A program made the position numbers and the translations under genes. The notes beneath the pieces are model-generated. The model searched no databases and was not told where the DNA came from. It saw only the letters and a list, made by a program, of their open reading frames with translations. Below, piece after piece: positions 1-42,486 of a stretch of 42,486 nt of DNA. The DNA comes from a virus. Position 1 is the stretch's first letter. Each line of letters opens with the position of its first letter. The DNA lies in IMG/VR virus record IMGVR_UViG_3300048930_000170, positions 1-42,486 of that record; one strand, written 5' to 3'.

Positions 1-150
1 CTACATCGTCCTTCAGGACATCGATTACCACCACAACGGCGACTACATGCACTTCGGTGGCGAGCGCATGACCGGGTTCTTCATGAACGGGTGCTGGCAG
101 ACGCCGCATCCGAACTCGACGCTCGGATCGATGGCTCGCGACGCCATGCC
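1..150. repeat. Terminal direct repeat, left copy (assembly overlap)
   Basis: Matches 42337-42486 base for base except at position 127, which is A here and C at 42463. The difference lies in the third position of a glycine codon and is silent. The tailspike frame runs uninterrupted from the right copy into the left. The simplest reading is a circular or concatemeric molecule whose contig overlaps itself by 150 bp, not a biological terminal repeat. The mismatch suggests two variants in the sequenced population or a base-call error. Confidence 0.93.
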
Positions 151-1642
151 GGAATACTACACGACGAATTCGCACAACTCGGTGCGCGGCAACATCATCA
201 TGTGGGGCGTTCGTGCGTCGTCGTTCCGCATCCGGCACGGATGGAGCGGCGGGCTGTCGCGCGAAAACCTGCTTGCAAACCAGCAGAGCTTCCGCCCGAG
301 CAGCACAGATCGGGTGCAGTTTATCCTGACCGGAACCGTTATCGAGGGCGCGCAGAACTCCTTCGGCATGTTCCGGTCGGGTGACAGGGTCGGGCGGCTT
401 CAAAACTGCCTTATCGACAAGTGCCTGTTCCTGATCTCGCCGCTTGTGGTGAACGAGGCCATCGCGGTCTTTGACGTCAACCCGAGCTACACCGTGCGGA
501 ACTCGATCGTCTACCGCCCGAACACGCCTGCGGTAGGCCCCAGCAACACGCCCGACCGCGATCACACGCGATGGGACAGGTCGCCCAGCTTCAACAACGC
601 CGACCCCAACTGGCGTCCGTTCAAGGGCGGCACCCGGAGCTTCACCGGCCCCGGGGCGGACCCGCAGCTTCAATTCGCCGACGTGCTGTTCGCGAACAAC
701 CTGATCGTCGATGACCGCAGCGCGGCGAACGGCGCCTCGGGCGTGACGAGCTACTTCGAGAACGTCGGCAACTGGCCCTTCCGGGTCGAGAATTGCCTCG
801 TCGTGGCGCCGAACCTGCCCGTGCCGATGACGCCGGTCGGCATCGACCGCACGCCGCTGTCCTGGCAATCGACGATGGGCGGCCTTCGCTGGATGTGGGA
901 GGTTGTGCGCGGCACGCTCGCAAGCGACGTCGCCCCTGGCGGCACGCTGACCGCGCCCTATCCGCTTGATTGGTACAGGAACCCGACGACGGCGGCGTCC
1001 TATGCCGGGTCCTACAACCTGCACACGCTGTTCTTCCGGGAGTCGCTCGGCCTGACCTACACGGGCCTGACCGGCACGCTCAATGTCGGGGACACGATCA
1101 CACAAGGCACGCGAAACGGCACCATCCGTTCTATCCGCGACACCGGAGGCGGCGGCGGGTTTATCATCTATACCCGGAACCCTCGGCCCGACAGGCCCGA
1201 TTTACTGCAAGACCCCATCAACATTGGCGCCTTCACGACAAGCGGCGGCGCATCCGGCACGATTCCTGCAAGAGCGGACATCGCGGGGCTGGGCGTGACG
1301 ACCTACACCGGAGGCGGCGAGAAGATCGACGTCAACATTCAGGGCGCGCTCGGGATCACCTTCGGCGCGAGCGACATCACGCTGACGAACAACAGCAACT
1401 ACGTCTGGCCCGCCGGTCGGGCGTGGCGGCTGCTTCTGGATCGCGGCACGACGCTGATGGCGCAGGACGAACTAACGCGCGTCGATCCGAACATCCCGTC
1501 GCAGTATCGACCGACCGCGAACGTTGCCCCGAACATGGCGCAGTATCGGGCGCTCGAGGACTTCAGCGGGCGCATCCGGCGCGGGGTCAATCACCCTGAC
1601 AGCGTGCCGGGGGCTGACAGCAGCGGGCCGTGGTTCGTCTGA
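1..1642 (+). CDS. Tailspike, C-terminal part (continues from 41102)
   Basis: This is the 3' part of the gene that begins at 41102. Joined across the circle it encodes about 958 residues. The frame is open from base 2, and the right-hand copy of the overlap reads into it without a shift. The sequence is rich in N, G, S and aromatic residues with many short beta-strand-like turns and parallel runs such as VENCLVV and VRNSIVYR. These are typical of right-handed beta-helix tailspikes that bind or cleave surface polysaccharide. A Gly-rich insertion (GGGGG) lies near base 1150. No catalytic signature is certain. It ends in TGATG, so the next gene starts on the same A. The fold is inferred from composition and position. 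Confidence 0.8.
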   Translation, partial: YIVLQDIDYHHNGDYMHFGGERMTGFFMNGCWQTPHPNSTLGSMARDAMPEYYTTNSHNSVRGNIIMWGVRASSFRIRHGWSGGLSRENLLANQQSFRPSSTDRVQFILTGTVIEGAQNSFGMFRSGDRVGRLQNCLIDKCLFLISPLVVNEAIAVFDVNPSYTVRNSIVYRPNTPAVGPSNTPDRDHTRWDRSPSFNNADPNWRPFKGGTRSFTGPGADPQLQFADVLFANNLIVDDRSAANGASGVTSYFENVGNWPFRVENCLVVAPNLPVPMTPVGIDRTPLSWQSTMGGLRWMWEVVRGTLASDVAPGGTLTAPYPLDWYRNPTTAASYAGSYNLHTLFFRESLGLTYTGLTGTLNVGDTITQGTRNGTIRSIRDTGGGGGFIIYTRNPRPDRPDLLQDPINIGAFTTSGGASGTIPARADIAGLGVTTYTGGGEKIDVNIQGALGITFGASDITLTNNSNYVWPAGRAWRLLLDRGTTLMAQDELTRVDPNIPSQYRPTANVAPNMAQYRALEDFSGRIRRGVNHPDSVPGADSSGPWFV

Positions 1643-1977
1643 TGGCGTCGCCGAGATACGAGCCGAAGATCAGCCTCGGCAACATCCTGACCGCGGTGCC
1701 GATGATCGCACTGTGCGGTGTCATGTATGCCGACCTTCGCGGCGATGTTCGCGCGCAGGCCACGAAGAACGTCGAGCAGGACGCCGCCATCGCGCAGACC
1801 GAGGCCGAAATCAAGGCCGAGCGGGCGGCGCGGTCGAGCGTCGAGCGCGACGTGGCGGTCCTCGTGACGCAGCTCTCCAGCGTGAGCAGCAACCTTGAGC
1901 GCGCCTTTTCCGAACTTGCCGCGACGAACGCACTGATCCGCAGCTATTTCGACCAGCGCCGGGAGGGCGGGCAATGA
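1642..1977 (+). CDS. Membrane-anchored coiled-coil protein of the lysis cassette
   Basis: 111 residues. The ATG overlaps the tailspike stop codon (TGATG). A single hydrophobic segment spans roughly residues 12-30 and is followed by a long Ala/Glu/Arg/Gln helix that looks coiled-coil to about residue 100. Its position directly before the endolysin suggests a role in lysis, either holin-associated or spanin-like, but a separate spanin pair lies downstream. Small single-pass phage proteins of this shape also occur as unassigned virion or membrane proteins. I do not recognise a specific family. Confidence 0.6.
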   Translation: MASPRYEPKISLGNILTAVPMIALCGVMYADLRGDVRAQATKNVEQDAAIAQTEAEIKAERAARSSVERDVAVLVTQLSSVSSNLERAFSELAATNALIRSYFDQRREGGQ

Positions 1978-2495
1978 AGGCAGTTCTCGACGAGGCGTCG
2001 AAGCACATCGGGCTCAAGGAGATCCCGGGCGCCAAGCACAACCCGACGATCGTGCAGATGTTCGCGGACGTGGGCCACGAGTGGGTCAAGGATGACGAGA
2101 CCGCATGGTGCGCCGCCTTCGTCGGGGCGATCCTGAAGCGCGTCGGCCTGCCGCACACAGGCAAGCTCAATGCCCGCAGCTACCTGCTCTGGGGTGACGC
2201 GGTAAAGCCCGCACTGGCCGAGCCTGGCGACGTGATGATCTTTTCCCGCGGCGACCCGAACGGCTGGCAGGGGCACGTCGCGTTCTTCGTGCGGCCGGCC
2301 GAGGGCGGCTACATGGTCTGCGGCGGCAACCAGTCGAACGCGGTGACGGTGGCCTTCTACCCGAAGAACCGGCTGCTCGGCGTGCGGCGCATGAAGATGC
2401 CCGAGCCCGTCATACCTGTCGTCACCGCGCCGGCCACGTTCTTCGCCCGCTTCGTCGGTTGGCTTCAATCGTTCCGCAAAGGAGGTCGCACATGA
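1974..2495 (+). CDS. Endolysin, NlpC/P60- or CHAP-like peptidase/amidase (TIGR02594-type)
   Basis: 173 residues. Probably cleaves peptidoglycan peptide or amide bonds at lysis. The Cys-His-Asn pattern is visible: C46 in the context ETAWCAAFV, H101 in GWQGHVAFF, and N119 in CGGNQSN, with the expected spacing. The N-terminus, ASKHIGLKEIPG, is typical of TIGR02594 phage proteins. There is no signal peptide, so export must depend on a holin. The C-terminal 25 residues (FFARFVGWLQSF) are amphipathic. It overlaps the previous gene by 4 nt and the next start by 4 nt (ATGA). The catalytic assignment rests on motifs only. Confidence 0.82.
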   Translation: MKAVLDEASKHIGLKEIPGAKHNPTIVQMFADVGHEWVKDDETAWCAAFVGAILKRVGLPHTGKLNARSYLLWGDAVKPALAEPGDVMIFSRGDPNGWQGHVAFFVRPAEGGYMVCGGNQSNAVTVAFYPKNRLLGVRRMKMPEPVIPVVTAPATFFARFVGWLQSFRKGGRT

Positions 2496-2707
2496 CCCGC
2501 TTTCTGACCTACGGCATCGGCATGATCGTCATGGGTGCCGCGCTCGTTCTGTCCGTGATGGGCTGGGCGACCTACGACCCCGACACCGGCAACCTCGACA
2601 TCCATCCGGTCAACGTGCAGGAGGTCGCCGCTTACCTTGTGGGCCTGATCGCCAGCGCAACCGCCGCCCGGGCGTGGTGGAAGGGCCTCGTGGGGCGCGA
2701 GAAGTGA
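2492..2707 (+). CDS. Holin-like two-segment membrane protein
   Basis: 71 residues. The ATG at 2492 was chosen because it overlaps the endolysin stop (ATGA) and follows an excellent ribosome-binding site, AAAGGAGGT, at 2478-2486. Two hydrophobic segments at about residues 5-24 and 46-60 are joined by a polar loop. The C-terminus is basic (WWKGLVGREK). Size, topology and position between endolysin and spanins fit a holin that would permeabilise the inner membrane for endolysin access. The exact holin class is not identifiable. Confidence 0.65.
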   Translation: MTRFLTYGIGMIVMGAALVLSVMGWATYDPDTGNLDIHPVNVQEVAAYLVGLIASATAARAWWKGLVGREK

Positions 2708-2958
2708 CCGAGCTTCTGGATCTCCTGCCGGGCTCTGGCCCCATCTACGCGCTCATCGGCGTGCTGGGCGGCGTTCTGGCTCTCTGGGTGGGTGGACGTG
2801 CCCGCGACCGGACAAGCCGTCAGGCGGGGCGCTCAGAGGCTGAGAGAGACGCGGCGCGCGACACAGTGGAGAGGATCGAGAAGGGCAATGAGCAAGTGGC
2901 TGACAATCGCGGCGGCGATCCTGCTGACCGGCTGCGTGACAACGACGCCAAGTGGTGA
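2704..2958 (+). CDS. Inner-membrane spanin (Rz-like)
   Basis: 84 residues from GTG at 2704, which overlaps the holin stop. One N-terminal transmembrane segment (about residues 13-30) is followed by a highly charged periplasmic helix rich in R, E, D and A, as in Rz-type i-spanins. The 3' end of the gene contains, in another frame, the start of a lipoprotein gene at 2888. This nested arrangement is characteristic of Rz/Rz1 pairs, which join inner and outer membranes in the last step of lysis in Gram-negative hosts. The periplasmic part is short for an Rz protein. Confidence 0.65.
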   Translation: MTELLDLLPGSGPIYALIGVLGGVLALWVGGRARDRTSRQAGRSEAERDAARDTVERIEKGNEQVADNRGGDPADRLRDNDAKW

Positions 2959-3082
2959 CGCCGGGTGCGTCAGCTACGGCATCCAGCGGCCGCTCATGCC
3001 TCGAGACGTGCCGCTGCCGGAAGGGCCGTGGGCTCAGTGGGTCGCGGATCTGGATGACCGCATGACCGGGACGTGTCGCTAG
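2888..3082 (+). CDS. Outer-membrane lipoprotein spanin (Rz1-like)
   Basis: 64 residues, starting inside the i-spanin gene in a different frame. It has a short signal peptide (MSKWLTIAAAILLTGC) with a good lipobox, LLTGC, and the lipidated Cys would be residue 16. The mature part is short and proline-containing (RPLMPRDVPLPEGPW), as in many Rz1 proteins. Lipidation and partner are inferred from the motif and the overlap. The last 89 nt overlap, tail to tail, the leftward gene ending at 2994. Confidence 0.75.
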   Translation: MSKWLTIAAAILLTGCVTTTPSGDAGCVSYGIQRPLMPRDVPLPEGPWAQWVADLDDRMTGTCR

Positions 3083-3191
3083 GCGCGTTGTTCTGACAGC
3101 CACACATCTCGTTGTGCCCCATGCAGGGGCAGCGCCGGCCGGCCTCGATCTGCCACGGCTCGCGCGCGTCAGGCGGCAGGCGGCGGGTCAT
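2994..3191 (-). CDS. Small Cys-rich protein, last gene of the leftward accessory operon
   Basis: 65 residues. The start overlaps the stop of the preceding gene (ATGA), as elsewhere in this operon, which supports translation. The middle carries a cluster CPCMGHNEMCGCQN that could bind a metal. The C-terminal third overlaps the o-spanin gene on the other strand and may be constrained by it. Function unknown. A premature-looking tail or a spurious frame is possible, hence the moderate confidence. Confidence 0.5.
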   Translation of the reverse strand: MTRRLPPDAREPWQIEAGRRCPCMGHNEMCGCQNNAPSDTSRSCGHPDPRPTEPTALPAAARLEA

Positions 3192-3529
3192 CCCTCCTGA
3201 CCCGGTGAAGCGGTGAGGGCGGCGCTATCTTGAAGATACGTTCGCGCCTCTTCAACCGGCCAAGCCGCCACCCCTGCGTAAGTGCTGCCGCGAATGTTGG
3301 CCTCAATGGTCATGCCGCCGGCGCCGCCAGAAACAAACCTGCCACGGTCACATGCGTCCACGACGGCTTGCAGATGCCCCCGCAGACTTTCGACCTCGGC
3401 CAGCGCGGCGTCACGCTCTGCGCGGAGTGCTTCGTAGGCATCCGCAGCGGCCAAAAGCTGCTGCTCCTGTAGCTCGCTCGCTTCCTTGGCCCACATGCGA
3501 ATGGCGGCTATGTGTTCCACATCACCCAT
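3188..3529 (-). CDS. Hypothetical protein with helical N-terminal half
   Basis: 113 residues from ATG at 3529, beginning MGDVEHIAAIRMWAKE. A longer frame upstream is Pro/Arg-rich and overlaps the neighbouring gene, so I rejected it. Residues about 10-60 are helical and coiled-coil-like (QEQQLLAAADAYEALRAERDAALAEV). The remainder has Gly/Ala-rich turns and the phrase TYAGVAAWPVEEARTYL. It overlaps both neighbours by a few bases in a translationally coupled operon. Function unknown. Confidence 0.65.
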   Translation of the reverse strand: MGDVEHIAAIRMWAKEASELQEQQLLAAADAYEALRAERDAALAEVESLRGHLQAVVDACDRGRFVSGGAGGMTIEANIRGSTYAGVAAWPVEEARTYLQDSAALTASPGQEG

Positions 3530-3881
3530 TGTCCCGCTCCTTCGCGGCGTTCGTCTGCTCCCACCAGGCTTCGTCCGCGTGGGCTTGGGCGGCGGCTTGG
3601 GCGGCTTCGAGGGTGGGGTGACGGGAAAGATCAACGCGCAAACTGCCGCTAATGTCGTGAGCGACAAACTCGTCCTCTTTGCGCTCGATCTCGAAGCCAT
3701 CGGTATACCAGGTTGTTTCCTTCACGAACCTGCCGACCGTATGCGCGCGCCAAACCAACCGCCCCGGCCCCACGAGGTCCAGCACGGCGCGGGCGGCTTC
3801 CTCGGCGGTCACATAGTCAACGCCAGTGATGCGGCTGATGTCGTTCCGCGCCTTCTTCACCAGCCAGTCAGGCGCGTTCAT
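3522..3881 (-). CDS. Hypothetical protein
   Basis: 119 residues (MNAPDWLVKKARNDISRITG...). N-terminal helix, then mixed alpha/beta with several Trp and charged residues, and an Ala-rich C-terminal helix (ATLEAAQAAAQ-like) ending in KERDNG. The start overlaps the upstream stop by four bases. No family recognised. Its codon use matches neighbouring real genes and the operon structure supports it. Confidence 0.65.
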   Translation of the reverse strand: MNAPDWLVKKARNDISRITGVDYVTAEEAARAVLDLVGPGRLVWRAHTVGRFVKETTWYTDGFEIERKEDEFVAHDISGSLRVDLSRHPTLEAAQAAAQAHADEAWWEQTNAAKERDNG

Positions 3882-4135
3882 GGCTTCGGCTCCAGTGAGG
3901 CGAGGAGGGCGGATGTGCGCTGCCGCAATTCGCGGTCATCATCGCCTTCCTGCATGTCCAGCCATCGTTGCAGCGCCTCGACCAGTTCCTCGGCCTTCTC
4001 GCGCGCGGGGGTGGCGAGGAGGTAGCGCGAATAGTCTGGGTGGTCGTATAAGTGGCCGTTTGTTACGAACGTCTGGCCGTAGCGTTCCAGATACTCGGGC
4101 TGCATGTTCATCGCGATGCGATCAGGCGCGCTCAT
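3878..4135 (-). CDS. Hypothetical protein
   Basis: 85 residues from ATG at 4135 (MSAPDRIAMNMQPEYLERYG). The start lies 14 bases inside the end of the upstream gene. A longer frame to 4204 would overlap that gene further and was rejected. The C-terminal half is strongly helical (REKAEELVEALQRWLDMQEGDDDRELRQRTSALLASLEPKP). Function unknown. Confidence 0.6.
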   Translation of the reverse strand: MSAPDRIAMNMQPEYLERYGQTFVTNGHLYDHPDYSRYLLATPAREKAEELVEALQRWLDMQEGDDDRELRQRTSALLASLEPKP

Positions 4136-4508
4136 CGCCGATACTCCCGTTGATCGCAGCCATGACGGCATCCCGCGTCCGATCGGCCTTATCTCCCGCC
4201 GCAACGCTGTAGGCCATGCTCGCCCCGTTCGGCAGGCGGATCGTCACCAGCAGCCCGGCGTCGGGATCACAAGCGGGCGCGTAAAGCGACAGGTAGGGCT
4301 GGCCGCGCAGCCTCTCCGAGTCCCACTCCCCGCGCGCGTCCAAGCTCATGCCGTCGCGGTCCATAACGGCAGTCCTGAGGGCATCGTCGTCGTCCGTGAA
4401 GGTGTTGACGAGCACCCATTCACCCTCTGCTTCGGGCTCTACCCACCAAAGCCAGCCCCATTCGTTGATGCACTCGTCGGGGTTGTAGGCGGTCACGATC
4501 TTGGTCAT
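4122..4508 (-). CDS. Hypothetical acidic Trp-rich protein
   Basis: 128 residues from ATG at 4508 (MTKIVTAYNPDECINEWGWLWWVEP). The ATG overlaps the stop of the upstream gene by four bases. The protein is acidic with many aromatic residues (WGWLWW) and a run TDDDDALR. The central part looks beta-rich. No family recognised. The longer frame upstream is a low-quality Arg/Ser-rich stretch and was excluded. Confidence 0.65.
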   Translation of the reverse strand: MTKIVTAYNPDECINEWGWLWWVEPEAEGEWVLVNTFTDDDDALRTAVMDRDGMSLDARGEWDSERLRGQPYLSLYAPACDPDAGLLVTIRLPNGASMAYSVAAGDKADRTRDAVMAAINGSIGDERA

Positions 4509-4837
4509 TCGGTGTCTCCCTCGGGAAGATTGGCGCCGCCGGGATTGGCAAGCGCGTGACGCATGGATGCTCTGTCCAGACGTTCGATTTCGGCGGCAAT
4601 GAGGGCGCCCGCCTTGACGAGATTGGCGCGCCGATCCTTGGAAGGCTTCCACCACGCCGCATCGAACGGCCACATCACCGGCAAGCCCTTGCTCGGAATC
4701 ACTGTCGTGAAGGCATAGCATCCGGCGGCAACGGCCAATTCGCCATTCAGGTGGCGGTCGTCGTGGTCGTGCGACCATCCTTCTTCAAAGACCTGACGCC
4801 ACCGCTCCTGTGAGATAGCGCCTATACCTGTGCTCAT
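4505..4837 (-). CDS. Conserved-looking phage hypothetical protein
   Basis: 110 residues (MSTGIGAISQERWRQVFEEGWSHDHDDRHLNGELAVAAGCY...). The pattern ERxRQxxxEGWxxxHDDxHxxGEL...AAxCYA...WPFDxxWWKP is one I know from many phage and prophage proteins of unknown function. It overlaps both neighbours by four bases. The HDD/H cluster could bind metal, but there is no demonstrated activity that I can name. Confidence 0.7.
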   Translation of the reverse strand: MSTGIGAISQERWRQVFEEGWSHDHDDRHLNGELAVAAGCYAFTTVIPSKGLPVMWPFDAAWWKPSKDRRANLVKAGALIAAEIERLDRASMRHALANPGGANLPEGDTE

Positions 4838-5106
4838 CTGTTCACTCCTAGGACTTTGGGCAGGCCGGTTTCCTCAGCCATGCGGGGAATCAAGCGCGCC
4901 GAAGGCACGCGGTTTGTGGACGCCAGACGTTCGGCCTTGAGCCATATCGCCATTTGGCGCCCCATCTCGTATCGCCCGGCTTCCGCTGGTGACGGTCGGG
5001 CGTCATAGTCGGGTGGATCGCCCCTCCACACCTCAAGGAAGCCAGCTCGGAAAGCTGGCAGGCGCAGCCACTCGCGCGCTCCGATGATCCGCTCGCCGTG
5101 GTTCAT
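4834..5106 (-). CDS. Hypothetical protein with CrpP/ribosome-modulation-factor-like flavour
   Basis: 90 residues from ATG at 5106. This start was chosen because it overlaps the upstream stop (TGATG) and follows GGGAGGGG. Two upstream GTG codons are possible. The sequence GxxAG..Y..GRQMAIWLKAE with an N-terminal basic FRAGFLEVWRGDPPDYD resembles small phage proteins with an RMF-type G-Y-x-x-G-R motif, but the match is loose and I give no function. Confidence 0.55.
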   Translation of the reverse strand: MNHGERIIGAREWLRLPAFRAGFLEVWRGDPPDYDARPSPAEAGRYEMGRQMAIWLKAERLASTNRVPSARLIPRMAEETGLPKVLGVNR

Positions 5107-5402
5107 CACCACCCCTCCCTCTGAATACGGTCAATGAGCGCCGGGTCACACGGCCCGCCGCAGATCACGTCATTGCCGGGACCGCCTTCGATCAGGTCAG
5201 GGCCGTCCGTGCCTTGGATGAAGTCGTCGCCGTCCGTGCCTATGATGGTGTTGGGGGCTTCCCGGCCACCGGCCCCCTCGGTGTTTGCAAGCGCCGGCTC
5301 GTGTAGAGAGTGCGGAACCGAACCGTCGCCGCCGGAATTGATGCGCCCTGTCGGCTCGTGACAGGGAATGAGGACGAACAGGAGGGGAATGACGCAGGTC
5401 AT
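5106..5402 (-). CDS. Mini RTX-repeat protein with N-terminal export signal
   Basis: 98 residues. The N-terminus (TCVIPLLFVLIPC) is a hydrophobic export signal ending in a Cys with a weak lipobox-like context (LIPC, Pro at -1). Residues 55-81 form three consecutive nonapeptides of the calcium-binding RTX type: GTDGDDFIQ, GTDGPDLIE, GGPGNDVIC. Such repeats fold into a calcium-loaded parallel beta-roll in large secreted proteins. A stand-alone protein with only three repeats is unusual. C14 is followed by HEPT, as in the tiny lipoprotein at 5659-5733. The ATG overlaps the upstream stop (ATGA). Confidence 0.65.
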   Translation of the reverse strand: MTCVIPLLFVLIPCHEPTGRINSGGDGSVPHSLHEPALANTEGAGGREAPNTIIGTDGDDFIQGTDGPDLIEGGPGNDVICGGPCDPALIDRIQREGW

Positions 5403-5659
5403 TGGGCGGCCTCTTCAACCAGCGTTCGGATCACGGTCCGCATCGCTCGAATTGCCGATATCGCCTTTTTCCCGCATCCAGGTTGCTTCACAAACTCGAC
5501 CTCATCAAGTTCGACCAGCATCCGCGCGTTTCGCGCCCCCGCGTTCCACGCGAGGTTCTTTGCGCGGGTAGACATGGGCAGATGGTGGACGCTTACGCCC
5601 AGGATCTCCCCGTCGCGGGCTTTTTCGCGCAACCACTCCAGATCGAAACGGGCGTCCAT
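5399..5659 (-). CDS. RNA polymerase alpha C-terminal-domain-like protein
   Basis: 86 residues from ATG at 5659 (TGATG overlap with the upstream stop, AAGGA seven bases before). A GTG one codon earlier is possible. Residues about 28-74 align with the bacterial alpha-CTD: STRAKNL corresponds to the SVRSANCL helix and VEFVKQPGCGKKAISAI to the second helix-hairpin-helix region. R32, N35, G63 and K65 fall at exactly the spacing of E. coli alpha R265, N268, G296 and K298, which contact UP-element DNA. Positions matching S299 and E302 are both Ala. It has no alpha N-terminal domain. It may bind DNA or activators and alter host promoter use. The role is inference. Confidence 0.72.
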   Translation of the reverse strand: MDARFDLEWLREKARDGEILGVSVHHLPMSTRAKNLAWNAGARNARMLVELDEVEFVKQPGCGKKAISAIRAMRTVIRTLVEEAAQ

Positions 5660-5733
5660 CACGCATTCCTTTCCGTGGGTTCGTGGCAGGCCGCAAGCGC
5701 CAGGAGCGCCGCGAGGGCAAGGGGGCGGGTCAT
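5659..5733 (-). CDS. 24-residue putative lipoprotein
   Basis: The sequence MTRPLALAALLALAAC is a near-minimal lipoprotein signal with lipobox LAAC. Only eight more residues follow the Cys (HEPTERNA). The start overlaps the upstream stop by four bases (ATGA) and the stop overlaps the next gene's ATG. The mature peptide would be a lipid-anchored nonapeptide, as small as entericidin or lysis-protein-type lipoproteins. The CHEPT stretch is shared with the RTX protein two genes downstream. Confidence 0.5.
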   Translation of the reverse strand: MTRPLALAALLALAACHEPTERNA

Positions 5734-5870
5734 CGCGGTTCCTCCACGCGGATGAGCAGCCACACGAGGAACCAGATGAACAGGACTCCCACGACGCTTT
5801 CTGAGATTGTACCAGTCAGGCCCGCAATCGACGCGAGGGCCATCTCCCAACGCTTGATGGGGCGAGTCAT
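5730..5870 (-). CDS. 46-residue single-pass membrane protein
   Basis: Translation gives MTRPIKRWEMALASIAGLTG, then a strongly hydrophobic segment (residues about 25-41, VVGVLFIWFLVWLLI) and a short RVEEPR tail. It overlaps upstream and downstream genes by ATGA junctions. Basic N-terminus and one membrane helix suggest an inner-membrane micro-protein. Function unknown. Confidence 0.55.
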   Translation of the reverse strand: MTRPIKRWEMALASIAGLTGTISESVVGVLFIWFLVWLLIRVEEPR

Positions 5871-5941
5871 TGGGATAGGCCCAATGCAAGTATAGCCACG
5901 AAAATGCTAACAATCAGACACCCTTGAATAAATCCTTCCAT
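5867..5941 (-). CDS. 24-residue membrane micro-protein
   Basis: Encodes MEGFIQGCLIVSIFVAILAL plus GLSQ. It is preceded by AGGAGG about eight bases from the ATG (complement of 5948-5953), the best ribosome-binding site in this part of the operon, and ends in an ATGA overlap with the next start. Essentially a single transmembrane helix. Its coupling and strong SD argue for translation despite its size. Confidence 0.5.
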   Translation of the reverse strand: MEGFIQGCLIVSIFVAILALGLSQ

Positions 5942-5981
5942 CACTCAGTCCTCCTAATGGGGGTCAGTGCTTCTAGGCGGG

Positions 5982-6086
5982 TCATTCATCCCACTCCTTC
6001 TGCTTGAAGAAAAACCGATAGTAGACCCGCCGCCCCGCGTAGATCAGGGCAGCAAGGGCTGCGAGGATAAGAACGGCCTCGGTCAT
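5982..6086 (-). CDS. 34-residue membrane micro-protein
   Basis: Encodes MTEAVLILAALAALIYAGRR followed by VYYRFFFKQKEWDE: one membrane helix, then a basic aromatic tail. The start overlaps the stop of the 6083-6307 gene by four bases. Between this gene and the next (5942-5981) an 11-codon frame from 5989 to 5954 exists (MNDPPRSTDPH) that I do not count as a gene. Function unknown. Confidence 0.5.
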   Translation of the reverse strand: MTEAVLILAALAALIYAGRRVYYRFFFKQKEWDE

Positions 6087-6307
6087 TGGTCAGTCCTTTC
6101 GGAAGAGGCGATAAGCGGAACTTCGGTCAGTGGGGTAACTGTCCATCCGTCCGGTCTGTGCAAGAAGACGTAATGGTCCCCGAAGTAGACCACATAAGGC
6201 AGACCATAAGCGGTGTAGCGAACGCGCCGAACCATGCAGGTAGCAGAGTTCGCCATCTGAACGTATTGCCAGCCCCAAAGCCAATTGAAGAGCGGCCACA
6301 GGCGCAT
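6083..6307 (-). CDS. First gene of the accessory operon, hypothetical
   Basis: 74 residues from ATG at 6307, with GGAGG upstream. A GTG directly before it is an alternative. Trp-rich N-terminus (MRLWPLFNWLWGWQYVQMANS), then a beta-rich core reading RVRYTAYGLPYVVYFGDHYVFL, where GDHYVF looks like a small beta-barrel strand. It opens the leftward series of overlapping genes that ends at 2994. I see no confident promoter. The upstream 110 bp contain repeats described separately. Confidence 0.6.
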   Translation of the reverse strand: MRLWPLFNWLWGWQYVQMANSATCMVRRVRYTAYGLPYVVYFGDHYVFLHRPDGWTVTPLTEVPLIASSERTDQ

Positions 6308-6331
6308 CACGCGGCCCTCCGCGTGTTTGAA

Positions 6332-6372
6332 CGTTCACAAGTTCGCGCGACGTTCGCGCTATGTCCTTGTGA
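6332..6372. repeat. Left attP arm-type repeats
   Basis: CGTTCACAAGT at 6332-6342 recurs exactly at 6543-6553 on the far side of the attP core. An inverted CTTGTGA lies at 6366-6372. Also here are GAACGTTC (6329-6336, palindrome) and a direct repeat GTTCGCGC at 6341-6348 and 6352-6359, with an 11-bp period. Tyrosine integrases of the lambda type bind such short arm sites on either side of the core, and excisionases often bind short phased repeats. The binding role is inferred from layout. Confidence 0.5.
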
Positions 6373-6415
6373 GTGCCTCCTGCCTAACCCCTGACGAGGC
6401 TTCATTTCCGGGCAA

Positions 6416-6468
6416 TTCAAAATCCCCCGCCGAAAGGCGTGTCGGTTCGAGTCCGACCTCGGGCACCA
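6416..6468 (+). promoter_or_regulatory. attP core: 3' end of a tRNA-Leu gene
   Basis: From TTCAAAA (anticodon loop, anticodon CAA) the sequence reads as the right half of a tRNA-Leu: variable arm CCGCCGAAAGGCG, T arm GTCGG-TTCGAGT-CCGAC, acceptor strand CTCGGGC, discriminator A and CCA ending at 6468. The 5' half is absent: no GCCCGAG acceptor strand or D arm lies upstream, and the anticodon stem partner is mismatched. This is what a phage attP that restores the host tRNA on integration looks like. The integrase gene ends 96 bp away. The exact crossover and left edge cannot be set without the host. Confidence 0.85.
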
Positions 6469-6530
6469 CATTGAAACGGCAAGCGAATTTCCAGATTGCG
6501 CGGTGCCGCTTCTGGCGCTCGTTCCGGCGC

Positions 6531-6553
6531 GCTCACAACCGGCGTTCACAAGT
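6531..6553. repeat. Right attP arm-type repeats
   Basis: GCTCACAAC at 6531-6539 and CGTTCACAAGT at 6543-6553, 12 bp apart in the same orientation. They share TCACAA with the left-arm copies. They lie between the attP core and the integrase stop codon and are candidate integrase arm sites. The rest of 6469-6563 holds no gene. Confidence 0.5.
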
Positions 6554-6563
6554 CTCGTTCCGT

Positions 6564-7610
6564 TCATGTTCTGTCTCTCCGCTCCTGCGCCGATCGGCTG
6601 AGCCTCTTTCGGCTCGCCTTCTGCCGGTAATAGGCCACCATCGCCGCGCTCTGCCCGGTCACGGCCTGGATCTCGGCGTCGCTCGCGCCAGCCTCGGCCA
6701 GCTCCATGATCGCGAGCTTCCGAAGGCCGTGCAGCGAGTAGGGCGCGGCCCGCTCGCCCAGCGTCTCACGCCACGCGCGGAACGCCTTCTCCACGGCGCT
6801 GTAGCCGAGCGGCTGCGTCAGGTTCTTCGCCAGCAGGAACGCGCCGCGGACGGGCAGGGCGTCGACATAGGCGCGCAGGGCCGGCGGGCAATACACCTCG
6901 AGATCCTTGTCGCCCTTCTCGTCTCGCACGGTCATCCAGTCGCCGTGGAAGGCGTCGCGCCGCATCGTGATCGCGGCATTCGGGCGCTGGCCGGTTCCGA
7001 GGATCAGCCGCGCGGCGGTCTGCACCGTTGCGGGCGCGGTGTCGAGCGCCTTCACCATCCAGTCGGGCCACGGTTCATAGGCACGGGCGGGCTTGTGCGA
7101 GCCGAGTCCCGCTGCCGGATTCGGGCCGAGCGGCCAGTCGAGTTCGCGCGCGGCGTAGTTCCACAGCAGGCTGACCGTCTGGGCGTAGCGCGCGGCCTTT
7201 CGCGGCGTTTCGGCAAGCTTGTCGAGAGCGGCCCGGACAGCCTGGCGCGTCGTGCGGCGCATGTCCTTCGCGCCGTTCTTTTCCATGATGGCATCCATCG
7301 GGCGGCGGTAGCTGGCGCGGGTCGAGGCGGCGAGGCCGCGCTGCACCGTCTGATCCCGGCGCCACGCCTCGATGCATTCCCGCCAGGAGTAGCGCGGCGC
7401 GGCCTCCTGCGCCTTGTGCTGGCCGGCCCGGGCGAGCCAGTAGAGCCGGTCAAGTTCGGCCGCATCGCCTTTCCAGTCGAGCTTGATCTCGCGGCCCTTG
7501 CGCTTCTCGCCGTCCTGCCACGTCACGCGATGGTAGGGTTCCCACTTGCCGCGCGCCCAACGCCATTGCAGGCCGGGCTTGACGATGCGGGGTTTCGGCG
7601 GGCGTTTCAC
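6564..7610 (-). CDS. int: Tyrosine-type site-specific integrase
   Basis: 348 residues from GTG at 7610, which overlaps the stop of the excisionase gene. A longer frame to 7679 runs through that gene and is rejected. The C-terminal catalytic domain shows R209 in TGQRPNAAI, the H-x-x-R box as LHGLR (H294, R297), and the nucleophile in VAYYRQ (Y327 or Y328). The N-terminal part has a core-binding SAM-like region (about 70-150) after an Arg/Lys/Trp-rich arm-binding-like start. It catalyses integration and excision at the attP described at 6416-6468, immediately downstream. Confidence 0.93.
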   Translation of the reverse strand: MKRPPKPRIVKPGLQWRWARGKWEPYHRVTWQDGEKRKGREIKLDWKGDAAELDRLYWLARAGQHKAQEAAPRYSWRECIEAWRRDQTVQRGLAASTRASYRRPMDAIMEKNGAKDMRRTTRQAVRAALDKLAETPRKAARYAQTVSLLWNYAARELDWPLGPNPAAGLGSHKPARAYEPWPDWMVKALDTAPATVQTAARLILGTGQRPNAAITMRRDAFHGDWMTVRDEKGDKDLEVYCPPALRAYVDALPVRGAFLLAKNLTQPLGYSAVEKAFRAWRETLGERAAPYSLHGLRKLAIMELAEAGASDAEIQAVTGQSAAMVAYYRQKASRKRLSRSAQERRDRT

Positions 7611-7837
7611 AGGTCGAAGTCCTCGCTTGGCAGGGCGGCCTTGCCGGTGATGATCGCCTCGATCTGCGCGACCGGCCATCGGTCATGCTCGCCGATCCGG
7701 ATCGGTTTGGGAAGCGCCCCGCGCTCGACCAGCCGCCGAAACTCCGCAGCCGGCATGTCGAGCATGGCGGCTGCCGTCGTGTCGCGGACGGCGAGGCGCG
7801 GAACGTCGCGGAAGGGATGGCGGGGCGCGGAGGTCAT
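7607..7837 (-). CDS. xis: Excisionase / AlpA-like winged-helix protein
   Basis: 76 residues from ATG at 7837. The HTH region VRDTTAAAMLDMPAAEFRRLVERGALPKPIRIGEHDRWPVAQIEAII is the MerR/AlpA-type pattern: helix, turn, LPxPIRIGxxxRW wing, then C-terminal helix. It is directly upstream of int with a 4-nt overlap, the usual place for a recombination directionality factor. Likely bends attP/attL DNA for excision and may repress int. Confidence 0.75.
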   Translation of the reverse strand: MTSAPRHPFRDVPRLAVRDTTAAAMLDMPAAEFRRLVERGALPKPIRIGEHDRWPVAQIEAIITGKAALPSEDFDL

Positions 7838-8145
7838 TGCGCTCGCCCGTGTCGAACGGTCCAGTGCGCCGCGCGTGGTAGGTCTTCGCGCTCGCCGTGC
7901 GGTGTCACTCCCCACTTGGCGAAGAACCGCGCAGCATCTTTCTGCGTCACGCGTGCGCCGTTGCTCCGAGACAGCGACAGGTGGACATAGCCATCTTGCC
8001 CCGCCGGGGCGATATAGAAAAGACCTTTCCACTCACCCTGCACGTGGCCGGCGACGGGTTCTGCGAACCCGTGCGGGATCGGCGCTGGCTTCGCTCCGAT
8101 AGCGATCAGCGGTTGCAGGATGCGCGCCGGGTCATGCTCAGCCAT
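7834..8145 (-). CDS. Hypothetical protein
   Basis: 103 residues from ATG at 8145 (MAEHDPARILQPLIAIGAKP). It shares a frame with the DUF4326-like gene upstream, and the two can be read as one 224-residue frame, but the linker between them looks non-coding in this frame (see 8138-8508). The core has beta-strand-like GEWKGLFYIAPAGQDGYVHLSLSRS and the C-terminus is basic. The stop overlaps the excisionase start. Function unknown. Confidence 0.6.
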   Translation of the reverse strand: MAEHDPARILQPLIAIGAKPAPIPHGFAEPVAGHVQGEWKGLFYIAPAGQDGYVHLSLSRSNGARVTQKDAARFFAKWGVTPHGEREDLPRAAHWTVRHGRAQ

Positions 8146-8508
8146 GCGCGCACCATCCCTGATGCCCCTCTTCGGGCTTGCGGCCGCAGTCCGGGCAGCG
8201 CGGCGGGAGGAAGGTGACGACGGTCGTCCGTTCGCCACCTCAAGCCAGACGTCTGCATGGCAGGGCTCGCCCGGCGGGCACCAGCAGGCAAGGTTCTTGC
8301 CGCGCAGCTCCCGCTTCGCCGCGGCGACCTTGTCGGCCTGCTCGGGCCACGTCAGGTAGTCGCGGAAAAGGCGGACCAGGTGCGCGCGATCGGCGCCGGT
8401 TCCCTGCCCCTGATAAGGGTTGCCCCAGCGGGTCGTGCGGTCGACCTTCACGGTGTTCGGCGGCATCCGCCAACCCTTCGTGCGGCGCAGCTGGACGCGG
8501 TCAGGCAT
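8138..8508 (-). CDS. DUF4326-like protein with zinc-ribbon tail in the -1 frame
   Basis: The N-terminal 93 residues match the DUF4326 pattern: VDRTTRWGNPY near residue 30, then LRGKNLACWCPPGEPCHADVWLEVAN with C75, C77, C83 and H84. After about base 8235 the better coding frame shifts by -1: between 8239 and 8138 it encodes LPPRCPDCGRKPEEGHQGWC and stops with TGA, overlapping the next ATG by 8 nt. That segment has no start codon. Third-position GC is higher in the shifted frame (25 of 29 against 19 of 27). It may be an indel (natural or sequencing) or a recoding event. The domain is linked to nucleotide or DNA-modifying contexts without a proven reaction. Confidence 0.5.
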
Positions 8509-9094
8509 GATAGCTCATCTCCACCGATAGGTCGGGGGCGCACCGTGCGGAACGGCGGCGAACCACTGACGCGGCTGTATGGACATCGAGCTCGATCCCG
8601 AATGTGGGTCGGATGATCCGCCCGAGCTTGTGCGCCGTTTTCAGGGGGTCAGCCAAGATCGACTCGAAGGTCATGTTGTGGCAGGTGCCGACATGAGAAA
8701 GCCGCATCTGCATTGAGGCCGTGTCGATGAAGATGGAGCTAGCCATCGCGCGAACGGTGCGACGGTTGGCCCGGACCTGCATGCCTGTCAGCGAAAGCAG
8801 TTTCAGCTGCGAGCGCGCTTGTTCGCGTGAGTCGCGCGAAAGCACGATCAGCACAGGCGCAACCGGTAGGTCGTTCCGCGAGATGTGGGCGATTTTCGGG
8901 TCGATCCACTTCACTGCGCGGCCCGCCTGAGACCTGAGCCAGTTCACATCAACGCGCCCGGGCCGCATCTGTTCGGCCTCGAAAGCGGGTGGGGGGCCGC
9001 TTACCGGAAATCCGCCGCGCCACAGCATGTTCATGACCATGGTCGTGCCGCATCTTCCGAGACCCGCAACGAACAAAAGGGGTTGGTCAGGCAT
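8501..9094 (-). CDS. Sulfotransferase-like P-loop protein
   Basis: 197 residues from ATG at 9094. The N-terminus LLFVAGLGRCGTTMVMNML is the 5' PAPS-binding loop of sulfotransferases (GxxRxGTT), and the later VLIVLSRDSREQARSQLKLL resembles the 3'-phosphate-binding RDxxxxxxS region. An aspartyl/histidyl catalytic base is not obvious. Full-length enzymes are usually 250 residues or more, so this is short. It might modify a surface glycan or another small substrate, or be a P-loop relative with another role. It sits in the leftward early operon and overlaps both neighbours. Confidence 0.65.
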   Translation of the reverse strand: MPDQPLLFVAGLGRCGTTMVMNMLWRGGFPVSGPPPAFEAEQMRPGRVDVNWLRSQAGRAVKWIDPKIAHISRNDLPVAPVLIVLSRDSREQARSQLKLLSLTGMQVRANRRTVRAMASSIFIDTASMQMRLSHVGTCHNMTFESILADPLKTAHKLGRIIRPTFGIELDVHTAASVVRRRSARCAPDLSVEMSYHA

Positions 9095-9341
9095 GCTGTT
9101 CGTCCATCTTCGCCACCACATCCCGCCCGGCCGTCGTCAGCCGCGCGTCGTCGAAGCGGATCTCCATGAGGCCGCGGTCGCACAGCGCCTTCAGCGTGCC
9201 CTGCGTGTGGAACGGGCCGGTGGAGCAGTTACCGCCAAACGGAATCCACCCTGCACGAACGCGCCAGAGCGCGCCTCCGGCGGCGTCTTTCAGGGCGGCG
9301 CGCATGCGGGGCGTCAGGTTCTCGGCCGAGATCGTGGTCAT
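9087..9341 (-). CDS. Hypothetical small winged-helix-like protein
   Basis: 84 residues (MTTISAENLTPRMRAALKDAAGGALWRVRAGWIP...). The pattern TPRMRAALKDAA...TQGTLKALCDRGLMEIRFDDARLTTAGRDVVAKM reads like a winged helix: helices, then LxxRGLxExxxxxxxLTxxGR. This is common in small phage proteins. DNA binding is inferred only. Overlaps neighbours by 4-8 bases. Confidence 0.6.
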   Translation of the reverse strand: MTTISAENLTPRMRAALKDAAGGALWRVRAGWIPFGGNCSTGPFHTQGTLKALCDRGLMEIRFDDARLTTAGRDVVAKMDEQHA

Positions 9342-9532
9342 CGCTGCGCCTCCCGGTCGAGTTGCCGGATCAGTTCGTTCCCGCTCACGTTCCGCTCCAT
9401 GCAGAGTTCGTAGAACCGGCGATAGTCGTCCGCCGTCAGATGGCTGCTCACCGTTCGCCCGACGCGTCCCTTCGGTGGCGACAGTTTCGGCACCGTGCGC
9501 CCGTCCCGGCGAGCTATGGGGGCTGCGCTCAT
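9338..9532 (-). CDS. Ribbon-helix-helix-like small protein
   Basis: 64 residues. A basic N-terminus precedes GRTVSSHLTADDYRRFYELCMERNVSGNELIRQLDREAQR, which fits a strand-helix-turn-helix RHH fold (CopG/Arc type). Possibly a small regulator within the early operon. Overlaps both neighbours by four bases. The family call is based on pattern only. Confidence 0.55.
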   Translation of the reverse strand: MSAAPIARRDGRTVPKLSPPKGRVGRTVSSHLTADDYRRFYELCMERNVSGNELIRQLDREAQR

Positions 9533-9735
9533 CCCCGTCCCCTCTTCTGCGTCACCATCACGAAGCCCGTCGGGCCATCCATGCGCAGGCGCGCCTCGCG
9601 CTCGGCACGCGCTCGCTCAAGGGCCGGTCGCAGTTCGCCCTGCAGCTTGCGGATGTCGTCGGCCATGCGCGCCAGCTCGCGGCGCTGAAGCCGCTCGAGC
9701 TGGTGCTCGGCCCAGAGGCGGGCGAGCGGGTTCAT
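9529..9735 (-). CDS. Hypothetical coiled-coil protein
   Basis: 68 residues, mostly one charged helix rich in Arg, Leu, Glu and Ala (residues about 5-50: LARLWAEHQLERLQRRELAR and onward), with a short RMDGPTGFVMVTQKRGRG tail. Function unknown. Confidence 0.55.
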   Translation of the reverse strand: MNPLARLWAEHQLERLQRRELARMADDIRKLQGELRPALERARAEREARLRMDGPTGFVMVTQKRGRG

Positions 9736-10007
9736 GCGCTCGCCGACCCTGACATTGCAGGCTTGATGCTCACAACCGCGAAGCCGTCGCTGTCGGCACT
9801 CACGGTCCTTCGGATCGGATCGGGGAAGATCGTCACGGTCATCCCGCGCGTGGTCTCTTCAAGGACATAATCGAGCATTTCGCCTTGCGTTTCGAACGGG
9901 GCGTGCGTTGTGAGAAGGTGGCCGTCGGCGTCGCGGCTTTCAGCGGACCAGCCAGCTGCCTTGACCTGTGCCGTCGTGATAAGATTAATCGGTGCCGGGT
10001 TCTTCAT
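9732..10007 (-). CDS. Hypothetical protein
   Basis: 91 residues from ATG at 10007 (MKNPAPINLITTAQVKAAGW). Pattern TTAQVKAAGWSAESRDADGHLLTTHAPFETQGEMLDYVLEETTRGMTVTIFPDP suggests a small alpha/beta protein. The start overlaps the upstream stop. No family recognised. Confidence 0.6.
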   Translation of the reverse strand: MKNPAPINLITTAQVKAAGWSAESRDADGHLLTTHAPFETQGEMLDYVLEETTRGMTVTIFPDPIRRTVSADSDGFAVVSIKPAMSGSASA

Positions 10008-10690
10008 GCTGCACACTCCTTCAGTGCGTACCCGCCCCACTGGTCGGCGGCGGCGTTCATCATTCCGGGCCAGGAGCGGCTGCGCAGGCGCGCGCGCTCT
10101 GGTCCCGGGGGCATCCGGTGGACGCGGTTCCAGGCCTTCCACTCGGCCGTCCCGCGCGCGGGCTCGGGCAGGCGATCGGTGGGCGCGAGCGCCGGCAGGC
10201 CGCGCAGGTACCAGCCGGTCAGCTTGTAGGCGGGCTCGCCGAACCAGAAGGGCTGCACCATCTGCGGCGCGGGCAGGTCCTCCGGCATACGGTCGCGGGC
10301 GAGGTCGTTCATCTCGGGGTTCTCGATCGCCACGCGGTCGATCGGCGCCGCCCAGCAGGCGAGGAAGATGCTCACGCCCTCCTCGAACTCGGCGCGCATG
10401 TCGTCCCAGGAGCGGCCCGTGGGCAGGGCCTTCGGCGGCGTCCACTTGCCCGGCCCGGACATCCAGCGCCTGCCGCTGCGGCAGAGGCGCGTGCAGGGCG
10501 GGTGCATGACGGCAAGGAGGTCCCAGCCTTCCGCGAGGATCCCGTCGCGGATGTCGCAGCGGATGTGGCGGTTGCTGCCGTCCTCGGCGGGCTCGAGGTC
10601 GCAGGACCAGACGTCGTGCCCCCGCGCGGCGAAGGCGCGGCGGGCGATGCCCGAGGTCTCGCAGCCGATGAGGACGCGGAGGGACTTCAT
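10004..10690 (-). CDS. DNA cytosine-methyltransferase-like protein
   Basis: 228 residues from ATG at 10690. The N-terminus RVLIGCETSGIARRAFAARGHDVWSCDLEPAEDG is a Rossmann SAM-binding motif I plus acidic strand 2. WDLLAVMHPPCTRLCRSG carries the PPC motif of C5-cytosine methyltransferases, and VAIENPE resembles the ENV motif. There is no evident target-recognition domain, and the 228-residue length is short for a solo enzyme. I know this family in phages as putative C5 methyltransferases of untested activity. It may protect phage DNA, or be a non-methylating relative. Confidence 0.7.
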   Translation of the reverse strand: MKSLRVLIGCETSGIARRAFAARGHDVWSCDLEPAEDGSNRHIRCDIRDGILAEGWDLLAVMHPPCTRLCRSGRRWMSGPGKWTPPKALPTGRSWDDMRAEFEEGVSIFLACWAAPIDRVAIENPEMNDLARDRMPEDLPAPQMVQPFWFGEPAYKLTGWYLRGLPALAPTDRLPEPARGTAEWKAWNRVHRMPPGPERARLRSRSWPGMMNAAADQWGGYALKECAA

Positions 10691-10770
10691 CCCGTCACCA
10701 TCGCCAGCACGGCGGCGCACATCAGCAAGCCGCAGAGAAAGCCGGGGATGATCCACCATCCGGGGCTCAT
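10687..10770 (-). CDS. 27-residue membrane micro-protein
   Basis: Encodes MSPGWWIIPGFLCGLLMCAA followed by VLAMVTG: a single transmembrane helix. ATGA overlaps on both sides (next start 10690, upstream stop 10767) support translation. Function unknown. Confidence 0.45.
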   Translation of the reverse strand: MSPGWWIIPGFLCGLLMCAAVLAMVTG

Positions 10771-10925
10771 CCGAACACCGCCGCGGCAAAGAGGCCCAGC
10801 GCCAACATCGCGAACAGCGACAGCGCGCCGAGGAAGTCGCCGACAAGCGCGGCAATGCGCCGGTTGCGGACCTCGCGGTCGATGGCCTTCTGGCTCATCA
10901 GGTCGGGGAAGTTGTGGAGGCCCAT
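10767..10925 (-). CDS. 52-residue membrane protein
   Basis: From ATG at 10925 (MGLHNFPDLMSQKAIDREVR). Polar N-terminal 25 residues followed by a hydrophobic segment (about 28-51, LVGDFLGALSLFAMLALGLF...). A longer frame to 10976 runs into the HNH gene and is rejected. Pairs with the adjacent 27-residue membrane peptide. Function unknown. Confidence 0.5.
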   Translation of the reverse strand: MGLHNFPDLMSQKAIDREVRNRRIAALVGDFLGALSLFAMLALGLFAAAVFG

Positions 10926-10926
10926 G

Positions 10927-11256
10927 TCAGTCTCTCCTCGGGAAAATTGGGGTGCCGTCGAAGCGCTTTCCGCCAAGCCTCCGCTTGGGCCGGTAAGCGC
11001 CGATGTGCTTCGCGTGGACGCGGCGCGCCTTGGCGATCAGCCCGGCGTCGTCCGCCGTCTTGGTCCGGTGGCAATCCTTGTGCGCGGGGGCCAGGTTCTC
11101 GTCGCTGTCATCGCCGCTGATCTCAAGCGCGATGATGTGTTCCGCATCCCATGCGTCACCCACGGCGATCTTGAGGCCGCAGATGTGGCAGACGCCTTCG
11201 TGTGCGTCGAAAATGCGGGCGCGGCGCAGGGCCGTCATGGAGCGGCGGCGGGTCAT
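10927..11256 (-). CDS. HNH endonuclease-like protein
   Basis: 109 residues. CHICGLKI provides a first zinc pair, AEHIIALEISGDDSDENLAPAHKDCHRTKT contains the HNH core (H at EHI, N in ENL, H in CHRTKT) and the second Cys pair is partial (one C). The C-terminal part is Arg/Lys-rich. Such small HNH proteins nick DNA. Here it lies within the recombination operon, far from the terminase, so a role in recombination or as a homing nuclease is possible. A second HNH gene is at 22359. Confidence 0.75.
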   Translation of the reverse strand: MTRRRSMTALRRARIFDAHEGVCHICGLKIAVGDAWDAEHIIALEISGDDSDENLAPAHKDCHRTKTADDAGLIAKARRVHAKHIGAYRPKRRLGGKRFDGTPIFPRRD

Positions 11257-11453
11257 CGCGTGTTCTCCACGTCATGCGGGTGCATTTGGAGGCGCAGTTT
11301 GGGGCGAGCCAAGCGAAGGGACTGCGCAACCTCGTTGAACGCAGGTTCACGGTGCTTCTCGGCCAGCCATTCCAGCTTTTCTATAAGCACAAACATCCGA
11401 TTGTCGGCGTAGTCCGCCTCAATCTGCTTTCGCGTTCTTCGCGGTTCACTCAT
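11253..11453 (-). CDS. Hypothetical helical protein
   Basis: 66 residues (MSEPRRTRKQIEADYADNRM...). Charged, helical throughout, with a His-containing C-terminus (MHPHDVENTR). Overlaps neighbours by four bases. Function unknown. Confidence 0.55.
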   Translation of the reverse strand: MSEPRRTRKQIEADYADNRMFVLIEKLEWLAEKHREPAFNEVAQSLRLARPKLRLQMHPHDVENTR

Positions 11454-11689
11454 TTCCCTAGATCCTCAATGATCTGGATTTCCCAAGCGTCAGGCGCATC
11501 GATCGTGGCTCGAAGCGTTGGGGAGAGATCGACAACCAAGCGCACCCTCGCACTGCTTCCGCGCGCCTCTTGAAACCGCATTGCTTCAGCAGAGATTGCG
11601 CGCACCATTGCAGCCATTATCTCTTGCTCTGCGGTCGCCGTTTCGACGGAGAAGCTAAAGGTGAGCGGCAGTTGGATAACGTTGTTCAT
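11450..11689 (-). CDS. Hypothetical protein
   Basis: 79 residues (MNNVIQLPLTFSFSVETATA...). An N-terminal beta strand, a helix EQEIMAAMVRAISAEAMRF and two strands (VRLVVDLSP, TIDAPDAWEIQIIED). No family recognised. Its stop and start are both coupled by overlap. Confidence 0.55.
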   Translation of the reverse strand: MNNVIQLPLTFSFSVETATAEQEIMAAMVRAISAEAMRFQEARGSSARVRLVVDLSPTLRATIDAPDAWEIQIIEDLGK

Positions 11690-12108
11690 GCGCGCGCCCT
11701 CACACTGTCCGGAACGGGATCAAACCCGCCCATGCGCGTCTCGCGCCACTCCACGCCATGCCGGGAGCCGTATTCGTAGATGACCTCAATCAGGTCGCGC
11801 ATCTGGGCGACGTTGAGGTGCGACGAACGGAAGCCGAGCGGAAACGGCCCGGAACCGTCCAATCCCTCGGCGAACCGCACCTGATGCCCGAGGGAATGCA
11901 TGAACGCGGCCTTCCACGTCTCGGGCGGCCACTGGCGGCCCTCCGGCTTGGCCCGCGTCACATCGCCGAGCATGGCCCACATCTTCGCGTTCTGCGCGTT
12001 TGTGCGGCTCGGCGCGCTGATCGTGACGACCGAGTTCGGCTCGGCCTCTTCGATCTGCCGCCGGGCGTATGCGCGCTGCGTGTCGCCGATGAGGATGATG
12101 CGGGTCAT
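11686..12108 (-). CDS. ninB: NinB-like recombination protein
   Basis: 140 residues. The patterns SAPSRTNAQNAKMWAMLGDVTR and WPPETWKAAFMHSLGHQVRF...LGFRSSHLNVAQMRDLIEVIYEYGSRHGVEW are those of NinB/Orf family phage recombination proteins, which bind single-stranded DNA and SSB and help load recombinase. It lies next to ssb and the annealing protein, consistent with a phage recombination module. The gene is full length for the family. Confidence 0.85.
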   Translation of the reverse strand: MTRIILIGDTQRAYARRQIEEAEPNSVVTISAPSRTNAQNAKMWAMLGDVTRAKPEGRQWPPETWKAAFMHSLGHQVRFAEGLDGSGPFPLGFRSSHLNVAQMRDLIEVIYEYGSRHGVEWRETRMGGFDPVPDSVRARA

Positions 12109-12551
12109 CAGAACGGGATCTCGTCGCCAAGGTCGTGGCGGGCCGGCGCAGCCGCCTGCGACTGGCTGGCGCGGTCATCGTCCTGCCGCCCGCCGCCGTC
12201 GCCCGTGCCGCTCAGCAGCACCAGCGTTCCGCCGTAGGGGCGCAGCACGACCTCGGTCGTGTAGCGATCCTGGCCGGATTGGTCCTGCCACTTGCGGGTC
12301 TCTAGCTGGCCCTCAACGTAGACCTTGGACCCCTTGCGGAGGTATTGCTCCGCGATGCGCGCCAGCGGCTCGGCCATGATCGTGACGGCATGCCATTCGG
12401 TGCGCTCGCGCCATTCGCCGGTCTGCTTATCCTTCCAGCTTTCGGACGTGGCGATCCGCAGGTTGCAGACCTTGCCGCCGTTCTGGAACGTCCGAACTTC
12501 GGGGTCGCGGCCCACATTCCCGATCAACTGGACCTTGTTCAGGCTGCTCAT
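12108..12551 (-). CDS. ssb: Single-stranded DNA-binding protein
   Basis: 147 residues. The OB fold begins [20 protein letters not shown], continues through [13 protein letters not shown] and [17 protein letters not shown], and a Gly/Gln/Ala linker ends in the acidic tip DLGDEIPF that in bacterial SSBs recruits partner proteins. It coats single-stranded DNA during phage replication and recombination. Stop and start of neighbours overlap. Confidence 0.95.
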
Positions 12552-13207
12552 GCTGCTTCCCCTTGGGTGCTGGCGAGTTTCGCCTTGCGCTTGTCTTTCG
12601 CCGCGTTCAGTTCGTTGAACATCGGCGGCATGGCGTCCTTGATTTCGGCGATGATCGCGGCGTTCGACTTCCAGGCATCAGCCAAGGCGTCGAGGCTGGC
12701 GGCGCTTTCGATCAGCGCCTTGATCCGGTCACGGTTGCCCGCAGCGTCGAACGGCGCGCGCTCGACCCCGACATGCTCCCGATCCTTGTCATAGAGCGCG
12801 AGGCCGAAGGTGTTGCCGTAGCTGCGCAGCGCCCGCTTGAGGGCGTCCGTCTCGGCTTCCTTGACGGCGCTCTCGTGGTGGTCCGCGATAGTGTTCGGCG
12901 AACCGACGCCCGAGCCCACGGCGGAGCCTTCCTTGAAGGACGAGCCGTTGACGTAGACCTTCACCGTGCAGAGGTAGCCGACGCGGTATTGTGGCCCCTT
13001 GTTCGGCACGTCCACGGTGTGCTCGGACACGCATTGCAGGCGCGTGATTTCGTAGCTCCACCCGCCTTCCCCGAAGATCCGATTGGCCTCGGAAATGACG
13101 TGGTAGCCGTCCACGTAGTCGCCATACTTGCCGCGCGGGGCAGGCTTGATGTGCTTTGGGTCCAGTGGCTTCCGAAGCTCGGCGCTGATCGTCTGCCAGT
13201 CCATCAC
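12548..13207 (-). CDS. Rad52/Sak-type single-strand annealing protein
   Basis: 219 residues; the second codon is also ATG. The Rad52/22-family core is clear: [39 protein letters not shown], then CTVKVYV...G.GVG, and the signature [31 protein letters not shown]. Such proteins anneal complementary single strands in phage recombination, here beside SSB and NinB. The C-terminal 60 residues are helical and more variable. Confidence 0.88.
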
Positions 13208-13695
13208 TTCACCCGCACCATGACGCCGGGTTCGCCGGTCACGAGCGCCGCGCCGGGCACCGCCTCACCGGCCTCCAGTTGCGCCTTGATCGCCGATGTG
13301 TCCGGCACCAGCTTGCAAAGCTGCGACGGGATCGCGGCGGGGTCGGTCACGTCCAGGCTCTGGCGCGGCGTGGTGCGGCTGACAGTGGCAAGCGGGTGCG
13401 TCACCTTACGTTCACCCGTCGCGTCGAGGATCGCCCCCAGCGCGGCGTTCACGGCCTTGGCGCGGGCTTCCATGCGCTGCTTGCGGGCGGCGTAGGTGGC
13501 GGCGGCTTCCTTGCAGGCATCGGCCATCGCGTCGGCTTCCACCCGTTCGCGGATCAGCCGCCCGATCAGGTCCATAGCGTCGGTCTCGCCGTCGAGCGTG
13601 TCCCAAAAGGTTTCCGGGTCGAAGTCTTCGCCAAGCATGTCGCGCAAGACAGCGCTGACGCGCTCAATCAGCGGAAGGTCGATGTAGGCGTTCAT
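13204..13695 (-). CDS. Gp157-like siphovirus protein
   Basis: 163 residues from ATG at 13695. The heptad-rich region DTLDGETDAMDLIGRLIRERVEADAMADACKEAAATYAARKQRMEARAKAVNAALGAILDATG followed by KVTHPLATVSR fits the Gp157 family (phage resistance or recombination-operon protein of unclear role). It precedes the annealing protein gene as is common in this family. The longer frame upstream is Arg/Pro-rich and overlaps the next gene. Confidence 0.75.
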   Translation of the reverse strand: MNAYIDLPLIERVSAVLRDMLGEDFDPETFWDTLDGETDAMDLIGRLIRERVEADAMADACKEAAATYAARKQRMEARAKAVNAALGAILDATGERKVTHPLATVSRTTPRQSLDVTDPAAIPSQLCKLVPDTSAIKAQLEAGEAVPGAALVTGEPGVMVRVK

Positions 13696-13859
13696 TTCGG
13701 TGTTCCCTTGAGCAAGCGTGAGTAGTGCAGCGCGGCGCGGCGGGCGCTCTGGCGCTCGGAGACGAAGGCGGCGTCGAGATACCGGCGGATGGCGACCGCG
13801 CGCTGGCGGCGGACATAGGCCATAAAGCCGGGGCGGTGTTCGGGGAGAGCGCCGGTCAT
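13692..13859 (-). CDS. Small basic hypothetical protein
   Basis: 55 residues (MTGALPEHRPGFMAYVRRQR, then AVAIRRYLDAAFVSERQSAR and a short tail). Arg-rich helix, possibly nucleic-acid binding. ATGA overlap on both sides supports it. Function unknown. Confidence 0.5.
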   Translation of the reverse strand: MTGALPEHRPGFMAYVRRQRAVAIRRYLDAAFVSERQSARRAALHYSRLLKGTPK

Positions 13860-14122
13860 GCCGCCACCCCCTGCGCTTCAAGCGCTTCGGAGCGCTCGTC
13901 CTCGTAGGCCTTGAGCCGATCCGCGCCGATCATCTTGAGCAGCGCCGGGCGATCCAAATCGGCGCGCCAGTTGCCAATCTCGATCTGGCCGCGGTGCGCC
14001 ACGCAGTCCGCTTCCGTGCGGTTGCTGTCGAAGTTCACTTCCCATTCGTCGCGGAACCACAGCGTCAGCGTGACCGCCTCGCCGGTTTCGTGGGGAAGGT
14101 CGATTGTCTGGAAGTCGTCCAT
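13856..14122 (-). CDS. Hypothetical acidic protein
   Basis: 88 residues (MDDFQTIDLPHETGEAVTLT...). Beta-rich N-terminal half (VTLTLWFRDEWEVNF, QIEIGNW) and a helical C-terminus (DRPALLKMIGADRLKAYEDE...). No family recognised. Confidence 0.6.
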   Translation of the reverse strand: MDDFQTIDLPHETGEAVTLTLWFRDEWEVNFDSNRTEADCVAHRGQIEIGNWRADLDRPALLKMIGADRLKAYEDERSEALEAQGVAA

Positions 14123-14328
14123 CAGACCCGCGCCCCATAGACAAACGAGCCCGAGCCGCTGGCAAAGGCCGACCGGCCCCGCATCTCGGCGCGGATGCGA
14201 TCCAGCGCGGCGGGGGTCTCGTCCACCGCGTTCCGCAGAACGCGGGCGGCTTCGATCAGTTCGACCGGGCGGGCCGCAGCCGGATCGGCGGCGACACGCA
14301 TGGCTTCGGTGTAAGTGAGCCGGGTCAT
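14122..14328 (-). CDS. Hypothetical protein
   Basis: 68 residues from ATG at 14328 (MTRLTYTEAMRVAADPAAAR). Helical with RIRAEMRGRSAFASGSGSF near the end. The start overlaps the upstream stop. Function unknown. Confidence 0.5.
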   Translation of the reverse strand: MTRLTYTEAMRVAADPAAARPVELIEAARVLRNAVDETPAALDRIRAEMRGRSAFASGSGSFVYGARV

Positions 14329-14582
14329 GCGCGGACGCCTTCGATCAGCGCCGTCTCGGAAGCTGCAAGCGCCGCGTTGACGAACTCGTTGATCTGGACC
14401 TGAGCGCCCGCCGCGATGTCCTCGTCGCAGAGCGCAAGGACGCGGGCGCACGTCTCGTCCGGAAGCTGCACCTTCATCTCGGTGTTGTTCCAGTCCACTT
14501 CGAGCGTGGCGATGTAGCGGTTGTTCGGGCCGGGGGCGGAGTAGGGCTTTTCGAGCGCGATCCGCAGGGTCTTCATTTTCAT
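14325..14582 (-). CDS. First gene of the leftward early operon, hypothetical
   Basis: 85 residues. Start at 14582 chosen over the ATG two codons later because GGGAGAG lies just upstream. Sequence MKMKTLRIALEKPYSAPGPN, then a beta-rich RYIATLEVDWNNTEMKVQL and a helix. The region before it (14583-14719) holds two operator-like dyads, so this operon is probably repressed in the lysogen. Function unknown. Confidence 0.6.
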   Translation of the reverse strand: MKMKTLRIALEKPYSAPGPNNRYIATLEVDWNNTEMKVQLPDETCARVLALCDEDIAAGAQVQINEFVNAALAASETALIEGVRA

Positions 14583-14614
14583 GGGTCTCTCCCGTGTTGA
14601 TGGGGAGACAGTGC

Positions 14615-14629
14615 GCCATATCTTATGGC
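14615..14629. promoter_or_regulatory. Operator dyad OL1
   Basis: GCCATA-TCT-TATGGC, a perfect 6+6 inverted repeat, 33 bp upstream of the leftward early start. TAAGAT within its complement could serve as a -10 element. The same 15-bp pattern occurs at 15128-15142, with variants at 14646 and 15084, so it is the likely repressor/Cro target. Confidence 0.7.
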
Positions 14630-14645
14630 ACGTCAACAGAAAAAT

Positions 14646-14660
14646 GACATAGAATATGGC
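14646..14660. promoter_or_regulatory. Operator dyad OL2 (one half-site degenerate)
   Basis: GACATA-GAA-TATGGC. It matches the OL1 consensus at 11 of 12 arm positions. Its centre is 31 bp from that of OL1, about three helical turns, which suits cooperative binding on one face of the DNA. Confidence 0.6.
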
Positions 14661-14672
14661 AGGCGCTTGCGC

Positions 14673-14700
14673 TTGACGGAATCATCGCCTGAGATACAGT
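14673..14700 (+). promoter_or_regulatory. Possible rightward promoter
   Basis: TTGACG and TACAGT with a 16-bp spacer, a fair sigma-70-type match. It points toward a small reading frame at 14720 that runs antisense to the 3' end of the repressor gene. It lies just beside OL2. Activity is only inferred. Confidence 0.35.
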
Positions 14701-14719
14701 TACCGGGCGCGCGTGGGGG

Positions 14720-14932
14720 ATGACGATGGACAGACTTGATCTGCTGCGGGAAACCGCGCGGCAAACCGGCTATACCATAGATTACTTGGAGGCGCTGTCG
14801 TCGGGCCTGTCGATCCAGGCTTGTCGCAAGCTCATGGGCAACGTGTCCGCTATGCCTTCAAATATGAAGTCTAGCGACAGCCCGTATGTGCGACGCAGCG
14901 CCAGCCCGCCGTCAAGAGACACGCGCTGCTGA
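14720..14932 (+). CDS. Small frame convergent with the repressor (doubtful)
   Basis: 70 residues (MTMDRLDLLRETARQTGYTI...). The first 40 residues look protein-like (a helix, then DYLEALSSGLSIQACRKLM), and a promoter-like sequence precedes them. About two thirds overlap the repressor gene on the opposite strand, and the C-terminal residues are low quality. It could be a real small regulator, an antisense transcript, or chance. Confidence 0.3.
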   Translation: MTMDRLDLLRETARQTGYTIDYLEALSSGLSIQACRKLMGNVSAMPSNMKSSDSPYVRRSASPPSRDTRC

Positions 14933-15066
14933 CCACTTTCCCAGTTAGCCAACGCTGACCGCTGGATACCGGCTTTCTTGGCGTAGTCGATCTGCCGCAA
15001 CGCGACTAGCTCGCGATGCCAGCGGATGCGTTCGGCTATCTCAGCGAAGGGGGCGTCCGAGTTCAT
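14782..15066 (-). CDS. CI-type repressor, HTH_XRE only
   Basis: 94 residues from ATG at 15066. Residues about 8-70 form an XRE/CI helix-turn-helix: AERIRWHRELVALRQIDYAKKAGIQRSALANWESGQQRVSLDGGLALRRTYGLSLDFIFEG. There is no S24 self-cleavage domain, so induction would not follow the LexA-like route and may depend on another factor. It is divergent from the Cro-like gene and flanked by operator dyads at 15084 and 15128, as expected for autoregulation. A start at 15144 is possible but would overlap the operators. Confidence 0.8.
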   Translation of the reverse strand: MNSDAPFAEIAERIRWHRELVALRQIDYAKKAGIQRSALANWESGQQRVSLDGGLALRRTYGLSLDFIFEGIADTLPMSLRQAWIDRPDDSASK

Positions 15067-15083
15067 GGCCGGGACGGTATCCT

Positions 15084-15098
15084 GCCATGCCTCATGGC
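15084..15098. promoter_or_regulatory. Operator dyad OR1 (variant)
   Basis: GCCATG-CCT-CATGGC, a perfect inverted repeat that differs from the consensus by the inner A-T pair. It lies 18 bp upstream of the repressor start. A lone half-site TATGGC sits at 15113-15118 between it and the next dyad. Confidence 0.55.
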
Positions 15099-15127
15099 GC
15101 GACTGCAAAAAGTATGGCTTGCGTTTT

Positions 15128-15142
15128 GCCATACCATATGGC
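15128..15142. promoter_or_regulatory. Operator dyad OR2
   Basis: GCCATA-CCA-TATGGC, a perfect consensus copy, 12 bp before the Cro-like start and 62 bp before the repressor start. Bound repressor would block the rightward promoter or ribosome entry region. I could not place convincing -35/-10 elements here. Confidence 0.7.
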
Positions 15143-15153
15143 ATGACCTGCAC

Positions 15154-15453
15154 ATGCAGACAATCACTCATATCCTGAACACTCTCGACCTTGACGCCCT
15201 TGGCGTCGAACTTGGGGTGAAGCCTCGGTCTTTCCGGCTGGCTCGGGAACGCGATGTGTTCCCCTCGTCGTGGTATCCCACGATCAAGCGGCACTGCGAA
15301 GCAGTCGGTCTGGAATGCCCGATGGGGCTTTTCAATTGGCGGACCCCTCTTGGCGAAAACGCTGACGGGTCTCTTGCCTGCGCCGATGACACTACCACAA
15401 CCGATTGCACGGCGGAAGGTAGTGATTTCCCCACCCCCGAGGCCGCCGAATGA
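15154..15453 (+). CDS. Cro-like small regulator
   Basis: 99 residues from ATG at 15154. HILNTLDLDALGVELGVKPRSFRLARERDVFPSSWYPTIKRHCEAVGLECPMGLFNW has the layout of short Cro-like HTH proteins of alphaproteobacterial phages: LGVKxxSxRxARERxxFPxSWY, then CPxxLFNW. The remaining 35 residues are Thr/Asp-rich and probably disordered. It is the first gene of the rightward early operon and diverges from the repressor, with operator OR2 between. Confidence 0.72.
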   Translation: MQTITHILNTLDLDALGVELGVKPRSFRLARERDVFPSSWYPTIKRHCEAVGLECPMGLFNWRTPLGENADGSLACADDTTTTDCTAEGSDFPTPEAAE

Positions 15454-15743
15454 ACTCCCGCCGTCCTTCCCGGCTGCGCAGGGCTGCGCGGCTTCACCAA
15501 GCGCACGATGCCACGGCGGTGGCGGAAGCCTCGCTCGCGGGTTCATTGACCGCCAATCGCGCGAACAGCCCGGCGACCGCCGCCGAGAGCGGGGATCGCC
15601 CCGCAGCGCCCCATGCCGCAAAGCCCCAGCCCGTCGAGCGCGAAGGCATTCGCGTTGAAGAGCGCCGCGTGACCAGCGCCGGATACAGCACCTGCGCCGG
15701 GGTCATGCACCGCATCAGCTTGCCGAAGGAGCCGTGGCGATGA
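15450..15743 (+). CDS. Hypothetical protein
   Basis: 97 residues. The ATG overlaps the Cro-like stop (ATGA) and the stop overlaps the RusA start (ATGA). Arg/Ala-rich, with a low-complexity middle (SLTANRANSPATAAESGDRP) and a more ordered end (VTSAGYSTCAGVMHRISLPK). No recognised domain. Kept because of its coupled position. Confidence 0.5.
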   Translation: MNSRRPSRLRRAARLHQAHDATAVAEASLAGSLTANRANSPATAAESGDRPAAPHAAKPQPVEREGIRVEERRVTSAGYSTCAGVMHRISLPKEPWR

Positions 15744-16228
15744 CCGGCTTCACCGTCACCCTTCCCATGCCGCCCTCGGTCAACCAGCTCTACATCGGGC
15801 GCGGCAAGGCCAAGGCGAAGCATCCGAACTACGCCGCATGGACGAACGAAGCCGGGTGGCGGATGAACGAAGCCCGCGCCGCTGGCCGCTTTAAGCCCCT
15901 CACCCCCGGCGTCTGGTATTGGACCGACGTCCGCCTGCCGATGAACCACCTCGGCGACAGCGACAACCGCCTCAAGGCGCTGCACGACATCCTCCACCAG
16001 ATGGGCGCGACCCCGGACGACAAGTGGCTTCTCGGCGGCACCTACATGCGCTGCCCTGACGTGGCCTCGGGAACGTGCGTCGTCCATGCCGTGTCCGTTC
16101 CCGGCGGGCCAATCCAGCAGATCGAACAGGCGCGGTTCATCGCGTCGAGAGTAGCCGACCAAGACCCCGACGCATGGCGTCACATCGCTGACGTTGCTCG
16201 GGGCATGGTTCAGGGGAGCATATCGTGA
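15740..16228 (+). CDS. rusA: RusA-family Holliday junction resolvase
   Basis: 162 residues from ATG at 15740, chosen over a GTG at 15734 because AAGGAG at 15726-15731 is correctly spaced. The family pattern is visible: LPMPPSVNQLY at the N-terminus, HLGDSDNRLKALHDIL (acidic D73, D75, D83; K79) and ATPDDKWL (D93, D94). RusA dimers cut four-way junctions using these acidic residues. The C-terminus is about 40 residues longer than the compact family members. Confidence 0.85.
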   Translation: MTGFTVTLPMPPSVNQLYIGRGKAKAKHPNYAAWTNEAGWRMNEARAAGRFKPLTPGVWYWTDVRLPMNHLGDSDNRLKALHDILHQMGATPDDKWLLGGTYMRCPDVASGTCVVHAVSVPGGPIQQIEQARFIASRVADQDPDAWRHIADVARGMVQGSIS

Positions 16229-16767
16229 GCAGCGGATACGTCTACATTCTGACCAATGACGCCATGCCGGGCGTCGTGAAGATCGGCCGCACGTCGCGTG
16301 AGGTTGATGTGCGGGCCGCCGAGCTGTGGCAGACGGGCGTGCCGACGCCGTTCTCGGTCTATGCGCAGGCGCGGACGTGCGACTGCGTTGATCTTGAGAG
16401 ACTCGTGCATGACGACCTCAAGGGTGAGCGCGTGCATCAGTCCCGCGAGTTCTTTCGCATTGACCCAGAAGTGGCGCGCGAGAAGCTGCAATTCTGGGTC
16501 ACCGTTCAGGTGATGCTGCATTTCGACTCCATCACCGCGGTTCTGCCCGGGTTCTGGGTCGATGAGGAGAAGATATCGCGTTTGGCGAAAAACCTGAACG
16601 CCAGCACCTTTGAATTCACCGATGCAATGGCGATGCTGACGCAGGAGGAGCTTCTTCCCGCACTGCGCAGGGCTCGCGCCAAGCGGCTGGCCGAGCAAGT
16701 CGAATTTCTTCGCGGAAACGGCTGGAGTGAAGAAGAGATCGCTTCGGTCACGGAGGGCTGCGAATGA
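16225..16767 (+). CDS. T5orf172 / GIY-YIG-like domain protein
   Basis: 180 residues from GTG at 16225 (overlapping the RusA stop). The first 90 residues match T5orf172: GYVYILTNDAMPGVVKIGRTSR...RAAELWQTGVPTPFSVYAQART...LERLVHDDL...R..REFFRID. This fold is related to GIY-YIG nucleases, with YVYI and the KIGRT arginine in place of the active-site motif. The C-terminal half is helical and ends with a UBA- or helix-like WSEEEIASV. DNA-processing or regulatory role, unproven. Confidence 0.75.
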   Translation: MSSGYVYILTNDAMPGVVKIGRTSREVDVRAAELWQTGVPTPFSVYAQARTCDCVDLERLVHDDLKGERVHQSREFFRIDPEVAREKLQFWVTVQVMLHFDSITAVLPGFWVDEEKISRLAKNLNASTFEFTDAMAMLTQEELLPALRRARAKRLAEQVEFLRGNGWSEEEIASVTEGCE

Positions 16768-17714
16768 ACGCGCGCGGTCACAACGAGAATGCGATGCGTC
16801 TCGGTATCCTCGCGGACAACGCTGCGCAAGCGTTGAGGAGGGTCGCCATTGGCGAGCAGGAAGCGATTGAGGGCTGGCTCGACTATGGGCGCGCTCTGAA
16901 TGAGGGAAGGTCTATCTTCCCGTCAGACAAGGAATTTTCGGCATGGATGCTTGAATGGCAACTTGCCATTCAGGTGGAGCCGCACGAGCGGGCGGCTGCC
17001 ATGTGGGCTGCCGCGAATGCCGACCAGTTTGCCGAAGCGCGCGCTGCCGGCGGCGCCCGGACGGTGCGTGGCATCTACGCCAAATGGAAAGAGATCGAGG
17101 CCGAGCGCGAACACGCTTTGCGCGCTGCCGAAATGAAGGCTCGAGCCGAAGAAGAAATGAGGCTCAAGGAGGTTGCCGCAGAAGAGGCCCGGCTCGAGGC
17201 CGATGCCAAGCGCGCAGCGGAGGAAGAAGCCCGGCGCATTGCGGCGGAAGCGGTCGACGAAGAAGAGCGAAGGGCGGCAGAAGCCATGGCAGAGAAGGCT
17301 GCGACAGCCGCAGCGGAAGCTGAGGCCAAAGCGCAAGAGGCGTCCATAGCTGTCGCCGCGATAGTAGCGGAGGAGCTCGACCCGAACGCGAAGCTGCGCG
17401 CGGAATTTCGCCGCCTGACGCCGCAGGCGCAGGAGGACGATTGGGTAGGGCTGAGACTTCAGGTCGATGAGCAGAAGAAGCGCATTCTAAAGCAGACTGG
17501 CGACATTGCCGATCTGAAAATGCGCTTGAACCAAGCCTTGGACACGGACCGAGGAGCGGCCTTGGGCCGGGCGATGACTGAGCGCGACACCGCCAAGGGG
17601 CGCATGAATGAGCTGATGCGCCAGATCAAAAGCATGGAATACCGGCTGAAGAAGGCGGAAGGGGAACGTGACGCTGCGCGCGCCGCCCTCGCAGCGCAGG
17701 AAATCCAGCTGTGA
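16764..17714 (+). CDS. Long coiled-coil protein with DUF3102-like N-terminus
   Basis: 316 residues. Residues 1-90 (ALRRVAIGEQEAIEGWLDYGRALNEGR...FSAWMLEW) resemble the N-terminal helix set of DUF3102/ParB-neighbour phage proteins that read I..G..L.EaR. Residues about 105-195 are an almost uninterrupted Glu/Ala/Lys/Arg coiled coil, and 225-314 form a second coiled coil. No enzymatic motif. Possibly a structural or DNA-bridging partner of the replication proteins encoded downstream. Confidence 0.6.
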   Translation: MNARGHNENAMRLGILADNAAQALRRVAIGEQEAIEGWLDYGRALNEGRSIFPSDKEFSAWMLEWQLAIQVEPHERAAAMWAAANADQFAEARAAGGARTVRGIYAKWKEIEAEREHALRAAEMKARAEEEMRLKEVAAEEARLEADAKRAAEEEARRIAAEAVDEEERRAAEAMAEKAATAAAEAEAKAQEASIAVAAIVAEELDPNAKLRAEFRRLTPQAQEDDWVGLRLQVDEQKKRILKQTGDIADLKMRLNQALDTDRGAALGRAMTERDTAKGRMNELMRQIKSMEYRLKKAEGERDAARAALAAQEIQL

Positions 17715-17971
17715 CCCCGATCCTCGACCGCATCCGCGCCAACGGCGGCGAGGTCATCCGCAACGAATGGCGGCTGACGATCCGTCGCGGGCGGCTGTCC
17801 GACGCGGCGCTGGAATGGCTGCGCGATCCGCGGCGGAAATCGGCGCTCCTGCACGAGACCTGGCACCTTGCCGACGCCTTCGAGGAGCGCGCTGCGATCC
17901 GCGAATACATGGGCGGCGAGGACCGGGAGACGGCAGAGCGGGAAGCGTATCGGGAGCTTTACACGGCATGA
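17711..17971 (+). CDS. Hypothetical protein
   Basis: 86 residues (MTPILDRIRANGGEVIRNEW...). Basic first half (WRLTIRRGRLSDAALEWLRDPRRK), then an acidic helical end (EERAAIREYMGGEDRETAEREAYRELY). ATGA overlaps both sides. No family recognised. Confidence 0.6.
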   Translation: MTPILDRIRANGGEVIRNEWRLTIRRGRLSDAALEWLRDPRRKSALLHETWHLADAFEERAAIREYMGGEDRETAEREAYRELYTA

Positions 17972-18507
17972 GGTTTGCTTACGCCGATCCGCCATACCTT
18001 GGGCTCGCAAAGCTGCATGCTGACCGGCACCCAGAAGCCATGATCTGGGACGATCCGGCAGAACATCAGCGGCTCATTGCTCGGCTGTGCGACGAGTATG
18101 TGGACGGCTGGTTTCTGAGCCTTCACGAGCCGTCACTTCGGACGATCCTTCCTATGTGTCCGACTGACGTGCGGATCGCAGCGTGGGTGAAACCTTTTGC
18201 CTCGTTCAAGCCGAACGTCTTGCGCGCGTGGACATGGGAACCCGTGCTGTTCTGCGGCGGCCGAAAGCGGACGCGCGAGCAAGGGACGTGGCGCGACCAC
18301 CTGATTTGCAACATCGCGCTCCGCAAGGGCTTGCCCGGCGCGAAGCCGTGGAAGTTTTGCGAGTGGGTGTTGGACGGGTTGAACTATCAACCCGGCGACA
18401 CGCTGGACGACCTTTTTCCTGGAACCGGGATTATGGGAGAGGTCGTGAAGGCCCGTGACGGCGCTCCGCTGCAAGTCGGCCTGTGGGCGGAGGCCGCCTC
18501 ATGCTGA
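17968..18507 (+). CDS. DNA methyltransferase, beta-order DPPY type
   Basis: 179 residues from ATG at 17968. The N-terminus MRFAYADPPYLG is the catalytic DPPY motif of amino-methyltransferases, and the C-terminus DLFPGTGIMGEVV is the SAM-binding FxGxG motif. This catalytic-before-SAM order is that of beta-class N6-adenine or N4-cytosine enzymes. The middle is short, so the target-recognition region is minimal. It may protect phage DNA from restriction. It lies in the replication operon and overlaps the helicase start by 7 bases. Confidence 0.75.
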   Translation: MRFAYADPPYLGLAKLHADRHPEAMIWDDPAEHQRLIARLCDEYVDGWFLSLHEPSLRTILPMCPTDVRIAAWVKPFASFKPNVLRAWTWEPVLFCGGRKRTREQGTWRDHLICNIALRKGLPGAKPWKFCEWVLDGLNYQPGDTLDDLFPGTGIMGEVVKARDGAPLQVGLWAEAASC

Positions 18508-20066
18508 CCTTCACGCCCCCGAAAGCCCTTGTCCTGCGGGACTATCAGGCAGAGGCCATTGAGGCTCTGCGTGACGGCATTCGGCAGGGCATGAGACGGC
18601 AAGTGCTGGTGGCGCCGACGGGGGCAGGCAAGACCGTGATCGCCTCGCACCTGCTTCGCGAGGCAGACCGCAAGGGCAGCTATGCGCTGTTCCTCGTGGA
18701 TCGTGTGTCGCTGGTGGACCAGACGAGCGCCACGCTCGACGCCTACGGCATTCGGCACGGGGTGGTGCAGGCGGATCACCCCCGCTGGGAGCCGCACACG
18801 AACGTGCAGGTCTGTTCTATCCAGACGCTCGCCAAGCGCAGCCTGCCCAGGACGCCGAGCCTGATCTGCTACGACGAGTGTCACGTGCGGTTCGCGGCGA
18901 CGATGCGCTTCATGGCGTCCCTGCCCGAGTGCGTGAAAGTCGGGCTGACGGCTACCCCGTTCACCAAGGGAATGGCCGACGATTGGGACCGGGCCGTGAA
19001 CGTCCGCACAACGCGGAGCCTCATTAACGAGGGGCACCTTGTCGAGCCAAAGATGTTCGTCGCGAGGTCGCCGGAAGACGCCGAGCTTGGCATCAACAGC
19101 TACGGCGAATTTTCGGACGCCAGCGCGACGGCGGCGGGCATCCGCATCGTGGGCGACGTGGTGTCGGAATGGGTCGCGAAGACGCAGGAGCATTTCGGCG
19201 GGCCGGTGAAGACGATCGTGTTCGCGGCGACGGTCGAGCATGGCCGGGAGTTGTGCGCGGCGTTCGGCGCGGCTGGCTTCAACTTCCAACAGATCAGCTA
19301 CATGGACAAGGACGACGCCGAGCGGCGGCAGAAGATCGAGGAGTTCCGCCGCGCCGACAGCATGATCCACGGTCTCGTCTCCTGCGGCGTTCTCACGCGC
19401 GGGTTCGACGTGACGGACGTCCAGTGCGGGATTTCCTGCCGCCCCTACCGCAAGAGCCTGTCGAGCCACATGCAGGAGATCGGCCGCGTGATGCGGCCGC
19501 ATGGCGAGGGCAAGCGGGCGATTTGGCTGGACCACAGCGGCAACCTTGAGCGGTTTGCGCTGGACATGTTCGACGTGTGGGACAACGGCGCGGGCGAACT
19601 CGACAAGGCCAGCCGGCACGACAGCAAGCCTCGCGAGCGGAACCAGGTGGAGCGCAAGAAGGTCGTGTGCCCGGAATGCTCGGGCGCGCTCAGGGGCAAC
19701 ACATGCATGGCCTGCGGGTGGGAGAAGCCCGCGCGGTCTGGCGTTCATGCGGTGGACGGCGAAATGCAGGAGTTCCAGATCGCGGCGGCGATGGAAGCGC
19801 GGCCCGGCCTGCGGGCTGAATGTCTCAGCAACCCAAAGACCGTGTGGCTTGCGGCTCTGGCCTACACCGGAGAGCGAAGCCGGAAGGGCGAGGAGGGCGC
19901 GCGGAAGTGGGCCTATGGCGTGTTCCGCGACATCTACCCGACATCGAAGCTGCCGTTCGGCTGGTATGACATGCCGATCCCGCAGTCCTGCGATCCGAAC
20001 GCCTATGCGCTGATTGACCGTGAGGTGAAGCGTTTCCGCAAGAACAACGCGCGGAGGGCGGTATGA
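18501..20066 (+). CDS. DEAD/DEAH-type (SF2) helicase
   Basis: 521 residues from ATG at 18501. LRDYQAEAIEALRDGI is the Q-like motif, APTGAGKTV (38-46) is Walker A, YDECH (about 124-128) is Walker B/DExH, GLTATP is motif III, and QEIGRVMRP is motif VI. A four-Cys zinc ribbon (CPECSGALRGNTCMACGW) follows the helicase core. It likely unwinds DNA at the phage origin or forks, directly upstream of the primase. It resembles type I/III restriction helicase subunits in fold, but no nuclease partner is present. Confidence 0.88.
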   Translation: MLTFTPPKALVLRDYQAEAIEALRDGIRQGMRRQVLVAPTGAGKTVIASHLLREADRKGSYALFLVDRVSLVDQTSATLDAYGIRHGVVQADHPRWEPHTNVQVCSIQTLAKRSLPRTPSLICYDECHVRFAATMRFMASLPECVKVGLTATPFTKGMADDWDRAVNVRTTRSLINEGHLVEPKMFVARSPEDAELGINSYGEFSDASATAAGIRIVGDVVSEWVAKTQEHFGGPVKTIVFAATVEHGRELCAAFGAAGFNFQQISYMDKDDAERRQKIEEFRRADSMIHGLVSCGVLTRGFDVTDVQCGISCRPYRKSLSSHMQEIGRVMRPHGEGKRAIWLDHSGNLERFALDMFDVWDNGAGELDKASRHDSKPRERNQVERKKVVCPECSGALRGNTCMACGWEKPARSGVHAVDGEMQEFQIAAAMEARPGLRAECLSNPKTVWLAALAYTGERSRKGEEGARKWAYGVFRDIYPTSKLPFGWYDMPIPQSCDPNAYALIDREVKRFRKNNARRAV

Positions 20067-20977
20067 GCCTTGAGGCCGCCATGCACGACGCCTGCACTGC
20101 CGTGGGCATCATCGCCCCCCGGCGCACGAAGCCCGGCGCGTGGGTGTCCTGCCCGGCGCAGGGCAAGGGCAAGGGCAACGGCGCGGGCCGCGTGCTGATC
20201 TTCTCCGACATGACCGGCGGCATCGCGTTTAACTGGATCACCCACGCCGAGCAGCGGTTCACCGCGAACGGCCTTGCGGGCGCGCAGGACGCCCGTGCAC
20301 CGCGCCGGGACCCCGAGGCCGATCGGCAGGCTCGTTATGCGCAAGGGGCCGCTACAGCAGCCGCCGGGTGCATGGTGAAGGCCGCGCGGACGGAAACGCA
20401 TCCTTACCTCGCTCGGAAGGGCTTCCCCGACGAGCTTGGCCTTGTCCTCGATCACCCGGAAGACTTCGTGCCGGATGGTGAGACCTTCGATGGCATGCGC
20501 CACCACATCGGCCAGATGACGGGACCGTTCCTCGTCATCCCCGGACGGATCGGCGGGCAAGTCGTCACGGTGCAGTTGATCGACGCCGAGGGCGACAAGC
20601 TGAACATGAAGGCTGCCCCGATGCGCGGCGCGGCCCACAGGATCGCCACAGGGCGCGAGACATGGGTCTGCGAGGGCATCGCCACCGCGCTCAGCGTCCG
20701 GGCCGCCCTGCGGCTCCTGGGGCGTCCTGCGACGGTCCTTTGCGCCTTCTCGGCGGCGAATGTGGCTGTGGTGGCCGAGGGACTCAAGGGCAGCATCATC
20801 GCGGCGGACCACGACAAGCCGCTTGAGCAGCTCCACGGCAAGGGCACCGGCGAGTTCTATGCCGCGCGCACGGGCCGGACATGGGTCATGCCGCCCGAGA
20901 TTGGCGACTTCAACGACATGCACGTCAGCGCGGGCCTGCGGGCCGTGGCGCTGCATCTGCGAGGGGTTCGGGCGTGA
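20063..20977 (+). CDS. Toprim-domain primase-like protein
   Basis: 304 residues. The N-terminus is short and lacks a clear CHC2 zinc finger, though WVSCPAQGKGKGNGAGRVLIFSD is basic. Residues about 120-180 (PYLARKGFPDELG...VIPGRIGGQVVTVQLID) match the DUF7146-like primase module, and the Toprim core follows with WVCEGIATALSVRAAL (catalytic Glu) and GSIIAADHDKP (the DxD). It would prime phage replication together with the adjacent helicase. Many phages of this type carry such split helicase-primase genes. Confidence 0.8.
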   Translation: MSLEAAMHDACTAVGIIAPRRTKPGAWVSCPAQGKGKGNGAGRVLIFSDMTGGIAFNWITHAEQRFTANGLAGAQDARAPRRDPEADRQARYAQGAATAAAGCMVKAARTETHPYLARKGFPDELGLVLDHPEDFVPDGETFDGMRHHIGQMTGPFLVIPGRIGGQVVTVQLIDAEGDKLNMKAAPMRGAAHRIATGRETWVCEGIATALSVRAALRLLGRPATVLCAFSAANVAVVAEGLKGSIIAADHDKPLEQLHGKGTGEFYAARTGRTWVMPPEIGDFNDMHVSAGLRAVALHLRGVRA

Positions 20978-21195
20978 GCAGGCAGGGCGACGTTGTTCGC
21001 GACATCAAGGCCGCGGTTCGTCCGGAAGGCTACGACTTCACGCGGGCCGAGGGCCGGGCGGATTTCGATGATGCTCTGCGGGCCGAGATCAAGAAGCGCA
21101 CGGGAGACGACGAGCACCTGCGCCGCCATGTCGGCCAGATGATGCAGGAGTGGCGCAAGGAGTTGTTCGGATGGAAGGAGCGGGGCGAGGCATGA
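20974..21195 (+). CDS. Hypothetical small protein
   Basis: 73 residues from GTG at 20974, overlapping the primase stop (GTGA). MSRQGDVVRDIKAAVRPEGY, then charged helices ending in MMQEWRKELFGWKERGEA. No family recognised. Confidence 0.55.
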   Translation: MSRQGDVVRDIKAAVRPEGYDFTRAEGRADFDDALRAEIKKRTGDDEHLRRHVGQMMQEWRKELFGWKERGEA

Positions 21196-21557
21196 CGCAC
21201 AGGCGTTCCCCGCGCGCCATGTCAGCGGGGTCTTTCTGGTGGACGGTTCCAGCGATGACGACGGTGGCACCAGGAAGGAACAGCCCACCACGGGGCGGGG
21301 TCAAGGCAAAGCGCAGTCTGAAAGACCGAAGCGCGACCCCCGGAGGCAGCATCGCCTTCGCAAGTAGCGGTCAACCTGTCCGGGCAGATGCAAGCCACGG
21401 CAGGGCCAAAGCGGCAGCCCGGCTCCGGCCAGCGAGATCGCGGAGGCATAAGGACCAACCTCGGCAAATCGCCGGGGCTGGTCGTCTTATGCCTTCTCAA
21501 CAGACCCTTTCCAACCAGCGAGACGGTAGAGAAGAAGAGATAGCAACGTTAGAATAA
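21192..21557 (+). CDS. Low-complexity frame, uncertain
   Basis: 121 residues (MTHRRSPRAMSAGSFWWTVP...). Ser/Arg/Pro-rich with no recognisable domain. The start overlaps the previous stop (ATGA), but third-position GC is weaker than in clear genes, and a competing frame from 21191 looks at least as protein-like though it has no start codon. The 3' half contains the strong hairpin at 21442-21496. I suspect this stretch is partly a regulatory leader. Confidence 0.3.
   Translation: MTHRRSPRAMSAGSFWWTVPAMTTVAPGRNSPPRGGVKAKRSLKDRSATPGGSIAFASSGQPVRADASHGRAKAAARLRPARSRRHKDQPRQIAGAGRLMPSQQTLSNQRDGREEEIATLE
21442..21496 (+). terminator. Very stable stem-loop ahead of the NusG-like gene
   Basis: Outer arms GGCATAAG/CTTATGCC, middle GACCA/TGGTC and inner CCTCGGC/GCCGGGG pair around the loop AAATC. 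There is one A-C mismatch, a two-base bulge, and three more pairs outside. There is no downstream U-tract, so it is not a simple intrinsic terminator. Attenuator, antitermination loading site, RNA processing site or small RNA are all possible. It lies 80 bp before the NusG-like start. Confidence 0.55.
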
Positions 21558-21576
21558 GAGAGAGGCGCGAGCGAAA

Positions 21577-22116
21577 ATGACGACATGGCTGGCCTACATC
21601 ACGACCGGACGCGAGCTTGAAGTGGGCGAGGCGTTGGCGGCGCGCGGCATCCCGTGCTGGATCGCCCGCAAGGTCACGCTGAAGCGGCAGGGCAAGCGCC
21701 GCCGTCCGGACGTGATCGTTGACCCATACTTGCCCAACTACGCCTTCCTCGAGCTTACCGACGCTCAATTCCACGACCTGCACCACGGCCAGCCGGTGAA
21801 GCACCTGGCGCGCACCATGCACCCTCTGCGCCGCGACGACGAGGAAGCCCTTGCCGCCTTTCGCACGGACATTGACCGGTCCTATCGCGCCGCAATGCTG
21901 GCCGTCGAGAACAGCACCCGCGCCGAGCTTGCCGAATACCGGCGCGGGCAGATCATTCGCCCGATCAGCGGGCCGTTTGCCGACACGCTCCTGCGCTTCC
22001 GGCGCATCGTGGAAAGCGCGGCGGACCTGCATCCGATGATCGAAGCGGAAACGGAATTGTTCGGGCAGGTCGTGCGGGTGAAGGTCGATCCGCTGGACGT
22101 GAAGGCGGCGGAATGA
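21577..22116 (+). CDS. NusG-like transcription antitermination factor
   Basis: 179 residues. The N-terminal domain (MTTWLAYITTGRELEVGEAL, then GIPCWIARKVTLKRQGKRRRPDVIVDPYLPNYAFLEL) follows the NusG/RfaH NGN pattern with the typical Pxx-P-YxFxxL edge. Residues about 123-172 (GQIIRPISGPFAD...LFGQVVRVKVDP) look like a KOW domain. NusG paralogues bind the RNA polymerase clamp and suppress pausing or termination. As the last rightward early gene before HNH/terminase, it is a good candidate for the late-gene activator, comparable in role to lambda Q. Role inferred from family and position. Confidence 0.78.
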   Translation: MTTWLAYITTGRELEVGEALAARGIPCWIARKVTLKRQGKRRRPDVIVDPYLPNYAFLELTDAQFHDLHHGQPVKHLARTMHPLRRDDEEALAAFRTDIDRSYRAAMLAVENSTRAELAEYRRGQIIRPISGPFADTLLRFRRIVESAADLHPMIEAETELFGQVVRVKVDPLDVKAAE

Positions 22117-22358
22117 TTTCCCGTTGCCACAATCCTGCGTTGCGTCTATCATCCGCGCAAGATCGCACCTGCCCCACGCGCGGCGGTCGGTCGCCCGCAC
22201 CGGTCCCCCGTCAGGCCCGCACGCCTGACCTGCATCTAGGGGCCGGTGCGCAAGCATTCCATCCCAGCGCCTCGCATTCATCCCCCGCGCGCCCCTCAGG
22301 GGCCGTTCGCCATCCCCAGTATAGCGAGGCGCTGGGGCCTTCACGCAGGAGGCCGACT
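22117..22358. other. Non-coding stretch with nested dyads before HNH/terminase
   Basis: The frame of the HNH gene is open here but its product is Ser/Pro/Arg-rich with no domain, so I treat this as intergenic. It holds TCAGGC-N6-GCCTGA at 22211-22228, and a perfect 13-bp inverted repeat CCCAGCGCCTCGC (22263-22275) and GCGAGGCGCTGGG (22324-22336) separated by 48 bp that contains GCCCCT-C-AGGGGC. Candidate terminase-binding, cos-related or regulatory structure. Confidence 0.5.
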
Positions 22359-22673
22359 GTGCCCGGCCACCGATGGAACCACACACAGACACGCCACGAA
22401 AGAGGCTATGGCGCTGCATGGGTAAAACGTCGAGCCGCAGTTCTCGCTCGTGACCTACACCTCTGCCAGCCCTGCCTCACTCACGGACGATACAAGACCG
22501 CCACCCAAGTCGACCACATCACGCCTAAGGCCAGTGGCGGAACGGACGACCTCGACAACCTTCAGTCCATCTGCACCGCTTGCCACAACGACAAGACCAA
22601 GGCCGAGGCGGCCGAGGCGCAGGGACGCAAGCTGAGATGCGTGGTCGGGCCTGATGGATGGCCGGTCGCGTGA
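22359..22673 (+). CDS. HNH endonuclease next to terminase
   Basis: 104 residues from GTG at 22359, chosen because AGGAGG at 22347-22352 is six bases upstream. CQPCL and CTACH supply zinc pairs. TQVDHITPKASGGTDDLDNLQSICTACHNDKT contains the HNH core (DHI, N in DNL, H in CHNDKT). HNH proteins beside P27-type small terminases stimulate cohesive-end cleavage during packaging in HK97-like phages. That role fits here by gene order. Confidence 0.87.
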   Translation: MPGHRWNHTQTRHERGYGAAWVKRRAAVLARDLHLCQPCLTHGRYKTATQVDHITPKASGGTDDLDNLQSICTACHNDKTKAEAAEAQGRKLRCVVGPDGWPVA

Positions 22674-22763
22674 AAAAGCCCGGGGGGGGGTGGTCGAAAG
22701 TCTAGAGGGGCTGGCAGGGGACCGGCGGGGGCAGCCAACTTTTCATAATCGGCAAGGTTCAAC
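22674..22763. other. Candidate cos region upstream of the small terminase
   Basis: No gene. Very G-rich on this strand, with an uninterrupted G9 at 22682-22690 and repeated GGGG blocks (AGGGGC, AGGGGA, GGGGGC) before CAACATGG. In phages with HNH-P27-HK97 terminases the cohesive end is usually in this interval. I cannot identify the nick positions. Confidence 0.4.
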
Positions 22764-23192
22764 ATGGGTACGCGCGGACGAAAAAGCATAGCGGCGATCG
22801 AGGCCGAGGGCTTTGGCGGCGGCGCTGTTGCGCTGGTGCGCAGGCCTGATGCGCCGCTCGATCTGACACCGGAAGAAAGCGACGTGTGGGTCGAGACGGT
22901 CGAGGCGATGCCGGCCGACTGGTTCCCGCGCGAGACCTGGCCTCTGCTTCGTCAGTGGTGCCGCCACACGGTTACGGCGCGTCGGGTGTCGCAGCTGATC
23001 GACGCGACGGCAGCGCGAGAAGAGCTGGACGTTGCGGAGATGCGCGAGCTGCTGTCAATGCAGGCAAAAGAGACGGCAGCGCTGAAGGCTATGGCGGCAG
23101 CGATGCGGTTGAGCCAGCAGGCGAGCTACTCGGCGCGCGGTGCCGGCGGTGAGAAGTCGCGGCGAACGACGGTCAAGCGCCCTTGGGAGTGA
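22764..23192 (+). CDS. terS: Terminase small subunit, P27 family
   Basis: 142 residues. PDAPLDLTPEESDVWVETVEAMPADWFPRETWPLLRQWCRHTVTARRVSQLIDA is the P27-like pattern: LTxEExxxW, then LxxxCxxxxxxRR. The C-terminal part is helical and ends in a basic stretch (EKSRRTTVKRPWE). It binds packaging-site DNA and stimulates the large subunit, whose ATG overlaps the stop (TGATG). Confidence 0.88.
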   Translation: MGTRGRKSIAAIEAEGFGGGAVALVRRPDAPLDLTPEESDVWVETVEAMPADWFPRETWPLLRQWCRHTVTARRVSQLIDATAAREELDVAEMRELLSMQAKETAALKAMAAAMRLSQQASYSARGAGGEKSRRTTVKRPWE

Positions 23193-24718
23193 TGACCCGC
23201 GCCGAGCGCAACATCGCGTGGATCGAGGCGTACTGCCGCGTGCCCGAAGGGCGGGACGTTGGCAAGCCGGTGCGGCTGCGAGAGTGGCAGCGCGACGAGC
23301 TGCGGAAGATCTACGACAACCCGGCTGGTACGCGGCGGGCGATCCTGAGCTTCGGGCGGAAGAACGGCAAGACGGCGCTGTCGGCCTTCATCACGCTCCT
23401 GCACTTGTGCGGGCCGGAAGCGCGGGCGAACTCGCAGCTCTTCAGCGCGGCGCAGTCGAGGGACCAGGCGGCGATCCTGTTCTCCCTTGCCGCGAAGATC
23501 GTGCGCATGTCGCCCGACCTGAGCGCGGTCGTGACGGTGCGGGACACGGCCAAGCAACTGGTTTGCCCGGAGTTGGGGACGCTTTACCGGGCGCTATCGG
23601 CGGAAGCCTCGACGGCATACGGCTTGTCGCCGGTGCTGACGATCCACGACGAATTGGGACAGGTGAAGGGGCCTCGCTCGGAGTTGTACGAGGCGCTGGA
23701 GACCGCGACGGGCGCGCAAGAAAGCCCGTTGTCGGTCATCATTTCGACGCAGGCGCCGACCGATGCCGACCTTCTGTCGGTGCTGATCGACGACGCGCTG
23801 AAAGGGAACGATCCGCGCGTCGTGGTGTCGCTGTACGCCGCGCCCGAGAACGCGGACCCGTTCAGCGAAGAAGCGGTGCGTGCGGCTAACCCGGCGTTCG
23901 GGGACTTTCAGAACGCGGTCGAGACGATGGCGATGGCGGAAGACGCGCGCCGGATGCCGAGTCGTGAGGCGGAGTACCGCAACCTGATCCTGAACCAGCG
24001 GGTCGAGGTGTCGTCGCCGTTCATCACGCGGACGGTGTGGGAGACATGCGGGGACGCTCCGAAGCCGCTCGACGGCCTGCCGGTATACGCCGGGCTGGAC
24101 CTGTCTGAGGTGCGCGACCTGACCGCCTTTGTGGCGGTGGGGGTCGAGGGCGAGACGCTGCACACGCATCCGACCTTCTGGCTTCCGGGCGACGGGCTGG
24201 CGGAGAAGGCGCGGGCGGATCGGGTGCCTTACGACCTGTGGCGGGATCAGGGGTTTCTGGAAACAAGCCCTGGCCCCACGGTGGATTATCAGTGGGTCGC
24301 GGAGTGGCTGGCGGGGTTCATCAGCGAGCATGACGTTCGCAAGATTGCATTTGACCGCTGGAACTTCCGGCATCTTCGCCCGTGGCTGGCGAAGGCCGGC
24401 ATGTCAGACGAAACGATCGACGCTGTCTTCGAGCCGATGGGGCAAGGGTTTCAATCCATGTCGCCCGCGCTGCGCGATCTCGAGGCGGCGATCCTGAGCC
24501 GCAAACTGAAGCACGGTAAGCACCCTGTTCTGAGCATGTGCGCGGCAAACGCGACGGTGCAGATGGACCCTGCCGGCAACCGTAAACTGTCGAAGGCCAA
24601 GAGCCACGGAAGGATTGACGGCATGGTGGCTTTGGCAATGGCGGTTTCGGTGAGCGTGGCGGAAGAGGCTGGCGAGCCTCGGTCTTACCTTGAAGCCGCC
24701 GAGATGCTGGTGCTCTGA
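23192..24718 (+). CDS. terL: Terminase large subunit
   Basis: 508 residues from ATG at 23192. An upstream TTG would overlap the small-subunit gene. Walker A is GRKNGKT (55-61), Walker B is PVLTIHDE (147-154), with an ATPase coupling region ISTQAPTDADLL after it. The nuclease domain shows GLDLSEVRDLTAF and the C-terminal GRIDGMVALAMA acidic motif. It pumps DNA into the prohead and cuts the concatemer. The end overlaps the portal ATG. Confidence 0.95.
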   Translation: MTRAERNIAWIEAYCRVPEGRDVGKPVRLREWQRDELRKIYDNPAGTRRAILSFGRKNGKTALSAFITLLHLCGPEARANSQLFSAAQSRDQAAILFSLAAKIVRMSPDLSAVVTVRDTAKQLVCPELGTLYRALSAEASTAYGLSPVLTIHDELGQVKGPRSELYEALETATGAQESPLSVIISTQAPTDADLLSVLIDDALKGNDPRVVVSLYAAPENADPFSEEAVRAANPAFGDFQNAVETMAMAEDARRMPSREAEYRNLILNQRVEVSSPFITRTVWETCGDAPKPLDGLPVYAGLDLSEVRDLTAFVAVGVEGETLHTHPTFWLPGDGLAEKARADRVPYDLWRDQGFLETSPGPTVDYQWVAEWLAGFISEHDVRKIAFDRWNFRHLRPWLAKAGMSDETIDAVFEPMGQGFQSMSPALRDLEAAILSRKLKHGKHPVLSMCAANATVQMDPAGNRKLSKAKSHGRIDGMVALAMAVSVSVAEEAGEPRSYLEAAEMLVL

Positions 24719-25980
24719 TGGGCGTTCTAAGCCGCATTGCCGGCGCTGTCGGATTCAAGTCGGCGCCGCAGCCGCGGCCGTTTGAGGACGTGATCGCGCG
24801 CCTTGATGGTGGGCTGCAAAGCGCGGGCATGATGCCGGTCACGTCGACGCAGGCCATGCAAGTCGCGACGGTCATGGCGTGCGTGCGCGTGATTGCCAAC
24901 GGGTGCGCCACGCCGAAGCTGCATGTGTTCCGCGAGAAGCGCGATGGCACGCGCGAGCTTGCGACGAACATTCCCGAGTATCGGCTGCTCAACAGGCGGC
25001 CGAACGAGTGGCAGACCTCGTTCGAGTTCCGTCGCATGATGACCATGCACGCGGCGCTGACAGGCAACGCGGTGGCGGTCAAGGTGCGCGTCGGCAACCG
25101 TGTGCGCGAGCTGATCCCGGTACGGCCCGGCTTCTTCGACATCCGAAAGGTCGGTCGCTACCTGTTCGAGTATCGAATCTGGGACGAGTATGGACCGGTC
25201 GGCGTGTTCGGACCGAGCGATGTCTTTCACCTGCCCAACTGGCAGTGGGAAGACGTCGAGGGGCTAGACGCCCTGAATCTCGCGCGCAATGCAATCGGGC
25301 TGTCGGTGGCAGCGGAATCTACGCAGGCCAGCCTGTTCGCAAACGGCGGGCGGCCGGCAGGCATCCTGACGACGCAGGCCAACATGTCGCCAGAGGCCAT
25401 CGACCGGCTGCGGTCGAGCTGGGCGGCGTTCTCGGCGAACAAGCGGCTCGGCACGGCCATCCTTGACGGTGGTTTCAAGTACGAACAGATCGCGATGTCC
25501 GGCGTGGATTCGCAGCACCTCGAGACGCGCCGCTTCCAGGTCGAGGAAATCTGTCGTGCCTTCGACGTGTTCCCGATCATGATCGGGCATTCGGACAAGG
25601 CCGCGACGTTCGCGTCGTCCGAGGCGTTCTTCGGCGCGCATCTGAAGCACACGCTCGCGCCGTGGCACGAGCTGTGGATCGAGCGGCTGGACGAGTTCGT
25701 GCTCGATGGTTCAGGCCCGCTCTTCGTGGAGTTCGACACGCGCTACCTGACGTCCGGCTCGATGAAGGACCGGGCGGTCTGGGCGCGCACGATGGCAGAG
25801 ATGGGCATCTACACGCGAAACGAGCTGCGCGACGAAGAGGGCAAGGACCCGCGTCCGGGCCTCGATGATCCGCTTACGCCGATGAACATGAACGGCGGTC
25901 CCGCAGCAACGGCCCCGCAGACGACAGAGGACCCCGAGGAGGGCGACGACGATGACGACACCGAAGCTGGAACGGCGTGA
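24718..25980 (+). CDS. Portal protein, HK97 type
   Basis: 420 residues. Typical HK97-family portal features: MQVATVMACVRVIANGCATPKLHVF near the N-terminus, LLNRRPNEWQTSFEFRRMMTMHAALTGNA, the stem region VEEICRAFDVFPIMIGHSDKAATFASSEAF, and an acidic disordered tail (EDPEEGDDDDDTEAG). Forms the dodecameric vertex ring. It overlaps the protease gene by 29 bases. Confidence 0.93.
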   Translation: MGVLSRIAGAVGFKSAPQPRPFEDVIARLDGGLQSAGMMPVTSTQAMQVATVMACVRVIANGCATPKLHVFREKRDGTRELATNIPEYRLLNRRPNEWQTSFEFRRMMTMHAALTGNAVAVKVRVGNRVRELIPVRPGFFDIRKVGRYLFEYRIWDEYGPVGVFGPSDVFHLPNWQWEDVEGLDALNLARNAIGLSVAAESTQASLFANGGRPAGILTTQANMSPEAIDRLRSSWAAFSANKRLGTAILDGGFKYEQIAMSGVDSQHLETRRFQVEEICRAFDVFPIMIGHSDKAATFASSEAFFGAHLKHTLAPWHELWIERLDEFVLDGSGPLFVEFDTRYLTSGSMKDRAVWARTMAEMGIYTRNELRDEEGKDPRPGLDDPLTPMNMNGGPAATAPQTTEDPEEGDDDDDTEAGTA

Positions 25981-26644
25981 AGCGCCGCGGCGGACGGAAG
26001 TCCGCGCGTTCGCATTCGATCTGAAGGCGACGGGCGAAGACGGCATGATCGAAGGCTACGGGTCGGTCTTCAATGAGCGCGACGCCTATGCTGACATCGT
26101 CGCGTCCGGCGCGTTCATGGACACGCTTGCCGCGCACAAGGCCGCTGGGACCATGCCCGCGATGCTCTGGCAGCACGACGCCGCCGAGCCAATCGGCATC
26201 TGGACCGAGATGGTCGAGGACGAGAAGGGCCTGCGCGTCAAGGGCCAGATCGTCATGGAGACCGAACGCGGCAAGGCGGCGCACGCGCTCCTGAAAAAGG
26301 GCGCGCTGCGCGGACTGTCGATCGGTTTCGTGTCGAAAGAGTGGAAATACGACCGTGAAAGCGACACGCGGACGCTGACGAAGGTCGATCTGTGGGAAGT
26401 GTCACTGGTGACCTTCCCTGCGAACGGCAAGGCGATGGTCGACAGCGTCAAGTGCGCGATCGATGACATCGTGGCGCCGAAGGATGCCGAACGGACCCTG
26501 CGCGAGGCCGGGTTCCCGAGGTCCGACGCGACGGCGTTCGTGTCGCGCGTCATGCGGATGGGAGAGGAGCGGCGCGAGGCCGCGCAATCGACCGCCGAGC
26601 TGAAGGCAGCGGCCGACCGGCTGCTGAACATCATCTCCCATTGA
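25952..26644 (+). CDS. Prohead protease, HK97 type
   Basis: 230 residues. Core motifs: GYGSVFNERDAYADIVASGAF, LWQHDAAEPIG (catalytic-type His) and LRGLSIGFVS (nucleophile Ser), then LWEVSLVTFPAN. This is a serine protease that cleaves the capsid scaffold segment during head maturation. The C-terminal 50 residues, DAERTLREAGFPRSDATAFVSRVM and on, are helical. Starts inside the end of the portal gene. Confidence 0.92.
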   Translation: MTTPKLERREAPRRTEVRAFAFDLKATGEDGMIEGYGSVFNERDAYADIVASGAFMDTLAAHKAAGTMPAMLWQHDAAEPIGIWTEMVEDEKGLRVKGQIVMETERGKAAHALLKKGALRGLSIGFVSKEWKYDRESDTRTLTKVDLWEVSLVTFPANGKAMVDSVKCAIDDIVAPKDAERTLREAGFPRSDATAFVSRVMRMGEERREAAQSTAELKAAADRLLNIISH

Positions 26645-26655
26645 GGAACATCACC

Positions 26656-28008
26656 ATGAAGAAACTGCATCTGATGGCCGCGCACTTCGCGGCTTTCCAG
26701 GCGCGCCTTCTGACCGGCTCTTACGAGGTCCGCGAGGCGCCCGACACCGCCAAGATCGCCGAAACGATCGACAAGATCGGCTCGGCCTTCGACGAATACA
26801 AGAAGGCGAACGACGAGCGTCTTGAGCAGATCGCCAAGAAGGGCGCTGCTGACCCCGTCACCGAAGCCAAGCTGACGAAGATCGACGGCGCGCTCGACGA
26901 GCTGTCGGAGGTCAAGAAGCGGCTCGAAGCGGTCGAAACCCGCGCGGCCCGTCCAGGCGCGATGGACGGTCACGGAAAGCCCGTGTCGAAGGCCGATGCC
27001 GAGTACAAGTCGGCCTTCGTCAACTGGATGCGCTCGCCGGGCGACCCGCAGGCGCAGATGAACCTGAAGGCGGCGGGCGCGGCACTCGAAACCCGTGCGG
27101 CGCAGGTCATCACTTCGACCGGCTCGGCGGGCGGCTTCGCGCTGCCGGAAGAAATCGAACGCGCCATCGCGCGCCTGACGGTCGACATCTCGCCGATCCG
27201 CCAGATCGCGACCGTGCGGACGATCTCGACGTCGGACTACAAAGAACTCTTCGACGTCGGCGGCGCCGCTGCCGAGTGGGTCGCGGAGAACGGCACGCGG
27301 TCGCAGACCAACACGCCGGACCTCGCCGAGATCACGCCGACGATGGGCACGCTTTCTGCCCGCCCGCGCGCCACGGAAGAGTCGCTCGACGACCTCTTCT
27401 TCGACGTCGAGGGCTGGCTCGCGACGAGCGTGGCGGAAGCCCACGCCGCAGCGGAAGGCGCGGCATTCGTGGCCGGCAACGGCACGAACCGCCCGACCGG
27501 CATCCTGTCGGGTCCGACCCCCGTGACGACCGCGGACGCCTCGCGCGCCTTCGGGACGCTGCAGTACGTCGCCTCGGCGCAGGCTGCTGCCATGCCGACC
27601 ACGCCGGACGTGTTCTACGACTTGGTCTATGCGCTGCGCGCCCGCTACCGGACCAACGCGCGCTGGCTGACGTCGAAGGCGGTTCTTTCCGCGCTTCGCA
27701 AGTACCGCGAAGGTTCGGGCACCGGCCAGTACCTCTGGCAACCCGCTCTCTCGATGGGCCAGTCCGAGACCTTCCTCGGCTATCCGATCACAGAAGCGGA
27801 AGACATGCCCGCCGTCGGCGCCGGCACCTTCCCGCTTGCGTTCGGCGACTTCCGCGAGGGCTACCTGATCGTGGATCGCGTCGGCACGCGCGTCACGCGC
27901 GACGACATCACGCTGCCCGGTTTCGTGCAGTGGTATATCCGCAAGCGGGTCGGCGGCCGGCTGCGGAACACGCAGGCGATCAAGCTGCTGAAGATCGCGG
28001 CCTCGTGA
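26656..28008 (+). CDS. Major capsid protein, HK97 fold
   Basis: 450 residues from ATG at 26656. A TTG at 26641 in frame is an alternative. Residues about 30-105 form a charged coiled coil (EYKKANDERLEQIAKK...VKKRLEAVETRA), the scaffold delta-domain removed by the protease. The mature part begins near STGSAGGFALPEEIERAIARL and contains the P-domain helix and E-loop pattern TPTMGTLSARPRATEESLDDLFFD. Assembles the icosahedral shell. A strong hairpin follows the gene. Confidence 0.94.
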   Translation: MKKLHLMAAHFAAFQARLLTGSYEVREAPDTAKIAETIDKIGSAFDEYKKANDERLEQIAKKGAADPVTEAKLTKIDGALDELSEVKKRLEAVETRAARPGAMDGHGKPVSKADAEYKSAFVNWMRSPGDPQAQMNLKAAGAALETRAAQVITSTGSAGGFALPEEIERAIARLTVDISPIRQIATVRTISTSDYKELFDVGGAAAEWVAENGTRSQTNTPDLAEITPTMGTLSARPRATEESLDDLFFDVEGWLATSVAEAHAAAEGAAFVAGNGTNRPTGILSGPTPVTTADASRAFGTLQYVASAQAAAMPTTPDVFYDLVYALRARYRTNARWLTSKAVLSALRKYREGSGTGQYLWQPALSMGQSETFLGYPITEAEDMPAVGAGTFPLAFGDFREGYLIVDRVGTRVTRDDITLPGFVQWYIRKRVGGRLRNTQAIKLLKIAAS

Positions 28009-28023
28009 TCTGTCGGTTTCCTG

Positions 28024-28047
28024 AGGGGGCGGTGCGCCGCCCCCTTT
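28024..28047 (+). terminator. Stem-loop terminator or attenuator after the capsid gene
   Basis: GGGGGCGG (28025-28032), loop TGCG, CCGCCCCC (28037-28044), extended by A-T and followed by TTTCC. Very GC-rich with a short T run. As the only gap in the head operon it would reduce readthrough after the abundant capsid message or stabilise its 3' end. Confidence 0.7.
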
Positions 28048-28069
28048 CCTAAGCCGATGGGAGACTGTC

Positions 28070-28255
28070 ATGGCGATCCTAAAAAAACCGATCTTCGGTG
28101 CTGCGCATCCCGAGATCTACCCGCGCGAGTACGCCGCGGGTGAGGAATGCCCGCCGGACCTAGAAGACGCCGCGCGCGAAGTCGGCGCGCTCGACGCGGA
28201 AAAGCCCGCGAAGAAGGCGCTTCGCGCCGCCCCTGAAAACAAGAAGGCCGACTGA
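28070..28255 (+). CDS. Small hypothetical head-region protein
   Basis: 61 residues (MAILKKPIFGAAHPEIYPRE, then an acidic middle and a Lys/Ala-rich end). Preceded by GGGAG. No family recognised. Its position after the capsid suggests a minor head or decoration component. The stop overlaps the next ATG (TGATG). Confidence 0.6.
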   Translation: MAILKKPIFGAAHPEIYPREYAAGEECPPDLEDAAREVGALDAEKPAKKALRAAPENKKAD

Positions 28256-28620
28256 TGCCCCCGATCTACGCCACGGCCGTCAAGACGGCCCGCCTCACGG
28301 CCACGCGCGACCAGGTCGCGAACGGCACGCTGCAGATCGGCACGGCCGGCATGGCGGTCGTTCTCGCCGAGTTCGGCCTTGCGACGGCGGGCGGTACGGT
28401 AAGCGGCGACGTGTGGACGATCGTGCTCGACGCCGACACGGTCGCGGCGATCGCCAGCGGCACGGCGGCGGCGGCGCGGATCCGCAACGCGGGCGGCACA
28501 GCGCTGATCACCGGGCTGACGGTCGGGCTTTCGGGCGCGGACGTGATCCTCGACAGCGTCAACATCACGGCCGGGCAGCAGCTCACGCTGACCGCCGCCA
28601 CGATCCAGCACGCGGCGTAA
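28255..28620 (+). CDS. Hypothetical structural protein
   Basis: 121 residues. Ala/Gly/Thr/Val-rich beta pattern (GTLQIGTAGMAVVLAEFGLA, then GTVSGDVWTIVL). It looks like a small jelly-roll or Ig-like virion protein and could decorate the capsid. No specific match. Confidence 0.55.
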   Translation: MPPIYATAVKTARLTATRDQVANGTLQIGTAGMAVVLAEFGLATAGGTVSGDVWTIVLDADTVAAIASGTAAAARIRNAGGTALITGLTVGLSGADVILDSVNITAGQQLTLTAATIQHAA

Positions 28621-28621
28621 C

Positions 28622-29461
28622 ATGACGATCGCGACCATCGACCAGCTGGTCGACGCGCTTGGCAACAATGCCTCGCGGGTCCTGATCGACAAGGCGTCGA
28701 TCGTAAACCTTACCGCGAACCAGCTTCATTCGCTGTGGCGTGCGACAGGTCAGCCTGGGCAGGGCGCCATCCCGGCTGCCGCTGCGCGCTGCACGAACGC
28801 GCTGACCGGCGCGATCCAGTTTGCGCAGCAGACTGCGCCCGCGACGTCTTACCTCGGCTGGGCGGCGGTGGCGTGCTCCAACGGCGCCGTGACCATCGAG
28901 ATCCACGATCGGCTGATGCACATGGGCGGGCTGAGCGGCACGGTCACCACGGCGCAGACCGTCGACCTCGATCTGTTCGCAAACCTCGCGCAGGACAACC
29001 TCGACGCGCGGAAGGGCGACGCGAATTTCTCGGACGTGTCGTGGTGGGCGGAGTGGTACACCGACACCGGCGGCACCGCCGTCACCATGACCGTGAACGT
29101 CACGTACGACGACGGCTCGTCGGGGAACCTGTCGGCGATCTCGCTGGCCGCGACGCGGCGCGCGTCGTTTCTTGTGCCGCTCAACGGGTTCATCCCGGCG
29201 GCGGATTCGGGCAAGTTCATTCGCGACATCAACACCGTGACGCTGTCGGCGACGACGGGCGCCGCGGGCAACTTCGGCTTCACCGCGACCCGCAACCGGG
29301 TAACGCTGCCGCTGATCCAGGCAAACTTCGCGGCGCTTTTCGACTTCCAGCAGTTGAACATGGCTGAGATCCTCAACTCGTCCTGTCTCTTCCTGATCCA
29401 GTCCGCATCGACCACCACCACCGGGACGGTGCGCGGGCAGGCCAAAATCATTCACGGCTGA
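28622..29461 (+). CDS. Hypothetical structural protein, beta-rich
   Basis: 279 residues. The helical N-terminus (MTIATIDQLVDALGNNASRV) is followed by a long beta-rich body with phrases such as GAVTIEIHDRLMHMGGLSGT and WWAEWYTDTGGTAVTMTVNVTYDDGSSGNL. Plausibly a virion surface protein encoded beside the capsid. No family recognised. Confidence 0.6.
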   Translation: MTIATIDQLVDALGNNASRVLIDKASIVNLTANQLHSLWRATGQPGQGAIPAAAARCTNALTGAIQFAQQTAPATSYLGWAAVACSNGAVTIEIHDRLMHMGGLSGTVTTAQTVDLDLFANLAQDNLDARKGDANFSDVSWWAEWYTDTGGTAVTMTVNVTYDDGSSGNLSAISLAATRRASFLVPLNGFIPAADSGKFIRDINTVTLSATTGAAGNFGFTATRNRVTLPLIQANFAALFDFQQLNMAEILNSSCLFLIQSASTTTTGTVRGQAKIIHG

Positions 29462-29467
29462 CGGCGC

Positions 29468-30154
29468 GTGCAGTTCTTTCGGGAGTTCCCGCGCAGCGTT
29501 TCGGGTGGGGCTAGGCTGTGGGATCCGTCCCCGGCCGGGGATCTGCTTTGCGACGAGTTCTTCGGAGCGCCGGCAAACGACACCGTCACCGGAACGCTCG
29601 CCGCAGAGGAAAGCGGCAGCGACGTCGCGGCGCTGACGGGCCGCGTTGCCGTCGCTGGCAACCTGGCGACGCAGGAGGCGGGAACCGATACGGCCGCCAT
29701 CGTAGGGCGTGTTCGTGTTGCCGGTGGGCTGACCGCGCAGGAGACGGGCGCGGATGCCGCGTCGGTCGCCGGCCGCGTAGCCGTCCGTGGGGCGCTCGCC
29801 GCGCAGGAAGGCGGCGCCGATGTCGTCGCCTTCACGGGCGGTGTGCGCGTCCGCGGCGCGCTGGCCGGGCAGGAAGTCGGCAGCGACATCTTCGCCGCCA
29901 CCGGCACGGTCGCGACCTCGACGGCCGCGGGCGTCCTTGCCGCGCGGGAATTCGGTGCCGACGTGATCGTGCTCTTCGGTGTCGTGACCGGCGAGCTGCG
30001 CCGGGCCGGCGCGTCGCGCGGCGGGATGGCGACCGCAGCAGACCTTCGTCCCGTCGCGCCCGAGTCGCAGCGCGACCGCGCACCGCAATTCGTTCGGCCG
30101 TCGGTGGCGCAGATGCGCCGCCCCGGGCCGCCCAGCCACAGGAGACGCGCTTGA
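29468..30154 (+). CDS. Tandem 22-residue repeat protein
   Basis: 228 residues from GTG at 29468. Residues about 44-175 contain six tandem repeats on the consensus LAAQExGxDxAAxxGRVxVxGx. The first four step exactly 22 residues (L44, L66, L88, L110, L132), and the last two are divergent. Such LAAxExGxDxxxxxG units recur in phage virion proteins and probably form stacked beta hairpins. The N-terminus contains Trp/Asp/Pro; the C-terminus is Arg/Pro-rich. The role is unknown. It lies between capsid and connector genes. Confidence 0.65.
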   Translation: MQFFREFPRSVSGGARLWDPSPAGDLLCDEFFGAPANDTVTGTLAAEESGSDVAALTGRVAVAGNLATQEAGTDTAAIVGRVRVAGGLTAQETGADAASVAGRVAVRGALAAQEGGADVVAFTGGVRVRGALAGQEVGSDIFAATGTVATSTAAGVLAAREFGADVIVLFGVVTGELRRAGASRGGMATAADLRPVAPESQRDRAPQFVRPSVAQMRRPGPPSHRRRA

Positions 30155-30717
30155 GCCTGAAGCGAGTGACCGCGCCGACCCTCGAGCTGGTGCCGCTGGC
30201 CGACATGAAGGCGCATCTACGCGTGACGCATTCGGCGGAAGACGCGCTGATCGCGCAGCTTACGGCGGCGGCTGTCGCGCATCTCGACGGGCCGGGCGGC
30301 CTGCTCGGCTGGTGCCTCGGCGCGCAGACCTGGCTTTTGGCCTATGACACTTTTCCGTCGGGTCCGATCCAGCTGCCGACCGGGCCGCTGATCGCGGTGA
30401 CCGGCATCGAGTACGCGAACGCCGGTGGGGCTTACGTGACGCTGCCCGCGACCGAATACACCGTCGACGACGTGGCGAACCCCGGATGGATCGTGCCGGT
30501 GGAAAGCTGGCCAGTCGCGGAAGGCACGAACGCGGTGCGGATCACGTTCACCGCCGGCCATGCGACGGCGGGGGCCGTCAACGCCGCCGCGCTGGTGGCG
30601 ATCAAGCTGCTCGTCGCGCACTGGTATCGCAACCGCGAGGCCGTGGGCGACGCGATGTCCGAGGTGCCGCTGTCGGCGCAGGCGATCATCGACGCGATCC
30701 GGTGGCGCGTCGTCTGA
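30151..30717 (+). CDS. Head-tail connector (gp6-like)
   Basis: 188 residues from TTG at 30151. AGGAGA sits six bases upstream and the TTG overlaps the previous stop (TTGA). LELVPLADMKAHLRVTHSAEDALIAQLTAAAVAHLDGPGG is the typical start of HK97 gp6-like connectors (LVxLxExKxHLRV...ED), and AALVAIKLLVAHWYRNREAV ends the fold. Forms the ring below the portal. Confidence 0.88.
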   Translation: MSLKRVTAPTLELVPLADMKAHLRVTHSAEDALIAQLTAAAVAHLDGPGGLLGWCLGAQTWLLAYDTFPSGPIQLPTGPLIAVTGIEYANAGGAYVTLPATEYTVDDVANPGWIVPVESWPVAEGTNAVRITFTAGHATAGAVNAAALVAIKLLVAHWYRNREAVGDAMSEVPLSAQAIIDAIRWRVV

Positions 30718-31049
30718 TGGGCGCGGGCGACATGACCCAGCTTGTGCGGCTTCGTCGCAAGACGGAGACGCTGGACGGCGCGGGCGGCTTCACGCATGTC
30801 TGGGGCGACGTGCCGAACGGCGCGCAGGTCTGGGCGGCGGTCACGTTCAAGGGCGCGCGGGAAGGCATCACCGAGGATCGCATGACCGCCTCGCAGATGA
30901 CGACGTTCGAGATCTACGCGCGCACGGATCTGACCGAGCTGGACGCGATCCTCTGGCAGGGCGAGCACTACAACATCCGCGCGATCCGCCGGTACGGTCC
31001 CGAAAGGCTGACGATGTGGATCGACGCCGAGCGCGGGGTGGCGGAATGA
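30717..31049 (+). CDS. Head-tail adaptor / head closure protein
   Basis: 110 residues from ATG at 30717. The pattern MTQLVRLRRKTETLDGAGGFTHVWGDV...VWAAVTFKGARE...TTFEIYART...DAILWQGEHYNIRAIRRYG fits the SPP1 gp16/HK97 head-closure family. Overlaps the connector stop and the next start. Confidence 0.87.
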   Translation: MGAGDMTQLVRLRRKTETLDGAGGFTHVWGDVPNGAQVWAAVTFKGAREGITEDRMTASQMTTFEIYARTDLTELDAILWQGEHYNIRAIRRYGPERLTMWIDAERGVAE

Positions 31050-31459
31050 ACCAGGTCCGCATCACCGGCATCGCCGACGTCAACCGCGTGCTGCGGGAGA
31101 TCGCGCCGAACGAGGCGAGGAACCTCATGCGCGCGACGACGGCCGACCTCGCCAAGGGCATCGCGGCCGACGCGAAGACCTACGCGCCGGCCGACCAGGG
31201 CGATGTCCGCAAGGGCATCGGCCACAAGCGCGCGCGCGGGACGAGGGATATGGTGAAGGCCGAGGTCGTCGCTAACAAGGGCGGCGGGTCGTTCTACTGG
31301 CGCTTCCTTGAATACGGGCAGGGGCCGGACAACGTCGAGCACGCCTTCTTCCTGAAGGCGCTGCAGAAGGCCAAGGGCGAGATCGCGCAGCGCTACCTCG
31401 AGGTGTTCACCGCCAAGCTCGTCGCGCGGCTGGCGCGGAAGAACAAGGGCCGCGCGTGA
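31046..31459 (+). CDS. HK97 gp10-like tail-joining protein
   Basis: 137 residues. Helical N-terminus (NRVLREIAPNEARNLMRATTADLAKGIAADAKTYAPADQGDVRKGI) matches gp10-like tail-completion proteins, where the AxxxAPxxxG-x-L/V pattern precedes beta strands (MVKAEVVANKGGGSFYWRFLEYG). C-terminal helix is basic. Confidence 0.85.
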   Translation: MNQVRITGIADVNRVLREIAPNEARNLMRATTADLAKGIAADAKTYAPADQGDVRKGIGHKRARGTRDMVKAEVVANKGGGSFYWRFLEYGQGPDNVEHAFFLKALQKAKGEIAQRYLEVFTAKLVARLARKNKGRA

Positions 31460-31854
31460 TGTCGGCCGAGTTCGCGGTGCAGCAGGCGCTTTACACGGCG
31501 CTGAGCGGGCTGGGCCTGACGGTTTACGACAGCCCGCGGCAGATCGCCGACAGCGGTGGTGCGGCGGACTATCCGAACGTCTCCATCGGCGAGATCGTCT
31601 TTGCGCCCTGGGACGACAAGGGCGTCAACGGCTTCGACTTCGTGGCGCGCATCCACACGCGCAGCCGGTCGGGGTCGATGAAGCAGGCCAAGGACATTCA
31701 GGGCCAGATGTACGGCGCGCTGCATCACGGCACGCTGTCGATCGCGGGCTATTCACTGACGCTGCTTCGGCGCGAGCTGAGCGACGTGACCCGGGTTTCG
31801 GACGGGTCGTTTCACGGGGTCTGCGAATATCGCGGCCTTATCCAGGCGGACTGA
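31459..31854 (+). CDS. DUF3168-like tail completion protein
   Basis: 131 residues from ATG at 31459; a GTG immediately before is possible. AEFAVQQALYTALSGL..TVYDSP..........YPNVSIGEIVFAPWDDKGVNGFDFVARIHTRSRSGSMKQAKDIQGQMYGAL is the DUF3168 pattern. These proteins cap the tail end that joins the head. Follows directly on the joining protein. Confidence 0.85.
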   Translation: MSAEFAVQQALYTALSGLGLTVYDSPRQIADSGGAADYPNVSIGEIVFAPWDDKGVNGFDFVARIHTRSRSGSMKQAKDIQGQMYGALHHGTLSIAGYSLTLLRRELSDVTRVSDGSFHGVCEYRGLIQAD

Positions 31855-31865
31855 AGGAGAGCACC

Positions 31866-32267
31866 ATGGCAAAGGTTGCCGGTCGGAAGATCAAGGTCTA
31901 TTCGGGCACCGGCGTCGGCCGGACCCTTGTCGCGGGCGGTCGCAACGCGACCATCGCGATCAACAACGAAGCCATCGACGTGACCGACAAAGGGTCCGAC
32001 GGCTGGCGCACGCTGCTGAACGACGCCTCGGTGCGGTCGGTCGACATCTCGGCCGAGGGCCTCGTCGACGGTGCGGGGCTGGTGGGTCAGGCGCTCGGCG
32101 CGACGAACGCGCTTCTCGGGACCTATGAGCTTGAGCTTGAGGGCATCGGCACGGCGTCCGGGCAGTTCCACTTCTCGAGCTACGAGATCCAGGCGCCGCA
32201 CGACGACGCCGGCACCTACAGCATGTCGCTGCAGTCCTCTGGCCCGATCACCTGGACGCTCGACTGA
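31866..32267 (+). CDS. Major tail tube protein (TP901-1 type)
   Basis: 133 residues. Good SD (AAGGAGA) before ATG at 31866. NNEAIDVTDKGSDGWRTLLNDASVRSVDISAEGLVD and GQFHFSSYEIQAPHDDAGTYSMSLQSSGPITW match the short major tail proteins of the TP901-1/GTA gp9 group. Stacks in hexameric rings to form the tail tube. The last A of its TGA stop is the first base of the next gene's ATG. Confidence 0.9.
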   Translation: MAKVAGRKIKVYSGTGVGRTLVAGGRNATIAINNEAIDVTDKGSDGWRTLLNDASVRSVDISAEGLVDGAGLVGQALGATNALLGTYELELEGIGTASGQFHFSSYEIQAPHDDAGTYSMSLQSSGPITWTLD

Positions 32268-32644
32268 TGCCGGACATCGTCCTGAAGTGGGACGGGCGCG
32301 AGTACCGGATCCCCGAGTCGCGCGCGTTCGAGGCCGGCGCGGCGCTTGAGGAAGTCGTGACGCTGGCCGAGTTGCAGAGCTACGGCACGCGGCCGAAGTT
32401 CTTCCGGATCGCGATGGCGATGGGCGCGCTCCTGCGCTTCGCGGGGTGCAAGGTCTCCGACGCAGAGGTCAAGCGCGAAATCGACGCCTCGATCCAGCGC
32501 ATCGCGGCGGCGCAGGGTGCGGAGGCCGGCGAGGTCGAAGAGGTGTTCGCGGTCACGGCCGTCGGGCAACTGATCAGCGTGCTGTTCCAGGGTGCGCCGA
32601 CCGAGACCTCCGGTGACGCGCCGGGGGAGACTTCCGCTTCGTAA
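32267..32644 (+). CDS. Tail assembly chaperone, first frame (GTA-gp10-like)
   Basis: 125 residues ending with TAA at 32642. The body (MPDIVLKWDGREYRIPESRAFEAGAALEEVVTLAEL...FFRIAMAMGALLRFAGCKVSDAEVKREID) resembles GTA gp10/TAC-type proteins placed between tube and tape measure. The C-terminal Gly/Thr/Ser tail lies over the frameshift region. By analogy with lambda gpG it is the short, abundant chaperone product. Confidence 0.82.
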   Translation: MPDIVLKWDGREYRIPESRAFEAGAALEEVVTLAELQSYGTRPKFFRIAMAMGALLRFAGCKVSDAEVKREIDASIQRIAAAQGAEAGEVEEVFAVTAVGQLISVLFQGAPTETSGDAPGETSAS

Positions 32645-32841
32645 AGACGGCGTACCAGATCGCTGTCACCCGGCTCGGGCTTGCGCCGTCCGAGTTCTGG
32701 GCCATGCCGCCGCGCCACTTCTGGTGGCTCGTCGAAACCCTCGACGGCAGCAACGCGAAGCGCAGCAGCCTGACGGCGCAGGACCGCAAGGGCATTCAGG
32801 AACTGTTCAATGGAAACGACGCACCGGGGAAGTTCTGGTAG
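32617..32841 (+). CDS. Tail assembly chaperone extension in the -1 frame (GT-like)
   Basis: The -1 frame is open from 32617 (stop TGA at 32614) to TAG at 32839-32841, and has no ATG, GTG or TTG before ATG at 32703. It encodes DFRFVKTAYQIAVTRLGLAP, then SEFWAMPPRHFWWLVETLDG, typical of phage TAC (TIGR02216-like) proteins of GTA and alphaproteobacterial phages. Joined to the upstream frame through the GGGGG at 32623-32627, it would give an approximately 191-residue fusion, as with lambda G-T. The tape measure begins one base after its stop. Confidence 0.75.
   Translation, partial: RAGGDFRFVKTAYQIAVTRLGLAPSEFWAMPPRHFWWLVETLDGSNAKRSSLTAQDRKGIQELFNGNDAPGKFW
32623..32629 (+). promoter_or_regulatory. 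Probable -1 ribosomal frameshift site G-GGG-GAG
   Basis: In the upstream frame the codons are CCG GGG GAG. Slipping back one base lets the GGG-reading tRNA re-pair perfectly, giving GGG then GGA GAC TTC in the new frame. It is the only slippery run in the 25-bp window where the two frames overlap. It is not the canonical XXXYYYZ. A sequencing indel is the alternative. Confidence 0.6.
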
Positions 32842-34656
32842 ATGAGCAATGTCGTCGGCGAAGTCGCCATTGATGTCACGGCCGACATCGGCCCGCTTGT
32901 CCGCGAGGGCAAGAAGGCCGAGGCCGCGCTTGGCGGAATGGAGCGCGCGACCCAGCGGCTCGGCCGGGGCATGCAGAACTTCGGCAACGCGACGAAGGAC
33001 CTCGGCGCGAAGCTGTCGGTCGTTTCCGCCGGCATTGCGGCTGCGGCGGGCTCGGCCTTCCTCCTTGCCAACAACGTGGCGACGGCCGGCGACGAGGCCG
33101 CCAAGGCCGCGCGGTCGGCCGGCGTCTCGGGTGAGTACTTCCAGGAGCTTGCCTATGCGATGGGGCAGGTCACCGACCTCACGCAGGAAGAGCTGACCAA
33201 GGGCCTGCAGCGCCTCAACCGCACGCTCGGCGAGGCGGCGCAAGGTTCGCAGACGGCTATCGACGCCTTCGCGGCGATCGGCATCACGCAAGACCAGATC
33301 GCGTCCGGGGCGGTGACGACCGAGATGGCGATGGACCGGCTGATCTCGACGCTGTCGGACGCGCAGGACCCGGCGATCGCGGCGGCCATCGCGAACGACC
33401 TTCTCGGGCGGACGGGCGCGAAGCTTGGCGGGCAGCTTGCCGGGGCCGAGGACGCGATGACGAGCCTGCGCCAGCGCGCGCACGAGCTGGGCGTGGTGAT
33501 GGACGGTGACGCGCTTGCCGCGTCCGAAGCCTTCAACGACGGGATGGACGATCTGATGCGCGGGTTCCAGGGCCTGCAGATCAAGATCGCAAACGAGCTG
33601 CTGCCGGTGTTTGTCAACAAGCTGATCCCGATGATGGTCGAGAAGGTGATCCCGGCGCTCGGGCAGGTGGCGGAAAAGGTCGCCGACATGATCGAATGGT
33701 TCGGCGGTCTGCCCGGCCCGGTGCAGGACGCGGCCCTGATCATCGGCGGCGTCCTGGGCGTGGGTGGCCCGATCCTTGTCGGCGTCGGTCTCGTCGCGAC
33801 CGCCATCGGCGGGCTTGTGGCGGCGGCGGGGCCGATCGGGCTTCTGATTGCTGCGGCCGGCATCTTGGCTGCCGCGTGGTACACATGGGGCGACGACATC
33901 AAGGCGGCGGTCGGCACCGCCATCGACTACGTGACGGAACGCTTCAACGCCTTCCTTGCCTTCATTCAGGCCATCCCAGCCAAGATGAAGGAGATCGGCG
34001 CGAACATCATCAACGGCCTGCTGCAGGGCATCAACGAGAAGTGGGAGGAGCTGAAGGCTCGGATTGTCGAGCTTGCAATGCAGCTTCCCGAGTGGATCAG
34101 GGGGCCGCTGGGCATCGAGTCGCCCTCGCGCGTGTTCGCCGAGATCGGTGGCTTCATAGGGCAGGGCCTTGCCGAAGGCATCGCGGCCTCGACAGATGCC
34201 GTGCGATCCTCGATCGCCAACATCAGCGGTCAGGCCGTGGGCGAGGCCGACGGCATGGTGACCGGCATCCTCGGCGCTGCCTCGCAGCTCTTCGCCGGGT
34301 CGAAGAAGATCGCGCTGGCGCAGGCTGCGGTGAACGTGGCGCAGGGCATCACCGAGGCGCTCAAGCTTCCGTTCCCGGCGAACCTTGCGGCGGCCGCGAA
34401 AGTGGCGGTTGCGGGCGCTGCGCAGCTTGCGCAGATCCGCAGCGCGAACCCGGGCAGCGGGGCAGTCGCTGGCGGGACGGCCGGGGCCTCGGGCGGTGCA
34501 GCCGCTGCCCCGCGTGTGGCGCAGCCGCAGCCTGTCACCGAGATTGTGTTCGGCGGCACGTCCAGTTTCGAGCGGGCCTTCTGGGAAATGGTCAAGCCGC
34601 AGCTCGTGCCGGTCTTGAATCAGGCCGTGCGCGACGGGGCGCGGGTCTTCCGCTGA
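32842..34656 (+). CDS. Tail tape measure protein
   Basis: 604 residues. Starts MSNVVGEVAIDVTADIGPLV with the amphipathic, Gly/Ala-containing helices usual for lambdoid tape measures. Hydrophobic segments at about residues 290-353 (AALIIGGVLGVGGPILVGVG...) resemble the membrane-insertion regions. The C-terminal half is helical with Ala/Gly repeats. The short length predicts a short to medium tail. The longest gene in this block apart from the tailspike, and it follows the chaperone pair, as expected. Confidence 0.9.
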   Translation: MSNVVGEVAIDVTADIGPLVREGKKAEAALGGMERATQRLGRGMQNFGNATKDLGAKLSVVSAGIAAAAGSAFLLANNVATAGDEAAKAARSAGVSGEYFQELAYAMGQVTDLTQEELTKGLQRLNRTLGEAAQGSQTAIDAFAAIGITQDQIASGAVTTEMAMDRLISTLSDAQDPAIAAAIANDLLGRTGAKLGGQLAGAEDAMTSLRQRAHELGVVMDGDALAASEAFNDGMDDLMRGFQGLQIKIANELLPVFVNKLIPMMVEKVIPALGQVAEKVADMIEWFGGLPGPVQDAALIIGGVLGVGGPILVGVGLVATAIGGLVAAAGPIGLLIAAAGILAAAWYTWGDDIKAAVGTAIDYVTERFNAFLAFIQAIPAKMKEIGANIINGLLQGINEKWEELKARIVELAMQLPEWIRGPLGIESPSRVFAEIGGFIGQGLAEGIAASTDAVRSSIANISGQAVGEADGMVTGILGAASQLFAGSKKIALAQAAVNVAQGITEALKLPFPANLAAAAKVAVAGAAQLAQIRSANPGSGAVAGGTAGASGGAAAAPRVAQPQPVTEIVFGGTSSFERAFWEMVKPQLVPVLNQAVRDGARVFR

Positions 34657-35924
34657 TGGGCATTTACAAGGAAACCGGCTTCGCCCTTGCGCCCGGCGAC
34701 CAGCCGCTGACGCACGCGCGTATTCTCCACGCGGGTAATTGGCTTCAGCCGACGACCGCCGAGTCGTCCTCGACCGCGCCCGGGTTCGTGGCCGACGGGC
34801 CGCTCGGGAACACGACGCATCTTCGCTGGTCGCCCTGGGCAAACCTCGTGGCGTCTGCGCGCGACCTGAGCGTCGCGCCGTGGAGCGTGACGAACGCGAC
34901 GGTCCTCGGCGGGCGGCTGATCGAAACGACGGCGAACGGCGTCCATCGCGCGACACAGAACGTCACGCTGACGACGGGAAGCCACATGGTCGAGGCCGAG
35001 GTCCGCGCCGCGGGCCGGTTCATCGTGCAGCTCTGGTGCCGCGGGCCGCTGGCTGATGCCGCGTCGGATCACATCGCGACCTTCAGCCTTGCGACCGGCG
35101 CCATCACGTTCCAGCAGAACCTCCTCGCAGGCGCCGGCGCGGTGGCGCTCGAGGATGGCTGGTGGCGGCTACGGATGCCAATCTCGGCGCTGGCCGGTGT
35201 TCGTGCTGTTCAGGTGCGACTTGCCAATGCCGCGGGGCTTTTCAGCTACGCGGGCGACGGCGTGTCCGGTGTCGAAGTGCGGAAGGTCGCCGTTGTCCGC
35301 GCGTCGTCCACCTACCGCGTGCGCTTCGGCGCGGCGCGGCCGTTCGACGCGATCTGCATCGGTCGGCACAATCTCGGGTCCGCCGGCGCGAGCGTCACGG
35401 CGAAGTGGCTCAACGACGCCACGAACGCCTTCATCGACATGGTCACCTTCGCACCGGCGGACGACTCGCCCATCTGGATCATGGGGCAGCCGCGCGCGGC
35501 CTCGGCCGTCGAGATCGCGATCTTCGGTGCGGGCGAGGCGTGGCTGTCGAACGTGAAGGTCGGCACCGCCCTGCAGATGCCGGTGCGGGCGAACTACGGC
35601 GGCGTGTCGCCCTTGCGGCTCGCGCGCGACGACGTGGTGCGCAGCCAGGAAAGCGCGACCGGAGAATACCTCGGCCGCACGATCCAGCGGGTGGCGCTGC
35701 GGTCCGAGTTCACCTTCGAGCACCTGCCGAAAGCGTGGGTCGATACGCACTGGCCGCGCCTGCAGGCCGGGCTTCGGCGAGCGCCGTACTACATCGCCTG
35801 GCGTCCGGAGACCCACGACGAGGTCGGCTTCGTCCAGACGAACGACGCGCCAGTCCCCTCGACGATGGGCGTCAATGCCTACCTTTCGGCGACGATCCCG
35901 GTGACGGGAGTCGGGTATGAATGA
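34656..35924 (+). CDS. Tail tip / distal tail-like protein
   Basis: 422 residues from ATG at 34656 (overlapping the tape-measure stop). Beta-rich, with a carbohydrate-binding-like middle (NVTLTTGSHMVEAEVRAAGR...FIVQLWCRG...WWRLRMPISAL) typical of jelly-roll domains, and a C-terminal region RVALRSEFTFEHLPKAWVDTHWPRLQAGLRRAPYYIAWRPE resembling distal tail proteins. It probably docks the fibre complex. Assignment by position and fold-like pattern. Confidence 0.6.
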   Translation: MGIYKETGFALAPGDQPLTHARILHAGNWLQPTTAESSSTAPGFVADGPLGNTTHLRWSPWANLVASARDLSVAPWSVTNATVLGGRLIETTANGVHRATQNVTLTTGSHMVEAEVRAAGRFIVQLWCRGPLADAASDHIATFSLATGAITFQQNLLAGAGAVALEDGWWRLRMPISALAGVRAVQVRLANAAGLFSYAGDGVSGVEVRKVAVVRASSTYRVRFGAARPFDAICIGRHNLGSAGASVTAKWLNDATNAFIDMVTFAPADDSPIWIMGQPRAASAVEIAIFGAGEAWLSNVKVGTALQMPVRANYGGVSPLRLARDDVVRSQESATGEYLGRTIQRVALRSEFTFEHLPKAWVDTHWPRLQAGLRRAPYYIAWRPETHDEVGFVQTNDAPVPSTMGVNAYLSATIPVTGVGYE

Positions 35925-37626
35925 GCCGGTGCAGCTCGTCCGCATCCGGCAGCCGTTCTGCACGCGGACCTTCGGCGTCGCGCCCTGCACGGCGACCGGC
36001 GTGCCGTGCTACAACACGCGCTCGAGCTGCAAGGACCCGCTGAACTTCCAGCGCGGGGCGCTCGACCTCTGGTTCTCGCGCGGTCGGGCGGGGGAGATCG
36101 ACGTTCCGGGCGTGCCGGTCGTGACGCCGAGCCTGTTGTCGGTCAGCGCCGTGCCGACGCAGATGAACCTGGGCGGGGCGAACCCCGACATGAGCGGGAT
36201 CGGGACGCGCGCGAGCGTGACGATCACGTTTCGCGACCATCCCGACGGAGACCTGCTGACCGACCCGTACCGGGCGCAGCGGCTTCCCGGCGCGGCCGAT
36301 CGAGGCAGCTTCTGGCTGAAGTGGCTGAGCCGCAACCGCTACCGGCAGAACATAGAGGTCGATGTGTATGACGGGTTCGCGGGGCAGCACGTCGATCAAA
36401 TGATCCGGCGTCGCTACTTCCTGCAGGAGATCGGATGGCCGGACGACGCGGGCCTCGTCCAGGTCGTCGCGCAGGACGTGCTGACGCGGCTTCTTGAGCG
36501 CAAGGCGCAGGCGCCGGTAGCTTCGCCGGGCGAGCTGCTGACCGACATCGGCGCGGGCGACACGTCGTTCACGGTCACCGCCGCGACGATCTCGGACTAC
36601 CCGGCCACGGGCACGCTGCGGATCGACGACGAGCTGATGACCTATAGCGGCCGGTCGGCGGTCGCGGCGGGCGTGCTCTTTACCGGCGTGACGCGCGGCA
36701 CGGACAGGACGGCGGCGGCGACACACTCGGCCGAGGCTGCGGTACAGCGGTGCCTGCGCTGGACCGAGGTCCGCGCCATCGACGTGCTGCAGGAGCTTCT
36801 GGTCACGTGGGCCGGGGTTCCCGCGGAGTACCTCGACAACTGGACGCCTGAGTTCAACCGCTACCTGACGGCCTATGTCCTGACGACGGTGCTGACCGAA
36901 CCGAAGGCCGTGGGCGAGCTGGTCTCGGAGATCCTGCAGCAGATCGGCGCGATGATGTGGTGGGACGACCGGGTCGCGCTGATCCGCTTCCGGGCAATCC
37001 GGGGCATTGACGCCGACCCGCCCGTCCTTACCGAGCAGTCGCACATCATGCCAGGGCTGACGGTCGAGGAGATGCCGGAGCAGCGCGTCAGCGAAGTCTG
37101 GTTCGCATACCGGATGCGCGACTTCACCGGAGACGAAGAGAAGGCGCAGAACTTCGAGACGACGCTTGCGCTGGTGAACCCGGTGGCGGCGACGCCCGAA
37201 CTTTACGGCGAGCGGTCGGTCCTGCGCATCTTCAGCCGCTGGATCACGTCGCGAAGCCTCGCGCTCTACACGGCCACGAAGATCCTGAACCGCTATGTCG
37301 ACATCCCGCGGCGCGTGCGCTTCCGGCTGGCGACAAAGGACCGGCTGATCTGGGTCGGCGACACGGTCGAGATCAGGCACCACCGGATTGCGGACGACGA
37401 CGGCAACCCGCTGCCGCGCTTCTGGACCATCACGGCCGCCGACGAGCGACCCGACGAAGGCTTCGTCGAATTGGTGGCCGAGGACACGACGCTTTACGGC
37501 GTGATCTTCCGGATCATGCCGGGCGGCACGCCGAACTACGGCGGCGCGCGCGGGCGCTTCGACGCCTACATCGGCAATTCGGCCGGGCTTCTCGGCGACG
37601 GAACACCATCAGCGAGGATCGGATGA
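35917..37626 (+). CDS. Tail hub/tip protein with N-terminal four-Cys motif
   Basis: 569 residues. An N-terminal cluster CTRTFGVAPCTATGVPCYN, then SSCKDP (four Cys) is one I have seen in phage tail proteins of the BR0599/DUF2163 neighbourhood. It could bind a metal or Fe-S centre as in lambda gpL, but that is inference. The middle (SFTVTAATISDYPATGTLRI...GVTRGTD) is beta-rich, followed by helices (EVRAIDVLQELLVTWAGVPAEYL) and a C-terminal hub-like region (FTGDEEKAQNFETTLAL). Confidence 0.65.
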   Translation: MNEPVQLVRIRQPFCTRTFGVAPCTATGVPCYNTRSSCKDPLNFQRGALDLWFSRGRAGEIDVPGVPVVTPSLLSVSAVPTQMNLGGANPDMSGIGTRASVTITFRDHPDGDLLTDPYRAQRLPGAADRGSFWLKWLSRNRYRQNIEVDVYDGFAGQHVDQMIRRRYFLQEIGWPDDAGLVQVVAQDVLTRLLERKAQAPVASPGELLTDIGAGDTSFTVTAATISDYPATGTLRIDDELMTYSGRSAVAAGVLFTGVTRGTDRTAAATHSAEAAVQRCLRWTEVRAIDVLQELLVTWAGVPAEYLDNWTPEFNRYLTAYVLTTVLTEPKAVGELVSEILQQIGAMMWWDDRVALIRFRAIRGIDADPPVLTEQSHIMPGLTVEEMPEQRVSEVWFAYRMRDFTGDEEKAQNFETTLALVNPVAATPELYGERSVLRIFSRWITSRSLALYTATKILNRYVDIPRRVRFRLATKDRLIWVGDTVEIRHHRIADDDGNPLPRFWTITAADERPDEGFVELVAEDTTLYGVIFRIMPGGTPNYGGARGRFDAYIGNSAGLLGDGTPSARIG

Positions 37627-38015
37627 GCAGTTACAGGGACATTCCCGACGCCGAGACGCTGCAGGACGCGCCGGTGACGCAGGTGCTGATTCAGGGGCTG
37701 CGGGACAACGCCATCGCCAGCGGCTTCGCGGTCGGCAAAGGCCAGATCACACCAACGACGATTCCCGCATCGACCGCCACGCAGAACACCTCCGGCGCGG
37801 CGCAGTGGATCGCCGGCCACATCAGCAGCGTGTCGGGCACGGTGGACATTCAGACGTCGCCGGACGGCGTGACCTGGACGACGCAGCAACGCCTCGTCAC
37901 ATCGACCGGCGTCGGCCAGACCTTCGGGTTCCCGCTGCCTGTCAACTGGCGCTGGCGCTGGGTGCAGGTGAGCGGCGGGCCTAACACTCTCACCCGCGCG
38001 GGGCTCACACGATGA
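37623..38015 (+). CDS. Hypothetical tail protein
   Basis: 130 residues (MSSYRDIPDAETLQDAPVTQ...). Beta-rich, with IQTSPDGVTWTTQQRLVTSTGVGQTF resembling a small Ig- or FN3-like module. It overlaps both neighbours by ATGA. Located between tail hub and fibre-like genes. No family assigned. Confidence 0.55.
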   Translation: MSSYRDIPDAETLQDAPVTQVLIQGLRDNAIASGFAVGKGQITPTTIPASTATQNTSGAAQWIAGHISSVSGTVDIQTSPDGVTWTTQQRLVTSTGVGQTFGFPLPVNWRWRWVQVSGGPNTLTRAGLTR

Positions 38016-38446
38016 CCGTCGAACCGCTCTACCTCTACTTCCTCCTTCCCGGCGACGAATACCTCGAGGTCACGACGGCCGTCCCGCTGTCGCGGTTTCC
38101 CGGTGCAACGCTGCCCGTTGCGCGGCGTCCAGGCCCCTCGTGGGTCTATGACCGCGAGGCAGCAGTGTGGGTCGACGAGACCGATCCTGCGGAGGCGCTG
38201 GCACTTGAGCGCGCGAGCATGGTCTGCAGCGCGTTCCAGGCGCGGGCCGCGCTACTCGGCGCGGGCCTTCTCACCGCCGCGCAGGCCGCCGTCGATGCCT
38301 CCACGCCGGAGGTGCAGCTTGCCTGGGAGTACGCCATCGAGTGGCGGCGCACCTCGCCGACGATCGCCGCGCTAGCCGCGGCGCTCGAGCTGACGGACGA
38401 GGACGTCGACAACCTCTTCCGCGCCGCGATGCTGATCGAAGCCTGA
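38012..38446 (+). CDS. Tail-associated protein, possible fibre assembly partner
   Basis: 144 residues. N-terminus beta-rich (YLYFLLPGDEYLEVTTAVPL), then a helical Ala-rich second half with TAAQAAVDASTPEVQLAWEYAIEWRRTSPTIAALAAALE, reminiscent of small phage proteins beside tail fibres (N-terminal strand, C-terminal helices). Function not established. Confidence 0.55.
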   Translation: MTVEPLYLYFLLPGDEYLEVTTAVPLSRFPGATLPVARRPGPSWVYDREAAVWVDETDPAEALALERASMVCSAFQARAALLGAGLLTAAQAAVDASTPEVQLAWEYAIEWRRTSPTIAALAAALELTDEDVDNLFRAAMLIEA

Positions 38447-38461
38447 CAGGAGCCCCGCGAC

Positions 38462-38797
38462 ATGACCCTTCGCCATGTGCGATCGACGAACTTCATCGTC
38501 GAGATCGAGATCACCGAAGAAAACGGATCGCCGGTCGATCTGACCGGCTGGACGCTGACCTCGGAAATCCGGGTGCCGGGCGTTGCCGGCGACGTGGCTC
38601 TGACCATCGTCCCGGTCAACCTCGCACTGGGCCAGATCAGGATCGAGGCAACGCCAACGCAGACGGACCTATGGGTGCCGACGACCGGCAACAACCTCGC
38701 GCGGTTCGACGTGCGGGCGCGGCTGGGCGGCGTGCAGCGTGTGACTGAGCCCTACCTCGTCGAGGTCATCGACTACGTCACGGACTTTGTCGCATGA
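38462..38797 (+). CDS. BppU-like Ig-fold tail protein
   Basis: 111 residues from ATG at 38462 with AGGAG upstream. VRSTNFIVEIEITEENGSPVDLTGWTLTSEIRVPG..GDVALTIVPVN...GQIRIEATPTQTDL matches small phage Ig-like modules (BppU N-terminal-type: gp.pidLTGatv.f.ir). It likely joins the tip to receptor-binding proteins. The stop overlaps the next ATG. Confidence 0.6.
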   Translation: MTLRHVRSTNFIVEIEITEENGSPVDLTGWTLTSEIRVPGVAGDVALTIVPVNLALGQIRIEATPTQTDLWVPTTGNNLARFDVRARLGGVQRVTEPYLVEVIDYVTDFVA

Positions 38798-40245
38798 TCA
38801 CGATGAAGTTCCCCGGTCGCGGGCTGACCGAGACGAATGATTTCGGGCCGTGGAAGGCGCGCGCGACCTACGTCGCCGTCGGCCCGCAGATCGAAAACGA
38901 AGGCGATCCGATCGTGGCGCGGACGGTGTGGGCGGGGCAGTCCGCGGTCGATGCGTTCGCAGATGATGCTGACGATCCGCTGCGCTACTCATCGAGCGCC
39001 GGGACCATCGTCTCGGCGCTGCGCGAGATCTCCATCGGCGGCGCTGCCTTCGCCGCCCTCGTCGGCAACGGGCCCGTTCTTTCCGCCGGCCAGCTTCTTG
39101 CCATCCGCGTCACGGTGACTGACAGCGATGGCAACGTCGCGCGGTTTCCGAGTGAGGCGGGCGGCGCGACCACCGTGCAGGCGCTGCCGGTGCCTGTCGT
39201 CGCCACAGCCCCGGCCATCACGGGCGGCGCTGTCGTCGGGCAAACGCCGACCGTGATTGCCGCCACGTTCGAGGCCATTCCGGCGGCGCCTGCGGGGATG
39301 CAGCGCGAAATAGAAACGCGCCTCACCATCGCGGGGGCGCCTGTCGCGACGCCGCTGCCGACCGGCACGCAGGGGCAGCAGCTTCGCGCCGAGGCGCGGG
39401 CGCGGCATGTCCTCAACGATGTCCCGGGGCAGTTCAGCGGCTGGTCCGAATCCGCGCCCGTGACCATCGCTGTCGTACCGGCCGCCATCACTGATCTTCA
39501 GGCAGCGGACGGCGACGCGCCCGGCGATCTCGACTGGCAGTTCACCATTCCGTCGGGCAATGGCCAGCCGATCACCGGCTACGAGTATCGCCTGAACGGC
39601 GGGGCGCCGCTGCCTCTGGCTCTGAACGGAAGCGAGACCGCGACGCAGCTTTCCGGGACGATCCCCGGCCTCGCCGAGGCGACCTATGCGATCGAGGTCC
39701 GCGCGTTCAACGACGCCGTTTTCGGTCCGTGGTCCAATGCCGCGGTGGCATCCGTCGTCGATGCGGTCGCCCCGCTCGCGCCAGAGCTGGCGTCGGTCCA
39801 GATCGACGACAACGGCGGCGGGCAGGGCAGGATGACGCTGACCTTTGCCGATGGCGAGCCGCTGGACGAGCCTATCGAGGTCTTCATCTACATCGACACG
39901 CCCGCTGACACGGACCCGGATGCGGAGACGGTGGCGGCCGGAACCGGCGCGCAGATCACCGGCACGGTGCAGTCCACCGTCGGCGCGACGAACGTGACCA
40001 TCCCGCTTGTCGGCGCGGCGACCGGGACCTTCGATGTGTTCGTCGCTGCGCGCTACACCTTCCCGGTCGACGGCCCGCTGAGCAACGTCGTCAGCGACAC
40101 CGGCATCGCGTTCGACACTGGCGTCGCCGCCGGGACGCTCGTCTTCGAGCCGGGCGACGGGTTCATGCGCATCGTCGATTTCCCGCCCAAGCCCGCGACG
40201 CCTGTCTTCGAGACCGGTGACGGCGAAATGAACATCACAGGATAG
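38794..40245 (+). CDS. Fibronectin-III-like tail protein
   Basis: 483 residues. Contains FN3-like modules, clearest in DLQAADGDAPGDLDWQFTIPSGNGQPITGYEYRLNGGAPLPLALNGSETATQLSGTIPGLAEATYAIEVRAFNDAVFGPWSNAAVASVVDA, and further beta repeats of the form EVRAxNxxGxGxxSN on both sides. Typical decoration of phage tail tips and fibres for cell-surface adhesion. Confidence 0.75.
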   Translation: MITMKFPGRGLTETNDFGPWKARATYVAVGPQIENEGDPIVARTVWAGQSAVDAFADDADDPLRYSSSAGTIVSALREISIGGAAFAALVGNGPVLSAGQLLAIRVTVTDSDGNVARFPSEAGGATTVQALPVPVVATAPAITGGAVVGQTPTVIAATFEAIPAAPAGMQREIETRLTIAGAPVATPLPTGTQGQQLRAEARARHVLNDVPGQFSGWSESAPVTIAVVPAAITDLQAADGDAPGDLDWQFTIPSGNGQPITGYEYRLNGGAPLPLALNGSETATQLSGTIPGLAEATYAIEVRAFNDAVFGPWSNAAVASVVDAVAPLAPELASVQIDDNGGGQGRMTLTFADGEPLDEPIEVFIYIDTPADTDPDAETVAAGTGAQITGTVQSTVGATNVTIPLVGAATGTFDVFVAARYTFPVDGPLSNVVSDTGIAFDTGVAAGTLVFEPGDGFMRIVDFPPKPATPVFETGDGEMNITG

Positions 40246-40250
40246 CGCCA

Positions 40251-41099
40251 ATGGTCGAATTCGTTCTGACGATCCCGAAGCCGTTCACGTGGCCGACGGT
40301 GGGCAACAAGGTCACGATTCCCGAAGGGACCGAAGTGCATGGCGTTGATGGCGAACTGCCCGACGTCGTCGTTGTCGTTAACGGGGAGTACACCGGCGCG
40401 CGCCTGAGCGCCCCTGCCGACGGCGTCGCCGAAGCCCCCGCGGCGGGCATCGTGCCGGTCTACCTGAACAACTACAACCAGGCGACCGACCTCAGCGGAT
40501 CGACGACGCAGACCACGGCGGGAGTTTTCCCGGACGCCGACACCTTCGTCGTCGTCGTAACGGACATCGCAAACGGTGCGACGGCCCTCGTCCTGACCGG
40601 GAGCGCCGTGACCTCGGCCACGAAGATCGCCGAGGGCGGTGGCACAAACGCCTCGGCCGCGCGCGTGTCGATCTGGGTCGTCACGAGCAGCGGCGCGAGC
40701 GACATCACGTTCGGCGTCAGCGCGGGGACCAGCCTTGACCGCCAGATCCACGTCATCCGCGCGACGGGCGCGACGGCGGCGGGCGGCATCGGCGCGGCTG
40801 CGGGTGGCAACCAGGCCTCCAGCCCCTATCAGGCCACTCTCGGCGCGGCGGCAGCGATTGGCGACCTCATCGTGGCTGGCACGCTCTGCCGCACCGGCCA
40901 GGCCACCGGCATCACATGGGGCGGCAGCATGACCGGGAACGAAGCGTCGGATGTGCAGCAGGCTTCGACGCAACACCGATCCGGTGTGGCCTTCTTCATC
41001 GGGGACGCCGCGACCGCCTATGCGGCGAGCGCGGCCTATGACGGCAACGACGGCAGCTTCGACTGGGCCGTTGCCATCGCAGCGATCAAGGCGGCCTGA
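40251..41099 (+). CDS. Tail fibre / adhesin-like protein
   Basis: 282 residues. Low-Lys, Ala/Gly/Thr/Ser-rich beta pattern (GATALVLTGSAVTSATKIAE-like, VSIWVVTSSGASDITFGVSAG, SLDRQIHVIRATGAT) with a basic start MVEFVLTIPKPFTWPTVGNK. Similar short virion proteins sit before tailspikes in such phages. No domain that I can name. Confidence 0.55.
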   Translation: MVEFVLTIPKPFTWPTVGNKVTIPEGTEVHGVDGELPDVVVVVNGEYTGARLSAPADGVAEAPAAGIVPVYLNNYNQATDLSGSTTQTTAGVFPDADTFVVVVTDIANGATALVLTGSAVTSATKIAEGGGTNASAARVSIWVVTSSGASDITFGVSAGTSLDRQIHVIRATGATAAGGIGAAAGGNQASSPYQATLGAAAAIGDLIVAGTLCRTGQATGITWGGSMTGNEASDVQQASTQHRSGVAFFIGDAATAYAASAAYDGNDGSFDWAVAIAAIKAA

Positions 41100-41101
41100 G
41101 C

Positions 41102-42486
41102 ATGAGCATTTCCCAGCTCACCGCCGACTTCCCCGTTCAGCCGCTTGCGCTGTCATCGATCACCATCGACCAGACGACAATCCGTCAGGGCATGGTGCTC
41201 GGTTCGCAGGTGACGACGACCCTCGTCAACGCGCCAGCGGGCGGAACGCGCGCCTGGCTGATCGGCACGACGCCTCGCAGCGACGGCTACACGCTTCAGG
41301 CGGGCGACGTCGGGCAGGAGTTGAAGGCGACCTACACGGCTGGCGTCCTGCAATCCCTGCCCGTCACAATCTTGCCGGCCCTCCCTGCGGGGCAGCTTAC
41401 GGTGGGGATCGAGGTCGTGCGGGATACCGTCGGCACCTTCGCGCCCTATGCGGTGTTCATGTCCATGACCTCGGATGGGAACTATCCGCGCGCAAGCAGG
41501 GAGAACTTCGGGTCGCCCGAGCTGACGCCGGACCCGCAGATCGACCTCGCGATGCGGCATTCGCTTTGCTACTTCGAGACGGGCGACACGGGCACCTTCC
41601 GCAACCCGCGCCCCGCCGACCCCAGCCACATGGACAAGTCGCGGGCCGACGGCGTCTATGCGGCGCACGTCTACGAGACGCCGGGAACCTACACGATCCG
41701 GGCGAAGAAGTTCGACCCCGACGGGTCTTTCGGCACCTCGGAAGACGTCGTCATCACCGTGCAGGACCCGACCGACCATTTCAGCGCGGCGCGGACGCTT
41801 CTGGTCGCGGCGGACGGCAACTTCACCGGGGCGCCTCATGCCGCATCGGTGCCTGCGGAGCAGAAGTTCACTTCGCTGAACGCCGCGCGCACCTACATGG
41901 CGAGCGCGAGCTTCAGCAAGACGACGCCGTGGCGGTTGTGCCTGAAGCGGGGCGACACGTACAACGACCTCGCCGGGGCGTTCTCGCAGGCGTGGGCGCG
42001 CTTCGCCGGGGCCGCGCTGATCGATGCATGGGGCACCGGCGACCGTCCGGTGATTGACCTGACGACAGCCACGACGGGCTTCATCTCGCAGGACACTGCC
42101 GGCATCGGCGGCGCCATCCGGCTTGCCAACCTCGACGTAAAGGGCAACTGGAACGCCGAGATCGGGTATCCGAAAGCCGGATACGCGCGCTGGCGCTTCA
42201 ACATGATCGAGACCATTCACAACTCGGTCACGAGCGGCCTGCGATTCCAGGTCGCCTGCAACGTCCGCTTCTCGGACTGTCGTTGGGTCTGGCTGAACAC
42301 CCCGCAGGGTGGATGGGTGCCCGACAGTCAGAAGGGCTACATCGTCCTTCAGGACATCGATTACCACCACAACGGCGACTACATGCACTTCGGTGGCGAG
42401 CGCATGACCGGGTTCTTCATGAACGGGTGCTGGCAGACGCCGCATCCGAACTCGACGCTCGGCTCGATGGCTCGCGACGCCATGCC
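41102..42486 (+). CDS. Tailspike, N-terminal part (continues at 1)
   Basis: Residues 1-461 of an approximately 958-residue protein that runs across the window ends; the last base of this window falls inside a codon and the frame continues unbroken into base 1. Residues about 150-222 (YFETGDTGTFRNP...AHVYETPGTYTIRAKKFDPDG) form a PKD-like Ig domain. From about residue 240 the sequence becomes a right-handed beta-helix pattern (LTTATTGFISQDTAGIGGAI, RLANLDVKGNWNAEI, ...). N-terminal 110 residues probably attach to the tail. Host range is expected to depend on this gene. Confidence 0.85.
   Translation, partial: MSISQLTADFPVQPLALSSITIDQTTIRQGMVLGSQVTTTLVNAPAGGTRAWLIGTTPRSDGYTLQAGDVGQELKATYTAGVLQSLPVTILPALPAGQLTVGIEVVRDTVGTFAPYAVFMSMTSDGNYPRASRENFGSPELTPDPQIDLAMRHSLCYFETGDTGTFRNPRPADPSHMDKSRADGVYAAHVYETPGTYTIRAKKFDPDGSFGTSEDVVITVQDPTDHFSAARTLLVAADGNFTGAPHAASVPAEQKFTSLNAARTYMASASFSKTTPWRLCLKRGDTYNDLAGAFSQAWARFAGAALIDAWGTGDRPVIDLTTATTGFISQDTAGIGGAIRLANLDVKGNWNAEIGYPKAGYARWRFNMIETIHNSVTSGLRFQVACNVRFSDCRWVWLNTPQGGWVPDSQKGYIVLQDIDYHHNGDYMHFGGERMTGFFMNGCWQTPHPNSTLGSMARDAM
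42337..42486. repeat. Terminal direct repeat, right copy
   Basis: Partner of 1-150; see there. Holds C at 42463 where the left copy has A at 127. Confidence 0.93.

Follow-up and report, generated by a model that had tools for sequence, protein, structure and literature searches.

How might a phage with no apparent Q- or N-like gene bring its late operon into expression? The question arises from an open reading frame at 21577–22116 (+ strand) in a 42,486-nt stretch of viral DNA (the whole of which is referred to here as the window). In the original prediction this reading frame was proposed to encode a NusG/RfaH-type regulator of the late genes, with a hairpin at 21442 as a possible cis-acting target. 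The two ends of the window carry a direct repeat of 150 nt (1–150 and 42337–42486, 99% identical) and, because of this terminal repeat, the window probably represents an entire circular phage genome, about 42.3 kb in size.

A divergent NusG/RfaH-family protein

The open reading frame was confirmed at exactly these coordinates and encodes a protein of 179 aa, with an NGN domain at approximately residues 1–100 and a KOW domain at approximately residues 120–178. A Pfam scan of the protein gave no match, but it is matched by PHROG 23142 (E 6e-19) and by PHROG 6386, annotated as ‘transcription antiterminator’ (E 8e-6). The best NCBIfam match is to UpxY (NF033644; E 5e-5), at 23.3 bits against a curated cut-off of 100, while housekeeping NusG (TIGR00922) scores 15.1 bits (cut-off 135.7) and RfaH (PRK09014) 12.1 bits (cut-off 124), so that the protein falls short of the curated cut-offs for all three families alike. 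UpxY proteins serve capsule operons in Bacteroides and resemble the window protein in adjoining their target operon. When a profile built from six homologues was compared with the PDB, NusG and RfaH chains were matched, the best being the KOW domain of 1nz9 (E 0.0042). The KOW motif reads GQ-ISGPFAD in the window protein, and alignment of the homologues shows conservation of this motif, as GQ-(I/V)SGPF-D, and of a PNY motif.

Structure prediction against NusG and RfaH, which had been proposed as the check on the family assignment, gave a consistent result. AlphaFold2 gave a model with a middling mean pLDDT of 69.7, and a Foldseek search with it returned 20 PDB matches at E ≤ 0.001, all 20 of them to NusG, RfaH or Spt5. 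With VIA-align 2 the KOW domain aligned to Thermotoga maritima NusG with Z 9.2 over 56 residues and the NGN domain to RfaH with Z 7.6 over 92 residues; as other small barrels also reach Z of about 8 in this comparison, the sequence motifs and the two-domain match share the argument with these scores. The KOW domain is modelled as a beta barrel, a prediction that is compatible with an RfaH-type switch as well as with a fixed barrel. PHROG, PDB-profile and fold matches thus agree in recognizing NGN followed by KOW, as originally proposed, and the assignment of the product to the NusG/Spt5 superfamily, as a divergent NusG/RfaH-family protein, is firm.

Position of the gene and the candidate promoter and leader after it

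Gene order in the window was established with a simple codon-usage gene caller together with family matches. A leftward block carries recombination genes, SSB and the integrase, and a rightward block carries, from 5′ to 3′, a helicase, a Toprim primase, a small ORF, a non-coding RNA, the nusG-like gene, an HNH endonuclease gene, the terminase small and large subunits, portal, protease and capsid. The nusG-like gene is therefore the last of the early rightward operon, as had been predicted. The HNH gene (22359–22673, +) is the first late gene and is assigned an inferred GTG start preceded by GGAGG at 22348–22352; a longer HNH reading frame from 22113 is probably not the gene. It is followed by the terminase small subunit (22764–23192, +; phrog_12559, 1.4e-28) and by the large subunit (23192–24718, +), which was identified by the gene caller and by DNA similarity to an annotated terL and which begins the structural operon. 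A scan of early proteins revealed no Q- or N-like family, in agreement with the original prediction. The other RNA polymerase-directed product that had been proposed is a short protein (5399–5659, −) with some likeness to the alpha C-terminal domain of RNA polymerase, but the claim is weak as its score of 15.1 bits lies below the Pfam cut-off of 23.8.

Relatives of the nusG-like protein could be found only with profiles, as protein-pattern searches made from the window sequence alone returned none in viral or genome contigs. In a tblastn search of the phage collection, homologues were found in Sulfitobacter phages only (32% identity). In two of these, pCB2047-C and phiGT1, the homologue is the last gene of the early rightward block and precedes the terminase region; in the circular phiGT1 record, two small ORFs stand between it and the record's end. 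The phiGT1 homologue, phiGT1_67 (MT584811.1), which thus occupies the same slot, was labelled ‘RfaH/NusG transcription antitermination protein’ by its depositors on the basis of HHpred; it is 34% identical to the window protein, from which it differs by 23 extra residues inserted after the first strand, and a search for a study of its function found none. In an intact Rhodobacteraceae prophage (G090) the ORFs for the two terminase subunits, small and large, come after the homologue, from which a single opposite-strand gene separates them. The opposite-strand gene at L057 9644–10390, which by eye is DUF4145-like, separates the NusG-like gene of the prophage from its late promoter element. A further homologue (G088) has an in-frame stop and appears decayed. 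Two genome matches to the first profile (L011 and L012) look like chromosomal RfaH-type genes and were rejected as phage genes.

In the window the gene lies just upstream of a candidate promoter and the late operon, which is the arrangement expected of a Q-like regulator if the promoter is indeed a late one. This promoter, TTGCCA-17-TATCAT (22124–22152, +), begins 8 nt past the nusG-like stop codon and is the only sigma70-type site scoring at least 10 out of 12 on either strand of the 42-kb genome; shuffled versions of the 242-nt leader reach a score of 10 in 0.05% of cases (P 0.0005). The untranslated leader that contains it extends from the nusG-like stop codon to the HNH start (22117–22358, +) and is strongly folded, with a folding z of −5.25 to −5.7 against a mean of −0.4 (sd 1.1) elsewhere in the genome. 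It forms two long hairpins, the first at 22197–22249 (+; outer arms 22197–22208/22239–22249 and inner arms 22210–22216/22223–22229) and the second at 22263–22336 (+; perfect 13-bp arms 22263–22275/22324–22336), which lies directly 5′ of the Shine–Dalgarno sequence. No terminator-like hairpin followed by a run of T was found in this leader, and nothing similar to it was found in the phage collection.

The same interval 3′ of the gene in the relatives carries a conserved element, TTGCG-N15-TGGTAGCC-N3-GGCTA or a close variant, with a TGGTAG core. It occurs as a single copy in each of six NusG-carrying loci of the Sulfitobacter type. When 2.9 million viral contigs were scanned, the full pattern was found in four NusG carriers and in one coding region of a 360-kb contig, a match that looks like chance, so that the element is found essentially only beside the NusG-like gene. 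In the G090 prophage the interval from the NusG-like gene to terS contains GCTATATCTGGTAGTCTTCACCTATT, which fits a relaxed form of the pattern exactly and is the only sequence to do so in 394 genomes; as the relaxed pattern was drawn up after the G090 sequence had been seen, this is support but not an independent test. Two readings suit the core, an extended −10 (TGnTAnnnT) and a portion of an ops-like sequence, and since TGGTAGNNT also fits an ordinary extended −10 the element may be only a promoter. We considered GGTAGCC-N3-GGCTA as a recognition hairpin and rejected it, the dyad not being preserved in G090, and this loss makes the extended −10 the simpler reading. Leaders of the Sulfitobacter phages are mostly unremarkable in folding. 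The window's own promoter lacks the TGGTAG element, and no shared cis motif was found in the window.

A putative Q-like late switch

Family identity, the conserved slot, the adjoining promoter and leader and the element tied to the gene in relatives all support a reading in which the NusG paralogue fills the place of a lambda Q-type late regulator, and we would put the probability of this at about 0.6. RNA polymerase binding, antitermination and a loading site are inferred from what the NusG, RfaH, LoaP and Q families do. The protein, encoded last in the early rightward operon, would be made towards the close of the early phase, and its NGN domain would bind the clamp helices of host RNA polymerase in competition with host NusG. 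Loading would take place on polymerase starting at, or pausing just downstream of, the sigma70 promoter, and the loaded polymerase would then continue past both the folded leader and termination signals and transcribe the late operon, of about 20 kb.

Two other modes of action need to be weighed. The KOW domain retains GPFAD and ELFGQ motifs that resemble those of NusG, and in E. coli NusG the corresponding region contacts Rho and S10; the protein might therefore be a general anti-Rho or anti-polarity factor that displaces host NusG from any polymerase on phage DNA, or sequesters Rho or S10, without a dedicated loading site, and the lack of a shared cis motif in the window would fit this. General action of this sort, however, would not require the gene to keep one place ahead of the late promoter, nor a promoter element linked to the gene in relatives, and we regard it as unlikely. 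As the conserved sequence of the relatives spans the promoter spacer and −10 and could be an activator site, the protein might instead act on late transcription at initiation, but its best fold matches are elongation factors and NGN–KOW proteins bind elongating RNA polymerase, which makes promoter activation quite improbable.

The proposed Q-like role may be compared with known systems. Lambda Q likewise lies just before the late operon with a promoter (pR′) and leader immediately 3′, but it has a different protein fold and no match to a Q family was found. RfaH of E. coli shares the NGN–KOW fold and the PNY motif in NGN and is a specialized NusG paralogue acting on long, horizontally acquired operons. 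The relatives' element contains GGTAG, as ops does. Unlike RfaH, the window protein is phage-encoded, adjoins its presumed target operon and has a KOW domain modelled as a beta barrel and not as an alpha hairpin, and the window's late leader has no ops-like sequence: TGGTAGCC is absent from it, and GGTAG is seen in the relatives only. LoaP of Bacillus velezensis is also a NusG paralogue encoded beside its target, with a long structured leader before the operon (PMC12691694), but no LoaP-type RNA hairpin was identified. In the Caulobacter gene transfer agent, an alphaproteobacterial phage-like element, the structural gene cluster is similarly under antitermination, but its regulator GafZ is not a NusG paralogue and is proposed to work with host NusG (PMC11150451).

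Known specialized NusG paralogues serve operons for capsules, antibiotics and plasmid transfer. Full-text searches, mostly outside subscription journals, brought up no work on a phage NusG paralogue controlling late genes, while rfaH-like genes on prophages are mentioned in PMC7593976. If the Q-like reading is correct, a single-protein NusG switch lying beside its own promoter and leader would offer a compact model for the recruitment of NusG paralogues. Late control by a NusG/RfaH-type factor, as originally proposed, is probable, whereas the part of that proposal concerning the upstream hairpin did not survive.

A conserved structured RNA upstream of the gene

The strong hairpin proposed as the NusG target (21443–21495, +) proved to be the 3′ hairpin of a conserved, pseudoknotted non-coding RNA of about 285 nt (21236–21520, +). 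The same stretch is present in Paracoccus phage Shpa at 76% identity with gaps of 1–2 nt, and 22 of 35 viral contigs fetched by way of their primase carry the RNA (model E < 1e-23). In a curated structure of 17 sequences, 95.8% of the cells are paired and 32 of 57 pairs are changed on both sides, pairing falling to 35–45% when the partners are slid by 1–3 columns. Searching 295 Rhodobacteraceae genomes with a covariance model of the 5′ part added 20 copies, spread over 19 genomes, and these held-out copies show pairing in 97.9% of cells, with changes on both sides at 26 of 31 pairs; they support the pseudoknot helix too, which in the window joins 21324–21328 with 21368–21372, though this helix was not in the model. 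A conserved G–U pair argues for an RNA of the + strand. For columns 88–102 of alignment A5, a local stem covaried better than the long-range stem suggested by RNAalifold and was adopted instead. Coding for protein was rejected, the two-sequence alignment having gaps of 1–2 nt and the pairing covarying. Neither a tRNA, a tmRNA nor any Rfam RNA accounted for the region: in an Rfam search of the window and 12 other loci no gathering score was reached and the one tRNA seen was unrelated. The RNA is apparently a separate, undescribed structured-RNA family, and its support is sufficient to justify testing it as a new family of mobile-element RNAs.

Loci bearing the RNA (the window; L020; 22 among L023–L053; L071–L090) comprise alphaproteobacterial phages, prophages, integrase-linked islands and a plasmid. 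Eight of the genome copies lie directly upstream of a terminase gene on the same strand, several others are downstream of an integrase and one sits on a plasmid of Agrobacterium; the copies that precede terminases, and those in primase-free islands, weaken the idea that the RNA is a replication origin of the primase module. Among the loci examined the NusG-like gene and the RNA occur together in the window only, and because of this distribution the hairpin was rejected as a specific target of the protein. The RNA ends 57 nt before the nusG-like gene and LoaP requires an RNA hairpin in its target leader (PMC12691694), but with no NusG-like gene found in the loci of the 22 viral contigs, the RNA present in 19 genomes besides, and no RNA found in the stretches examined of NusG-carrying relatives, a LoaP-like regulator recruited by this RNA in its own 5′ leader and controlling its own operon is very improbable. 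The RNA may be a cis element of late control or a trans-acting RNA, and from its position we favour late control, at rather less than even odds.

Relatives that share the replication module but lack a NusG-like gene often encode a basic protein in the ORF that follows the RNA. Examples of these unrelated, mostly basic proteins are at L053 6276–6977, L049 6525–7133, L052 6836–7705 and L029 6454–7014. Two proteins of this slot gave weak matches to DUF6456 only, a link to be taken as a lead and nothing more. Tentatively, there may be a class of alphaproteobacterial phages in which a NusG-fold protein that loads at a late promoter reserved for it provides the late switch, in functional convergence with lambda Q, related phages holding other regulators in the slot and many sharing the new pseudoknotted RNA ahead of the late regulator or operon. 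A recurring ORF family, with a motif like DARWWA...KAYALAAYEALP, was seen upstream of the RNA in several prophages (L078, L083, L084, L088 and L105); a Pfam scan of two members gave no match.

The 3′ hairpin of the RNA is flanked by a direct repeat, CCAGCGAGA in the window (copies at 21423–21437 and 21510–21523, both +) and mostly 6–9 nt in length, which differs between lineages but matches within each of 29 copies. A copy's own pair shares 7.4 nt on average and crossed pairs share 5.6, a value as high as the former being reached in none of 20,000 permutations. This looks like a guide and its target or a duplicated binding site.
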